Shown here: piece by piece, positions 1 through 64,000 of the stretch
Position numbering within the stretch: position 1 is the stretch's first letter
Layout of the letters: each line of letters begins with the position of its first letter
Assembly: GCA_028822065.1 (NCBI GenBank)
Contig: JAPKEL010000006.1
Location: forward strand, 1 to 64,000
Length of the DNA: 64,000 bases
DNA from: Woeseiaceae bacterium
GTDB lineage: Bacteria; Pseudomonadota; Gammaproteobacteria; Steroidobacterales; Woeseiaceae
Direction of reading: 5' to 3'
Made by a program: the position numbers and the translations under genes
The notes under the pieces: model-generated
Database searches by the model: none
What the model saw: only the letters and a program-made list of their open reading frames with translations
Told to the model about the DNA's origin: nothing

Positions 1-218
1 ATAAACTTTACGAAAGACAATTAAAAACAGGAAGCCAATCAACAAAAAGTTTCAAAGGATTAGCTTTTATTTACGAAAAAATAAATATTGAAATAACAGT
101 ATTTTCACACAAAGAGATAAGACAAATTCCCGTTAGCAGAATTAACAAAAAACCAATGCAAAGAACAAGATTAAAGGCGTTAAAAAAACTTCTAGCTACT
201 TCATGCCCTATTATCTAA
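1..218 (+). CDS. 3' end of an unidentified protein gene (5' end outside window)
   Basis: An open frame runs from position 3 to a TAA at 216-218 and encodes about 71 residues, rich in Lys/Arg and ending in a basic helix-like tail ([11 protein letters not shown] then ATSCPII). No start lies inside the window upstream of its internal Met, so it is probably the C-terminal end of a longer protein. Its last 18 bases overlap the end of the convergent gltA. I do not recognise the family. It could also be a chance open frame in AT-rich DNA, although the steady charged composition argues mildly for coding. Confidence 0.4.
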
Positions 219-1499
219 AGACATATAATCTCTTTCAGGTTGTCCAGTATAGAGCTGCCTTGGGCGGCTTATCTTTCCACTAGGATCAGCAATCATTTCC
301 CGCCAATGAGCAACCCATCCGACGGTTCTACCTATAGCAAACATTACTGTAAACATAGAGGTTGGAATGCCCAATGCTTGATAGATTATGCCGGAATAAA
401 AATCAACATTAGGATAAAGGTTCTTTTCAATGAAATATGGATCATTTAATGCTACTTCTTCTAGTTCTATAGCTAATTCAAGTAGTGGTGAATTATTTCT
501 TCCTTTTTGATTGAGCACTTTATGACACATCTCTCTGATGATTTTGGCTCTAGGATCATAGTTTTTATAGACACGATGACCAAATCCCATTAAACGAAAA
601 GGATCATCCTTATTTTTTGCTTTAGCTATATATTTTTGTATATTTTTTTTGCTACCAATATCTTCAAGCATCCTTAGCACCGCTTCATTGGCGCCACCAT
701 GAGCCGGTCCCCACAAAGCAGATATGCCCGCTGCAATTGCGGAATACGGATTCGTTCCTGAGCTTCCTGCCATTCTGACTGTCGAGGTTGAACAGTTTTG
801 CTCATGATCAGCATGCAATATAAACAACAAATCCAATGCTTCAACAGCAACTGGATCTATTTCTTGGTTTTCTGCAGGAACAGAAAAAAACATATGCAAT
901 AAATTTTCACAATACCCTAAATCATTACGAGGATAAACAAACGGCTGACCTACAGTATGTTTATATGCAGCGGCCGCAATCGTTGGTAATTTAGCAATAA
1001 TGCGATGAGCAAAAATTTCACGTGCATGGACGCTATTAATGTCCATAGTGTCATGATAATAAGCCGACATTGAACCCACGATAGCCGATAACATCGCCAT
1101 CGGGTGGGCATCATAACGAAACCCATTAAAAAATCTTAGCATGCCTTCATTCAGCATAGTGTGATGAGTAATTGACGAAGAAAAATCATTCAGCAAATTT
1201 TTATTTGGGAGCTCTCCATACAAAAGTAAATATGCCACCTCGATGAAGTGTGAAGATTTTGCTAATTGCTCAACCGGATAACCGCGATACAATAAAATAC
1301 CTTCATCGCCATCTATGTAAGTTATCTTACTATGGCAGCTTGCTGTAGAAACAAAACCAGGATCATATGTGAAGACATTCTTTTCTTCATATAACTTGCT
1401 AATATCAATAACATCTGGGCCTATTGCTCCAGATTCAACTGGCAGTTCAATTGACTCAGATCCATCAGATGAATTTAATATAAAGACATCTTTTGTCAT
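201..1499 (-). CDS. gltA: Citrate synthase, hexameric type II
   Basis: Condenses oxaloacetate and acetyl-CoA to citrate at the entry of the TCA cycle in the cytoplasm. At 432 residues it has the size of the Gram-negative enzyme, with the extra N-terminal domain ([29 protein letters not shown]) in the first 80 residues. The catalytic segments HGGANE and [14 protein letters not shown] are present in the second half. It lies 30 bases downstream of rpmE on the same strand with no obvious terminator between, so the two are likely co-transcribed. A second citrate synthase paralogue, prpC, lies at 51.3 kb. This one is the TCA enzyme because of its N-terminal domain and length. Confidence 0.97.
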
Positions 1500-1529
1500 T
1501 ATTTTTTCCTACTGATAAATTTTATAATT

Positions 1530-1733
1530 TTATGACTTACCATATTTGCGACGGAACTTGTCAACCCTGCCACCAGAATCTAATATTTTTTGTTTTCCAG
1601 TATAAAAAGGGTGGCAAGCAGAACATACTTCGATACCCAAATCACCATTAAGTGTTGAGCGAGTAATAAACGTATTGCCACAGCTGCATGTGACATTTAT
1701 TTCATTATAATTAGGGTGTAGATCGGCTTTCAT
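1530..1733 (-). CDS. rpmE: 50S ribosomal protein L31, zinc-binding type
   Basis: L31 is a small protein of the large ribosomal subunit that bridges to the 30S head. The 67-residue product has the four-cysteine zinc site of the C+ form: Cys16 and Cys18 (CSC), Cys37 and Cys40 (CSAC). It also has the typical basic C-terminus ([11 protein letters not shown]). The C+ form is the one normally displaced by a cysteine-free paralogue under zinc limitation; no paralogue is in this window. It is the first gene of the leftward rpmE-gltA unit, with a sigma70-like promoter 47 bases upstream. Confidence 0.97.
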
Positions 1734-1779
1734 AATACTTTAATCCCGTGAATAAAAATCTCTCGATAAATGGGCGCGT

Positions 1780-1808
1780 AGAATAGCTGTAAACCAATGT
1801 TTTTTCAA
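1780..1808 (-). promoter_or_regulatory. Putative sigma70 promoter of rpmE-gltA
   Basis: On the minus strand TTGAAA (1808-1803) is followed by exactly 17 bases and TATTCT (1785-1780). That places the transcription start near 1773, about 40 bases ahead of the rpmE ATG. The inverted DnaA-box pair at 1829-1851 ends 20 bases upstream of the -35 element. Confidence 0.5.
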
Positions 1809-1828
1809 GCTATTTTTCTAAGCGGTAA

Positions 1829-1851
1829 TTATCCACAGAAGCTGTGGATAA
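1829..1851. promoter_or_regulatory. Inverted pair of consensus DnaA boxes
   Basis: TTATCCACAG and CTGTGGATAA form perfect 10-base arms around a 3-base centre. Both 9-mers match the TTATNCACA consensus exactly. They may bind DnaA and influence the adjacent rpmE-gltA promoter, or act as a DnaA titration or reactivation site. The role is inferred; the sequence match is seen. Confidence 0.6.
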
Positions 1852-2090
1852 ACCTGTGGAAGAAAATTGAGTGAATGGTCTTAGTCTATACGATTAAAGC
1901 ATTTTCACTAAAATGATTAAATTATGTACATTTAAATAAACCTATATATTTCAATAATTTATAATAATAATATTGTCATAACTATGAAACAAGAGCGATT
2001 TTATAAGTAAAATATAGTAGAGCTTTTTTAGTGTGCATAAAGATTTTCTATATTTTGCATTTTGGAAAATTATTTCCAATTAAATATGAC

Positions 2091-3260
2091 TTAAATAGGC
2101 AAAAATTTCGCCTGGATGTCATCCAAAAAACGGAAGCCAAGCGCAGTTGGGCACCATCGTCCTTTTTGCATTTCCTTCATCAATCCTAACCGATTAAGAT
2201 TAATGAGTTTTTCTTTGATTAAATCAAAAGATAAGCCAGTACAGCCTTCAAAATGTTTTTTGCTAAAACCAGACATTAATCTTAAATTATTTATCATATA
2301 CTCAAGTAAAATATCTGATTCATCGAGTGTTTTTGAGGCAAAGTCTTCTGTATTGTCAAAAGTACTGTTCATATAGGCTCTTGGAAGTGCTGGTTTCTGA
2401 TAGCGCTTTATTTCTTCATTGATTACATATTTCCCATGAGCGCCGGCACCAACAGCAATATAATTCCCAAATGTCCAATAATTAAGGTTATGCCTGCATT
2501 CTAGACCGACTTTCGCAAACGCAGATATCTCATACCTACCATAATTCGCAGTCTGTAATATCTCCAATCCTTCTTGTTGAATCGCATAAAGTAAATCATG
2601 TGATGGTATATTCTTAGGCCTTTTTTTATAAAAGACAGTATTTGGTTCTAACGTAAGTTGATAATAAGAAATATGCCCTGGATTTAATCTAGTTGCTGTG
2701 CGAACGTCTTCAATAGCCATTTGTAGTGTTTGGCCTGGTAGCCCAAACATTAAATCTATATTAATACTATCAAAGTTGGCTAATTCGGCTTGTTTATAAG
2801 AAGTCAAAATTTCCGCCGATCCATGTATTCGACCTAATAGTTTTAATGAATTTTCATTAAAACTTTGTACGCCAAGTGACAGACGATTAATACCTGCCAT
2901 TTTATATTCAGATAAATTTTTGTGCTCTAACGAACCGGGGTTAGCTTCCATGGTTATCTCAATGTCATCTGAAATAATAAATTGGGTTTTTATATGGTCT
3001 AAGATCGCTTTTATTTCATCTGGGTCAAAAAGACTTGGCGTGCCACCTCCAATAAAAATTGTTTTTAGGGTTGCGTCTGAAAATCTCTTCCCTTCCATAG
3101 TAATATCTTTAAGAAGAATGTGAATGTATTTTTTTCGCTCTTCATAAGAGCCATTTACGTGTGAATTAAAATCACAATATGGGCATTTTTTTATACACCA
3201 TGGGAGGTGAACATATAATGATGATGGAAGAGATTGTGATGTAATCAATTTAATTTTCAA
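2091..3260 (-). CDS. hemW: HemW-like radical SAM heme chaperone
   Basis: This is a member of the HemW branch of the HemN-like radical SAM family, once annotated as oxygen-independent coproporphyrinogen oxidase and now regarded as a heme chaperone. Cys22, Cys26 and Cys29 (CIKKCPYC) form the 4Fe-4S/SAM site close to the N-terminus. HemW-type segments follow, including GGGTPSLF, SLGVQSF and RHNLNYW. Its start overlaps the end of rdgB by 11 bases, which fits translational coupling in a leftward rph-rdgB-hemW unit. The rdgB-hemW pairing is widespread in proteobacteria. The length of 389 residues is normal. Confidence 0.93.
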   Translation of the reverse strand: MKIKLITSQSLPSSLYVHLPWCIKKCPYCDFNSHVNGSYEERKKYIHILLKDITMEGKRFSDATLKTIFIGGGTPSLFDPDEIKAILDHIKTQFIISDDIEITMEANPGSLEHKNLSEYKMAGINRLSLGVQSFNENSLKLLGRIHGSAEILTSYKQAELANFDSINIDLMFGLPGQTLQMAIEDVRTATRLNPGHISYYQLTLEPNTVFYKKRPKNIPSHDLLYAIQQEGLEILQTANYGRYEISAFAKVGLECRHNLNYWTFGNYIAVGAGAHGKYVINEEIKRYQKPALPRAYMNSTFDNTEDFASKTLDESDILLEYMINNLRLMSGFSKKHFEGCTGLSFDLIKEKLINLNRLGLMKEMQKGRWCPTALGFRFLDDIQAKFLPI

Positions 3261-3867
3261 GTATTAAGTTTTTCTTTAAGAGCTCTCTGACAAGAGTTTT
3301 GTTGGCTTTACCCCGATGACTGTATTTATTTTTAACGTCAACAGCAAGTTCAGCAGCTGTTAATTTTAATTCTGGAACAAAAAAAATTGAATCATACCCA
3401 AATCCTTTATTTCCAGTTTGATTATCACAAATCATTCCATTCCATTCTGCCGTTACAATAATTGGCTCTTTGTCTTGGGAAGAGCGAAGATAAATCAAAC
3501 AACAATGAAATCTTGCTTGTCGCTCATTTTCACCCTCCATTTTCTTTAAAAGAAAATCAATATTCTCCTCATCGCTCGAATTTACGCCAGCATAACGTGC
3601 AGAATAAACTCCTGGCATACCGTCTAAACTATCCACAATTAAACCAGAATCATCTGCAATGACAGGATGCTCAGACAAGGATGCTGCATGGTGTGCTTTT
3701 TGCATAGCATTAGCCAAAAAACTATTCCCCGTCTCATCTACAGGCGAAATACCAGCTTTACTTTGAGCAATAATATCTACCTGAAAACCATCAAAGCATG
3801 CTTGCAGTTCTCTTAACTTGCCTTGATTATTAGTAGCAAGAACAATTTTTTGTTTTTGAAATGCCAA
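3250..3867 (-). CDS. rdgB: dITP/XTP pyrophosphatase (non-canonical purine NTPase)
   Basis: Hydrolyses dITP, ITP and XTP to monophosphates and so keeps deaminated purines out of DNA and RNA. The 205-residue product has the Ham1 family start (VLATNNQGKLREL), the central VIADDSGL and GMPGVYSARYAG blocks, and the C-terminal GFGYDSIFF and SHRGKA segments. It lies 29 bases after rph and overlaps hemW. The usual length in this family is about 195-205, so it is full size. Confidence 0.96.
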   Translation of the reverse strand: MAFQKQKIVLATNNQGKLRELQACFDGFQVDIIAQSKAGISPVDETGNSFLANAMQKAHHAASLSEHPVIADDSGLIVDSLDGMPGVYSARYAGVNSSDEENIDFLLKKMEGENERQARFHCCLIYLRSSQDKEPIIVTAEWNGMICDNQTGNKGFGYDSIFFVPELKLTAAELAVDVKNKYSHRGKANKTLVRELLKKNLILEN

Positions 3868-3896
3868 TTATATAAACTCACCTACTTTAAAAAAAA

Positions 3897-4619
3897 CTAC
3901 TTATACTGCTCAAAAGCTTTTTTTTGCAGCATAATAATCTCTTGAATTCCAAGTTCAGCAAACGTGAGCATCTTGTCGAGTTCGGTCTTTTTGAATGCAC
4001 GACCTTCTGCGGTGCCTTGAACTTCGATAAATTCACCAAGACCATTCATTACGATATTCATGTCAGTTTCAGCAGAGCTGTCTTCGAGATAATTTAAATC
4101 AAGAATTGGTTCATCCTGATATATACCAACTGATATTGCTCCCAAATAATTAGTGAGAGGATTAATACTTATTAAACTCTTTTGCAACAAATTATTGATG
4201 GCTATTTTCAATGCTAAATATGCCCCGCTTATTGCAGCCGTACGAGTACCTCCATCAGCCTGAATCACATCACAGTCCAAAGTAATCGTTTTTTCTCCAA
4301 GAGCTTTTAGATTTATGGCGCCCCTCATTGCGCGCCCAATCAATCTTTGTATTTCTTGAGTCCTGCCACTCTGCTTACCTCTTGTGGCTTCCCTATTTGA
4401 TCTCGTATGAGTGGCCCGAGGAAGCATCCCATATTCGGCTGTTATCCATCCAGAACCTTGTCCTCTTATCCAGCGCGGAACATTAGATTCAACTGATGCT
4501 GTACATAAAACTTTTGTGTCGCCGAATATGGCTAGAACACTTCCTTCGGCGTGCTTAGTATAATTTACTGTGAATTCTATTTTTCGTAATTCATTATTTT
4601 TTCTGCCGTCATGTCGCAT
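3897..4619 (-). CDS. rph: Ribonuclease PH
   Basis: A phosphorolytic 3'-5' exoribonuclease that trims tRNA precursors. The 240 residues match the family from the first residue ([29 protein letters not shown]) through the basic loop [23 protein letters not shown] to the phosphate-site region [16 protein letters not shown]. It opens the leftward rph-rdgB-hemW unit and is divergent from gmk. The 145-base gap between them must hold both promoters. Confidence 0.97.
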
Positions 4620-4703
4620 TACTTGCTCCCAATATTTTTAACCGCATATAATCTATTAATCGTGCTTTTTTAAAATAAAATATTTTAAAAAAATAAAAGT
4701 ATT

Positions 4704-4724
4704 CATTGAACAAATCATTGAACA
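4704..4724 (+). repeat. Direct repeat CATTGAACA x2 in the rph/gmk promoter region
   Basis: CATTGAACA occurs at 4704-4712 and 4716-4724 with a 12-base period. An inverted TGTTCA follows at 4734-4739. The second copy overlaps the proposed gmk -35 element, so this could be an operator. No regulator is identified. Confidence 0.45.
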
Positions 4725-4746
4725 TATCCAAACTGTTCATTTATAA
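4718..4746 (+). promoter_or_regulatory. Putative sigma70 promoter of gmk-rpoZ-spoT
   Basis: TTGAAC (4718-4723), a 17-base spacer and TTATAA (4741-4746) give a start near 4753. That is only about a dozen bases before the gmk ATG, so the leader would be very short and lack a Shine-Dalgarno sequence. Confidence 0.4.
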
Positions 4747-4764
4747 AATACAAAAAATTACTAT

Positions 4765-5382
4765 ATGAATAATCCAACGAATTTATTTGTTATTTCTGCG
4801 CCATCCGGTGCTGGGAAAACTACGTTAGTCAAAAAGCTTATTTCTAGAAATAATAAATTAAAGTATTCCGTATCATATACCACCCGCACCCCCAGAAAAA
4901 ATGAAATTCATGGTCGTGATTATTTCTTTGTGTCAATGAATACTTTTAATGATTTAAAAAATAAAAAAGCATTCATTGAATATGCTAACGTCTTTGAAAA
5001 TCTCTACGCCACCAGCCGAGAACAAGTCCAAAATATCCTCAATAAAAATCAACATGCAATTCTAGAAATTGATTGGCAGGGAGCGCAACAGGTTCGAAAA
5101 TCAATGCCTCAATGTATTTCAATATTTATTTTACCACCATCTCAGAGAGCATTGCGTGAAAGATTAACAAACCGAGCTACCGATACAAAAGAAATCATAG
5201 AGAAGCGTCTAAAGGAAGCGCTGGACGATATGTCTCATTGGAATGAGTTCGATTATTGCATCATTAATGATGAATTTAACATCGCTGCTAACGAATTAGC
5301 GGCTATTTTTTCTGCAGAAAATAATCATAACAGCACAAAAAACCCAGTATTAATCAAAAAAATTAAAAAGATACTGGTGTAG
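4765..5382 (+). CDS. gmk: Guanylate kinase
   Basis: Phosphorylates GMP to GDP, supplying GTP and the precursor for (p)ppGpp. The 205-residue product has the P-loop SAPSGAGKTTL near residues 10-20, the GMP-binding segment (YTTRTPRKNEIHGRDYFF) and the core AILEIDWQGAQQVR. It heads the gmk-rpoZ-spoT-ridA-recG series seen in many gammaproteobacteria. No good ribosome binding site precedes the ATG, consistent with a short or leaderless transcript. Confidence 0.97.
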   Translation: MNNPTNLFVISAPSGAGKTTLVKKLISRNNKLKYSVSYTTRTPRKNEIHGRDYFFVSMNTFNDLKNKKAFIEYANVFENLYATSREQVQNILNKNQHAILEIDWQGAQQVRKSMPQCISIFILPPSQRALRERLTNRATDTKEIIEKRLKEALDDMSHWNEFDYCIINDEFNIAANELAAIFSAENNHNSTKNPVLIKKIKKILV

Positions 5383-5449
5383 TAACCTTAGAAGTAGGAT
5401 AGAATCTGTCTTTTAAATGGTTGGTTAAATTCAATTAATAGGAAATAAG

Positions 5450-5731
5450 ATGGCCAGAATAACTGTAGAAGATTGTATGCACAAAGTTGATAATATATTT
5501 GACATGATTCTCATGGCCGCAAAGAGAGCAAAAAAAATTGCTCATGGGGCTGAGGTGCTTGTAGAGCGAGAAAATGATAAGCCAACAGTACTTGCGCTAA
5601 GAGAAATAGCCGCGGGTGAAATTTCGCCTAGTGTGCTGGAAGAAATGGATTTAATAGATGCTGAAGCATTATTAAAAAATGAAGAAACGGATGATATTAT
5701 GCCGCTTCAGAGCTTATCTATTGGAAAATAA
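5450..5731 (+). CDS. rpoZ: RNA polymerase omega subunit
   Basis: Omega is the small core subunit that helps fold beta-prime and forms part of a ppGpp site on RNA polymerase. The 93-residue product has the typical start MARITVEDC, the VDNIFDMILMAAKRAKKI helix and the PTVLALREIAAGEI segment. GGAAATAAG precedes the ATG. Its position between gmk and spoT links nucleotide supply, alarmone metabolism and the alarmone target in one unit. Confidence 0.97.
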   Translation: MARITVEDCMHKVDNIFDMILMAAKRAKKIAHGAEVLVERENDKPTVLALREIAAGEISPSVLEEMDLIDAEALLKNEETDDIMPLQSLSIGK

Positions 5732-5793
5732 ATAATTATCAACGTTGTATAATCACAACTTCGCATTATCCTGCTTAAAAAATATAAACTAAT

Positions 5794-7947
5794 ATGGATT
5801 ACGCGAATCTAATTCGTCAGAAAGTCATCACCGGCGCAAAACAAGAAGAAAAATTACTTCAACAACTGCTTGTTTCGCTTTCTGATTATATGCCAACATC
5901 CGAACAATCGGTTGTGATCAAAGCCTATGAATATGGTGCAAAAGCACATATCGATCAAATCCGATTGAGTGGTGAACCTTATATTTGTCACCCGTTATCA
6001 GTTGCACAAATCCTGGCAAATATGCGAATGGACAACCAAACTATTTGTGCAGCTTTACTTCATGATGTCATTGAAGATACCGACATAAATTTAACTGATT
6101 TAGAAAATATCTTTAATAAAGAAATTGCCATATTGGTTGATAGTGTCAGTAAACTTGATCAAATAACATTTAATAATCGTGCTGAAGCACAAGCTGAAAC
6201 TTTCCGTAAAATGATACTGGCGATGGTTGAAGATATTCGCGTAATATTTATAAAACTATCTGACCGTCTGCATAATATGCGGACCTTGCAGTATCTACCA
6301 GAGCCTAAAAGAAAACTTAAAGCAAAAGAAACATTAGATATTTATGCTCCCATAGCAAATCGATTAGGAATTAATAAAATAAAAAATGAGCTGGAAGACC
6401 TCGGTATACAGCATCTTTTTCCTTATCGTTATCGAGTTATCAGCAAAGCCTTAAAAAAAAGTAAAGGTGGACAAAAAAGAATTGTAAAAAAAATCTCTTC
6501 TCGAATATTAGATGCCATGACTAACGAAAATATTGAGGGTGAAGTCATTGGGAGAGAAAAACAGCTTTATAGTATTTATAAAAAAATGAAAATAAAGAAA
6601 CGCTCCCTCAAAGAGGTAGCTGATGTCTATGGATTTAGAATCATTGTTAATAATGTTAATAATTGCTATCAATTACTTGGAATTATTCACGGACTATACA
6701 AACCCATGCCTGGACGTTTTAAAGATTATATTGCCATCCCAAGAATTAACGGATATCAATCATTGCATACTACTCTTTTTGGGCCTAACGGTTTGCCGCT
6801 AGAAATTCAGATTAGAACGACCGAGATGAATCGACTCGCTGAATCCGGTGTTGCTGCTCACTGGCAATATAAGGCAGTTGATAAAAATACAGCTATACCT
6901 CATCTCCGCACAAGAAAGTGGTTACAAAATATTGGTGAACGTGAAGAGAGCATGAGCTCCGCTGAGTTTTTAGAAAATGTGAAGGTAGATCTGTTCCCAG
7001 ACAAAATATACGTTTTTACTCCTGATGGAGATATTATGCCCCTTCCTAAAGGAGCATCTATTATAGATTTTGCTTATGCAGTTCACACCGATATTGGCAA
7101 TCAATGTGTTGAGGCTGAAATTGATAGAGCCCTTGTCCCGCTTAGAACAATTTTACAAAATGGCCAAACAGTAAAAATCATTACCAGTAAAAATGCCAAC
7201 CCCAATCCAAATTGGATTAACTTTGCTATAACAGCAAAAGCACTTTCTAGCATACAAAATTATTTAAAAACCATTCGCAAAAGTGATGCTTATGAACTTG
7301 GTAAAAAATTACTTAACTCTGCACTTGATGACCTAAATACTTCGATTCGTAAAATTGGAAGAAAACGAAAAAATGAAGTTTTCAAAGAGCTAGGAGTTGA
7401 AAGTTTAAAGCAATTATATCAAGAAATTGGCCTAGGTGATCGACTGGCTCCTTTGACCGCAAGATATCTCGCCGTTGATAAAGACGTTGATATCAAACTT
7501 ACAAAAACTAACCTCGTCATTGAGGGCACAGAAGGAATGATAGTGAGTTATGGGCATTGTTGCTATCCTATTCCTGGTGATGACGTCATGGGCTACATGA
7601 GCTCAGGAAGAGGAGTTGTTATTCATAGAAATAACTGCCGTAATCTAAGAATATTTCGTAAACACCCAACAAAATGGTTATCCGTAAGCTGGCAAAAAAA
7701 TATTAACAGGCAGTTCTCCAGTCAAATTCATGTTGAAACTGAAAATAAAACCGGTGTATTAGCGGAAGTAGCAAGCACTATCGCAGACTCCGATTCTAAT
7801 ATTGAATCAGTGACAGTGGCTAGCCATGAAGATTATTCAGAATTAATTTTCATATTAAATGTTAAAGATAGAATTCATTTAGCACAAATAATCAGAAATA
7901 TAAGGAACATGAAAAAAGTTCATCGCATCACAAGAGAAAAAAACTAA
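5794..7947 (+). CDS. spoT: Bifunctional (p)ppGpp synthetase/hydrolase SpoT
   Basis: Makes and degrades the stringent-response alarmone (p)ppGpp. The 717 residues run in the family order. The HD hydrolase domain has its His90-Asp91 pair in LLHDVIEDT. The synthetase domain carries RFKD (308-311, the basic form found in bifunctional enzymes rather than the acidic one of RelA) and GYQSLH (320-325). A TGS domain spans about 403-463, and the C-terminal ACT domain starts near 640. Both active sites look intact. No second RelA-type gene is in the window. Confidence 0.97.
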   Translation: MDYANLIRQKVITGAKQEEKLLQQLLVSLSDYMPTSEQSVVIKAYEYGAKAHIDQIRLSGEPYICHPLSVAQILANMRMDNQTICAALLHDVIEDTDINLTDLENIFNKEIAILVDSVSKLDQITFNNRAEAQAETFRKMILAMVEDIRVIFIKLSDRLHNMRTLQYLPEPKRKLKAKETLDIYAPIANRLGINKIKNELEDLGIQHLFPYRYRVISKALKKSKGGQKRIVKKISSRILDAMTNENIEGEVIGREKQLYSIYKKMKIKKRSLKEVADVYGFRIIVNNVNNCYQLLGIIHGLYKPMPGRFKDYIAIPRINGYQSLHTTLFGPNGLPLEIQIRTTEMNRLAESGVAAHWQYKAVDKNTAIPHLRTRKWLQNIGEREESMSSAEFLENVKVDLFPDKIYVFTPDGDIMPLPKGASIIDFAYAVHTDIGNQCVEAEIDRALVPLRTILQNGQTVKIITSKNANPNPNWINFAITAKALSSIQNYLKTIRKSDAYELGKKLLNSALDDLNTSIRKIGRKRKNEVFKELGVESLKQLYQEIGLGDRLAPLTARYLAVDKDVDIKLTKTNLVIEGTEGMIVSYGHCCYPIPGDDVMGYMSSGRGVVIHRNNCRNLRIFRKHPTKWLSVSWQKNINRQFSSQIHVETENKTGVLAEVASTIADSDSNIESVTVASHEDYSELIFILNVKDRIHLAQIIRNIRNMKKVHRITREKN

Positions 7948-7973
7948 TTAATAAAATTTGGAGTAATAAAAAA

Positions 7974-8357
7974 ATGAAAAAAATAATTCATACTGATAAG
8001 GCGCCTTTGGCCATTGGCACATACTCTCAAGCAGTGGCGACTGAAAATCTAACCTTTATTTCAGGACAAATACCACTCATTCCAGAATCAATGGAAATCG
8101 TCCCTGGTGATTTCAAAGATAGAGCACACCAAGTCTTCAAAAATCTTGAAAATATAGCAAAAGCGGCAGGAGGAACATTAGATAATGCAGTTAAAGTGAC
8201 TATCTTTCTTACGGATTTAGATAATTTTACATCCGTCAATGAAGTGATGGCTGAATATTTTCAAGAACCCTATCCGGCCAGAGCGGCGGTCGGTGTTTCC
8301 TCGTTGCCAAAAGGCGTGGATATCGAAGTTGAAGCTATACTGGGTCTGAAAGGGTAA
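7974..8357 (+). CDS. ridA: RidA family enamine/imine deaminase
   Basis: Hydrolyses reactive 2-aminoacrylate and related enamines released by PLP enzymes, protecting those enzymes. The 127-residue product shows the YjgF/YER057c/UK114 pattern (APLAIGTYSQAV, FISGQIPL, VKVTIFLTDLDNF). The catalytic arginine is Arg105 in PARAAVGV. It sits between spoT and recG, the place taken by trmH in enterics and by ridA in pseudomonads. Confidence 0.95.
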   Translation: MKKIIHTDKAPLAIGTYSQAVATENLTFISGQIPLIPESMEIVPGDFKDRAHQVFKNLENIAKAAGGTLDNAVKVTIFLTDLDNFTSVNEVMAEYFQEPYPARAAVGVSSLPKGVDIEVEAILGLKG

Positions 8358-8379
8358 AATATAATATTGTTACTTAATA

Positions 8380-10455
8380 ATGCTAAAACTAAACTCTGAA
8401 ATAAGTAGATTAAAAGGAGTGGGGCCAGCTCTAACGGCAAAATTAAACAATCGTGGCGTAAAAAAGATTGAGGATATATTATTTCTACTCCCCAGAAGGT
8501 ATGAAGATCGAACCACTTTGTATCATATACAAAATGCACCTATCAATGAGCGTGTTTTAGTTTCAGGGAAAATAATAGAATCTAAAATCCTATTCTATGG
8601 AAGAAGAAGTTTATTTGTAAAAATTCAAGATCACTCAGCAGAGCTTAATTTAAGATTTTTTTATTTCTCAAGATCTCAATTGCAACAATTTAAAAAAAGC
8701 TCTCATGTCAGATGCTTTGGATTAATAAAATCTAATGGCAGAAAATACGAAATGATTCATCCAGAATATCGATTCATCAGCCCAGATGAGGAATTTAAAA
8801 CTGATAACAAACTAACGCCTATTTATCCGTCTATAGAAGGAATACAGACAGGAAGACTGCGGAATTTAATTGATCAAGCTCTAAAGATAATGCGAACATC
8901 TAACCCAGATGAATTTTTGCCAAGAAAAGTTCTTAAAGAAATTAAAATGCCGACACTAGGTGATGCGCTAATTAATTTACATCAGCCTCCAGCAAAACTA
9001 AAACATGGACAAATCGATGAGGCAATTAATAGTTACAAAGAAAGATTATCTTTTGAAGAATTACTAGCTAATTATATTAGACTAAGAAAACTTAAACTGC
9101 TTGCAGCAAATATGGTTGCAGATTCTCTGAGATTCGGAAAAGATGAAATCAATCAATTCATTCAATCTTTAGAATTTAAATTAACAGCAGCCCAAGAACG
9201 GGCTTGCGAAGAAATTCTAATTGATATCAACAAATCACAACCAATGATGAGAATGCTTCAGGGTGATGTCGGTTCGGGAAAAACTGTAGTGGCGGCGATC
9301 GCCTGTCTAAAGACAATCGTCAATAAAAAACAAGTGGCTATTATGGCACCTACCGAATTACTCGCAGAACAGCATATGGAATCTTTTTCAATGTGGTTTT
9401 CTCAACTTAATATAAATATAGTTAAGTTAACTGGGGGACAAAAAAAATCAACTCGCGAAAACATTTTGATGCAAATCCAAAAAGGAGATGCCAGTTTAAT
9501 TATTGGAACACATGCTTTATTTCAAGATGGAGTCAATTTTAAAGATCTAGCTCTAATTATAATCGATGAGCAACATCGATTCGGAGTTAATCAAAGAGTG
9601 GCTCTAAGAGAAAAAGGCAGTCATTCAAAAAAACAACCACATCAATTAATTATGACTGCGACGCCAATCCCAAGAACCCTCGCAATGGCCGCTTATGCAG
9701 ATCTGGACTCCTCAATAATTGATGAACTGCCTATTGGGAGACAATCAATTGAAACATTAGTAATTCCTAATGATAAACGCCCGTCAGTGATTGAAAGAGT
9801 AAAAGATGCATGTACAAAAGGACAACAAGCGTATTGGGTTTGTCCATTAATTGATGAATCAGAATCAATTAAGGCCGATGCGGCAACAGCTCGATATGAA
9901 TATTTAAAGAAGATGATTAAACCTTTAAGGATAGGGCTGATACATGGCCGCCAAAAAAATGCCGATAAAGAAAATACCATGCGATTATTCAAGGACGCTA
10001 AAATCGATCTTTTGGTTGCAACCACTGTCATAGAGGTTGGTGTCAATGTTCCAAACGCAAGCCTAATGATTATAGAAAATGCCGAAAGAATGGGATTAAC
10101 TCAATTACATCAATTAAGAGGTCGTGTTGGTCGTGGGAATAAAAAAAGTCACTGTATTCTATTGTATAAAAAACCACTTGGAACACTAGCTCATGATAGA
10201 TTATCTATATTACGAGAAACAAATGATGGCTTTGCAATCGCTCAAAAAGATTTAGAGCTGCGGGGCCCTGGTGAAATGTTAGGCACTAAACAAACGGGGC
10301 TGCCACAATATAGAATTGCAGACCTATTGAGAGATGCCCATTTATTACCAAAAGTACAAAAGATAGCTGGAACAATGATGCTTGATTTCCCTGATGAAAC
10401 AAAAAATATAACTATGCGCTGGTCGAATAGCGATCATAATTATGGAAAAGTTTAG
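8380..10455 (+). CDS. recG: ATP-dependent DNA helicase RecG
   Basis: A double-strand translocase that remodels stalled forks and Holliday junctions. The product has 691 residues. The N-terminal wedge/OB region (LKGVGPALTAKL, RRYEDRT) spans about 1-180. Helicase motif I, GDVGSGKT, is at about 295-302, DEQH near 395, TATPIPRTL follows, and the C-terminal helicase lobe contains QLRGRVGRG. It starts 22 bases after ridA and ends 8 bases before ubiA, so it is in the same transcription unit. Confidence 0.97.
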   Translation: MLKLNSEISRLKGVGPALTAKLNNRGVKKIEDILFLLPRRYEDRTTLYHIQNAPINERVLVSGKIIESKILFYGRRSLFVKIQDHSAELNLRFFYFSRSQLQQFKKSSHVRCFGLIKSNGRKYEMIHPEYRFISPDEEFKTDNKLTPIYPSIEGIQTGRLRNLIDQALKIMRTSNPDEFLPRKVLKEIKMPTLGDALINLHQPPAKLKHGQIDEAINSYKERLSFEELLANYIRLRKLKLLAANMVADSLRFGKDEINQFIQSLEFKLTAAQERACEEILIDINKSQPMMRMLQGDVGSGKTVVAAIACLKTIVNKKQVAIMAPTELLAEQHMESFSMWFSQLNINIVKLTGGQKKSTRENILMQIQKGDASLIIGTHALFQDGVNFKDLALIIIDEQHRFGVNQRVALREKGSHSKKQPHQLIMTATPIPRTLAMAAYADLDSSIIDELPIGRQSIETLVIPNDKRPSVIERVKDACTKGQQAYWVCPLIDESESIKADAATARYEYLKKMIKPLRIGLIHGRQKNADKENTMRLFKDAKIDLLVATTVIEVGVNVPNASLMIIENAERMGLTQLHQLRGRVGRGNKKSHCILLYKKPLGTLAHDRLSILRETNDGFAIAQKDLELRGPGEMLGTKQTGLPQYRIADLLRDAHLLPKVQKIAGTMMLDFPDETKNITMRWSNSDHNYGKV

Positions 10456-10463
10456 TCGTATAT

Positions 10464-11330
10464 ATGAATTTAAGTTCGAAAATTAATATTAATAACTACC
10501 TTCTGTTAATGAGATTAGATAAACCCATTGGTATCTGGCTTTTAATGTGGCCCATGCTTTGGTCTTTATGGATTGCTGGTGCTGGAGAAATATCAATAAA
10601 AATATTATCAGTTTTCCTCTTAGGGGTAGTTATTATGCGCTCTGCGGGCTGTGTTTTAAACGATTTTGCAGACAGAAAGATAGATCCTTACGTAAAAAGA
10701 ACTAAAAATCGGCCCATGGCCTCTGGAAAAGTTTCTGAAAAAGAAGCGCTAATATTATTTATCGTTTTAATGTCCTTGGCTTTTACCTTGATTCTTTTTC
10801 TTAACAGAACAGCTCAAATATTTGCTATTGGAGGCGCCTTTGTTACAGCAATCTATCCATTTGTGAAGCGAGTATTATCCGCGCCACAATTAGTTCTTGG
10901 TGTAGCATTTGGTTGGGGCGTGCCTATGGCTTTTGCGGCCGTGATGGGCTATGTGCCCGCTCTCGGTTGGTTGATTTTTTCTATCGCAATAATTTGGGCA
11001 TTAATATACGACACATATTATGCAATGGTTGACCGTGATGATGATTTAAACCTCAGCGTTAAATCAACGGCCATTTTTTTTGGTCGCTTTGATTTGTTTT
11101 TTATCGGAGTATTTCAATGCTTAATGATAATTCTTTTGTTTTTTATGGCACGGATAGCTGAGTTAGGATTATGGGTATATATATCAATTGTAGTAAGCCT
11201 GCTTCTTATGATTTATCACCAATGGCTAACTAGAAATAGAGACAGAGAGGCTTGTTTTAAGGCTTTTAAGCACAACCATTATATCGGTATGACTATATTT
11301 ATTGGCTTAATTCTTCATTATCAAATATAA
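10464..11330 (+). CDS. ubiA: 4-hydroxybenzoate polyprenyltransferase
   Basis: Attaches the polyprenyl tail to 4-hydroxybenzoate in ubiquinone synthesis, in the inner membrane. The 288-residue product is hydrophobic throughout. Its two Asp-rich prenyl-diphosphate motifs are NDFADRKID and YAMVDRDDD, and the N-terminal LDKPIGIWLLMWPMLWSLW is typical of UbiA. It follows recG by 8 bases. The other prenyltransferase in the window, ctaB, is a relative with a different substrate. Confidence 0.95.
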   Translation: MNLSSKININNYLLLMRLDKPIGIWLLMWPMLWSLWIAGAGEISIKILSVFLLGVVIMRSAGCVLNDFADRKIDPYVKRTKNRPMASGKVSEKEALILFIVLMSLAFTLILFLNRTAQIFAIGGAFVTAIYPFVKRVLSAPQLVLGVAFGWGVPMAFAAVMGYVPALGWLIFSIAIIWALIYDTYYAMVDRDDDLNLSVKSTAIFFGRFDLFFIGVFQCLMIILLFFMARIAELGLWVYISIVVSLLLMIYHQWLTRNRDREACFKAFKHNHYIGMTIFIGLILHYQI

Positions 11331-11341
11331 ATTGAATAATC

Positions 11342-12202
11342 ATGACTGAACAAATATTTTTTCAAAATAACATTGAACAAAGATCCAATGCAGCTGCAAA
11401 AACGTTCGCTAAGCATGATTTTATACATCATCATTGTCGTAATGATCTAATTGAGAGAATGAAGCTAATAAACCTAAGCCCAAAGACAGCTATTGATTTA
11501 GGTTGCGCTATTGGCTCAAGCTCACGATTTTTAGCGAAGCATTTTAAACAATGCCGTATCTTTAGCGTAGATTTATCTCAATCTATGTTAATCGAATCAA
11601 GAAAAAAACGATCAGTATTGGCGCGCATTTCAGAAATACAAGCATCCACTCATTCTTTACCCTTTTTCAATAATTCAGTCGATTTAATTTTTACAAATCT
11701 TTTGATGCCCTGGGTTGACAATCTGCCTCTTTTCTTTGCTGAAATTAATCGCATACTAAAGAAAGATGGTTTGTTTATTTTCTCCACGCTTGGCCCTGAT
11801 AGTTTGCAAAATATCAAATCTATATGGAATAAAATTGATGATTATGAGCATGTCAATCCATTCATAGACATGCATATTATTGGTGATCTAATCTTAAAAT
11901 CAGGGCTTGGTGATCCTGTTCTAGATACTGATAAATTAACCATTAATTACAAAAATATAGATTCTTTTTTCACTGACATCACAAAAACTGGCGCAAGAAA
12001 TTGCCTGAGAAATAGAAATCATGGATTAACAGCTAAGCAAAAATTAAGCATGTTTAAAACAACGCTGGAAAAAAGCATCATAAATAATCAGCTGAGCATA
12101 GAATTAGAACTAATATATGGTCATGCATGGGGTAACAATTTAAACTCAAATCCCAATGAGTTTTCAGTCGATGTCTCACAAATAAAAAAACTACCCGTAT
12201 AA
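11342..12202 (+). CDS. bioC: BioC-like SAM-dependent methyltransferase
   Basis: BioC O-methylates malonyl-ACP to start biotin synthesis. The 286-residue product has the Rossmann SAM motif DLGCAIGSS near 51-59 and the post-motif LPFFNNSVDLIFTNLLMPW. It also has the characteristic STLGPDSL, HVNPFIDMH and KTGARN segments shared by BioC and by the NDUFAF5 complex I assembly hydroxylases. No other biotin gene is nearby, and it sits between ubiA and SURF1/ctaB. A respiratory-assembly role is therefore possible. The symbol is the best family match, not proven. Confidence 0.7.
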   Translation: MTEQIFFQNNIEQRSNAAAKTFAKHDFIHHHCRNDLIERMKLINLSPKTAIDLGCAIGSSSRFLAKHFKQCRIFSVDLSQSMLIESRKKRSVLARISEIQASTHSLPFFNNSVDLIFTNLLMPWVDNLPLFFAEINRILKKDGLFIFSTLGPDSLQNIKSIWNKIDDYEHVNPFIDMHIIGDLILKSGLGDPVLDTDKLTINYKNIDSFFTDITKTGARNCLRNRNHGLTAKQKLSMFKTTLEKSIINNQLSIELELIYGHAWGNNLNSNPNEFSVDVSQIKKLPV

Positions 12203-12212
12203 AACTTCCCCT

Positions 12213-12935
12213 ATGAAAAAATTAAAATTGAATTATCGCTTAACTTTTTTAACGCCTTATATCTTTTTTTTAATATTAATTTATTGTTTTGCATCACTCG
12301 GATTCTGGCAGCTGGACCGAGCTCAAGAAAAAGATGCTTTGAATAAGGCTTATTTATCTGACACAAGTTATATTGATATACAAAATCAACTTGCTGTAAA
12401 TACATACCAACAAATACAAGCAAGCGGGAGCTTTATTCAAGAAAAACAAATTATAATCGATAACATCATAAGAAATGGCCAGTTAGGACAAATGATAATA
12501 ACGCCTTTTGAAATCAATCATGAACTTCCTTGGCTTCTTGTTAATCGTGGTTGGGTAAAAAAAATTATAGACTCTAATAAATTGTCAGATATTAAAATTA
12601 ATTCCGTAATTCAAACTATAAAAGGACGGTCTGGCAATTTACCAAGAATAGGCATTAGAGATTCTGTGGCTTTTGATGAAAACACAACTTGGCCAGCTGT
12701 AGGTATTTATCCCACGATCGAGGAAATTGAAATACAGCTTCAGCAAAATATATTGCCTTATATATTGTTATTAGGCCCAGAAGAAGAAAATGGCTTTAAA
12801 AGAAACTGGGCGCCAAGAGTATCTAGTACCTCCAATAATTATGGCTATGCTATCCAGTGGTTCTTAATGTGTTTTGGAGTAATAATACTTTTGATTAATA
12901 AACTAAAAAAATTTATATCTAATCAAAAAAAATAA
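12213..12935 (+). CDS. SURF1-family cytochrome oxidase assembly protein
   Basis: SURF1 proteins help insert heme a into cytochrome c oxidase. The 240-residue product has two end-located membrane helices (residues about 12-32 and 210-232). After the first comes the signature LGFWQLDRAQEK, then the soluble domain with PWLLVNRGWV and the exit helix segment YGYAIQWFLM. It starts 10 bases after the methyltransferase and precedes ctaB, the heme O synthase. The oxidase subunits themselves are not in the window. Confidence 0.92.
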   Translation: MKKLKLNYRLTFLTPYIFFLILIYCFASLGFWQLDRAQEKDALNKAYLSDTSYIDIQNQLAVNTYQQIQASGSFIQEKQIIIDNIIRNGQLGQMIITPFEINHELPWLLVNRGWVKKIIDSNKLSDIKINSVIQTIKGRSGNLPRIGIRDSVAFDENTTWPAVGIYPTIEEIEIQLQQNILPYILLLGPEEENGFKRNWAPRVSSTSNNYGYAIQWFLMCFGVIILLINKLKKFISNQKK

Positions 12936-13020
12936 ACTAGTAGCGCAAAGTCAAAATTAAATTAATGATATAATTAATTTCGATTAAAATTCCACTTACA
13001 AATATACAGGGTATAAAAAA

Positions 13021-13929
13021 TTGCAAAGTATATCGCAGACCAATCAAGCACATTGGCACGATTATTATGAGCTAACAAAACCTCGTGTTGTGGTATTAAT
13101 TGTTTTTTGTGGAATCGTTGGTATGTTTCTGGCAACACCTGCATTGCCCTCTCTAAATGTTTTATTTTTTGGGGCTTTAGGGATTGGTTTAAGCGCCTCT
13201 TCTGCCGCTGTCATTAATCATGTTCTGGATGCTCAAATCGACGAAAAAATGTCTAGAACAAAAAATCGACCCCTGCCACAAGGTAAAATCTCACAGAAAA
13301 AAGCTTTGGTTTTCTCGTTTATTTTATGTGTCATTTCAATGCTAATGCTTCTGTTTAGAATAAACCTATTAACCACAATTCTAACTTTCTTTTCCTTAAT
13401 CGGTTATGCAGTCATATATACAGTATATTTAAAAAGAGCAACGCCACAGAATATTGTTATAGGTGGAGCTGCCGGTGCTGCACCGCCTGTTCTTGGTTGG
13501 ACCGCGGTAACTGGAGAGGTTCATAGTGACGCTCTAATACTCTTTCTTATTATATTTCTCTGGACGCCACCACATTTTTGGGCTTTAGCGATTGCAAGAA
13601 AAGACGATTACGAAAAAGCCAATATTCCAATGCTGCCAGTCACTCATGGCAATGCATTTACACGTCTATTTATTCTAAATTATACAATTCTATTGGTTGG
13701 AATCACTATATTGCCCTACCAAACTGGCATGAGTGGCCTTATTTATTTAGTCACCGCAATTATCTCTGGGACAGCATTTTTGTGGTACGCAATAAAATTA
13801 AAAAAAGACAATGATATCGAATTACCGATGCGAGTCTTTCGCTTCTCGATTCATTATCTAACAATCTTATTCACAGCTTTACTTATAGATCATTACTTGC
13901 CTTTAAGAATTAGTGATTTGTTGATCTAA
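13021..13929 (+). CDS. ctaB: Protoheme IX farnesyltransferase (heme O synthase)
   Basis: Converts heme B to heme O for heme-copper oxidases, in the inner membrane. The 302-residue UbiA-superfamily protein has ELTKPRVV at its start, the first prenyl motif NHVLDAQIDEKMSRTKNRPLP, and WTPPHFWALAI with RKDDYEKANIPMLPV, all typical of CtaB/CyoE. The start is a TTG at 13021; there is no ATG in a sensible position. A TATAAT at 12969-12974 could be its -10 element, but no convincing -35 is seen. Pairing with SURF1 fits an aa3 or related oxidase. Confidence 0.95.
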   Translation: MQSISQTNQAHWHDYYELTKPRVVVLIVFCGIVGMFLATPALPSLNVLFFGALGIGLSASSAAVINHVLDAQIDEKMSRTKNRPLPQGKISQKKALVFSFILCVISMLMLLFRINLLTTILTFFSLIGYAVIYTVYLKRATPQNIVIGGAAGAAPPVLGWTAVTGEVHSDALILFLIIFLWTPPHFWALAIARKDDYEKANIPMLPVTHGNAFTRLFILNYTILLVGITILPYQTGMSGLIYLVTAIISGTAFLWYAIKLKKDNDIELPMRVFRFSIHYLTILFTALLIDHYLPLRISDLLI

Positions 13930-16089
13930 ATGGATGTAACCCCGATACTTGACTCTCTAAACGAGCCTCAGCGTAAAGCTGTTACTGGCCCCGCAAATCC
14001 AATGCTTGTAATTGCAGGGGCGGGCAGTGGAAAAACCAGAGTGTTAACCCATCGCATTGCTTGGTTGATTGATGTAGACAATACTTCACCACATCATATT
14101 TTAGCCGTGACCTTCACGAACAAAGCGGCAAAAGAAATGCGAAATCGTATTGAAAGATTGCTTGATATTCCAGTTAATAATCTTTGGATTGGAACCTTTC
14201 ATGGTATAGCCCATCGCTTTTTAAGAAGGCATGCAGCTGATGTTAATTTACAAAAAAATTTTCAAATTATTGATTCTGGCGACCAACTCAGAATAATAAA
14301 AAGATTAGTCAAAAGTCTTGGGCTTGACGATGATCAATATAACCCTAGAAACATCCAACACTTTATTAATAAACAGAAAGATGAAGGATTGCGCTCACAT
14401 CAAATAGACAACAAAAATGATCCGGATTTAATTCAAAATATTAAGCTATATCATAATTATCAAGATATATGCGATCAAGGAAGTCTTGTCGATTTTGCTG
14501 AACTATTACTAAAATCATATGAGTTATTTAGAGACAACCCATTAGTGCTCGACAAGTATCACAGAACATTCAAACATCTTTTGGTTGACGAATTCCAAGA
14601 CACAAATACCATCCAATATGCCTTTTTAAGGCTGTTAGCAGGTTCTAACGGAATTCCTTTTGCGGTGGGTGATGAAGATCAATCAGTTTATGGATGGCGT
14701 GGGGCAAAAATCAAACATATTAAACAATTTCAAAAAGATTTTCCTTCAACGAAAATAATTACATTGGAGCAAAATTATCGTTCAACCGCCACTATCCTAA
14801 AAGCCGCCAACGCCATTATTATTAACAATGAAAAAAGAATGCCTAAAGAGCTCTGGACTGATGGAAAAGAGGGAGAGTTATTAAAAATTTACTCGGCTTT
14901 CAATGAAAGAGACGAAGCAGCATTTATCGTAGGGAGAATTTCTGATTGGGAAAAACAGGGAAACAAAAGATCAGAAGCAGCTGTTATTTATCGATCTAAC
15001 GCTCAATCAAGGGCATTAGAAGAAGCTTTAATTAGTGCATCCATGCCCTATAGGATATATGGAGGGCTGCGATTTTTTGAACGTTCAGAGATAAAAGATG
15101 CGCTGGCTTATCTAAGAGTAGTCGCCTACCAAACTGACGACACATCTTTTGAGAGAATAATAAATAAGCCAACCCGTGGTATAGGGGCCAAAGCGCTTGA
15201 TCTTATAAGGGCTGGCGCTAAAGAAAATAATTCCTCGTTATGGGAAGCCGCTTGTAATCTTGCTAAAAATGATCCCACAGGTAAAAAATTTAGTAAAATT
15301 AGCCTCTTTATTTCCCTGATAAATAAAATGAAAAGAGAAACGGCCGATTTAGAGATACACGATAAAATCGATCATTTGATTAATCTAAGTGGCTTAATCG
15401 AGCATCATCATAAAGAAAAAGGCGAACGCGGCTTAACAAGGATAGAAAATTTAGAGGAGCTGGTTTCAGCTGCAAAAAGTTATGAAATTGATAATGACGA
15501 TGAAATGACTGTCCTGGATGCTTTTCTGTCACACGCCGCACTGGAAGCCGGTGAAGAACAAGCGGGCGCTTGGGAAGATTGTGTACAGCTCATGACTATG
15601 CATTCTGCTAAAGGTTTGGAGTTCCCGCTGGTATTTATGTGTGGCATGGAGGATGGATTATTTCCTCACCAGCGAAGTATAGCTGACCCAAGAAGCTTAG
15701 AAGAAGAACGCAGACTCTGTTATGTGGGGATAACCCGTGCCGAACAAATATTATATTTAACTTATGCGGAGCAAAGAAGACTTCATGGGCAAGACAATCA
15801 TGCTCCACCTTCGCGCTTTATGGCTGAGCTTCCACCTGAATTAAAAGAAGAAATAAGGCAAACACGGATTAGTCCCCGTCATGTTCAAATGAACCCAAGA
15901 AAGAAAATCTTATCTAAAGAGGCTGAAACACCCGTTCAATTAGGCCAAAGGGCGCATCATAATAAATTCGGTGATGGAATAATTCTTGCTTATGAAGGTC
16001 AAGGGGTACATGCTCGCGTACAAGTTAATTTTGAAAATGCTGGAACCAAGTGGTTAGTTCTTAGTTATGCTAACCTTGACCTTAAATAG
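13930..16089 (+). CDS. uvrD: DNA helicase II, UvrD/Rep superfamily 1
   Basis: A 3'-5' helicase for nucleotide excision and mismatch repair. The 719 residues start MDVTPILDSLNEPQRKAV with the Walker A motif AGAGSGKT at 29-36, then VDEFQDTN, GDEDQSVYGWRGA, TLEQNYRST and, late, MTMHSAKGLEFPLVFM with VGITRAE. The C-terminal tail with HNKFGDGIIL is the UvrD-type Tudor-like domain rather than Rep. The ATG follows the ctaB stop codon with no gap, so the two are transcribed together. Confidence 0.96.
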   Translation: MDVTPILDSLNEPQRKAVTGPANPMLVIAGAGSGKTRVLTHRIAWLIDVDNTSPHHILAVTFTNKAAKEMRNRIERLLDIPVNNLWIGTFHGIAHRFLRRHAADVNLQKNFQIIDSGDQLRIIKRLVKSLGLDDDQYNPRNIQHFINKQKDEGLRSHQIDNKNDPDLIQNIKLYHNYQDICDQGSLVDFAELLLKSYELFRDNPLVLDKYHRTFKHLLVDEFQDTNTIQYAFLRLLAGSNGIPFAVGDEDQSVYGWRGAKIKHIKQFQKDFPSTKIITLEQNYRSTATILKAANAIIINNEKRMPKELWTDGKEGELLKIYSAFNERDEAAFIVGRISDWEKQGNKRSEAAVIYRSNAQSRALEEALISASMPYRIYGGLRFFERSEIKDALAYLRVVAYQTDDTSFERIINKPTRGIGAKALDLIRAGAKENNSSLWEAACNLAKNDPTGKKFSKISLFISLINKMKRETADLEIHDKIDHLINLSGLIEHHHKEKGERGLTRIENLEELVSAAKSYEIDNDDEMTVLDAFLSHAALEAGEEQAGAWEDCVQLMTMHSAKGLEFPLVFMCGMEDGLFPHQRSIADPRSLEEERRLCYVGITRAEQILYLTYAEQRRLHGQDNHAPPSRFMAELPPELKEEIRQTRISPRHVQMNPRKKILSKEAETPVQLGQRAHHNKFGDGIILAYEGQGVHARVQVNFENAGTKWLVLSYANLDLK

Positions 16090-16141
16090 ATTTAATAAAT
16101 AATGTGTAATTTATTTTTCAATAAAGTAGCTGGAAAATAAT

Positions 16142-17512
16142 ATGAAAATACTCATTCTAGGTGCAGGACAAGTAGGCTCCTCGGCTGCGGAGCAACTCTC
16201 TCGTGAAGAAAGCAATGATGTCACTGTCGTCGATACAAGAACTGACATTTTAAGAGAGCTACAAGATCGGTTAGATATAAGAACAATTGCTGGTCATGCT
16301 TCTCACCCCGATATATTAAAACGCGCCGGAGCTGAAGATACTGACATTGTAATTGCATTAACCGATTCTGATGAGACCAATATGTTGGCCTGTCAAATCT
16401 CATCCACAATCTTCAACATTGAAACTAAAGTTGCTCGTATTCGCTCTGCCGCATATATGCGCACTGAAGGTCTATTCAGTCTAGAAGCAATTCCGGTCGA
16501 TGTTTGCTTAAGCCCTGAACAACTTGTTTGTGAACATATAGAACAATTAATACATTATCCGGGCGCATTGCAGGTGCTTGAATTTGCCAATGGTGAGGTA
16601 CGCTTAGTAGCGGCAAAAGTAAGTAAAGACGGCTCGCTCGTTGGACAGAAAATCTCGACACTTAAAGAACACATTCCTAATACAGAAGGCAGGATTGCTG
16701 CTATTTATCGTGATGGTCAATCACTTCAGCCCGAGGGAGATACAATTATCCGTTCAGGCGATGAAGTATTTTTTATTGCTGCAAAGAAAGACATCCGTGC
16801 CTTTATGAGCGAGATGAGAAAAATAGACAGTCCTGTTAGAAGAGTATTAATTGCGGGTGGAGGGCACATTGGAGTTCGCTTAGCCTCAGCCCTAGAAAAT
16901 ACAAATCATGTAAAAATTATTGAACGCAATCCTGAAAGAGCGAAAATCATTTCAGAACATCTAAATAAGGCTATCGTTTTAGTTGGTGATGCAGCTGATG
17001 AAGAGCTGCTACTTGAGGAAAATATCGATGATGTTGATATATTCTGTGCACTAACAAATGCTGAAGAAGCTAATATTTTATCGGCGATGTTAGCCAAAAG
17101 AATGGGCGCCAGTAAAGTCATGGCTCTCATCAATCGCCCTACTTATGCAGATTTAGTTGAAGCTGGGACAATCGATATTGCTGTTTCGCCAAAGCAAATT
17201 ACCATAGGATCGCTTTTGGCTTATGTGAGAGGTGGTGATGTAGTCAAAGTGCACTCTTTAAGAAGAGGGGCTGCAGAAGCTATCGAAGCAATTGCTCATG
17301 GTGATAACAAAAACTCGCCTGTAGTGGGGAAAAAAATTGAAGACATTGATCTTCCTCATGGCTGCAATATTGTAACTATTGTTCGCGGTGAAGAAGTTAT
17401 CATGGCACACCATGATACTGTTATTGAGCAAGATGATCATGTCATATTATTTTTAACAGACAGAAGAAATATTGTGCACCTAGAAAAACTATTTCAAAAA
17501 GATACAGTTTAA
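16142..17512 (+). CDS. trkA: Trk potassium uptake regulatory protein TrkA
   Basis: The cytoplasmic NAD(H)-binding gate of the TrkH potassium channel. The 456 residues contain two repeated RCK units. Each has a Rossmann fold (MKILILGAGQVG at the start; RVLIAGGGHIGVRLA near 232) followed by a TrkA_C domain ending around 225 and 450. The full-length double form matches proteobacterial TrkA. It lies 22 bases ahead of trkH in the same direction, so regulator and channel are made together. Confidence 0.97.
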   Translation: MKILILGAGQVGSSAAEQLSREESNDVTVVDTRTDILRELQDRLDIRTIAGHASHPDILKRAGAEDTDIVIALTDSDETNMLACQISSTIFNIETKVARIRSAAYMRTEGLFSLEAIPVDVCLSPEQLVCEHIEQLIHYPGALQVLEFANGEVRLVAAKVSKDGSLVGQKISTLKEHIPNTEGRIAAIYRDGQSLQPEGDTIIRSGDEVFFIAAKKDIRAFMSEMRKIDSPVRRVLIAGGGHIGVRLASALENTNHVKIIERNPERAKIISEHLNKAIVLVGDAADEELLLEENIDDVDIFCALTNAEEANILSAMLAKRMGASKVMALINRPTYADLVEAGTIDIAVSPKQITIGSLLAYVRGGDVVKVHSLRRGAAEAIEAIAHGDNKNSPVVGKKIEDIDLPHGCNIVTIVRGEEVIMAHHDTVIEQDDHVILFLTDRRNIVHLEKLFQKDTV

Positions 17513-17534
17513 ATAAACAAGATATGAACGAATA

Positions 17535-18983
17535 ATGAACTGGCAAGTTATACAAAGAATAGTGGGTCTTTTATTAATGATATTCAGTATTACGATGCTG
17601 CCTCCAATCATTATTAGCCTCCTCTTTGAGGATAGCGTCTGGGCTTCTTTTCTCTTCGGGTTCATCTTAACTATATTTTCGGGTCTAATCATTTGGCTCC
17701 CTGTCCGTCATTCTGGTAATGAGCTTAGATTAAGAGATGGGTTTCTGGTGGTGGCTTTATTTTGGGTTGTACTAGGTATTTTTGGAGCTTCGCCTTTCTA
17801 TTTTTCATCCCAACCAAACATGTCGCTTACTGATGCAATATTCGAATCTATGTCAGGACTTACCACTACTGGGGCTACTGTTTTAAACGGTCTTGATTTT
17901 TTACCTAAATCCATATTGTATTATCGACAACAGCTACAATGGCTTGGAGGCATGGGCATTATTGTTCTAGCCGTAGCAGTATTGCCTATGCTAGGGATTG
18001 GTGGAATGCAATTATATCGAGCTGAAACGCCTGGACCAATAAAAGACAACAAGCTAACCCCTAGAATCACAGAAACAGCCAAAGCGCTATGGTATGTATA
18101 TCTTATTTTTACCATACTATGTGCCTGTAGTTATTATTTAGCTGGCATGGACGGTTTTGATGCCATATGTCATGCCTTTTCTACTGTAGCAATAGGTGGG
18201 TTTTCAACACATGATTTAAGTATTGGATATTTTAATAATACCGCTATTGAGCTTATCGCTATCTTCTTTATGTTTGCCGCCGGGGTAAATTTCTCGCTCC
18301 ATTTTTTTACCTGGCGCAATAAAAACTTAATTCATTATTTTAATGACCATGAATTCAAAGCTTATTTAAAGCTCATACTGTCCATTTCAGCTTTTGTAGT
18401 TATATCGTTATTATTAAGCGATCATCTAGATAGTAAAAATATACCAGTAACCGGTATATTTCATGCCGTCTCAATCGCCACCACTACGGGTTTTACAACC
18501 ACAGATTTTGCTAATTGGCCTGGAGCTATACCGATTGTCCTTATATTGGCTAGCTTTATTGGTGGCTCGGCGGGTTCCACCGCGGGAGGTATCAAGGTAA
18601 TAAGATTTTTATTAATCTACAAACAAGGTGTTCGAGAAATAAAGCGTTTAGTGCACCCAAATGCAGAAATACCAGTCAAGCTAGGTCAAAATGCGGTTTC
18701 ATATCGTATCGTTGATGCGGTTTGGGGTTTCTTCTCAATCTATTTAATTATTTTTGGTTTCATGCTAATCGCCATGATGATGGTTGGTTTAGACCAAGTA
18801 ACCGCATTTTCTGCTGTTGCCGCCACCCTCAATAATCTAGGGCCAGGTCTAGGAGAGGTTGCCAATGGCTTTATGACTATGCCAAATAATGCCAAATGGA
18901 TTGCTATCGTTGGGATGCTGCTTGGCAGGCTTGAGATCTTTACATTACTCGTTTTGTTCACACCTACATTTTGGCGTCATTAA
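17535..18983 (+). CDS. trkH: Trk potassium uptake channel TrkH
   Basis: The membrane pore of the Trk system for low-affinity potassium import. The 482-residue hydrophobic protein shows the four selectivity-filter-like loops of the SKT family: SMSGLTTTGATV, STVAIGGFSTHD, SIATTTGFTTTDF and AATLNNLGPGLG. A glycine-rich GGSAGSTAGGIK segment also matches. The partner trkA is immediately upstream. The following dctQ begins only about 16 bases after the trkH stop if its upstream start is used, so the TRAP genes may be read from the same transcript. Confidence 0.96.
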   Translation: MNWQVIQRIVGLLLMIFSITMLPPIIISLLFEDSVWASFLFGFILTIFSGLIIWLPVRHSGNELRLRDGFLVVALFWVVLGIFGASPFYFSSQPNMSLTDAIFESMSGLTTTGATVLNGLDFLPKSILYYRQQLQWLGGMGIIVLAVAVLPMLGIGGMQLYRAETPGPIKDNKLTPRITETAKALWYVYLIFTILCACSYYLAGMDGFDAICHAFSTVAIGGFSTHDLSIGYFNNTAIELIAIFFMFAAGVNFSLHFFTWRNKNLIHYFNDHEFKAYLKLILSISAFVVISLLLSDHLDSKNIPVTGIFHAVSIATTTGFTTTDFANWPGAIPIVLILASFIGGSAGSTAGGIKVIRFLLIYKQGVREIKRLVHPNAEIPVKLGQNAVSYRIVDAVWGFFSIYLIIFGFMLIAMMMVGLDQVTAFSAVAATLNNLGPGLGEVANGFMTMPNNAKWIAIVGMLLGRLEIFTLLVLFTPTFWRH

Positions 18984-18999
18984 AACTGATCGGTGACTC

Positions 19000-19509
19000 A
19001 TAAATAGCTTTACCTACATTGCTAACACCATCGATAAAAGTATTCGTGTTATAGGAAAAACAATTTCTTGGTTAACCTTAGCTATGGTACTAACAACCTT
19101 TCTGATCGTAATATTGAGATATGCTTTTAATCTGGGGGCGATTTTCTTGCAGGAGTCTCTAGTGTGGCTACACAGCGCGATATTTTTGTTAGGCTCAGCC
19201 TATACCCTTCAATATAATGAACATGTGCGTGTAGATATTTTGTACAGAACATTCTCCAAAAAAAAACAAGATTGGATAAATACAATCGGCATCCTTGTCT
19301 TTGTATTTCCAGTATGTATTTATTTCATTAGTGCATCTTGGGGTTTTGTTTATGCTTCATGGTCAGTCAATGAAATTTCTAGAGATGCTGGGGGATTAAT
19401 CTATCCAGCCATTCCTCTTTTAAAAAGTATGTTAATTCTTATGCCATTAACTTTATTTTTTCAGAGTTTATCAATCCTAATAAAAATTAATCTACACTCG
19501 AGAATTTAA
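19000..19509 (+). CDS. dctQ: TRAP transporter small permease subunit (DctQ family), non-canonical start
   Basis: The small membrane subunit of a tripartite ATP-independent periplasmic transporter. The first ATG is at 19084, but the frame is open upstream and encodes the usual DctQ start (TIDKSIRVIGKTISWLTLAM, then VLTTFLIVILRYAF). No ATG, GTG or TTG exists between the in-frame TGA at 18994 and 19084. ATA at 19000, three bases after GGTGA (18992-18996), or ATT at 19018, are the candidate starts. The 19000 start gives 169 residues, normal for the family. The family signature FLQESLVWLH and HVRVDILY follows. It ends 2 bases before dctM. Confidence 0.8.
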   Translation: MNSFTYIANTIDKSIRVIGKTISWLTLAMVLTTFLIVILRYAFNLGAIFLQESLVWLHSAIFLLGSAYTLQYNEHVRVDILYRTFSKKKQDWINTIGILVFVFPVCIYFISASWGFVYASWSVNEISRDAGGLIYPAIPLLKSMLILMPLTLFFQSLSILIKINLHSRI

Positions 19510-19511
19510 TC

Positions 19512-20882
19512 ATGGAATGGATGGCTTTATTATTATTCATCGCTATCATCATAGTTCTGCTTTTCGGTTTTCCTGTAGCATTTTCTTTGGCTGGGACCTC
19601 CCTGATATTTGCCGTGGTTGGGATCATCAGCGGTTCTTTTGAACAGGCTTTTTTAACCGGCTTGCCAAATCGTATTTACGGAATAATGACAAATACAACT
19701 CTTTTGGCGGTTCCATTATTTATCTTTATGGGAATCACATTAGAAAAATCTCACATTGCCGAAGACCTTTTAGAAAGCCTTTCAGATCTATTATGGCGCC
19801 TCAAAGGGGGTCTTGGTATAGCCGTAATGATTATTGGTATGTTACTTGCCGCTAGTACCGGAATTGTTGGTGCCACTGTCGTAACGCTTGGTTTGCTTGC
19901 TCTACCAACAATGCTTAAAAAAGGATATTCAGCTGAAATTTCTGCGGGCACTGTCTGTGCAGCTGGCACACTTGGTCAAATCATTCCGCCCTCAATTGTG
20001 CTGGTCATGCTTGGTGATGTTATTTCTTCCTCGTATCAATATGCTCAATTAACACAAGGTAATTTTTCTCCCCGAACCGTTTCCGTTGGAGATCTCTTTG
20101 CTGGGGCTTTAATTCCTGGTCTTGTGCTTGTTACTTTGTATCTATTGTATATTTTTATGACGGGGTTTTTCTATCCCGAAACAATCGATCCTGATAAGGT
20201 TCTTAAGCCTAAAAATCAAAGTATAAAACAAATAGTTAGCTCTCTCTTTGCGCCACTTTTTTTAATTTTCTCAGTGCTTGGTTCAATCTTATTTGGTTTT
20301 GCAACTCCTACAGAAGCGGCTGGTATTGGTGCTACTGGGGCTCTATTTATTTCATATATAAGAAAAAAACTAACTTTCATGCAGCTGTCTGATGTCATGC
20401 AAACCACCTTAAAAATAACCAGTATGATATTCTTTATCTTAATTGGTGCCTCTATATTTTCATTGGTATTTCGAGGTTTTGGTGGTGATGAGAGCATTCG
20501 TAATTTCTTATTAGCACTGCCTGGTGACAGTTTTACCGCTATCCTTATTGTAATGTTAGCTATTTTTTTGCTCGGGTTTATTTTGGATTTTATAGAAATA
20601 ACCTTTGTTGTCGTGCCGATAGTGGCTCCGATATTACTAACAATGGATATTGACCCAATCTGGCTTGGCATTATGATTGCTATTAACTTACAAACTTCGT
20701 TTTTAACACCGCCATTCGGTTTTGCGCTCTTTTATCTTCGTGGTGTCGCGCCTAACTCTATCTCTACCAAACAAATATATCGAGGAGTTATTCCATTCGT
20801 AATTATTCAAATCTTAATGCTTATAATTCTTAGTATATTTCCACAGTTAGTAACCTGGCTACCAAACTACATATACTCTTAA
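19512..20882 (+). CDS. dctM: TRAP transporter large permease subunit DctM
   Basis: The large subunit, which uses a sodium or proton gradient to import substrate delivered by the binding protein. The 456 residues are hydrophobic throughout with the DctM motifs: ALLLFIAIIIVLLFGFPVAFSL at the start, LLAASTGIVGATVVTLG, GTLGQIIPPSIVLVMLGD, and the second inverted-repeat part GFILDFIEITFVVVPIVAPIL and LQTSFLTPPFGFALFYLRG. It follows dctQ by 2 bases. Its end is 10 bases from the convergent dctP. Confidence 0.95.
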   Translation: MEWMALLLFIAIIIVLLFGFPVAFSLAGTSLIFAVVGIISGSFEQAFLTGLPNRIYGIMTNTTLLAVPLFIFMGITLEKSHIAEDLLESLSDLLWRLKGGLGIAVMIIGMLLAASTGIVGATVVTLGLLALPTMLKKGYSAEISAGTVCAAGTLGQIIPPSIVLVMLGDVISSSYQYAQLTQGNFSPRTVSVGDLFAGALIPGLVLVTLYLLYIFMTGFFYPETIDPDKVLKPKNQSIKQIVSSLFAPLFLIFSVLGSILFGFATPTEAAGIGATGALFISYIRKKLTFMQLSDVMQTTLKITSMIFFILIGASIFSLVFRGFGGDESIRNFLLALPGDSFTAILIVMLAIFLLGFILDFIEITFVVVPIVAPILLTMDIDPIWLGIMIAINLQTSFLTPPFGFALFYLRGVAPNSISTKQIYRGVIPFVIIQILMLIILSIFPQLVTWLPNYIYS

Positions 20883-20892
20883 TAAATTAATC

Positions 20893-21999
20893 TTAATGCT
20901 TTAGGCTTCCGATGCGCATTTTTAGGTATGCTAGCTCAGTAATATTCTGATTGGCTGAAGATTTTTTAATAAAGCTACTTATTGATTCTTCAATTTCTCT
21001 TGATGTTTCGTCTTTCTGAGTCAAATCTGCAATGGCGTTATCGGCATGTAATCGCAGCTCATTAAATACTGCTTGAGGAATTTGTTTTATTTCTATATTA
21101 GGATCATTGCTTAATTGCTCCAAAGCGACTGCATTGCCCCACATATATTCTGATGTCATATTTAAATTTGCGCTCTGACAAGCTATAGTTAAAATTTGCT
21201 GTAAATCGAGGGGTAAAGAATCCCATGCGCCTTGATTAATTATACATTCTATATTTGGGCCGGGCTCATGAAAGCCAGGATAATAATAGTATCTAGCTGC
21301 TTTATGTAATCCTAGAGAAACGTCATTATAAGGACCAACCCATTCAGCAGCATCGATTGCTCCTGTTTGCAAAGAAGTGAATATTTCAGAACCAGCCATA
21401 GTGACTTGAATTGCTCCGGCTCTCTGCATAATTTCACCGCCAAGTCCAGGCATTCTAATTTTAAGGCCAACGATATCATCTATTGTATTTATCTCCCTAT
21501 TAAACCAACCAAGCATCTGAACGCCTGTATTACCAACAGGAAAGGGGACAAGATCAAAAGGTTTATAACATTTTTGCCATAATTCCAGGCCGCCGCCAAA
21601 ATATAACCAGGCGTTCATTTCATTAACATTCAGCCCAAAAGGAACAGTAGTAAAATAAGGTGCAGCAGGCAGCTTGCCTCGATGATAATAAGATGAATCA
21701 TGCCCCATTTGGACTGTTCCCTGACTCACTGCATCAAAAACCTCCAATGGAGGCACAATTTCCCCACCGGCATATACTTTAATTTTTAGCCTGCCATTAC
21801 TGGCTTTTTCAATATTTTTAGCTAAATTATCTGCGCCTACACCCAATCCAGGGAGATGCGGAGGCCATGATGTCGCCATGTTCCATTCAAAAACCTCATT
21901 AATATTCGTAATAGGTTCTTTTGTATCAGCATGATCTTCACTGCAAGCAGAGACTCCAGCGGCTAAAGTTATACCAGTTACAAATTCTCGTCTTTTCAC
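20893..21999 (-). CDS. dctP: TRAP transporter substrate-binding protein, probable 2-oxo acid/lactate type
   Basis: A periplasmic solute receptor for the dctQM permease, encoded convergently. The 368 residues begin with a twin-arginine leader (KRREFVTG) followed by a hydrophobic stretch and GVSAC, which resembles a lipobox at Cys19. The mature protein may therefore be Tat-exported and lipid-anchored. The ligand domain contains GLKIRMPGLGGE and GAIDAAEWVGPYND followed by the tyrosine-rich YYYYPGFHEPG. This pattern is known from the TakP/lactate-binding TRAP subgroup. The substrate assignment is inference; the TRAP family membership is firm. Confidence 0.9.
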   Translation of the reverse strand: MKRREFVTGITLAAGVSACSEDHADTKEPITNINEVFEWNMATSWPPHLPGLGVGADNLAKNIEKASNGRLKIKVYAGGEIVPPLEVFDAVSQGTVQMGHDSSYYHRGKLPAAPYFTTVPFGLNVNEMNAWLYFGGGLELWQKCYKPFDLVPFPVGNTGVQMLGWFNREINTIDDIVGLKIRMPGLGGEIMQRAGAIQVTMAGSEIFTSLQTGAIDAAEWVGPYNDVSLGLHKAARYYYYPGFHEPGPNIECIINQGAWDSLPLDLQQILTIACQSANLNMTSEYMWGNAVALEQLSNDPNIEIKQIPQAVFNELRLHADNAIADLTQKDETSREIEESISSFIKKSSANQNITELAYLKMRIGSLKH

Positions 22000-22078
22000 T
22001 TAGAGCGCTCCCATAGGTTTGAATAAAGAGTTTAAAGCGTCACCAATTTAGTGCAACTAAATTCTTTATAAATAAATA

Positions 22079-22157
22079 TTTCCCACTTTTGATAATAAAA
22101 AATAGAATTAATAGAAATAATTCCCACTTATTAAAATTTTTATAACAAAGTGGGAAA
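22079..22157. repeat. Triple TTCCCACTT repeat (two direct, one inverted) between dctP and dtd
   Basis: TTTCCCACTTT lies at 22079-22089, TTCCCACTT at 22121-22129, and the exact inverse AAAGTGGGAAA at 22147-22157. The outer two make an 11-base perfect inverted repeat around 57 bases. The 22000-22278 gap contains no gene, and these GC-containing words stand out in very AT-rich DNA. They could be operator sites for a regulator of dctP or dtd, or the arms of an RNA hairpin. Confidence 0.6.
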
Positions 22158-22278
22158 TTATCTATTGATAATTGATGCAATCAAGCATTTATAATAAAAA
22201 TACACTAGACTACTTTATATAAAAAATAATTCTCATTATGCTTACATTTCTCGTAATGATATTTATATGGAGAATAGC

Positions 22279-22719
22279 TTGATTGCTTTACTACAGCGTG
22301 TAAAAAAAGCCTCAGTTGAAATTGAAAAAAAAGAAATTGCATCAATCCAGCGAGGATTACTAGTTTTTATCGCTTTTAAACAAGAAGACTCAAGCAAACA
22401 AGTCTTCAGGCTAGTAAAACGAATTCTAAATTATCGTATTTTCCCTGATGAAAATAATAAAATGAATAAAAGTGTTCTTGACGAGGCGCTAGATGTATTG
22501 GTAGTACCGCAATTTACTCTAGCTGCAGATACCAATAGTGGTAATAGGCCTAGCTTTTCAAGGGCGGCTGACCCAATTTTAAGTGAAAAGCTTTTTTTAG
22601 AGTTTGTTGAATGGATATCATCAGAGCATGAAAAAATTCATTGCGGTGTCTTTGCTGCAAATATGCAAGTTAGTCTTATTAATGATGGGCCCGTAACTTT
22701 TTGGTTGGAAGTTAATTGA
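22279..22719 (+). CDS. dtd: D-aminoacyl-tRNA deacylase
   Basis: Removes D-amino acids and mis-charged glycine from tRNA. An in-frame ATG exists at 22267, but I prefer the TTG at 22279. GGAG (22269-22272) then sits 6 bases ahead as ribosome binding site, and the product starts MIALLQRVKKASV exactly as the family does, giving 146 residues. The two signature segments are present: PQFTLAADTNSGNRPSF (with the SQFTL-type motif as PQFTL) and the C-terminal NDGPVTFWLE. The gene stands alone between the TRAP receptor and tatABC. Confidence 0.93.
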   Translation: MIALLQRVKKASVEIEKKEIASIQRGLLVFIAFKQEDSSKQVFRLVKRILNYRIFPDENNKMNKSVLDEALDVLVVPQFTLAADTNSGNRPSFSRAADPILSEKLFLEFVEWISSEHEKIHCGVFAANMQVSLINDGPVTFWLEVN

Positions 22720-22847
22720 TAAAAGCGTGAATAATAAAAACTTTTGCATATTCCAAGGACAAGACGCACTATATTCATTAATGATAATAAATTGTTATAC
22801 TTAGATTATTATAAATTAATGTTTAAATATTATTAGGAGTAAGAAAG

Positions 22848-23081
22848 ATGTTATCAAACATCGGCCCATTTCAATTACTGATTGTTTTAGCAATTGTTTT
22901 AGCAATTTTTGGTACTAAGCGATTACGCACACTCGGTTCAGATTTAGGTAGTGCGGTCAAAGGCTTTAGATCAGCCGTCAGTGAGGCTGATAAAGAACCG
23001 GCTGACCAAGATAAAAACGAAACTGCTGATTTTTCTACAGCTAATACCGACCAAGCTGAAGAACCAAATAACCACTCATAA
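22848..23081 (+). CDS. tatA: Sec-independent translocase subunit TatA
   Basis: The pore-forming component for export of folded proteins. The 77 residues comprise one N-terminal membrane helix (about 7-22), the [14 protein letters not shown] hinge and amphipathic helix, and an acidic tail. AGGAG precedes the ATG. The helix carries the phenylalanine-glycine hinge typical of TatA. It is followed by tatB after 18 bases and then tatC, a complete tatABC set. Confidence 0.95.
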
Positions 23082-23099
23082 TCACAATTAAGGGTTATT

Positions 23100-23438
23100 A
23101 TGTCTGGTATTGGCTTTTGGGAATTAATTATTCTCTTCCTGATTGGCCTCATTGTTCTGGGTCCAAAACGTCTACCTCAAGTCGCTAATCAACTGGGCGA
23201 GTGGATAGGCCAGGCAAAAAGGATGACAAGAGTGATGCGGAGGCAGCTCGAAGAAGAGATTGATCTTAATGACTTAGATCAAAATTCAATCAACTTGCCT
23301 AAAGAAGATGTATCAAGACCGCAATTCGTTAATGACAACCCTGACTACAACCAAAGACCGCCTGAGCCTGAAGCTGAGCCTGAAGCTGAGCCTGAAGCTG
23401 AGCCTGAAGCTGAGCCTTCAAGCAAGAATACTAATTAA
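23100..23438 (+). CDS. tatB: Sec-independent translocase subunit TatB with acidic repeat tail
   Basis: TatB works with TatC to recognise twin-arginine signals. The 112-residue product has an N-terminal helix (GFWELIILFLIGLIVLGPKRLP) and an amphipathic helix to about residue 60. The C-terminal tail, about 81-107, is built of repeated Pro-Glu-Ala-Glu units. The helix glutamate (Glu8 in FWELI) is the polar residue characteristic of TatB. The low-complexity tail is encoded by a 12-base tandem repeat and is probably unstructured and variable in length. Confidence 0.93.
   Translation: MSGIGFWELIILFLIGLIVLGPKRLPQVANQLGEWIGQAKRMTRVMRRQLEEEIDLNDLDQNSINLPKEDVSRPQFVNDNPDYNQRPPEPEAEPEAEPEAEPEAEPSSKNTN
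23367..23414 (+). repeat. Four perfect tandem copies of CCTGAAGCTGAG inside tatB
   Basis: The 12-base unit repeats four times without a mismatch and is preceded by a half unit CCTGAG at 23361-23366. Each unit adds Pro-Glu-Ala-Glu without shifting frame. Identical copies suggest recent expansion by slippage. Confidence 0.9.
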
Positions 23439-23453
23439 TCAAATCTAAATATA

Positions 23454-24206
23454 ATGGATCAAAAACTCGAAGAAGAGGAACTAGCAGAAGGCACTTTATT
23501 GTCTCACCTTATTGAACTAAGAAGCAGACTGTTAATTATTGCTATCTCAGTTGTTGTGGTCTTCATCTGTATGCTACCTTTCTCGAGAGATATCTTTACA
23601 GTAATTTCGGATCCACTGCGTGAAGTGCTCCCGGGCAATGCAATGATTGCGACCGCTGTAGCTTCGCCGCTCTTGACTCCTTTTAAATTAACTTTCTTTG
23701 CAGCTTTGTTTTTAGTGATGCCCATTGTTTTGTTTCAAGTATGGACATTTATTGCGCCAGGGCTGTATAAAAAAGAAAAACGCTTTGCAATTCCATTATT
23801 TATGACAAGCATGCTTTTATTTTATTCTGGAATCGCTTTTGCTTATTTTGTTGTCTTTCCCTTGATGTTTGGTTTTTTTACCTCAGTGGCCCCTGAGGGC
23901 GTAGAAGTACAAACCGACATTGCTCAATTCTTAGACTTCATAACCACAATTGTTTTTGCATTCGGCATAGCTTTTGAGGTTCCTGTTGCTACAGTATTAG
24001 TCGTTTGGGCGGGCCTTACCGACACAAAAAAACTAGGAAAAGCAAGGCCTTATGTTTTCCTAATGGCTTTTGTTGCCGGAATGTTTTTAACTCCACCCGA
24101 TATTATTAGCCAAACATTACTGGCTGTTCCAGTATATCTCTTGTATGAATTAGGCATCATCATGTCTAAGGTGTTTGTTATTAAAGAGCCCGCTGATAAT
24201 GAATAA
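23454..24206 (+). CDS. tatC: Sec-independent translocase subunit TatC
   Basis: The core twin-arginine receptor of the Tat system. The 250-residue product begins with the cytoplasmic element LLSHLIELRSRLL and continues with six predicted membrane helices. Family segments include SPLLTPFKLTFF, FRVW-like FQVWTFIAPGLY, FAFGIAFEVPVATV and the C-terminal FVAGMFLTPPDIISQTLLAVPVYLLYE. It follows tatB by 15 bases and completes the operon. The TRAP receptor DctP 1.5 kb away is a plausible client. Confidence 0.97.
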   Translation: MDQKLEEEELAEGTLLSHLIELRSRLLIIAISVVVVFICMLPFSRDIFTVISDPLREVLPGNAMIATAVASPLLTPFKLTFFAALFLVMPIVLFQVWTFIAPGLYKKEKRFAIPLFMTSMLLFYSGIAFAYFVVFPLMFGFFTSVAPEGVEVQTDIAQFLDFITTIVFAFGIAFEVPVATVLVVWAGLTDTKKLGKARPYVFLMAFVAGMFLTPPDIISQTLLAVPVYLLYELGIIMSKVFVIKEPADNE

Positions 24207-24248
24207 AGTTATTTGTAGACAGGCCAATACGCCAACAAGTTACTAAAT

Positions 24249-25709
24249 ATGAATGACACAGTTTTGGGACACCCAAAAGGACTGGTAACCCTCTTTTTTA
24301 CCGAGATGTGGGAAAGATTGAGCTTTTATGGAATGAGAGCTCTGCTGGTGCTATTTATGACAGATCAAGTCATCAATGGAGGTATGGGCTTAACCGATGC
24401 CGATGCAACAGCAATTTATGGTATCTATACTGCGCTTGTTTATCTGGTTGCATTACCGGGCGGATGGATTGCTGATCGAATAATTGGAGCACAATCAGCA
24501 ATTTTGGCAGGTGGAATTATTATTATGTGTGGGCATTTTGTGCTTGCCATCCCATCAATAAACACATTTTTTTTAGGTTTACTCTTGGTGATTTTAGGCA
24601 CCGGGCTTTTAAAGCCTAATATAAGCGCAATCCTTGGCGCACTATATATGCGCGGTGATCACAGGAGAGATGCGGGCTTTTCAATCTTTTACATGGGGAT
24701 CAATCTTGGTGGTATGTTAGGTCCAATAATTTGTGGCGCTTTAGCTCAAAATGAAAATTTTGGTTGGCACTATGGCTTTGCTGTTGCTGGAATCGGCATG
24801 CTATTTGGCGTAATTCAATTTTGGAAAACCAGGCAGTATTTGGGTCAAGCAGGCAGGAAAAATATCAATTTCAATATGCGACAAAAGCAATTTTTATTTT
24901 TAGTCTGCATGCTCATCGTGCTCGGATTATTCTGGTTTTCTAGGCTTAATATAGAAAATATCAATTTTATAAAAATCTCTGAAATAACTACCTATATAAT
25001 TTTATTTGCCGCATTTGGTTTTTTTGCCTATGTGCTCCTATTAGGAAAACTAAACACACAAGAACGTAGTCGGGTATGGGTAATAATAGCGCTTTTTCTG
25101 GGGGCCTCTATGTTTTGGGCTGGTTTTGAGCAAGCAGGTTCATCTTTAAATCTATTTGCGAATCGATATACGAAGCTTGAGTTTGGTTGGCTAACGCTCT
25201 ATTCCTCGTGGTTTCAATCAGTCAATTCTATTTTTATAATTATCTTTGCTCCTATGTTTGCTTATTTGTGGATTTGGCTTGCTAAAAAAAATCTCAATCC
25301 ATCTACGCCTACAAAATTTGCTATTGGCTTATTATTTCTAGCACTAGGATTCTTTATGATGGTTATGGCATCTTCCATTGTCGCCAATGGTAATCAGGCC
25401 ATGCCTACCTGGTTATTATTAACTTATCTTTTTCATACATTTGGTGAATTAGCACTCTCTCCAGTAGGGTTGTCAGTTACAACCAAGCTAGCGCCTAAGC
25501 GTTTTGTCGGTCAAATGATGGGTATCTGGTTTGTTGCTTCGGCCTTAGGAAATCTTATTGCAGGGCGCATAGCAGGTGAATTCAATGCAAACAATATATC
25601 TAGCTTTCCTGATCAATACTTCAATATCGTTCTCACCTCCGCTGGAGCTGGAATTATCTTATTACTTGCAAGCAAATCACTTCAAAAACTCATGGGTGAC
25701 GTTGAATAG
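24249..25709 (+). CDS. Proton-dependent oligopeptide transporter (POT/PTR2 family)
   Basis: A major-facilitator membrane protein that imports di- and tripeptides with protons. The 486 residues carry the POT proton-coupling motif ExxER (Glu19, Glu22, Arg23 in TEMWERLSFYGMRALL). The PTR2 segments GGWIADRIIGAQ, GTGLLKPNISAILG and FSIFYMGINLGGMLGP follow, and FGELALSPVGLSVTTKLAP appears late. About fourteen membrane segments are expected. It follows tatC by 42 bases, probably by chance. The exact substrate cannot be read from sequence. Confidence 0.92.
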   Translation: MNDTVLGHPKGLVTLFFTEMWERLSFYGMRALLVLFMTDQVINGGMGLTDADATAIYGIYTALVYLVALPGGWIADRIIGAQSAILAGGIIIMCGHFVLAIPSINTFFLGLLLVILGTGLLKPNISAILGALYMRGDHRRDAGFSIFYMGINLGGMLGPIICGALAQNENFGWHYGFAVAGIGMLFGVIQFWKTRQYLGQAGRKNINFNMRQKQFLFLVCMLIVLGLFWFSRLNIENINFIKISEITTYIILFAAFGFFAYVLLLGKLNTQERSRVWVIIALFLGASMFWAGFEQAGSSLNLFANRYTKLEFGWLTLYSSWFQSVNSIFIIIFAPMFAYLWIWLAKKNLNPSTPTKFAIGLLFLALGFFMMVMASSIVANGNQAMPTWLLLTYLFHTFGELALSPVGLSVTTKLAPKRFVGQMMGIWFVASALGNLIAGRIAGEFNANNISSFPDQYFNIVLTSAGAGIILLLASKSLQKLMGDVE

Positions 25710-25721
25710 TATTCATTACGA

Positions 25722-26528
25722 TTAACCAGATTGTCCTAAGCAAATGCCTGCATAGGCTAGCTTTATCTTTGCATTACCAAGAAAACAACTGTTATCGTAA
25801 GTTTTTCTATCAACTCCACAAACAGGGGCATATTCATGCGAGCAATTTTGACCTTGCGCCTCACATAAGCCGGCATGAAGAATTCTTTCTCCGGCTCGCT
25901 CAGCCACACATGCATTTATAAATGTTTTATTAGTCTTACCGCATACTGGTGCATATATTCCGGTACAAGAACGAGCATCACATGCCCCTTGAGTAAAGTT
26001 TTTGTGCTCTGCAAACTCAGCTAAACACGCATTATTATAGGTAACATTTTCGGCGCAAACTGGCGCAATGATTTCAGGGCATGACTTAACATCACATGCG
26101 CCCATGCTCTGTACTAGCATATTGTCGGTATCGGCTTCACAACGATTTCTGTAGGTTTGCCCATTCATCCCACAAACTGGCTCATATATATTCTGGCATG
26201 CCCCTTGCCCGATACATGCAATCGGTTCAATTATCTCAATGCCCGCCGAAACCGCTAGACAGGCGTTATCATAGGTTATGTTATCAACACCGCATACAGG
26301 AGCATATTCTTTAGAGCATGACATTGAAGGATCTTTGCATACGCCCGTATAATCAATCTCTATAGCGGCTACATCAGCAAAACATACGTTTACAAATGTA
26401 TTGCCATCCATCCCGCAGACAGGTTGAAAATCTTTTTTGCATTTTAGCTGGCTAGTAATGTTTTCATTTTGTGCGGCTGCACTTAATGAAAACATTACCA
26501 GAAGTGAAATAAATGTGTGCTTAAACAT
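25722..26528 (-). CDS. Secreted protein with six Kazal-type protease inhibitor domains
   Basis: A signal peptide (about 1-20, ending SAAAQ) is followed by six consecutive short Kazal-like domains at about 30-64, 71-105, 111-145, 150-183, 188-222 and 229-263. Each has four cysteines in the order C-x7-C-x10-C-to-C with PVCG and TY/TF-xN. Domain 4 is one residue short and lacks the Gly after PVC. The classical first and fifth cysteines are absent, as is usual in bacterial Kazal domains. Aligned to ovomucoid, the P1 positions are Lys32, Lys73, Asn113, Glu152, Gly190 and His231, so the first two domains look trypsin-directed. It begins 3 bases after the methyltransferase gene in a leftward operon headed by an S41 protease. 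Confidence 0.93.
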   Translation of the reverse strand: MFKHTFISLLVMFSLSAAAQNENITSQLKCKKDFQPVCGMDGNTFVNVCFADVAAIEIDYTGVCKDPSMSCSKEYAPVCGVDNITYDNACLAVSAGIEIIEPIACIGQGACQNIYEPVCGMNGQTYRNRCEADTDNMLVQSMGACDVKSCPEIIAPVCAENVTYNNACLAEFAEHKNFTQGACDARSCTGIYAPVCGKTNKTFINACVAERAGERILHAGLCEAQGQNCSHEYAPVCGVDRKTYDNSCFLGNAKIKLAYAGICLGQSG

Positions 26529-26531
26529 GTA

Positions 26532-27149
26532 TTAATTTTTAACCGCTACGCCCCAATAATTATATGAAAAAAGTCGGTATCCTGGAATATACATTCTTTC
26601 ATCTTGTTTCAATATAAAGCCCGCTTCTTGTAATAAAATAGGGATATTACGATTTAAATTACACCCTCCTGCTAATTTTCGCCAGACAGGATTTACTATA
26701 TTTTGTAAAAATTTTACAGGCTCATCTGGGGCGCTGCCATGCTCGGAGAACAATAATTTACCGCCGGGTTTTAAAACTTTTAACATCTGCTGCAACGCTA
26801 ACTCTACATCTGGAATAGTGCAGAGAACATAAGTAACCACAATGGTGTCAATACTCGCTTCTTCAAATGGAAGCTCTTCACTTGGTGTAGTTATAAATTC
26901 AATGTTTAACTGGGAGTCTCTTGGTGCTTTTTTTGCTAAAACCTGCATTCCTTCAGAAGGCTCTAGCGCCCAGATTTTTATCACTTTTTGTGAATCATAA
27001 AAAGGAAAATTTAATCCTGTGCCTACCCCTATTTCAAGGACCACACCTTCAGCGTAAGGAACAATTTTCTGTCTTTGTTTGCTGGCCGGCTTAGAAGAGC
27101 AAGCTAAATTAACCAAATAAGGCAACACTCTTTCTTCATAAATACTCAT
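26532..27149 (-). CDS. Class I SAM-dependent methyltransferase of unknown substrate
   Basis: The 205-residue product has a standard Methyltransf_11 fold. Motif I is VLEIGVGTGLNFPFY near 33-47, the acidic ribose-binding residue is in WALEPSEGM, SEELPFEEASIDTIVVTYVLCTI follows, and LKPGGKLLFSEHG comes after. The C-terminal part (GGCNLNRNIPILLQEAGF) resembles small methyltransferases of the METTL7/phospholipid-like group. The substrate is unknown. It lies 4 bases after the S41 protease gene and 3 bases before the Kazal protein gene, so the three are almost certainly one transcript. Confidence 0.85.
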   Translation of the reverse strand: MSIYEERVLPYLVNLACSSKPASKQRQKIVPYAEGVVLEIGVGTGLNFPFYDSQKVIKIWALEPSEGMQVLAKKAPRDSQLNIEFITTPSEELPFEEASIDTIVVTYVLCTIPDVELALQQMLKVLKPGGKLLFSEHGSAPDEPVKFLQNIVNPVWRKLAGGCNLNRNIPILLQEAGFILKQDERMYIPGYRLFSYNYWGVAVKN

Positions 27150-27153
27150 ATAG

Positions 27154-28377
27154 TTAATGATAATAATTTATGTTGCGATTTAATACATTTATCGCCTCGG
27201 ATAACTGAATATCATTACTTATGTCAGTTTTTGTAGCAGGAAACAAAGATATTGCATAATTGCTGCTTTTAATTAATATATCTGGCCTAATACCCAGCTC
27301 ATTAATTGGCTCACCCGAAGGCCTAAAATAACGTGCGGTTGTTAGCTTTATCGCTCCTCCATCAGACAAAGGAATAACTGATTGTATTGATCCTTTACCA
27401 TAGGTAGCAGTACCAATAATTATGGCTCGCTTGTTATCTTGCATGGCTCCAGCAAAAATCTCTGCCGCAGAAGCAGAATATTTATTCACAATTATTGCAA
27501 TGGGTAAATCTGCTAATATATCATCTTGACTGGCTGAACGAACAAACATTAAATCGTTTTCACGGCCTTTTGCGGACACAATAATACCGCTACTTAAAAA
27601 AAGATCTGATACATCGACAGCGCTCTCTAATGTACCTCCAAGATTGTTACGAATATCAATAATTAATCCTTTAATAGAATTATTTGCAGCCATGACGGAG
27701 CGGCAACTATTACTTATAGCCCGATTTATTTCTAGTTGTGTTTGATTATTAAATTTATCAAGTTTGATATAGCAAAAGTTAGAAGCTAGCATTTCTGAAT
27801 ACACGCTTGGTATGTATATTTTTTCACGCATCAATTTAATGCGCGTTACTTCATTGGTTATTAATTTTTTGATCAAAAGGCTTACTTCGGTTCCAATTTT
27901 ACCGTCAAGCTGGTGCGATATAACAGGCAAGGTATTGCCCGTTAATCGCTCATTATTAATTTCAATTATTTCATCACCAAGCCCAATCCCGGCATGAAAT
28001 GCAGCGGAGTTTTTTATAACATCAGCAATCTTGATATGGCCCGAATCCTGATAAACCGTCACTCCAATCCCTGAATAGACGCCCTCTGCTGAAATACGCA
28101 CTTGTCGATAATCATCGTCACTCAAAATCTCAGAATACTCATCCAAACCAGACAAGATTCCAGTAACAGCGCTATTAATCAAAACATCATAATCGACCTC
28201 ATCAACATACTCTGATTGTATCTGTTTGATGATTTCATTAAATAATGATGGAGCCTTATAAGTTTTTGACTCAATATAATAAGGAGATAAATAATCATTA
28301 CTTAAGCTTAAAATTAAGCTTAAAATAATACCCACAATAATAGCTAAAACGCCTCGTTCTTTTATGGTCATATTCAA
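27154..28377 (-). CDS. ctpA: C-terminal processing peptidase, S41A family
   Basis: A periplasmic or membrane-anchored serine protease of the CtpA/Prc group. The 407-residue product has an N-terminal membrane anchor (about 9-27), a PDZ domain near 95-180 (YSGIGVTV, AGIGLGDEIIEIN), and the peptidase core. The catalytic serine lies within SASAAEIF (301-308) and the general-base lysine is Lys328 in TYGKGS. The gene heads the leftward protease-methyltransferase-Kazal operon and is divergent from the rhodanese gene. In pseudomonads ctpA also lies near the rhodanese-grxC-secB group, but with gpmI and envC between them. Those are missing here. Confidence 0.93.
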   Translation of the reverse strand: MNMTIKERGVLAIIVGIILSLILSLSNDYLSPYYIESKTYKAPSLFNEIIKQIQSEYVDEVDYDVLINSAVTGILSGLDEYSEILSDDDYRQVRISAEGVYSGIGVTVYQDSGHIKIADVIKNSAAFHAGIGLGDEIIEINNERLTGNTLPVISHQLDGKIGTEVSLLIKKLITNEVTRIKLMREKIYIPSVYSEMLASNFCYIKLDKFNNQTQLEINRAISNSCRSVMAANNSIKGLIIDIRNNLGGTLESAVDVSDLFLSSGIIVSAKGRENDLMFVRSASQDDILADLPIAIIVNKYSASAAEIFAGAMQDNKRAIIIGTATYGKGSIQSVIPLSDGGAIKLTTARYFRPSGEPINELGIRPDILIKSSNYAISLFPATKTDISNDIQLSEAINVLNRNINYYH

Positions 28378-28513
28378 ATAACTTCTTGTGGTAATTTTAT
28401 AAAAGAAACAAAATATTAATTAAAAAATTTCAATCACTTTTCGATTAAAAGAGCTGTATACTCGTCCCTCTAAGACAATGATGTCATAAAACAAGCAAAA
28501 AATATTATAAAAA

Positions 28514-28942
28514 ATGAATATCTACGAATTTATAAGTGATCATCTCATATTAACTTTTGGTTTAATTCTGAGCTTACTATTATTAATTTTCAATGAGCTC
28601 AAAGTAAAGCAGCAAAATATTGCTAATATTGATCCCTTTAAAGCGGTCAATTTAATGAATGCTGGCGCTAAGGTCATAGACATAAGATCACCAGAGGCAT
28701 TCAAGACAGGTCATATAGTCAACTCAAAAAATATGTCTCTAGATCAACTCAATGGCAATCAAAAAAAATTAAACAAAATAAAAAATCGCTCAACAATAAT
28801 TATTTGTGACAACGGTGTAGCGTCCAGCAAAGCTGTAAACTCTCTTAGAGCTTCAGGCCAAGACAATATTTATGGTATCAGCGGGGGTATCGCAGGCTGG
28901 ACAGAGGCTAATATGCCATTAATTACTAAACATAAAAAATAA
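28514..28942 (+). CDS. Membrane-anchored rhodanese-like sulfurtransferase (YibN type)
   Basis: The 142 residues have one N-terminal membrane helix (about 11-27) and a single rhodanese domain. The putative active-site cysteine is Cys98 in IIICDNGVASS, and VIDIRSPEAFKTGHI and GISGGIAGWTEANMPL frame the domain. It corresponds to yibN, upstream of grxC and secB in many gammaproteobacteria, and ends one base before the grxC ATG. The physiological role in this family is not settled; sulfur transfer or membrane-protein biogenesis have been discussed. Confidence 0.9.
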   Translation: MNIYEFISDHLILTFGLILSLLLLIFNELKVKQQNIANIDPFKAVNLMNAGAKVIDIRSPEAFKTGHIVNSKNMSLDQLNGNQKKLNKIKNRSTIIICDNGVASSKAVNSLRASGQDNIYGISGGIAGWTEANMPLITKHKK

Positions 28943-28943
28943 C

Positions 28944-29204
28944 ATGCTCAATAAAAACAAAGTGACAATTTATACGGCCTGGTATTGCTCATTTTGTGAC
29001 GATGCAAAAAAAATATTGGACAACAACAAAATTGACTACACTGAAATCCCAACAAGCAAGAATAATGAAACGTGGCAAGAAATGGTAAAATTAAGCGATA
29101 AAAACACAGTGCCTCAGATTTTTATAAATAATAAGGCAATTGGTGGTTTTGATAACTTGTCCTTACTCAATAATAACGGTGAACTTAATAAACTGTTAAA
29201 ATAA
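28944..29204 (+). CDS. grxC: Glutaredoxin 3-like protein with CSFC active site
   Basis: A small thiol oxidoreductase that uses glutathione. The 86-residue product has the thioredoxin fold with active-site cysteines Cys15 and Cys18 (WYCSFC) and the cis-proline segment TVPQIFIN followed by IGGFDNL. The usual glutaredoxin motif is CPYC. Here Pro is replaced by Ser and Tyr by Phe, which should shift the redox potential or preference for monothiol chemistry. It is placed between the rhodanese and secB as in E. coli. Confidence 0.93.
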   Translation: MLNKNKVTIYTAWYCSFCDDAKKILDNNKIDYTEIPTSKNNETWQEMVKLSDKNTVPQIFINNKAIGGFDNLSLLNNNGELNKLLK

Positions 29205-29234
29205 TTAATCTTAAAAAAATTTAAGGAACTTAAT

Positions 29235-29723
29235 ATGTCAGAAGAAGAAACTCCCACAAAACAAATCATTATTCAAAAGCTATACATAAAAGATGCGTCA
29301 TTTGAATCACCAAATACGCCAAATGTATTCAAAGGTGGCGAATGGAATCCTAAAACTGATCTCAATCTAAGCAGCAGCCATGTTCCTTATGAAGATGATA
29401 CTCATGAAGTGGTTTTGACCATTACTGTTGAGGCAAAAGACGAAGATAATGTCATTTTTTTGGTTGAGTTAAAACAAGCAGGCTTGTTCCAAATAAGCGG
29501 CTATGAAGAAAAAGAGCTTGAAACAATTATAGGCATATTTTGCCCTAATACTCTTTTTCCTTATGCTCGTGAATCAATCGCTAATATTATAACAAAGGGT
29601 GGCTTTCCAGAGTTCTTGTTACAGCCAATAAACTTTGATGCTCTTTACAACGAATCAAAAAAAAGAGCAGCTTCTCCGACCGCTGATATAGAAGATAAAG
29701 GTGCTTCGGAGACAACCCACTGA
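29235..29723 (+). CDS. secB: Protein-export chaperone SecB
   Basis: SecB holds preproteins unfolded and delivers them to SecA. The 162 residues show the family pattern QKLYIKDASFESPNTP near the start, EVVLTITVEAK, VELKQAGLF, and the C-terminal CPNTLFPYARESIANIITKGGFPEFLLQPINF. The stop TGA at 29721-29723 overlaps the proposed CTG start of gpsA in a CTGA arrangement. This would couple translation of the two genes. Confidence 0.97.
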   Translation: MSEEETPTKQIIIQKLYIKDASFESPNTPNVFKGGEWNPKTDLNLSSSHVPYEDDTHEVVLTITVEAKDEDNVIFLVELKQAGLFQISGYEEKELETIIGIFCPNTLFPYARESIANIITKGGFPEFLLQPINFDALYNESKKRAASPTADIEDKGASETTH

Positions 29724-30736
29724 ATATTATTGATCAATCCTCTGAACTAGGGTCAATTACAATTATTGGCTCTGGATCTTGGGGGACTGCGTTAGCATTG
29801 CAACTATCAGCCAAGCAATACATAGTAAAAGTGTGGGGTAGAAACTCTGCCTACATCGAAACAATAAATAAAAATCGAGAAAACAAACAATATTTACCCG
29901 GTATTAAGTTGCCAGAAAATATTCAATTTTTCTCAAATCTTAAAGAATCCATACAAGATTCTGATGTGGTATTAATTGCCACCCCAAGTAAAGGCTTTAG
30001 AAATATCTTGATAAATCTAAAGGCGCTTGGAAGTGAATTTGATATCTGCTGGGCAACTAAAGGATTTGAAGTTGACACAGGATTATTGCCACATAATATT
30101 TGCGAAGAAATTTTTGGGCAGAATCAAAATATGGCCGTTATATCCGGACCTTCCTTTGCGGCAGAAGTTGCACAAAAGAAACCCACAGCCGTTACGGTTG
30201 CTTCAAATAACCTAAACTTTAGTAAACATATTGCATCAAGCCTGTCTGATATAAACTTTCGGGCCTATACCACCCAAGATATTACAGGTGTTGAGATTGG
30301 TGGTGCAATCAAAAATATTATTGCTATTGGTGCCGGCATATCAGATGGTTTAAATTATGGTGATAATGCACGTATTGCATTAATTAATCGTGGATTAGTT
30401 GAAATGCAAAGGCTCGGTGTGTCACTTGGTGCGGATAAGAATACTTTTCTTGGTTTGTCTGGAATGGGCGATTTAGTCTTGACCTGTACAAGCGATCTTT
30501 CCCGTAATCGGCGCTTTGGCCTTGCTATTGCTAAAGGGAATTCCATATCGAAAGCTAGAAGTGATATTAATCAAGTCATCGAAGGAATTGATGCAACTGC
30601 CGCTGTATTTAGGTTGTCAAAAAAAATGAATATCAAGATGCCCATTTGCAAAACGATAAGCCGGATTATTTTTGAGGACCTCAAGCCAAGCCTCGCAGTT
30701 GAAGAGCTAATGTCTAGAGATCTTCAGACTGAATGA
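29720..30736 (+). CDS. gpsA: Glycerol-3-phosphate dehydrogenase [NAD(P)+] with a non-canonical start
   Basis: Makes sn-glycerol 3-phosphate for phospholipid synthesis. The first ATG/GTG/TTG in frame is TTG at 29798, but starting there would delete the nucleotide-binding loop. ITIIGSGSWGTALAL is encoded just upstream in the same open frame (Gly-rich loop at 29768-29785). The best upstream start is CTG at 29720, in a CTGA overlap with the secB stop and 8 bases after GGAG (29708-29711). That gives 338 residues, the family length. Other motifs are intact: WATKGFE, VISGPSFAAEVA, the catalytic Lys in GGAIKNIIAIGAG, and TCTSDLSRNRRFG. Confidence 0.9.
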   Translation: MNIIDQSSELGSITIIGSGSWGTALALQLSAKQYIVKVWGRNSAYIETINKNRENKQYLPGIKLPENIQFFSNLKESIQDSDVVLIATPSKGFRNILINLKALGSEFDICWATKGFEVDTGLLPHNICEEIFGQNQNMAVISGPSFAAEVAQKKPTAVTVASNNLNFSKHIASSLSDINFRAYTTQDITGVEIGGAIKNIIAIGAGISDGLNYGDNARIALINRGLVEMQRLGVSLGADKNTFLGLSGMGDLVLTCTSDLSRNRRFGLAIAKGNSISKARSDINQVIEGIDATAAVFRLSKKMNIKMPICKTISRIIFEDLKPSLAVEELMSRDLQTE

Positions 30737-31199
30737 CCTCAGCACCAAAAAAATTTAATTGCCGCCACGCTTCATAAACTACAATAGCGACCGCATTAGA
30801 TAAATTTAAACTCCTGTTACCAGGCCGCATCGGAATTTTCAATGTCTCTTCAACTATAGGCGAGCTTAATATATTAATCGGTAAACCCCTAGTTTCTGGG
30901 CCAAATAAAAATGCATCATTCTTTTTATAATTTGGAACATCGTGGCTAATTGTTCCCTTAGTGCTGAATGCAAACAATCGAGGTGAATCCAAAAAATTAC
31001 AACACTTAGCCAAAGAAGCGTGCATTTTAATTTCAGCAAGCTCACTATAGTCGAGTCCTGCACGCCGCAATTTTTTTTCATTTAAACTAAAGCCCAAAGG
31101 TTCTATGAGATGCAGCCTTGCTCCAGAATTTGCACATAGCCGAATTATATTTCCCGTATTAGGCGGAATTTCTGGTTCAAACAAAATTAAATTAAACAT
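30714..31199 (-). CDS. trmL: tRNA (cytidine/uridine-2'-O-)-methyltransferase TrmL
   Basis: A SPOUT enzyme that 2'-O-methylates the wobble base of leucine tRNAs. The 161 residues have the compact TrmL form with PEIPPNTGNIIRLCANSGARLHLI at the start, RRAGLDYSE, and the knotted SAM site LFGPETRGLP followed by IPMRPGNRSLNLSNAVAIVVYEAWRQ. Its 3' end overlaps the convergent gpsA by 23 bases. In E. coli trmL is likewise near secB-gpsA. Confidence 0.95.
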   Translation of the reverse strand: MFNLILFEPEIPPNTGNIIRLCANSGARLHLIEPLGFSLNEKKLRRAGLDYSELAEIKMHASLAKCCNFLDSPRLFAFSTKGTISHDVPNYKKNDAFLFGPETRGLPINILSSPIVEETLKIPMRPGNRSLNLSNAVAIVVYEAWRQLNFFGAEVIQSEDL

Positions 31200-31281
31200 A
31201 AAAATCTCTAAAATTATTTACTCGCTGTAAAATCCGTTATTCTTTATAATTGATCTTACTATTGATAGTAAAACATTAAAC

Positions 31282-32229
31282 ATGAATAAAAAGCACCACC
31301 CACTAAAATTAAATCTTAATACCAACTTTTGTGGCTTAGCTTTAACTTCACCTACCATGCTTCTCTCGGGTTGTGTTGGTTTTGGCGAAGAATATACGCG
31401 GATTGAAGGTTTCTCAAACAAAGATGTAGGCGGGATTGTCTTAAAAGGGACCACCCTTGAACCTCGCTTAGGCAATGCCAATCATCGTGTCTATGAAACT
31501 CCAATGGGCATGCTAAACGCTATTGGGCTGCAAAATCCTGGGTGCGATCAGGTCATTAATCAAATTCTGCCAAGTTTAGATATTAGTGAAACACAATTCA
31601 TTGCAAATGTTTGTGGATCAACGATAGAGGACTATGCCAAGGTAACAGAAAAATTTGATGACTCAATGGTTGCAGCCATTGAAATAAATATTTCCTGCCC
31701 AAACATTAAAGAGGGCGGCGTATCTTTTGGAAATTATCCAGAAATGTCAGCGAAAGTCATTGCTGCATGCAGAAAAAAAACAAAAAAACCTATTATTGCG
31801 AAATTATCGCCCAATCAAACTGATATAAAAGAAAACGCAAAGCAATGTATAGAAGCAGGAGCAGATGCGCTAGGTGTTATTAATACAATCATGGGAATGG
31901 CCATAGACGTTGAGACTCGAGAACCAATCATTGCCAATGTACAAGGTGGCCTTTCGGGCCCTGCTATTAAACCGATCGCTTTATTAAAGGTGAAGCAGGT
32001 ATATGAGGTTGCTGGCCCGCTGGGTATCCCTATTTTGGGTCAAGGTGGAATTGCATCTTCAAATGACGTGCTGGAATTTTTAATCGCAGGTGCGACCGCA
32101 GTAGGAATTGGTACGGCTCTATTTTATGATCCGATGATATGTAAAAAAATTAATACTGACCTAATAAACTACATGGATAAACACAATATAAATTCTATTC
32201 ATGAAATCATAGGAAGTTTAAAGTTATAA
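31282..32229 (+). CDS. pyrD: Dihydroorotate dehydrogenase, class 1B (NAD-dependent type catalytic subunit)
   Basis: Oxidises dihydroorotate to orotate in pyrimidine synthesis. The 315 residues match the class 1B form: an active-site cysteine, Cys139 in NISCPNIKEGG, rather than the serine of class 2. FMN-site segments are KLSPNQTDI, VINTIMGMAIDVETR, GGLSGPAIKPIAL and GQGGIASSNDVLEFLIAGATAVGIGTALF. There is no N-terminal membrane extension. Most gammaproteobacteria use the membrane-bound class 2 enzyme; class 1B normally needs the PyrK electron-transfer subunit, which is not next to this gene. Confidence 0.9.
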   Translation: MNKKHHPLKLNLNTNFCGLALTSPTMLLSGCVGFGEEYTRIEGFSNKDVGGIVLKGTTLEPRLGNANHRVYETPMGMLNAIGLQNPGCDQVINQILPSLDISETQFIANVCGSTIEDYAKVTEKFDDSMVAAIEINISCPNIKEGGVSFGNYPEMSAKVIAACRKKTKKPIIAKLSPNQTDIKENAKQCIEAGADALGVINTIMGMAIDVETREPIIANVQGGLSGPAIKPIALLKVKQVYEVAGPLGIPILGQGGIASSNDVLEFLIAGATAVGIGTALFYDPMICKKINTDLINYMDKHNINSIHEIIGSLKL

Positions 32230-32259
32230 AAAAACCGGCTAATTAAAAGGCCGGTTTTT
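32230..32259. terminator. Bidirectional Rho-independent terminator between pyrD and glnA
   Basis: AAAAACCGGC (32230-32239) and GCCGGTTTTT (32250-32259) form a 10-base stem with a 10-base loop. There are five T on the pyrD side and an A-tract giving T on the opposite strand. It serves both convergent genes and starts at the last base of pyrD, just after the TAA stop. Confidence 0.88.
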
Positions 32260-32278
32260 AATGTAGTCTCTGAAATAA

Positions 32279-33688
32279 TTACAAACTATAATACATATCA
32301 AATTCTACCGGATGCGGCGTCATTCTAAGCCTCGTGACATTTTCCGTCATTAATTCAATATAAGCATCAATTAATTCATCACTAAAAACATCCCCTGCTT
32401 TTAAAAACTCTCTGTCTTTATTGAGAGCTGCCAATGCTTCATCAAGGGACAATGCAACTAAATTTAATTCTTTTTCCTCTTCAGGAGGCAAGTCGTATAG
32501 ATCTTTATCCATAGCATCGCCTGGATGTATTTTATTTTTTATACCATCAAGCCCTGCCATCATCAATGCAGCAAAAGAAAAATATGGATTTGCCATTGAG
32601 TCAGGAAACCTAACTTCAATTCTTCTCGCTTTTGCGTTTGCTTCATGAGGAATTCTAATAGAAGCAGACCGATTGCGGGCCGAATAGGCCAATATAGTCG
32701 GCGCCTCAAACCCAGGCACTAGCCGTTTATAACTATTGGTGGCTGGATTAGCAAAGGCATTTATTGCTTTGGCATGCTTAATAATACCACCAATATAATA
32801 AAGAGCGGCCTCTGAAAGTCCGCCATAGCCGTCTCCAGTAAAAAGATTATTACCATCTTTAAAAATAGACATATGAACATGCATGCCACTTCCATTGTCA
32901 TTCACTATGGGCTTCGGCATAAATGTAGCTGTTTTTCCATAACTATGAGCAACATTATGTACAACATATTTTAATATTTGTACTTCGTCTGCTTTTCTGG
33001 TCAGGGTATTATATTTAGCGCCTATTTCACATTGTCCAGCGGTACCAACTTCATGATGATGTACTTCAGTTTCTACGCCCATTTCATCTAAAGCGATACA
33101 CATAGCAGATCTTATATCATGTAATGAATCCACTGGCGGTACAGGAAAATAACCTCCTTTAATGCCCGGTCTATGTCCAGTATTACCCTCTTCGTATTCT
33201 GTCCCTGAATTCCATGCCGCTTCTGCAGAGTCGATTGCATAGAAAGCGCCTTTCATAGCATCATCCCAACGAACATTGTCAAAAACAAAAAATTCATTTT
33301 CAGGGCCAAAATAAACATCATCACCGATGCCAGAGGATTTAAGATAAGTTTCAGCTCGTTGAGCAAGCGATCTAGGACAACGATCATAACCTTGCATTGT
33401 GGCGGGTTCAATTACGTCACATCTTAAATTTAATGTTTCATCTTCGGCAAACAAATCAACAACCGCTGAAGCAGGATCCGGCAAAAGAATCATGTCTGAA
33501 TCATTAATGCCCTTCCAACCACTAACAGAGGAGCCATCAAACATTTTTCCACCCTCGAATAATTGATCCTTAACGGTATGGGCAGGAACAGTAACATGAT
33601 GTTCTTTTCCCCTTGTATCCGTAAAACGAAAATCTATAAATTTAATCTCTTTTTCTTTAATTAATGCGATTACATCAGCGGCGGTCAT
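32279..33688 (-). CDS. glnA: Glutamine synthetase type I
   Basis: Assimilates ammonia into glutamine. The 469 residues match the dodecameric GSI-beta enzyme: FDGSSVSGW near 50, PENEFFVFD near 129, [13 protein letters not shown] near 210, [10 protein letters not shown] near 265 and the substrate loop NRSASIRIP near 339. Tyr398 in [10 protein letters not shown] is the adenylylation site, so control by GlnE is expected. GGAG lies 8 bases before the ATG. A weak sigma54-like site is present upstream (33733-33748, minus strand). No ntrB/ntrC is adjacent. Confidence 0.97.
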
Positions 33689-34028
33689 TGTAGTTACTCC
33701 GAATTAATATGTTCTTATTTTTAAAAATTACCTTCAAAAAAGATACCATTAGCTATTCAAAATGCTGATATTTTGTAAATTTATTGAAGAAAAATTACCT
33801 AAAAAAATAACTTAATATTTTCTTCCCATGATAATTCAAAAAAAATATTTTTTATATATTAAAATTAGAAAAATTAAATAAATTTCAACTGAAATAAAAT
33901 ATTCTTAGTTAACTATATAATGCATTCCACCACTAAGCATTAAATGCAAGGTATACTATTGAGACAATAAATCTAATAAAAAATTTATCATAATAAACCT
34001 TATTTAACTTAAGATTCATCAACCAATT
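33689..34028. promoter_or_regulatory. 340-base divergent glnA/glyS control region
   Basis: No gene is visible and the DNA is extremely AT-rich. Towards glnA the minus strand reads TGGTATCTTTTTTGAA (33748-33733). This keeps the TGG and TTG of a -24/-12 sigma54 promoter but has GA in place of the critical GC. Towards glyS there are -10-like words TATAAT (33916-33921) and TATACT (33952-33957) without clear -35 partners. An interrupted inverted repeat TGCATT...AATGCA spans about 33921-33948. Confidence 0.35.
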
Positions 34029-35393
34029 ATGACTGCAAAAACAATGGAAGAGCTAGTAGCTCTATGTAAGCGACGGGGTTTTATTTTTCAATCCAATGAT
34101 ATCTATGGTGGCCTTCAAGGGCTCTATGATTATGGGCCCTTAGGTGTAGAACTTAAAAATAATCTCAAAAAAACTTGGTGGAACTCCATGGTTTATGAAA
34201 GAGATGACATAGAGGGACTAGATGCATCAATTCTTACTAATCCATTGGTACTAAAACAGTCGGGACATGAAGATACATTTGCTGATCCGATGGTAGATTG
34301 CAGAGACTGTAATTCAAGGTGGCGGGCAGACCATCTTAAGGATGGAAAATGCCTATCGTGTAATTCTCAAAATCTAACAGAACCAAGACCTTTCAACTTA
34401 ATGTTTAAAACTAGCGTTGGGCCTGTTGATGATGGAAGTTCGTTTGCCTATTTAAGACCGGAAACAGCCCAACAAATTTTTATTAATTTTAAAAATGTCT
34501 TAGATTCTACGCCACATCATCTGCCTTTTGGTATAGCACAAATTGGAAAAGCTTTTAGAAATGAAATAACCCCAAGAAATTTTATATTTAGAGTCAGGGA
34601 ATTTGAGCAAATGGAACTTGAATTTTTTGTTGAGGAAGGTACAGATGAGGATTGGCATAAAATTTGGACTGATTTAAGAATGGCTTGGTGGTTAAAACAG
34701 GGAATAAATGAAAAAAATCTAGAGCTCCTTAACGTCCCTCCAGGTGATCTTGCGCATTATTCTAAAGCAACTATTGATATTATGTATAAATTTCCACATG
34801 GCTTAGAAGAATTAGAGGGTATAGCAAATCGCACAGATTTCGATTTAGGCTCACACACAAAAGGTCAAGCAGACCTTAATATTTCAGCTAAAGTTTCAAA
34901 GAATGATCACTCCAATAGTAAGTTAGCTGTACAAAATATAAATAATAAAGAATGGAAAATACCCTATGTTATCGAACCATCTGCTGGGGTTGATAGAGGC
35001 GTCTTAGCGATACTGAATGAGGCTTATAAAATAGAAGCCCTAGAGAATGGCAAAGAGAGAATCGTACTTTCCTTTAAACCTCATCTAGCCCCAATCAAAG
35101 CTGCGGTCATACCATTAAAAAGAAATAATAAGGATCTAGTTGCAGCTGCAACCTCACTAAAGTCAACGTTACAAAAACAACAATTAGGAAGAATAGTTGT
35201 AGAAAATTCAGGGAATATTGGCAAAAGCTACCGACGTCATGACGAAATAGGAACTCCACTGTGTATAACAATCGATTTTGATTCACTTGAAGACAATACA
35301 GCCACCGTAAGAGATAGAGATACCATGGTGCAAAAAAGAATGCACCTAGACGAAATTCCTCAATATGTTACTGAGTATATAAATAATAGTTAA
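34029..35393 (+). CDS. glyS: Glycyl-tRNA synthetase, single-chain class II type
   Basis: Charges tRNA-Gly. The 454-residue product is the homodimeric archaeal/eukaryotic/Firmicute-like type, not the alpha2-beta2 GlyQ/GlyS of most proteobacteria. Features in order: [24 protein letters not shown], a zinc ribbon with Cys91, Cys94, Cys108 and Cys111, [10 protein letters not shown], class II motif 2 ([25 protein letters not shown]), [12 protein letters not shown] near 325 as motif 3, and a C-terminal anticodon-binding domain ([11 protein letters not shown]). It sits upstream of plsC and gyrB, the spot where pseudomonads carry glyQ-glyS. No GlyQ/GlyS is present in the window. Confidence 0.95.
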
Positions 35394-35408
35394 AAGGGTA
35401 TTTAATTA

Positions 35409-38812
<3,404 letters not shown>

Positions 38813-39880
38813 TCACAAAATATTTTTTATTACTCCATGTTCCACGTGAAACACATTAGGCTGCTCAGGAAATAAACTTTTATCAGGATTAATGGACGTC
38901 GCTATTACCTGAGAGCTTAGGCTGACAACCTCCTTCATTAGTTTTTTTATGGATTTACTATCAAGCTCCGCTGCAGGATCATCTAAAAGCAACAATAACG
39001 GCTGTTCTGTGTACTCCTGGACAATCTCCACAGCCGCCAAAATCATGGCACAGGCCAGTAGTTTTTGTTGTCCGCGTGATACTTGTTTTTTTGCTATCCT
39101 TGTGTCAAATGCAATAGAAATATCTGCTCTATGTGGTCCGGCTTGTGTACTTTTTAAAAATAGATCTCTTGTTTCGTTTTTAATTAGAACCTGCTCTAAA
39201 TGAAAATCATCAGGCCACCCCCTTTCGTAGAGGAAAGACACCTCCCCTCCCAAGAGAGAAGATGTAATTTGCGTAATTGAGGGCTCTAAGATTTCAAAAA
39301 CAGCTGATCTGAGTGTATTAATGGACTCACCTAGCTTTGCAAGGCTCTTATTCCAGCTTTTTAGCTCGTTTGATGAACTATTATTTTTAAGTAACAGGTT
39401 TCTTTGTTTTAAGGATCGCCTATAGTCTCTCCATAGGTTTAGATAGCTTGGTTCCACGTGAAACACCACCCAATCTAAATATCGACGCCTTTCTTCTGGG
39501 GGCCCCGCAACTAAACTATGAATATTTGGATCTATTACCTGAAGTGGAAGAGCTCTAGCAAGCGACTCCAGGCCACCTTTTTGATCCCCATTAACACTCA
39601 AGCCCAAACCGCCCACACCATTGGTAAAGCCAAGTTTATCGTGCTTCTGCTGGGTTGAGGTTTTTCCAAACAACAAAAAATCGCTCGCGCCATGCTTAAC
39701 TAGTTCTTTTGTGTTAGCGCCCCTAAATGACCGCCCTCTTCCGAGACAACCAATCGCCTCTAGTAAACTGGTTTTTCCAGAGGCATTATCCCCATAAATC
39801 AAATTATATTGAGGATGAAGATGAAGGTCCGCCTCTTCATAGACCCGAAAATTTGTAGCCTTAAAGTAGAGTAAAGACAA
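38813..39880 (-). CDS. recF: DNA replication and repair protein RecF
   Basis: A SMC-like ATPase that loads RecA at gaps with RecO and RecR. The 355 residues begin LLYFKATNFRVYEEADL with Walker A GDNASGKTSLLEA near 30-42. The RecF segment PEERRRYLDW is present, as are the ABC signature VSRGQQKLLACAMILA and Walker B PLLLLLDDPAAELD. It starts 8 bases after dnaN. Two parS-like 16-mers lie within its coding sequence, so part of the DNA here may serve segregation as well as coding. Confidence 0.96.
   Translation of the reverse strand: MSLLYFKATNFRVYEEADLHLHPQYNLIYGDNASGKTSLLEAIGCLGRGRSFRGANTKELVKHGASDFLLFGKTSTQQKHDKLGFTNGVGGLGLSVNGDQKGGLESLARALPLQVIDPNIHSLVAGPPEERRRYLDWVVFHVEPSYLNLWRDYRRSLKQRNLLLKNNSSSNELKSWNKSLAKLGESINTLRSAVFEILEPSITQITSSLLGGEVSFLYERGWPDDFHLEQVLIKNETRDLFLKSTQAGPHRADISIAFDTRIAKKQVSRGQQKLLACAMILAAVEIVQEYTEQPLLLLLDDPAAELDSKSIKKLMKEVVSLSSQVIATSINPDKSLFPEQPNVFHVEHGVIKNIL
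38838..38853. promoter_or_regulatory. parS site (ParB-binding centromere), exact consensus match
   Basis: TGTTCCACGTGAAACA matches the widely conserved chromosomal parS consensus TGTTNCACGTGAAACA at every defined position. It lies in the 3' end of recF, about 16 kb from parA-parB. Confidence 0.88.
39450..39465. promoter_or_regulatory. Second parS site, one mismatch
   Basis: GGTTCCACGTGAAACA differs from the site at 38838 only in the first base. It is also inside recF, 612 bases from the first. The paired occurrence of such a 16-mer makes chance unlikely. Confidence 0.82.
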
Positions 39881-39888
39881 CTACCAAC

Positions 39889-40986
39889 CTAAAGACGCAT
39901 AGGCATAACAACAAACTTTGCCTGATCATTGCCAGGATCGGTGATTAAACAACTTGAGTTACCATCCACCATCGATAAACTTACCTCATCTGCATCAATA
40001 ACGCTCAACGCATCAATCAAATAGTTCACATTAAACCCAACCTCGATATCAACACCAGTATATTGAATCTCAAGAGACTCTTCTGCTTCTTCTTGCTCTG
40101 GATTGTGGGCCTGAAGTGTAAGTTGGTTTTGATTGATAACCAAACGGATTCCGCGATACTTTTCATTAGATAATATAGCTGTACGCTGTAATGAGGTTTT
40201 AAGAGCGTCTTTGTTGGCAAGAAAGTGATTGCTTGTATCGCTTGGTATAACGCGCTCATACTCAGGAAACCGCCCATCAATGAGTTTTGATGTAAAGCAA
40301 ATGGTATCGAAAGCGACTCTGATATGATTTACACCCAACTCAATTGTAATATCCGTGGTTCCTCCGAGAAGACGCTGAAGCTCCAGAACACCCTTCCTTG
40401 GGATTATTACAGATTTATTCTCTGACGCAGTAGAGTTGAGTTGTTTTTGACAAAAAGCAAGTCTATGGCCGTCAGTGGCCACCGCTTTGAGTTGATTGCT
40501 ATCGATTTCAATTAATAATCCATTTAAATAATATCTTACGTCTTGTTGGGCCATGGAAAATTGTGTATTTTCAATAAGATACCTTAAATCCAGTTGGCTT
40601 ATTTTGATTTGTTGCTCGCCATTAATGTTAGGAATGAGTGGAAACTCGTTCGCGGGAAGTGTTGTTAGGCTAAACTTACTTTTACCAGAAGTAATAACAG
40701 CCTTTTTTTCATTCATTCCTATTGAGATGATTGAGCCCTCAGGAAGTGATCGACAAATATCGAGTAGCTTGCGGCCCGGAAGAGTTGTGGTAAGTGAATC
40801 AGAACTATCAATATTAAAAGTAGATATTAACTCTACCTCTAAATCTGTAGCTGTTAATGTAAGAACATTACCCTCACACGATAACAATACATTAGCTAAA
40901 ATAGGCATGGTTTGTCGTCTCTCTACTACACCAATTATAGATTGTAAGGACTTTAATAAATCTTCTCTTTTTAAGGCTATGTTCAT
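39889..40986 (-). CDS. dnaN: DNA polymerase III beta sliding clamp
   Basis: The ring-shaped processivity clamp of the replicase. The 365-residue product has the three-domain clamp pattern: MNIALKREDLLKSLQ, RRQTMPILANVLL, VATDGHRLA near the middle, DGRFPEYERVIP, and the conserved tail VVMPMRL. It lies between dnaA and recF on the minus strand. The 207-base dnaA-dnaN gap holds DnaA boxes and an ATT repeat, so its leader overlaps the presumed origin region. Confidence 0.98.
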   Translation of the reverse strand: MNIALKREDLLKSLQSIIGVVERRQTMPILANVLLSCEGNVLTLTATDLEVELISTFNIDSSDSLTTTLPGRKLLDICRSLPEGSIISIGMNEKKAVITSGKSKFSLTTLPANEFPLIPNINGEQQIKISQLDLRYLIENTQFSMAQQDVRYYLNGLLIEIDSNQLKAVATDGHRLAFCQKQLNSTASENKSVIIPRKGVLELQRLLGGTTDITIELGVNHIRVAFDTICFTSKLIDGRFPEYERVIPSDTSNHFLANKDALKTSLQRTAILSNEKYRGIRLVINQNQLTLQAHNPEQEEAEESLEIQYTGVDIEVGFNVNYLIDALSVIDADEVSLSMVDGNSSCLITDPGNDQAKFVVMPMRL

Positions 40987-41193
40987 ATTGTTACCTGTTT
41001 ATATAAATAGGAGTATATATTATTATTATTATTATTAGGGTCGCATGACCCTGTGGATAAGTAATTTATTTCGTTTATAATCAATAAGTTATTCTTTTAT
41101 TTATTAGTTAAAATGTTCTGGATATTTAGCTTTTGTTTTGTTTATAAGTTGTGGATAACTATTTTTTGAAACAATACGCACATCTTATACACA
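40987..41193. other. Candidate oriC half: dnaN-dnaA spacer with three consensus DnaA boxes
   Basis: Three 9-mers match TTATNCACA exactly on one strand or the other: TGTGGATAA at 41052-41060, TGTGGATAA at 41150-41158, and TTATACACA at 41185-41193 (the strong R1-type word) abutting the dnaA stop. Between them the DNA is A/T-rich and could unwind. Transcription diverges around dnaA, with replication genes leftward and every gene from rpmH to the window end rightward. This is what is expected at an origin. Confidence 0.6.
41019..41036. repeat. (ATT)6 microsatellite in the dnaN leader
   Basis: Six perfect ATT triplets lie about 30-50 bases upstream of the dnaN start and 15 bases from a DnaA box. 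Such tracts are prone to slippage and may serve as part of an unwinding element. Confidence 0.85.
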
Positions 41194-42528
41194 TCATCCT
41201 GTTAGTGTTCTCAACAGATTAAGGTAATCCTCATTAACCCTATTTTCTGTTTCTCGTAATGCCAGTATACGTCTATAGCCATGTAAAACGGTAGTGTGGT
41301 CTCTTCCACCAAAAGCATCCCCTATTTCAGGAAGGCTATGGTTTGTTAGTTCCTTGGCGAGCGTCATGGCAATTTGTCTTGGTCTTGCAACTGATCGACT
41401 TCTCCTTTTTGATAACAAGTCAGCTACCCTGAGTTTAAAATAGTCAGCAACTGTTTTTTGAATATTTTCAATAGAAACAAGCCGCTCTTGTAGAGACAAG
41501 AGGTCCTTAAGAGCATCTTTAGCAAAAGCCAACGTTATATCGGCACCAGTAAACCGAGAGTTAGCTACAACCCTTCTTAGCGCCCCTTCAAGTTCTCGAA
41601 CATTTGAACGAATTCTTTTGGCGATAAAGAAAGCAACCTCTTCCGGGAGATCAATTGACTCTAGACTGGCTTTTTTCATTAAAATTGCAACAGAGGTTTC
41701 TAGTTCAGGAGGTTCGATGGCCACCGTGAGCCCCCAGCCGAACCTTGATTTTAATCTTTCCTCTAGCCCGTTTACCTCTTTCGGGTAACGGTCACAGGTT
41801 AATATGATTTGTTTCTGTCCCTCCAACAAAGCATTAAATGTATGAAAAAATTCTTCTTGTGACCTTTCTTTGCCAGCGAAAAATTGAATGTCATCAATTA
41901 ATAAAGCGTCTAATGATCGATATGAGCGCTTAAAATCAGAAATTGTATTATGCTGTAAGCCTCTCACCATGTCGCCCACAAAGCGCTCTGAGTGAACATA
42001 GCTGATTCTAGCATTGGGTTTTTGGGTTAACAGGGCATTTCCAACAGCTTGCATTAAATGTGTTTTTCCTAACCCAACACCACCATAAATAAATAAGGGG
42101 TTGTAGGAGGTACCTATATTTTCTGCCACTTGCATAGCGGCCGCTCTAGCTAGCTGGTTGCTTTTTCCTTCTACAAAACCATCAAATGTAAAACCAGGAT
42201 TTAATCGACTTTGAATTATAGGTAGTTTTTCTGATGATCTTTGGGGTTTATACGGAGAATCAGACTTAACGTTAACAGTATTTCTTGAACCAACCTCAAT
42301 ACTTACTTGAGTATCTTTGTTTATAGTTGAAATAATTTCGATGATACGTGTTAAGTATTGGTCATTTAAACGCTGAACAACAAATTCGTTTGGCGCTAAA
42401 AGCCTTAATAGGTTGTTCTTTTCAATGGGTTGTATTGGTCGGATCCAGGTATTGTATTGTTTTTCTGGTATCTCAGCGCTAAGGGAGTTTAGGCACTTCA
42501 GCCAGATGGGTGTTTTTTCTGTCGACAT
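41194..42528 (-). CDS. dnaA: Chromosomal replication initiator DnaA
   Basis: Binds DnaA boxes and opens the origin. The 444 residues have domain I ([23 protein letters not shown]), a short linker, and the AAA+ domain with Walker [10 protein letters not shown] at 149-157 and sensor segments ([24 protein letters not shown]). Domain IV carries the signature [36 protein letters not shown]. It is slightly shorter than E. coli DnaA because domain II is brief. A consensus DnaA box in its upstream region suggests autoregulation. Confidence 0.98.
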
Positions 42529-42716
42529 TGTTTTAATTAAGTACGTTTGAGGCTAATAATAAAGTTAGTCTATAACGTATACATAACCTTATCCACAGGT
42601 TAAAATGAGAAAGTAGATAAATAATTAAATATTTTGTCTATTGACAGTGTATATACACACAAGTAACCTTGCCGCCTTGAAAAGATATATGGTAATAGAG
42701 TTTAGGTAGAATAACG
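42529..42716. promoter_or_regulatory. dnaA/rpmH divergent region with DnaA boxes, second candidate oriC half
   Basis: Contains the consensus DnaA box TTATCCACA (42589-42597) and a one-mismatch box ATATACACA (42651-42659), with an AT-rich stretch between. It must hold the dnaA and rpmH promoters. In pseudomonads oriC lies in this interval, so origin function may be here, in the dnaN-dnaA spacer, or in both. Confidence 0.5.
42641..42669 (+). promoter_or_regulatory. Putative rpmH promoter
   Basis: A perfect -35 TTGACA (42641-42646) is followed after 17 bases by TAACCT (42664-42669), a moderate -10. The one-mismatch DnaA box at 42651-42659 lies in the spacer, so DnaA could modulate this promoter. 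Confidence 0.45.
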
Positions 42717-42860
42717 ATGAAGCGTACATTTCAACCAAGTAATTTAAAAAGAGCAAGAACTCATGGTTTTCGTGCTCGTATGGCAACCAAAGGTGGCAGG
42801 CTTGTTATTAAAAGACGTCGTGCAAAAGGCCGCATTCAGCTTACACCCGCACATACTTAA
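42717..42860 (+). CDS. rpmH: 50S ribosomal protein L34
   Basis: A very short, very basic protein of the large subunit. The 47 residues begin [20 protein letters not shown] and continue [19 protein letters not shown], the canonical L34 sequence except for a slightly longer tail (IQLTPAHT). It is placed between dnaA (divergent) and rnpA, as in nearly all bacteria. Confidence 0.98.
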
Positions 42861-42910
42861 AACAATTAGCTGCGCAGATAGCTACGAATATAATTGTAAA
42901 GAAACCTTTA

Positions 42911-43255
42911 ATTAACAATCGATTTAAACACATAAATCGAATCTCAATGGCGCGTGATTATAAAAAAGTTTTTTGTGGGGGAATAAGACATCGAGGAAAG
43001 TATTTTCTCATTATTTGTAATCCAAATGAGAAGCAAGAACCTAAATTGGGTTTAGCGATATCTAAAAAGTATTGTCGGTTGGCAGCCCAAAGAAATAAGA
43101 TAAAAAGAATTATTAGAGAGTCATTTAGACAAAATAAAGATAAACTCAAGGGGTTTGATATAGTTGTGTTAAATAATAAATCAACCCATGCCGCCAACTC
43201 AAAAGAGCTATTTAGTGATTTAAATGCACGGTGGAATGAAATAAACAAGGACTAA
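42911..43255 (+). CDS. rnpA: Ribonuclease P protein component, start uncertain and probably non-canonical
   Basis: The protein cofactor of RNase P, which matures tRNA 5' ends. The signature AAQRNKIKRIIRESFRQ is present. The first canonical start is the ATG at 42947 (102 residues, no ribosome binding site). The open frame upstream encodes FKHINRIS, which aligns with the family N-terminus F-x4-R-L that precedes the D/F-Y/F-x-x-VF segment (DYKKVF here). No ATG, GTG or TTG occurs between the in-frame stop in rpmH and 42947. ATT at 42911 would give 114 residues, close to the normal length. The 3' end is certain. Confidence 0.8.
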   Translation: MNNRFKHINRISMARDYKKVFCGGIRHRGKYFLIICNPNEKQEPKLGLAISKKYCRLAAQRNKIKRIIRESFRQNKDKLKGFDIVVLNNKSTHAANSKELFSDLNARWNEINKD

Positions 43256-43259
43256 AAAC

Positions 43260-44903
43260 ATGGATAATCAAAGATTAATCATATGGTCATTTTTTGGTTT
43301 CATGTGTATTTTAACTTACCAAGCATGGAATCTTGATTTAACTCAAAATGAAGTTGTTGAACGTGCGCGCGAAGTAAACGAACTTCGTTTTGAAACGACT
43401 CCAAAAGTGGATAATAATTTACCGACATTAAATCAAACCCGTGATAACGAAAGATCACCAGTTCTAGAGAACAATAATTTTTCCTCCGATATTATTACGA
43501 TAACCACAGACGTGTTGGAGTTAAAAATAAATAGTCAGGGCGGCACGATTGAGGGTGCAAAACTATTAAACTATCCAAAGTCAAAAGACCAACCTAATGA
43601 TGTAATAGAGCTATTAAGCCCTAACCCAAAAGATTTAGGGCTGATTCAAACTGGGCTGAGATCACTAAAAGGCGCGCCTGAGCCGAATCATTTAGCAACT
43701 TATTCTTCAGATTCCAAAAATTATGAATTGACTAACCAGGCTGAACTAATTGTTCCCTTATACTGGACTGATGACAATGGAATTACTCTGGAAAAGCAAT
43801 TTCGCTTGTCCAAAGGAAGCTATAGGGTCGATATAGAGCACCGCTTAACTAATAATACAAATCAAGATTGGAGGGGAGCTAGTTATTCACAAATCACCAG
43901 GAGAATTACCTCAAAAGATAGATCTATGTTTGATGTCGAGAGCTTCTCTTTTGATGGACCAATTATATTCAACGGCGATAAGAGCGAAAAAATAGATCCA
44001 TCTGACCTTAATGATGACGGGCCTACTGAATTTGTTTCGCCTAATGGATGGATTGGCTCGATTCAGCACCATTTCTTGAGTGCAATTGTGCCAGAGAAAG
44101 AAATTGAGCAGAGATATCAAGTTAGTGCCAACAATGCTCGGGTGATATCAAACATGATAGGGCCTACAGAAATTGTATATCCGAATCAGACGAAAACATT
44201 TTCAACAACAGCTTATATTGGGCCAAAATTACAGGCACAAATGAATGCTATTGATCCGAAACTAAGACTTTCAGTTGATTATGGAATATTAACGGTTCTT
44301 TCCCAGCCATTGTTTTGGCTATTAAATTTTGTTTATTCTTTTGTCGAAAACTGGGGTTTGGCGATCATTTCAGTCACCGCAATAATTAAATTACTTTTTT
44401 ATAAGTTAACTGAAAAAAGTGGACAATCGATGGCGAAAATGCGGGCTATTGCACCTCGTTTAAAAGCCATTCAAGAGCGTTATAAAGACAACAAAACAGA
44501 GCAAGGTAAAGCGACGATGGAGCTTTATAAAAGGGAAAAAGTTAACCCTATGGCTGGATGTGTTCCAATGTTGATACAGATGCCTTTTTTTCTTGCTTTT
44601 TATTGGGTATTGTTAGAAAGCGTTGAAATGAGACAGGCCCCATTTATGTTTTGGTTGACCGATCTTTCTTCTCGTGACCCTTACTTTATTCTTCCTCTGA
44701 TTATGGGGGTAGCGATGCTGTTCCAGCAAAAATTGAACCCTCCTCCAGCAGATCCTATGCAAGCAAAAGTTATGCAAATTATGCCAGTTATGTTTTCAGG
44801 GATGTTCGCTTTTTTCCCCTCGGGCTTAGTTTTGTATTGGGTTACGAATACTCTATTATCTATATTGCAGCAGTGGTCAATCAATAAAAAATATAGCGCG
44901 TAA
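43260..44903 (+). CDS. yidC: Membrane protein insertase YidC
   Basis: Inserts and folds inner-membrane proteins with or without SecYEG. The 547 residues have an N-terminal membrane anchor (about 6-22), the large periplasmic P1 domain and the conserved C-terminal Oxa1 core: NWGLAIISVTAIIKLLFYKLTEKSGQSMAKM, then NPMAGCVPMLIQMPFFLAFYWVL and the last helices ending near 540. It starts 4 bases after rnpA. The small yidD gene usually lying between rnpA and yidC is absent here. Confidence 0.97.
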   Translation: MDNQRLIIWSFFGFMCILTYQAWNLDLTQNEVVERAREVNELRFETTPKVDNNLPTLNQTRDNERSPVLENNNFSSDIITITTDVLELKINSQGGTIEGAKLLNYPKSKDQPNDVIELLSPNPKDLGLIQTGLRSLKGAPEPNHLATYSSDSKNYELTNQAELIVPLYWTDDNGITLEKQFRLSKGSYRVDIEHRLTNNTNQDWRGASYSQITRRITSKDRSMFDVESFSFDGPIIFNGDKSEKIDPSDLNDDGPTEFVSPNGWIGSIQHHFLSAIVPEKEIEQRYQVSANNARVISNMIGPTEIVYPNQTKTFSTTAYIGPKLQAQMNAIDPKLRLSVDYGILTVLSQPLFWLLNFVYSFVENWGLAIISVTAIIKLLFYKLTEKSGQSMAKMRAIAPRLKAIQERYKDNKTEQGKATMELYKREKVNPMAGCVPMLIQMPFFLAFYWVLLESVEMRQAPFMFWLTDLSSRDPYFILPLIMGVAMLFQQKLNPPPADPMQAKVMQIMPVMFSGMFAFFPSGLVLYWVTNTLLSILQQWSINKKYSA

Positions 44904-44961
44904 GACTATTTTTTGCTGAAAAAAGGTAAGATATAATCTTTTATATGATTAAGTAACTTTC

Positions 44962-46311
44962 GTGACAAAACAGAATTTATACACACAGGATACTATTATT
45001 GCCTCAGCCTCTGCTGCAGGAATTGGTGGCATTAATGTTATTAGGATATCAGGCCCCGATACAGAAGATATTGCTAGAACTGTATTAGGACGAATTCCGC
45101 AGCCGAGAGTTGCTACCTATAAGAAATTTCTGAATGATTCGCAAGACATCCTTGATATGGGTGTGGCAATTTATTTCCCCGCTCCAGATTCATTTACAGG
45201 GGAATCTGTCCTTGAATTGCATGCTCATGGTGGCAATTTTATTGGGGCTAACATAATTAAAGAAATAACTTCAATGGGCGCTAGATATGCTGCACCCGGC
45301 GAATTTTCCAAGCGGGCATACTTAAATGGAAAAATTGACCTTATTCAAGCAGAAGCAATAGCTGATTTAATTTCAAGCGGTACACAAAAATCTGCCAAGG
45401 CAGCATTAAATTCTTTATCGGGAGTATTCTCTGATTCGGTAAAAGATCTAAATGATCAATTGATCAATTTACGGCTTTTTGTTGAGGCGGCTATTGATTT
45501 TCCTGAAGAGGAGCTCGACTTTCTATCAGATGAAAAATTGATCAATCAAATACAAATTTGTGACCAATCCTTTAGGCGTATTCATAATAATACTAAACAT
45601 GGCCAAATCTTAAATGATGGACTAAAAATAGCAATTATAGGCCTTCCAAATGCAGGAAAATCGAGCCTATTGAATTTAATTAGTGGAGAGGAAGCAGCAA
45701 TTGTTACAGATATAGCGGGAACGACTCGTGACATCATAAAAATACAAGTAGATATTGATGGTCTCAGCGTGGAATTTATTGACACGGCTGGGTTGCGTGA
45801 CAATCCAGATCTCATAGAAGCTGAAGGTATTAAAAGAACAAAAGAAATCATAAAATCAGTAGATTTAGCGCTATGGATACATGATTTATCGTCTTCTGAA
45901 TCTTTTTTATCAAGCAATTTACCCTCTGATTTAACCTCAATTGTTGTTTATAATAAAATTGATTTAATCAAATCAGGGCAGGAGCCTTCCCTCAAAAATT
46001 CTAAAGATATTTATTTATCAGCCTATACAGGAAAAGGCATAGAAAAGCTTTATGATGCTATTAAAAAAAGCATTGGATACAAGAATGCAGGTGAAGGAGC
46101 ATTTACAGCGAGAGCAAGACATATGGAAGCAATCGATATAGCGCTTAAACATTTTTTGACTGGAAAAGATGCGTTAATAAAGGATAGGGAAGGAGAAATT
46201 TTCGCTGAAGAAATGAAATTATCTCAATCAGCATTAAATGACGTTACCGGGAAAATTAGTAGTGACGAGTTACTTGGAAAGATATTTTCAGAGTTCTGTA
46301 TAGGCAAATAA
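44962..46311 (+). CDS. mnmE: tRNA modification GTPase MnmE
   Basis: With MnmG it installs the 5-carboxymethylaminomethyl group on wobble uridines. The start is GTG at 44962, giving the family N-terminus (DTIIASASAAGIGGINVIRISG). The G domain carries GLPNAGKSSLLN, DIAGTTRD, DTAGLRD and NKID. The C-terminal FCIGK ends with the invariant Cys-x-Gly-Lys needed for modification. The length of 449 residues is normal. mnmG follows after 75 bases. Confidence 0.97.
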   Translation: MTKQNLYTQDTIIASASAAGIGGINVIRISGPDTEDIARTVLGRIPQPRVATYKKFLNDSQDILDMGVAIYFPAPDSFTGESVLELHAHGGNFIGANIIKEITSMGARYAAPGEFSKRAYLNGKIDLIQAEAIADLISSGTQKSAKAALNSLSGVFSDSVKDLNDQLINLRLFVEAAIDFPEEELDFLSDEKLINQIQICDQSFRRIHNNTKHGQILNDGLKIAIIGLPNAGKSSLLNLISGEEAAIVTDIAGTTRDIIKIQVDIDGLSVEFIDTAGLRDNPDLIEAEGIKRTKEIIKSVDLALWIHDLSSSESFLSSNLPSDLTSIVVYNKIDLIKSGQEPSLKNSKDIYLSAYTGKGIEKLYDAIKKSIGYKNAGEGAFTARARHMEAIDIALKHFLTGKDALIKDREGEIFAEEMKLSQSALNDVTGKISSDELLGKIFSEFCIGK

Positions 46312-46386
46312 ATATATATTTTTTCTTATTAGAGTTTCTGGATCCTCTAATCACATCAATATACAATGCCTCCCCCTTAAAATAGA

Positions 46387-48306
46387 ATGTTAGCTATGCA
46401 TACACATAAAAAGTTTGATGTAATAGTTATTGGCGGCGGCCATGCTGGTACTGAAGCAGCTTTGGCATCGGCAAGAGCTGGCGCTAATACACTATTAGTC
46501 ACTCATAAACTTTCCACGTTAGGCCAAATGAGTTGTAATCCTGCTATTGGTGGAATTGGCAAAGGACATTTAACCAAAGAAGTCGATGCTCTTGGTGGCG
46601 CTATGGCGCAAGCAATTGATGCAGCTGGAATTCAATTTAGAACATTAAATGCTAGCAAGGGTCCTGCTGTTCGTGCGACACGCGCCCAGGCTGATAGGGA
46701 ATTATATAGAGCAGCAATCCAAAGAATTCTGACTGTTCAAAAGAATTTAACTTTGCACGAAAACAGCGTGGAAGATCTCTTGATTGATGGCGATAAAATT
46801 ATAGGAGTGCAAACAAAAGATACCGATAATTTTTATGCAAAGTGTGTGGTCTTAACTAGCGGAACTTTTTTAGGCGGTAAAATATTACGCGGTCAATATT
46901 CTGAACAAGGTGGTAGGGCGGGTGACGCCCCTGCAAATAAATTAGCAGCACATATTCGAAGCCTGCCATTTAAAGTTAATCGATTAAAAACAGGTACGCC
47001 TCCACGCTTGCATAAGGACAGCCTTAATTATGATCTTATGCTGAGCCAGCCCGGAGATAACCCTTGCCCAGTGTTTTCTTATCTTGGTCGCAGAAATGAA
47101 CATCCCGAACAGTTGCTTTGTCATATTACAAAAACCACAGAAAAAACCCATCAAATTATACGCCGAGAAATACACCAATCTCCCATGTTCAGCGGCTTAA
47201 TAAAGGGAGTGGGCCCAAGATATTGCCCATCAATAGAAGATAAAGTCGTTCGTTTTGCAGATAAAAATTCGCACCAAATTTTTGTTGAGCCCGAAGGACA
47301 TAATTCAAATGAAATATATCCAAACGGAATATCAACAAGCTTGCCAGAAGAAGTTCAAATTGATTTTGTCCGTTCAATCATTGGCTTTGAAAATGCCATC
47401 ATTACTCAACCAGGCTATGCAATAGAGTATGATTTTTTGGATCCTCGTGATTTAAAGCTTACGCTTGAAACGAAGCCAATATCAGGTTTATTTCTTGCAG
47501 GGCAAATCAATGGCACTACCGGCTATGAAGAAGCTGCTGCGCAGGGATTAATTGCTGGCCTTAACGCTCAAAGAAAAGCCCATGAGCAAGACCCATGGCA
47601 CCCTCTAAGACAAAATTCATATATGGGTGTTTTGATAGATGATTTAACCACACGGGGAGTTACTGAGCCTTATAGGATGTTTACTAGCCGAGCAGAGCAC
47701 AGGTTATTATTACGCGAAGATAACGCAGATAAAAGATTGACTACAATAGGTCGAAAATTAAATTTGGTTGATGATCATCGATGGAAAGTTTTCAATAAAA
47801 AGATGGCTGCTGCTGAAAAAGAACAAGTAAGGATGCAGTCCATTTTTATTCGAAAAAAAGATTTAACAGAAGCTGATATCAAGATAATAGGCTCAAAGTA
47901 TAAAAAAGAAACAACAGCGGCTGACCTCTTAAAAAGGCCATTCTTTTCTCATAAAATAGTAACTTCCATTTCTATAGTGGGACCTGCTGCTTGGAATCAA
48001 GACAGTCTCGAAGATGAAATTATCGAACAAATACAATTGCACCTTGAGGCTCAAGCAAAATATGCAGGATATATAGAGCGACAAGATCGTGAGATAATTA
48101 AAAACGCAAAACAGGAGACATTGGTTTTGCCTAAGGATATTAACTATGAGTTAGTTCATGGGCTATCTAACGAAGCTCGTCAAAGACTCCAAGTTAACCT
48201 TCCTGAGACATTGGGGCAAGCCTCAAGAATGGAAGGCATCACACCTGCCGCGATCTCCTTGTTACTTATACATTTGAAAAAAAGATACTTAGATAAAACT
48301 GCATAA
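46387..48306 (+). CDS. mnmG: tRNA uridine-5-carboxymethylaminomethyl modification enzyme MnmG
   Basis: The FAD-dependent partner of MnmE. The 639 residues start with [21 protein letters not shown] (FAD-binding loop) and contain [50 protein letters not shown] and [14 protein letters not shown]. The C-terminal helical part includes [31 protein letters not shown] second Met at residue 4 could also be the start. In most relatives rsmG follows directly; here five metabolic genes intervene. Confidence 0.97.
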
Positions 48307-48338
48307 AACTTGTTAAGGAAATTATTTAAAATTCCACG

Positions 48339-49265
48339 ATGATAAGTGAAGATATTGTAACTATAGATACTAATTTCGTAAGACCTTGTTTAGGTGCAAG
48401 CCATTTAATAATTGAAAATGGTCATGCGGCTTTTGTAGATGCAGGCACAAATCATAGTGTTCCTTATCTATTAAAATCATTAAAGCAAAATAACTTAGAT
48501 GTTGCAGATGTGAGCTATCTGTTTATCACACATGTTCATTTGGATCATGCGGGCGGTGCTGGGAAGTTAATGCAGTATCTACCAAATGCGAAGTTAGTCA
48601 TCCATCCTAGGGGCGCAAGACATTTGCAGGAGCCGTCAAGGCTTGTTGAAAGCGCCATTGGCGTATACGGAAAACAGGTATTTACGAACCTTTATGGGGA
48701 TATAACACCCGTACCTTTGAATAAAATGATTATCATAGAAGATCAGCAAATTTTAAAAATGCAGGGTAGAGTATTTTCTTGTTTTTATACAGAGGGCCAT
48801 GCTCGTCATCATTATTGTATCTTTGATGAAGCCATTAAGTCTGTTTTTGCGGGCGATAGTTTTGGAGTTTCTTATAGAGAACTGGATACGAGTTGCGGTG
48901 AATTCATCTTCCCCACAACATCCCCTACTCAGTTTGATCCTATTGAAGCGCATAAGGCAATTGATCAGATAGTAGCTTATCGTCCTAATGTAGTTTATTT
49001 GACACATTATAGTCGTGTCGATGCAATAGAGCGCCTCGCGAATGATTTACATAGTTCGATCGATATGTTTGTTAAAATTGCCATGGAGCATAAAAATTCA
49101 AAACACAGAACTACTGCAATTCGTACTGCAATGGCTGAATATCTCGTTGAGGCATTATTTTCACATAAATGTAATTTTACGAAACATGAAATAAATAAAA
49201 TGTTAGCAGTAGATATAAAAGTTAATACAATGGGGCTAGAGTGTTGGTTAGATCAAAGTAATTAA
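48339..49265 (+). CDS. Metallo-beta-lactamase-fold hydrolase of unknown substrate
   Basis: The 308-residue protein has the zinc-binding motif THVHLDHAGG near 65-74, further metal-ligand regions (TEGHARHHYC and FAGDSFGVSY), and a late YLTHYS. The first 215 residues are the MBL domain; the rest is helical. No close functional family is recognisable by eye. It lies 32 bases after mnmG and 18 bases before acuI, co-directional with the prp genes. A role in thioester or ester hydrolysis within that pathway is possible but unproven. Confidence 0.85.
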   Translation: MISEDIVTIDTNFVRPCLGASHLIIENGHAAFVDAGTNHSVPYLLKSLKQNNLDVADVSYLFITHVHLDHAGGAGKLMQYLPNAKLVIHPRGARHLQEPSRLVESAIGVYGKQVFTNLYGDITPVPLNKMIIIEDQQILKMQGRVFSCFYTEGHARHHYCIFDEAIKSVFAGDSFGVSYRELDTSCGEFIFPTTSPTQFDPIEAHKAIDQIVAYRPNVVYLTHYSRVDAIERLANDLHSSIDMFVKIAMEHKNSKHRTTAIRTAMAEYLVEALFSHKCNFTKHEINKMLAVDIKVNTMGLECWLDQSN

Positions 49266-49282
49266 AGTCAACAGAGGATAAA

Positions 49283-50272
49283 ATGAGAAAATTTCGTGCA
49301 TTTCAAATTAATGAGAATGATCAACAGATTACTGGGGCATTTAACAATATAAATATTAGTGATCTTAATGATGGCGATGTAGTTATTAAGGTTACGCATT
49401 CAACGATTAATTATAAGGATGCTTTGGCAGCCACGGGCAAAGGAAGGATTCTTAGACGTTATCCATTGGTTGGTGGCATTGATTTAGCTGGAATAGTTGA
49501 ACAAAGCGCAACAACAAAATTTAAGCAAGGTGATTGTGTGTTGGTTAATGGTTGCGGTTTGAGCGAAACTCGGGATGGTGGATACGCGGAATACGCTAGA
49601 GTAAATAAGGATTCGGTTATATTGATCCCAGAAAATATGAGCGCTTATGAAGTGATGCAAATTGGTACGGCTGGTTATACGGCAGCACTTGCAATTCACC
49701 GTATGGAACAAAACGGACAGACCCCCAAAAGCGGACCAATATTAGTTACTGGCGCTTCGGGTGGCGTGGGAAGCGTTGCCATTAATATGCTCTCATCAAA
49801 AGGATATGAGGTCGTCGCTTTGACCGGTAAAACAGACAAGCTGGATTACTTAAAAACCATTGGAGCACATCGGGTATTAATGCGAGATGATCTTGATTAT
49901 GGAAAGCGGCCGCTTGAAAAAGCTGTTTGGGGTGGAGCAATTGATAATCTAGGCGGTGATACGCTCACTTGGTTAACACGAACAGTAAAATACAGTGGAA
50001 ATATTGCTTGTATAGGTTTAGCAGCAAGCTATAAATTAGAAACTACAGTAATGCCGTTAATATTACGTGCGGTGAATTTGCTGGGCATTAATTCGGTAGA
50101 TACTCCAAGAGATTTAAGGCTAGAGGTATGGAAGAGAATTGGTAGCGACCTTTTTCCAAAGCAACTGGATACAATAGCGCCAAATATGATTAGCTTTGAT
50201 GAATTACCCCAAGCTTTTGATGCATTTATTGAGGGAACTGTGACGGGCCGTATAGTCGTAAAAATACAATAA
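49283..50272 (+). CDS. acuI: Acryloyl-CoA reductase (AcuI/YhdH family)
   Basis: A zinc-independent MDR enzyme that reduces toxic acryloyl-CoA to propionyl-CoA with NADPH. The 329 residues match YhdH/AcuI along the whole length: STINYKDALAATGKGRI, YPLVGGIDLAGIV, NADP-binding TGASGGVGSVAINML, and VWGGAIDNLGGDTL. The gene precedes prpB-prpC-prpD, so its product propionyl-CoA would flow straight into the methylcitrate cycle. In DMSP-degrading marine bacteria acuI has this role. The present link to DMSP is only inferred. Confidence 0.92.
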   Translation: MRKFRAFQINENDQQITGAFNNINISDLNDGDVVIKVTHSTINYKDALAATGKGRILRRYPLVGGIDLAGIVEQSATTKFKQGDCVLVNGCGLSETRDGGYAEYARVNKDSVILIPENMSAYEVMQIGTAGYTAALAIHRMEQNGQTPKSGPILVTGASGGVGSVAINMLSSKGYEVVALTGKTDKLDYLKTIGAHRVLMRDDLDYGKRPLEKAVWGGAIDNLGGDTLTWLTRTVKYSGNIACIGLAASYKLETTVMPLILRAVNLLGINSVDTPRDLRLEVWKRIGSDLFPKQLDTIAPNMISFDELPQAFDAFIEGTVTGRIVVKIQ

Positions 50273-50395
50273 TAAAAGCGTAAGTAATGCTTGAAATTAT
50301 AATAGAGAGCAAAAGAATATTAAGATATTGGAAAATAGCTATCACTTAGCTTAGATTTAAATTCCTCTCTCTGTACAAGAAAATAGGAGTGATGT

Positions 50396-51292
50396 ATGTC
50401 TCAAACATTCTGGGATGCACTAAAAAAAGAACAACCATTGCAAGTCGTTGGCACAATAAATGCTTATGCTGCATTACTGGCTAAAAAAGCTGGCTTTAGA
50501 GCGATATATTTGTCTGGTGCCGGTGTGGCGAATCATTCTTTTGGATTGCCTGATCTTGCAATGACGACATTGAATGATGTTTGTGAGGATATAAGGCGGA
50601 TTACATTTTCTTGTGATTTACCTTTACTGGTAGATGCTGATACTGGCTGGGGAAATGCATTCATGATTGGTAGAACTGTTCGTGAAATGTCGCGTGCTGG
50701 GGCTGCTGGATGTCATATTGAGGATCAAGTTTCAGCTAAAAGATGCGGCCATAGACCAGGAAAAATGCTTGTTTCATCTGAAGAAATGACAGACAGAATA
50801 AAAGCGGCTGTAGATGCTAGAACAAATCAATCATTTGTGATTATGGCCCGTACTGATGCACATGCAGCAGAGGGGCAGCTTGCCGCAATAGATAGGGCCC
50901 AAGCTTATGTTGATGCTGGAGCAGATATGATATTTGCCGAAGCATTAACCACGCTTGATGAATATAAGCAATTTACATCAGCCATAGATGTCCCAGTGCT
51001 CGCTAATTTAACTGAATTTGGTTTGACGCCGTTATTTACAGTAAACGAGTTGGCGAGGGCCGGAATAGATATTGCTTTATATCCTTTGTCAGCAAGCCGT
51101 GCTATGTCTTATGCTGCCGAAACAGTTTATAAGGAAATTAAAAACCAAGGAACACAAAAACACATTACTGATAGCATGCAAGCTAGATCAGAGCTATATG
51201 AAACCCTTAAATATCATGAGTACGAGGAAAAATTAGATACATTGTTTACTGAACAAGGAGCTAGCAAAGACAAAAACGAACAAGAAAATTAA
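50396..51292 (+). CDS. prpB: 2-methylisocitrate lyase
   Basis: Cleaves 2-methylisocitrate to pyruvate and succinate, the last step of the methylcitrate cycle. The 298 residues contain [11 protein letters not shown] (80-90), GCHIEDQV and the catalytic loop KRCGHRPGK with Cys117. The KRCGH form is shared by the isocitrate lyase/PEP mutase superfamily members of PrpB type. GGAG precedes the ATG. The 123-base gap after acuI may contain a promoter, though none is convincing. prpC follows after 19 bases. Confidence 0.95.
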
Positions 51293-51311
51293 TACAGTCT
51301 AAGGAAAAAAT

Positions 51312-52439
51312 ATGATCGATAAGAAAAAAGTAGGGGGACTAGCAGGGATATCTGCTGGAGAGACAGCATTATGTACGGTAGGAAAAGAAGGGGCGGGCCT
51401 GACATATCGAGGGTATGATATTTATGATTTAGCAGAAAACGCGACTTTTGAGGAAGTCGCTTACTTATTATTAAGAGGAAAATTACCTAATAAAATCGAA
51501 CTGGATAATTATATTTCTCGTTTAAAAAATATGCGAGACTTGCCCGATCAATTAAAAACTGTATTAGAGATGACTCCTAAAGAATCGCATCCAATGGATG
51601 TTTTAAGAACGGGTGTTTCGTTTCTTGGCAATATAGAGCCTGAGTCAAAAGAGTTTAGTAATCAGGCTACGATTGCAGATCGATTATTAGCTTCTTTGCC
51701 CTCAATGTTACTGTATTGGCATCGGTTTCATCAAGATGGAAAAAAGATAAATGTTGCAACAGATGACGATAGTGTTTCTGGACATTTCTTGCATATGTTA
51801 CATGATGCCCCCCCTTCAGAGCTGCATCGTAAGACCTTAGATACCACACTAATTTTATATGCAGAGCATGAATTTAATGCCTCCACTTTCACGGGCCGCG
51901 TTATTACAGCAACACTTTCAGATATGTATTCTGCTGTTACCGGTGCTATTGGGGCCTTGAGAGGCGCGTTGCACGGCGGCGCTAATGAAGCCGCCATGGA
52001 GCTTATCGAACAATATGATACTGCTGATCAAGCTTCTAAAGGCGTTTTCTCTCTATTAGAAAAAAAGCAAAAAATAATGGGATTTGGACACCGTGTTTAT
52101 ACCACATCAGATCCACGCAACAGCATTAATAAAGGAATGTCAAAGATACTTTCAGCAGAGACGGGTGATAAAAAACTTTATGCTATTTCAGAAGCAATTG
52201 AAACAGTAATGTGGAATGAGAAAAAATTATTTGCCAATGCAGACTTTTTTGCGGCGAGCGTTTATCATTTTATGGGAATTCCAACATATTTATTTACACC
52301 AATATTTGTTTGTTCTCGAATAACGGGATGGGCTGCTCATATCATGGAACAAAGAGCAAATAATAAATTAATTCGTCCAGCGGCAGAGTATATCGGCCCC
52401 AACTTACAGGCATGGCTGCCGATTGACAGGCGATCATAA
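51312..52439 (+). CDS. prpC: 2-methylcitrate synthase
   Basis: Joins propionyl-CoA and oxaloacetate to 2-methylcitrate. The 375-residue citrate-synthase fold lacks the N-terminal domain of the hexameric TCA enzyme encoded at 0.2-1.5 kb. Active-site segments are [27 protein letters not shown] and the C-terminal ANADFFAASVYHFMGIP and FVCSRITGWAAHIMEQR. The length and the prpB/prpD context define it as PrpC rather than a second GltA. Confidence 0.95.
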   Translation: MIDKKKVGGLAGISAGETALCTVGKEGAGLTYRGYDIYDLAENATFEEVAYLLLRGKLPNKIELDNYISRLKNMRDLPDQLKTVLEMTPKESHPMDVLRTGVSFLGNIEPESKEFSNQATIADRLLASLPSMLLYWHRFHQDGKKINVATDDDSVSGHFLHMLHDAPPSELHRKTLDTTLILYAEHEFNASTFTGRVITATLSDMYSAVTGAIGALRGALHGGANEAAMELIEQYDTADQASKGVFSLLEKKQKIMGFGHRVYTTSDPRNSINKGMSKILSAETGDKKLYAISEAIETVMWNEKKLFANADFFAASVYHFMGIPTYLFTPIFVCSRITGWAAHIMEQRANNKLIRPAAEYIGPNLQAWLPIDRRS

Positions 52440-52489
52440 ATACCACAAAACCCTTGAATTGTAGTTGTTAATATTCTTTTGGAGATTCT

Positions 52490-53938
52490 ATGTCACAGTT
52501 AGATATTCGTGCTGCTCACAGGGCAGAGCCAGACGAAGTATTAGTTAAAATTGCAGAATATGTATGTTCTGATAAAGAGCATTCAGAACTGGCTTACGAA
52601 ACAGCTCAATATTGTTTAATGGATACACTTGCGTGTGGATTTCAAGCCTTAGACTATCCAGCTTGTACAAAAATGATGGGGCCTATTGTGCCAGGCGCTA
52701 CTTTGACGGGAGGCGCCAGAGTGCCTGGCACTTCTTTCGAGCTTGAGCCGGTCATGGCCGCCTTTAATATTGGCACAATGATTAGATGGCTCGATTTTAA
52801 CGATACGTGGTTGGCCGCTGAATGGGGTCACCCCTCAGATAATCTTGGCGGTATTCTTGCAGCGTCAGATTATTTAAGCCGTCAAGCGCGAGCACAAGGT
52901 AAAACGATCTTGTGCATGAAAGACGTGCTTGATGCGATGATAAAAGCACATGAAATCCAAGGGATTTTAGCGCTTGAAAATAGCTTTAACAGAGTAGGTT
53001 TAGACCATGTCTTGTTGGTTAGAGTTGCTTCTACAGCTGTCGTTACAAAGATGCTTGGCGGTAATAGAGAACAAGTTATTAATGCCGTATCAAATGCTTG
53101 GATTGATGGCGGTGCATTAAGAACTTATCGCCACGCCCCTAATACTGGTTCTAGAAAGAGCTGGGCTGCCGGTGACGCGACCAGTCGAGCAACACGTCTT
53201 GCTTACATTGCAATGTCAAATGAAATGGGCTATCCGTCTGCCTTATCAGCAAAGACCTGGGGCTTTTATGATGTCTTATTTAAGGGGCAAGCATTTAAAA
53301 TTGAGAGGGAATTTAGTGCTTATGTAATGGAAAATATTTTATTTAAGATTTCCTATCCAGCAGAATTTCATGCGCAAACTGCTGTGGAGGCGGCCATGCA
53401 ACTGCATCCAAAAATAAAAGATAGGCTTAATGATATTCAATCTATAGTCATTGATACCCAAGAAGCTGGTATGAGAATTATAGACAAAACTGGCCCATTA
53501 GATAACCCAGCAGATCGCGATCACTGTATTCAATATATGGCAGCTATTCCATTATTATTTGGTAGGTTAACTGCCGCTGATTACGAAGATGATATAGCTG
53601 CTAACCCCATTATTGATGAATTGCGTGCCAAGATGAAAGTCAGAGAAAAAAAATCCTTTACTGCCGATTATTTTAATCCAAACAAAAGATACATAGGGAA
53701 TGCAATTCAAATATTCTTTAAAGATGGCTCTAAAACAGAGTGCGTTAGTATTGATTTCCCAATCGGTCATCGCGAACGACGGCAAGAAGGCATACCCGTG
53801 CTAAAGAAAAAATTCCAATCCAGCATTCAACATAAATTACGCGATAAACAATGGACGACATTAAATGAAGTATTTATTGATAAAGAGCGTTTTGAAAAAA
53901 TGCCTGTAGATGAATTTATGTCTTTATTAGTGGTCTAG
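52490..53938 (+). CDS. prpD: 2-methylcitrate dehydratase
   Basis: Dehydrates 2-methylcitrate to 2-methyl-cis-aconitate. The 482 residues belong to the MmgE/PrpD family, with [30 protein letters not shown] near the start and [16 protein letters not shown] and [22 protein letters not shown] later. GGAG (52481-52484) precedes the ATG by 5 bases. Neither acnD/prpF nor prpR is present. A housekeeping aconitase would be needed for the hydration step. rsmG follows after 18 bases. Confidence 0.95.
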
Positions 53939-53956
53939 TGAATTACAATTATTGTC

Positions 53957-54613
53957 ATGGTGAACAAAATTTCTAATAACATAGAAGACAAACTTCGTTG
54001 TGGTTTGAGAGATCTAAATGAGGTTTTGTCTGAGGATAAAATAGAAAAACTGATAGTTTTGATCGAAGAATTGGAGCGTTGGAACCAAAAATTTAATTTA
54101 ACTGCGATACGTTCAATAGAAGACATGGTGAGCGGCCATTTGTTGGATAGTCTTTCGGTGAGGCCTTTTCTTCATGGGCAATTAATCATTGATGTAGGCA
54201 CAGGGGCAGGCTTTCCCGGCCTTCCTTTGGCTGTTGTTGATCCTGACTTAGATTTTATATTGTTGGACAGCAACGGAAAGAAAGTAGGATTTATTAAGCA
54301 TGTAATTAATTTATTAGATATAAATAACGCTCAAGCAATAAAAAAACGTGCTGAAGACTATGTTCCAGCTAGTGGTTTTGATACTGTAATTGCTAGAGCG
54401 TTGACAGATATTCCAAACTTGATTGCTTTAACTGAGCATTTGCTTGTAAAGCAAGGCATGATAATTTCTTTAAAAGGAAAAAATCCAATTAAAGAATTAA
54501 AGAAAATTCCAAAATTTTGGAAATATTCTGTATCTAAAGTCATAGTTCCAGGATTAGAGAAACATGAGAGACATATTATCTCGTTACAAAATTTAAAAAA
54601 TGAAATTACATGA
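53957..54613 (+). CDS. rsmG: 16S rRNA (guanine-527-N7) methyltransferase RsmG
   Basis: Methylates G527 in the 530 loop of 16S rRNA; its loss gives low-level streptomycin resistance. The 218 residues carry the family hallmarks LERWNQKFNLTAIR, HLLDSLSV, the SAM motif IDVGTGAGFPGLPLAV, and ALTDIPNLIALTEHLL. Its TGA stop overlaps the parA ATG (ATGA). The usual neighbour mnmG is 5.6 kb upstream because of the acuI-prp block. Confidence 0.96.
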   Translation: MVNKISNNIEDKLRCGLRDLNEVLSEDKIEKLIVLIEELERWNQKFNLTAIRSIEDMVSGHLLDSLSVRPFLHGQLIIDVGTGAGFPGLPLAVVDPDLDFILLDSNGKKVGFIKHVINLLDINNAQAIKKRAEDYVPASGFDTVIARALTDIPNLIALTEHLLVKQGMIISLKGKNPIKELKKIPKFWKYSVSKVIVPGLEKHERHIISLQNLKNEIT

Positions 54614-55395
54614 TTAATATACTTGCAATAGCAAATCAAAAGGGTGGCGTTGGTAAAACGACTACATGCGTTAATCTAGCGGCATCTCTAGCTGCGACAA
54701 AACGACGTGTTCTTCTTGTAGACATGGACCCTCAGGGCAATGCAACCATGGGGTGTGGTATCGAAAAGAGCGATTTAGAGCTCACAGCATGCGATGTTTT
54801 ATTGGGCGACGCTAAAGCCACAGAAGCCATTCTTCCGGTCCCTGAAGGTGACTTTGATTTGTTACCTGGCAATGAAGAGTTGACCTTGGCGGAAGTTAAA
54901 TTGCTACAAGAAATCGGCCGTGAAATGCGATTGCGACAAGCAATACAACTCATAAAAGATCAGTATGACTATATTTTAATTGATTGCCCGCCTTCAATTA
55001 ACATGCTCACAGTTAATGCTCTTACTGCAGCAGATGGTGTGTTAATACCAATGCAATGTGAATATTATGCGCTTGAAGGCCTTACCTCTTTAATTAAAAC
55101 AATTGATCAGGTTAATAAGACGGTTAATCCAAGATTAGAAATTTATGGTTTATTAAGAACGATGGTTGATCATCGTATTAACTTATCTAACGAAGTTTCA
55201 GAGCAATTAATCGATCATTTTGGCGACAAGGTATTTCGAACAGTTGTGCCAAGAAATGTAACTTTAGCGGAAGCACCAAGCTTTGGTCGACCTGTTTTAT
55301 TTCATGATCGTAAATCAAGAGGTGCTCTTGCTTACTTAGCGTTGGCCGGAGAAATGTTAAGAAGAGGGGATGAGGCGACCCAAGCTCCTGCCTGA
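54610..55395 (+). CDS. parA: Chromosome partitioning ATPase ParA (Soj)
   Basis: A Walker-type ATPase that moves ParB-parS complexes apart after replication. The 261 residues begin MINILAIANQKGGVGKTTTCVNLAASLA with the deviant Walker A motif, followed by LLVDMDPQGNATMG and YILIDCPPSINML. There is no N-terminal HTH, so it is the chromosomal small ParA type. It is translationally coupled to rsmG and followed by parB after 62 bases. Confidence 0.97.
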   Translation: MINILAIANQKGGVGKTTTCVNLAASLAATKRRVLLVDMDPQGNATMGCGIEKSDLELTACDVLLGDAKATEAILPVPEGDFDLLPGNEELTLAEVKLLQEIGREMRLRQAIQLIKDQYDYILIDCPPSINMLTVNALTAADGVLIPMQCEYYALEGLTSLIKTIDQVNKTVNPRLEIYGLLRTMVDHRINLSNEVSEQLIDHFGDKVFRTVVPRNVTLAEAPSFGRPVLFHDRKSRGALAYLALAGEMLRRGDEATQAPA

Positions 55396-55457
55396 TTAAT
55401 TAGAGCGCTTAATAAATAACTTAATATGGGAACTAATGGTTAAAATATGATGATCAA

Positions 55458-56339
55458 ATGACGACAAAAAAAAGACTTGGTAGAGGTTTAGATGCCCTTC
55501 TTGGTGCAGTTGACCAGAATACTGGTACAACTAAGAATCAAAAGACTGAAGCGACTTTAAGAAAAGTTCCTATAGATCAGCTTCAAAGAGGACAATATCA
55601 GCCTAGATTTGATATGCGAAAAGAAGCGCTGGAAGAACTAGCTAATTCAATAAAATCTCAAGGCATTGTTCAACCGATTGTTATTCGACAATTGCACAGT
55701 CAAACCGATAGTAAATATGAGATTATTGCCGGAGAAAGACGTTGGCGCGCTGCTCAAATAGCTGGCCTGAGCGAAGTGCCTGCAGTTATTAGAGATATTC
55801 CAGACGCCGACGCTATTGCGATATCTTTAATTGAGAACATACAGCGTGAAGATTTAAATCCATTAGAGGAGGCGCGGGCTTTAGATAGATTAATCAGAGA
55901 GTTTGATCTTACGCACCAAGAAGCCGCAGATGCCGTTGGCAGATCTAGAGCAGCTGTCAGTAATTTATTGAGACTCATGGATTTGCCAGAAACAATAGCT
56001 ACTTTATTGATCGCTCGAAAGATAGATATGGGTCATGCACGCGCTTTGTTAGCTATACAAGATGCATCACAACAAATCACCGTTGCTCTATTAATAGTGA
56101 AAAAATCTCTCTCAGTAAGGGCAACTGAAAAGTATATTCGCAATTTTAATGGGGCGAACAAAACGAATAGTACTTCTAGAGCTCATTCTAATCCTGATAT
56201 AAAAAGACTCGAGATAGAAGTTGCTGAAAAATTAGGCGCCAAGCTTTTTATTGAACATAAAGCAAAAGGAAATGGCAGAATAGTTATAAATTATAATAAT
56301 CTGGATGAGCTCGAAGGAATACTAGAGCATATAAAGTAG
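55458..56339 (+). CDS. parB: Chromosome partitioning protein ParB
   Basis: A CTP-dependent clamp that loads at parS and spreads. The 293 residues start KKRLGRGLDALLG, the segment that stimulates ParA. They continue with the CTPase motif IIAGERRWRAAQIAG, IENIQREDLNPLEEARAL, and the HTH region LTHQEAADAVGRSRAAVSNLLRLMDLP, which reads parS. A C-terminal dimer domain completes the protein. Its target sites are found inside recF at 38838 and 39450. Confidence 0.97.
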   Translation: MTTKKRLGRGLDALLGAVDQNTGTTKNQKTEATLRKVPIDQLQRGQYQPRFDMRKEALEELANSIKSQGIVQPIVIRQLHSQTDSKYEIIAGERRWRAAQIAGLSEVPAVIRDIPDADAIAISLIENIQREDLNPLEEARALDRLIREFDLTHQEAADAVGRSRAAVSNLLRLMDLPETIATLLIARKIDMGHARALLAIQDASQQITVALLIVKKSLSVRATEKYIRNFNGANKTNSTSRAHSNPDIKRLEIEVAEKLGAKLFIEHKAKGNGRIVINYNNLDELEGILEHIK

Positions 56340-56399
56340 TATTTTATTTAGATTGTTTTTAGTTGGTAAGAAAAAAAGTACAATATCAAAAGATCAACG

Positions 56400-56428
56400 T
56401 TGCCTTGTTGTTTCCACATAACTATAAT
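56400..56428 (+). promoter_or_regulatory. Putative sigma70 promoter of the atp operon
   Basis: TTGCCT (56400-56405), a 17-base spacer and a perfect TATAAT (56423-56428) give a start near 56435, about 65 bases before atpI. The 162-base parB-atpI gap contains nothing else I can name. Confidence 0.6.
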
Positions 56429-56501
56429 GCTGTTGCTAGCCAAGAACATAGATGAAAAATTTTGGAAGTAAACTCAAAATATTTAAGAAATTTATTTTTT
56501 A

Positions 56502-56900
56502 GTGCTGAATAATATTGTGCAAAAAAATAAAGGAAATTTGAAAAATAATAATGATGTTGGAATTATTAGAATTTTATTTTTACAAATAACCACAACATTT
56601 TTTTTGACGATAACCTTTTGGTTGTTTGATAATAAAATAACTGCTTATTCTTCACTTTTAGGCGGGCTATTGAGCATAATTCCAAATGTTTTTTTAGCAG
56701 CAAGATTAATTGCATCACCAACAAGTGCGAAAGAAGTTTTAAGAGCTGCTTATATTGGTGAAGCAGGAAAGGTGGTGTTAACTTTTCTATTATTTGGGTT
56801 GGTTTTTGTAATTGTAAAACCGTTAGACGCTAAGATACTTTTTATAAGCTTTATAGTTGTTCAGTTTGTAATAAGCATCGAGCTACTTCGCGGTAAATAA
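56502..56900 (+). CDS. atpI: ATP synthase assembly protein I
   Basis: A small membrane protein at the head of the atp operon, proposed to help assemble the c-ring. The 132-residue frame from GTG at 56502 contains about four membrane helices, with SSLLGGLLSIIPNVFLAARL typical of AtpI. The start is unsure: GTG 56502, GTG 56517 and TTG 56535 are all possible. None has a strong ribosome binding site, though AAGGA lies three bases ahead of the last. The identity rests on position and hydropathy more than on motifs. Confidence 0.85.
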   Translation: MLNNIVQKNKGNLKNNNDVGIIRILFLQITTTFFLTITFWLFDNKITAYSSLLGGLLSIIPNVFLAARLIASPTSAKEVLRAAYIGEAGKVVLTFLLFGLVFVIVKPLDAKILFISFIVVQFVISIELLRGK

Positions 56901-56918
56901 ATAATTATTGGTATATAA

Positions 56919-57782
<864 letters not shown>

Positions 57783-57792
57783 TTTTATTTGA

Positions 57793-58086
<294 letters not shown>

Positions 58087-58139
58087 AAAAATTAATCGTT
58101 CTATGAATTTTTTTCATAAAATTATTATAGGAGTGTCTT

Positions 58140-58610
58140 TTGGATATTAACTTGACTCTTATTGGTCAGTCGATCTCGATGTTATTGTTTGTATGGTTCT
58201 GTATGAAATTTATATGGCCACCATTGATGCAAGCAATAGAGCAGCGACAGGCACAAATTGCTGACGGCCTAGCGGCGGGCGAAAAAGGGCAACAAAAACT
58301 TGATAAGGCGAATGTTGAGTCTAAAGAAATACTGGATGAGGCGCGAAAACAAGCCACAGGTATTTTGGGTCAAGCTAATGCCAGGGCGAATGAGATTGTT
58401 TCGGATGGAAAACAAGATGGCCAGCAAGAAAGAGAGCGTCAATTATCTTTAGCAAAAAATGATATTGAGCAAGAATCCAACAGGGCTCGAGATGAATTGA
58501 GAGATCAAGTTGCTCAAATCGCAGTTGCTACTGCTGAGAAGATTTTAAAGCGAGAAATCGATGCTAAGGCACACGAAGATATACTGAATAAATTGGCTAA
58601 AGAGCTGTGA
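58140..58610 (+). CDS. atpF: ATP synthase F0 subunit b
   Basis: The peripheral stalk linking F0 to F1. The start is TTG at 58140 after TAGGAG, giving 156 residues, the same as the E. coli subunit. One N-terminal membrane helix ([19 protein letters not shown]) is followed by a long charged coiled coil and the C-terminal [18 protein letters not shown], which binds delta. Confidence 0.96.
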
Positions 58611-58635
58611 GTTAGTACCTAGGAATATTTGATAT

Positions 58636-59199
58636 ATGGCGGATAATAATACAATTGCAAGACCATACGCTCAGGCAATATTTGACTTAGCACAGGAAAA
58701 TAATGCCCTAGATTTATGGGCCGATGGTCTGAGTGTAGCAAAGCTGATTCTAGCTGATGGGGCCGTCATTGAATTTTTATCTAAACCAGCGTTACTTAAT
58801 GAACAAAAATTAGATTTTCTTTGTGAAATTTTTACTACATTTGAGGAACAATCATCCTTGTTTATGGGTGAAAATAAATTGGGCTTTAATTTTTTAAAAT
58901 TATTAATTGAAAATGACAGGGTCTCGATTTTGCCAGATGTTGCAGAACATTTTAATGCGCTTAAATTGATAGTTGAGAACTCTGTGGATGTGACGGTAAC
59001 TTCTGCAGTCCCCTTGGACGAGGCTCAGAAAACAGCAATCACTTTAGCGCTTAAGAAACGCTTTGCTAGAGAAATTCATATGCAAACTGAAATAGATGAA
59101 ACACTCATTGGTGGGGCGATTATACGCGCTGGCGATGTTGTTATTGATGGATCTTTACGTTCTGGGCTTTCTGGCTTGGCAAACGTATTGATTACTTAA
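58636..59199 (+). CDS. atpH: ATP synthase F1 subunit delta
   Basis: Connects the b stalk to the top of F1. The 187 residues begin with the helical N-terminal domain ([12 protein letters not shown]) and end with the conserved [32 protein letters not shown]. The length is slightly above that of E. coli delta. It lies 25 bases after atpF and 16 bases before atpA. Confidence 0.96.
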
Positions 59200-59215
59200 A
59201 AAAAGGAATGAAAAA

Positions 59216-60757
59216 ATGTCTTTAAAAGCTTCTGAAATCAGTCAATTGATTAAAGAGCGTATCGAAAATTTCGAAACCTCTGCTGTAGCGCGTGATATAG
59301 GAACCGTAATCGGAGTGACTGATGGTATCGTTCGTATTCATGGATTAACAGATGCACGTTATGGTGAAATGCTTGAATTCCCAGAGAATACTTTCGGCAT
59401 GGCGCTGAACTTAGAGCAAGATTCTGTAGGCGCGGTTATTTTAGGCGATTACAAGCATATCTCTGAAGGACATACGGTTAAAACAACCGGCAAAATCTTG
59501 GAAGTACCAATTGGAGAAGCTCTATTGGGAAGGGTGGTTGATGCTCTAGGAAACCCTATTGATGGAAAAGGCGCAATAAAAACCAATGAAACAGCGCCAA
59601 TTGAAAAAGTAGCACCTGGCGTTATCTCAAGAAAATCGGTAGATCAGCCTGTTCAAACGGGATTGAAAGCAATTGATGCAATGGTGCCAATTGGAAGAGG
59701 TCAGCGGGAATTGATAATTGGAGATAGGCAAACCGGAAAAACTGCGGTTGCTATTGATACAATAATTAATCAAAAAAATACCGGCATAAAATGTATCTAT
59801 GTCGCGATAGGTCAAAAATCATCTTCAATTGCGGGCGTGGTGAGAAAACTCGAAGAAGAAGGAGCGATGGATCACACTATTGTCGTTGCAGCGGCAGCTG
59901 CCGATTCTGCGGCGATGCAATATATTGCTCCTTATTCGGGCACAACTATGGGAGAGTATTTTTTAGACAAAGGTGAAGACGCATTAATTATCTTTGATGA
60001 TTTGACCAAACAAGCTTGGGCTTATCGTCAAGTGTCATTATTACTCAGGCGACCACCAGGAAGAGAGGCCTACCCTGGAGACGTATTTTACTTACATTCG
60101 CGCTTATTAGAGCGCGCTTCACGAGTAAATGAAGAGCATGTTGAATCTGTCACTGGCGGAAAAGTTAAAGGCAAAACAGGCTCTTTAACTGCATTACCTA
60201 TTATTGAAACTCAAGCGGGCGATGTTTCAGCATTTGTCCCCACTAATGTTATTTCGATAACAGATGGACAGATTTTCCTAGAAACAGATCTTTTTAATGC
60301 GGGAATCAGACCGGCAATTAATGCTGGTTTATCGGTGTCTCGTGTTGGCGGTGCGGCACAAACAAAAATAATAAAAAAATTAGGTGGCGGTGTTCGTTTA
60401 GCACTTGCACAATATCGTGAACTTGCAGCATTCTCTCAATTTGCTTCAGATCTCGATGAAGCAACAAGAAAACAGCTCGAACGTGGCCAGCGCGCGACGG
60501 AACTCATGAAGCAAAAACAATATTCACCACTTTCAGTGGCTGCAATGGCTTTTTCTTTGTTTGCTGTGAATGAAGGCTATCTTGACAATGTTGAAGTTGT
60601 AAAGGTTTTAGATTATGAAGCTGCGCTACATGATTATGCAAAATCACATGCCAGCGAGTTAGTCGAGACGATAAATACTTCTGGCGACTTCAGCGAAGAG
60701 ATTGAAACAGCCATGAGAAAGTTATGTGATGATTTTGCCGAAAAAGGCGCTTTTTAG
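59216..60757 (+). CDS. atpA: ATP synthase F1 subunit alpha
   Basis: A non-catalytic nucleotide-binding subunit of the F1 hexamer. The 513-residue product has Walker [12 protein letters not shown] near 169-179, [45 protein letters not shown], and the C-terminal [27 protein letters not shown] precedes the ATG. The length and motifs are fully canonical. Confidence 0.98.
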
Positions 60758-60794
60758 GTTTTAAATATTATTAGTTCTGATATAGGAAAATACT

Positions 60795-63099
<2,305 letters not shown>

Positions 63100-63122
63100 T
63101 TGAATGAAACGAGATACCAAAT

Positions 63123-63539
63123 ATGAGTAGTATTAAAATTGATATTGTTTCAGCTGAAGGTGAAATTTACTCTGGTGAGGCCACTATGATTTATGCGCCT
63201 GCAAAAATGGGTGAAGTTGGTATTGCACCCAGACATGCCCCACTTTTAACTGCGCTCAAGCCGGGTGAAGTGCGTGTTCAGGATCAAGATGGAAAAGAGC
63301 GCTTCTTTTATATCACAGGTGGTGTGCTTGAGGTTCAGCCTCATTTGGTTACGGTTCTAGCTGATACAGCATTACGCGGAGAAGAGCTGGATGAAGCTGC
63401 CGCCCAAGAAGCACAAAAACAAGCTGAAGAGGCCTTGAAAGGCGCTTCTGCGGAAACCGATATAAAGCGTGCTCAAGTAGAATTGGTAGAAGCTAATGCG
63501 AGATATCGAGCTGCACAAAAATTAAAAGGCATCAAATAA
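63123..63539 (+). CDS. atpC: ATP synthase F1 subunit epsilon
   Basis: The central-stalk subunit that can inhibit ATP hydrolysis. The 138 residues show an N-terminal beta-sandwich (IDIVSAEGEIYSGEATM, APRHAPLLTALKPGEVRV, GGVLEVQPHLVTVLADTA) and the C-terminal helical pair. It closes the atp operon. glmU, which often follows, is not here. The 153-base gap to metA has no clear terminator. Confidence 0.97.
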   Translation: MSSIKIDIVSAEGEIYSGEATMIYAPAKMGEVGIAPRHAPLLTALKPGEVRVQDQDGKERFFYITGGVLEVQPHLVTVLADTALRGEELDEAAAQEAQKQAEEALKGASAETDIKRAQVELVEANARYRAAQKLKGIK

Positions 63540-63692
63540 TAAACTGTTTTTTTAAATGACTTCTCATTAATCAATGATAGAGTTTCAATAATCTACTTAT
63601 TCTAGTATTTTATAATGTTACAGGGGTTACATTATATGTTATTAGTATGTTCACAAAAGACCAATCGACTAATATTTAAATAGTGATTTGAT

Positions 63693-64000
63693 ATGCCATT
63701 AGTCGCTCATAATAAATTGCCAACATTTACACGCTTAGCCAGTGAAGGCCATACAGTGCTCTCTGAAGAAAGAGCTTTAAGACAAGATATTCGTGAATTA
63801 CATATTGGTTTTTTGAATATGATGCCCGATGCTGCGTTAGCGGCGACAGAAAATCAATTTATTCGTCTGGTGGGTAATTGCAATCAAATTGCACAATTTT
63901 ATGTCTATCCATTTACATTGCCAGGACTGTATAGAGAAAAAAAGGCTGCTGAGCATATCAAGCAGCATTATTTTGATTTTGAGGAACTGCAAAAACAGGG
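63693..64000 (+). CDS. metA: Homoserine O-succinyltransferase, MetA family (5' part, truncated by window end)
   Basis: Activates homoserine for methionine synthesis. The visible 102 residues from the ATG at 63693 include LHIGFLNMMPDAALAATENQFIRLVGN and then HIKQHYFDFEEL. This fits the MetA/HTS family pattern, in which a LN-x-MP segment is followed by a Q-F-x-RL-x-GN stretch. The catalytic Cys-His-Glu region lies beyond the window, so whether it uses succinyl- or acetyl-CoA cannot be judged. It is not part of the atp operon in function. Confidence 0.85.
   Translation, partial: MPLVAHNKLPTFTRLASEGHTVLSEERALRQDIRELHIGFLNMMPDAALAATENQFIRLVGNCNQIAQFYVYPFTLPGLYREKKAAEHIKQHYFDFEELQKQ

Follow-up and report, generated by a model that had tools for sequence, protein, structure and literature searches.

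The window analysed in this study is a stretch of 64,000 nucleotides from a Woeseiaceae bacterium. Three genes lie together on its reverse strand: ctpA, encoding an S41 C-terminal processing protease with a PDZ domain (27154..28371; Pfam Peptidase_S41, 4.7e-49, plus PDZ), an intact ORF for a class I SAM methyltransferase (26532..27149; Methyltransf_11, 7.8e-19), and an intact ORF for a Kazal protein of six domains and 268 aa (25722..26528; Kazal_1, E = 3.7e-40, six stretches). The ORF list and Pfam bore out the preliminary description of three same-strand ORFs, all of them intact, with gaps of 4 bases between ctpA and the methyltransferase gene (27150-27153) and 3 bases between the latter and the Kazal gene (26529-26531). 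Because the gaps are tiny and the gene order is conserved, the co-transcription claimed there is well supported. Scans for promoters and terminators within the window operon gave results at chance level. On the forward strand, divergent genes for rhodanese, grx, secB and gpsA (28514..30736; from the ORF list and relatives' loci) mark the locus in relatives. The Kazal stop codon is 12 bases from a convergent gene for a POT-type peptide transporter (24249..25709, forward strand; family assigned by inspection), an adjacency also present in part of the relatives. A POT-type transporter gene also neighbours the Kazal gene in a number of Woeseiaceae genera, with widely differing distances between the two.

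The S41 ORF was called from a TTG start at 28377 (27154-28377). The ATG at 28371 (MTIKER...) is the more likely start, as it aligns better with relatives (for example VTSIKTR...). The protein matches TIGR00225 (prc) with 275 bits, and its best PDB match is CtpA of Pseudomonas aeruginosa. Its triad, Ser301-Lys326-Gln330 counted from the ATG at 28371, has the same spacing as that of P. aeruginosa CtpA, Ser302-Lys327-Gln331 (PMC8764530). With an S41 domain, a PDZ domain, a Ser-Lys-Gln triad and CtpA spacing, the predicted protein fits the CtpA type (S41A). The protease had been described as an S41 periplasmic serine protease; the family assignment held, and TIGR00225 points to a C-terminal processing protease instead of a general periplasmic one. 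A TPR protein gene lies beside lolB in the window genome (G000) and in G013. In G000 this TPR protein is a likely candidate for LbcA, the TPR lipoprotein adaptor that activates CtpA. Replacement of LbcA by the Kazal chain was considered and is unsupported, as the TPR protein adjoins lolB in both reduced and large genomes.

The Kazal protein begins with a predicted Sec-type signal peptide (MFKHTFISLLVMFSLSAAA; approximately 26472..26528, reverse strand), which was read from the sequence by inspection and corresponds to a helix at residues 4-19 in the AlphaFold model. Among its homologues, an A-x-A or AQ site was present in 62 of 68, and a lipobox-like string in 7 of 68. Six Kazal domains follow on the reverse strand: domain 1 (26337..26441, loop CKKDFQPVC), domain 2 (26214..26318, CSKEYAPVC), domain 3 (26094..26198, CQNIYEPVC, with conserved NRC and VQ outside the loop), domain 4 (25980..26081, CPEIIAPVC), domain 5 (25863..25967, CTGIYAPVC, with the motif NACxAER, whose N, A, E and R are invariant in 69/69 sequences) and domain 6 (25740..25844, CSHEYAPVC, with a conserved AYAG). 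The P1 residues of domains 1-6 are Lys, Lys, Asn, Glu, Gly and His. Gly and Asn are poor P1 residues. The protein scored 136.1 bits in six stretches with the PF00050 profile, against a cut-off of 21. Every domain has four cysteines, with the positions of the C2-C4 and C3-C6 pairs present and the C1-C5 pair of classical Kazal domains absent. The secreted six-domain Kazal inhibitor that had been proposed thus stands as to its domain number and predicted export; its domains are of the four-cysteine, not the six-cysteine, kind. Because the C1-C5 pair is missing throughout, it is not a classical Kazal inhibitor, and in family terms its sequence makes it a non-classical Kazal protein (MEROPS I1, PF00050). 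All six domains retain P3 Cys and P15' Asn, which support the canonical loop (Asn at N47, N88, N128, N166, N205 and N246); PMC1236909 describes the two as the conserved contact residues.

The AlphaFold model had a mean pLDDT of 85.2 and was confident for each domain; with a pTM of 0.55, the relative placement of the domains is not confident. Superposition of single domains of this predicted model gave an rmsd of 0.4-0.7 Å to CrSPI-1, the leech-derived tryptase inhibitor LDTI and silk protease inhibitor 2, so the modelled domains have the Kazal fold. Follistatin chains were among the top fold matches, mostly since both are multi-domain chains. CrSPI-1 of the horseshoe crab (PDB 3qtl, 3pis) is likewise secreted and multi-headed and contains a four-cysteine domain with C2-C4 and C3-C6 pairs; its loop CPHTYKPVC is close to that of window domain 6. 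It differs in being an animal protein of two domains, one of which has six cysteines, with demonstrated inhibition and no operon context. CrSPI-1 belongs to non-classical group I, and its domain 1 has P1 His and is part of a nanomolar subtilisin inhibitor; P1 Glu is also known in subtilisin inhibitors (PMC3082530). EPI1a of Phytophthora is a two-disulphide Kazal domain that lacks a different pair and is a working inhibitor (PMC1236909). LDTI (PDB 1ldt, 1an1) shares the fold over one domain (rmsd 0.5-0.7 Å), and differs in being a single domain with extra cysteines and demonstrated inhibition of trypsin and tryptase. Its loop, of the CPK-(I/V) type, resembles loops in the third-to-last domain of the Woeseiaceae chains.

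Residue types at P1 were compared with those at 60 other variable positions among 69 distinct, related sequences, a comparison picked with the data already in view. Val, Ile, Thr and Pro made up 2.4% at P1 and 27% at the other positions (411 cells; resampling P = 0.00025), and Lys and Arg made up 26.5% and 7.5% (411 cells). This bias is as might be expected of a working P1 residue, and the backbone geometry of the loop could cause part of it. P1 class is specific to the head and stable from one genus to another: the first head is mostly CTMQY (P1 Met) in many members, the fifth head from the end has P1 Glu or Asp in 59/68, and the last head has P1 Arg in 44/69. The variability of P1 ranked among the highest in domains 4 and 5 and in the middle range in domains 1, 2 and 6. 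The most conserved residues of the Kazal protein are located outside the reactive loops. R186, N205, A206, E210, R211, A260 and G261, which are specific to a domain or linker, were invariant in 69/69 sequences, N205 doubling as the loop-supporting Asn of its domain. R129 and Q140, also outside the loops, were near-invariant. Such invariant positions would fit a constant interface, whether it joins the domains to one another or the chain to a second protein.

Far from being absent in sister species, the ctpA-Kazal arrangement was found to be kept family-wide and is therefore no coincidence. In the Woeseiaceae locus, secB, grx and rhodanese genes lie on one strand and, divergently, envC, ctpA, yibQ/sddA, the methyltransferase gene in some cases, and the Kazal gene; yibQ encodes a divergent polysaccharide deacetylase. 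Of the 50 distinct loci in which ctpA and the Kazal gene were both assembled, every one had ctpA upstream of the Kazal gene on the same strand, at most about 2.5 kb away, and further loci agree. The methyltransferase gene is optional (20 of 50 loci). The family-wide unit is therefore envC-ctpA-yibQ-(methyltransferase)-Kazal rather than the trio of the preliminary description, whose methyltransferase member is missing in 30 of 50 loci. In locus L060, a NUDIX hydrolase gene (7162-7701) lies between yibQ and the Kazal gene, in the slot that the methyltransferase gene takes in other relatives. The trio as a three-gene functional unit was rejected on these two grounds, the count of loci and the replacement in L060. 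No NCBIfam equivalog reached its cut-off for the methyltransferase, which resembles phospholipid N-methyltransferase PmtA weakly (57.9 bits against a cut-off of 390).

In the window genus, envC and yibQ have disappeared from the locus; ctpA and the Kazal gene are retained. No PF04748 (yibQ) match was found in genomes G000-G004 or G007, and a search for EnvC in the genus returned only weak M23-domain matches. The genus has seemingly lost yibQ/sddA and the long EnvC, both of them cell-wall factors of cell division; it still has other M23-domain proteins. In two loci of other genera (L049 and L202), yibQ is also absent, with ctpA and the Kazal gene present. From these losses it follows that ctpA is the constant partner of the Kazal gene and that the window trio is what is left of a larger operon. 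Other families of the order have envC-ctpA-yibQ without a Kazal gene (most of L190-L200). P. aeruginosa has an envC-ctpA-PA5135 (yibQ/sddA) operon, also without one (PMC12569750). The Woeseiaceae gene order is identical to that of P. aeruginosa with the Kazal gene appended, and the two CtpA proteins are orthologous by sequence and triad; the window genus differs in having no envC or yibQ at the locus and an added methyltransferase gene. Among Kazal carriers outside Woeseiaceae, a ctpA, envC or yibQ homologue was nearby in 0 of 51 loci.

Genome counts were made on samples of genomes, not all genomes, with a single E-value limit of 1e-6. At this limit, 99 of 107 Woeseiaceae genomes gave a Kazal profile match; by a count from the table, so did 43 of the 45 with a completeness of 90% or more and little contamination. 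Elsewhere in the order the figure was 1 of 289 genomes, and a sample across Gammaproteobacteria gave 2 of 369, both of them Woeseiaceae. None of the eight Woeseiaceae negatives had the Kazal site assembled with the gene missing. Real loss was rejected as their explanation: in G242, G325, G023 and G250 the contigs end before the site, and G246, G005, G006 and G008 are incomplete genomes that have no ctpA of this type either. The named relatives among GTDB genomes belong to Woeseiaceae, and the chain has six to eight Kazal domains in the family. Woeseiaceae are among the commonest sea-floor bacteria. A multi-headed putative inhibitor in nearly every member, absent from other sampled Gammaproteobacteria bar 1/289, is a lineage-defining trait, and its lock to ctpA connects a fold of animal-type inhibitors with turnover of the bacterial cell wall. 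In the literature searched, which mostly excludes subscription journals, no paper on Woeseiaceae and Kazal proteins together was found, and inhibitors are unreported in the main comparative study of Woeseiales peptidases (PMC7082342).

We believe that the Kazal protein may be a periplasmic multi-headed inhibitor that protects the envelope against proteases, including foreign ones, and we give this reading a probability of about 0.42; the localisation, the inhibition, its targets and the protection are what we infer. The non-classical chain, made last from the ctpA cell-wall operon, would leave the cytoplasm by the Sec pathway for the periplasm and perhaps beyond, and each domain would present one canonical loop. 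Proteases of trypsin-like, Glu-specific and subtilisin-like type arriving at the envelope would be trapped by six to eight heads with differing P1 residues, and the trapping would protect the envelope machinery translated from one mRNA with the inhibitor. For the window genus, the enzymes trapped would be foreign ones, from lysed neighbours, predators or grazers; in protease-rich relatives, misrouted own enzymes might be targets too. This reading draws on the Kazal fold, P3 Cys and P15' Asn, the likeness to CrSPI-1, the P1 bias and the head-specific P1 classes. It is also supported by retention of the gene in genomes of 1.1-1.9 Mb that lost S8 proteases entirely or nearly. Counting against it are the Gly and Asn among the window P1 residues and the possible part of loop geometry in the bias. 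The precedent of follistatin, whose Kazal domains bind ligands and not proteases, would by analogy also count against it. The conserved residues outside the loops and the constant adjacency to ctpA are unexplained by inhibition alone.

A protective role could also be directed inward. The Kazal protein might shield the cell from its own secreted S1 and S8 proteases, used on detrital protein. Both trypsin and chymotrypsin activity are on record for Woeseia oceani, and the same study lists S1 and S8 homologues in every Woeseiales genome that it examined (PMC7082342); larger Woeseiaceae genomes had 1-11 S8 matches in our searches. However, no S8 match was found in G000, G001, G003 or G007 (a genome of the same genus, with locus L065), yet all keep six heads. 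In the 1.96 Mb genome G000, which is 93.65% complete so that a missed gene is possible, the single PF00089 (S1) match is of the HtrA type with PDZ domains. Head number did not rise with S8 number either; such tracking was tried and rejected (rs = 0.24, P = 0.41, n = 14, negative in large genomes, kinship uncorrected). For these reasons, self-protection, as suggested in the preliminary description, is a poor explanation for the window genus, for which foreign proteases or a CtpA-related role remain, and we regard it as improbable for the family. The chain, rich in disulphides, might instead have no inhibitory role and serve a structural or ligand-binding purpose at the wall or outer membrane, in the manner of follistatin; this is also quite doubtful. 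The follistatin fold matches, the conserved non-loop surfaces and the variable P1, including Gly, argue for it, but all domains keep the canonical loop supports, and the P1 bias and head-specific classes argue the other way.

The link between the Kazal gene and ctpA is real, and its mechanism is unexplained. The chain might be a partner or regulator of the CtpA system that binds CtpA, LbcA or a wall substrate, other than as a canonical CtpA inhibitor; we consider this rather unlikely. In its favour, ctpA alone is the constant partner, staying with the Kazal gene where yibQ or envC was lost, the near-invariant domain-specific residues lie outside the reactive loops, and the probable LbcA is kept in G000. 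In addition, CtpA activity in P. aeruginosa falls when growth is rapid, for reasons still to be explained (PMC12569750). On the other hand, families of the order without a Kazal gene share envC-ctpA-yibQ, so that CtpA presumably works there without it, and operon inertia can preserve gene order. P1 is also highly variable in domains 3 to 5, and a residue that ranks with the more variable sites is not what one would expect if P1 docked in a single conserved enzyme. To our knowledge, no Kazal protein acts on S41 proteases. A direct enzyme-inhibitor pair, as raised in the preliminary description, is conceivable; what the analysis shows is the operon linkage. It is unlikely that the chain is a dedicated part of the CtpA system that controls or scaffolds the S41 protease and its TPR adaptor, with variable heads that are secondarily defensive; if true, it would be the first example of such a function in a Kazal-type protein.

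A comparable role as envelope-protecting inhibitor has been proposed for ecotin of E. coli, a periplasmic guard against proteases entering through an outer membrane that is damaged (PMC9904509). Ecotin is a dimer of single-domain chains of unrelated fold and family, and the comparison concerns only the way of working. Multi-Kazal proteins of Saprospiraceae, Myxococcota and Planctomycetota are likewise bacterial and are 24-41% identical to the window protein in the best segment; they differ in architecture and gene context, and several have lipobox-like N termini. Bacterial multi-Kazal proteins as such are thus already known, and what is new is the lineage-wide presence and the lock to the ctpA operon. 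Separate multi-Kazal proteins with lipobox-like N termini, a recurring 'CIDxxKI' spacer and no connection to ctpA are encoded in MAGs of Saprospiraceae and other Bacteroidetes (L094, L097, L100, L101 and L103).

Short tandem repeats were also observed in the window. The region of ctpA that codes for the N-terminal membrane segment contains 2.1 copies of TTAAGCTTAAAA (28302-28326). A tatB-like ORF (23100-23438) has at its end a perfect tandem repeat with a unit of 12 bases (23360-23417), which codes for EPEAEPEAEPEA... in 4.7 copies with 100% matches.
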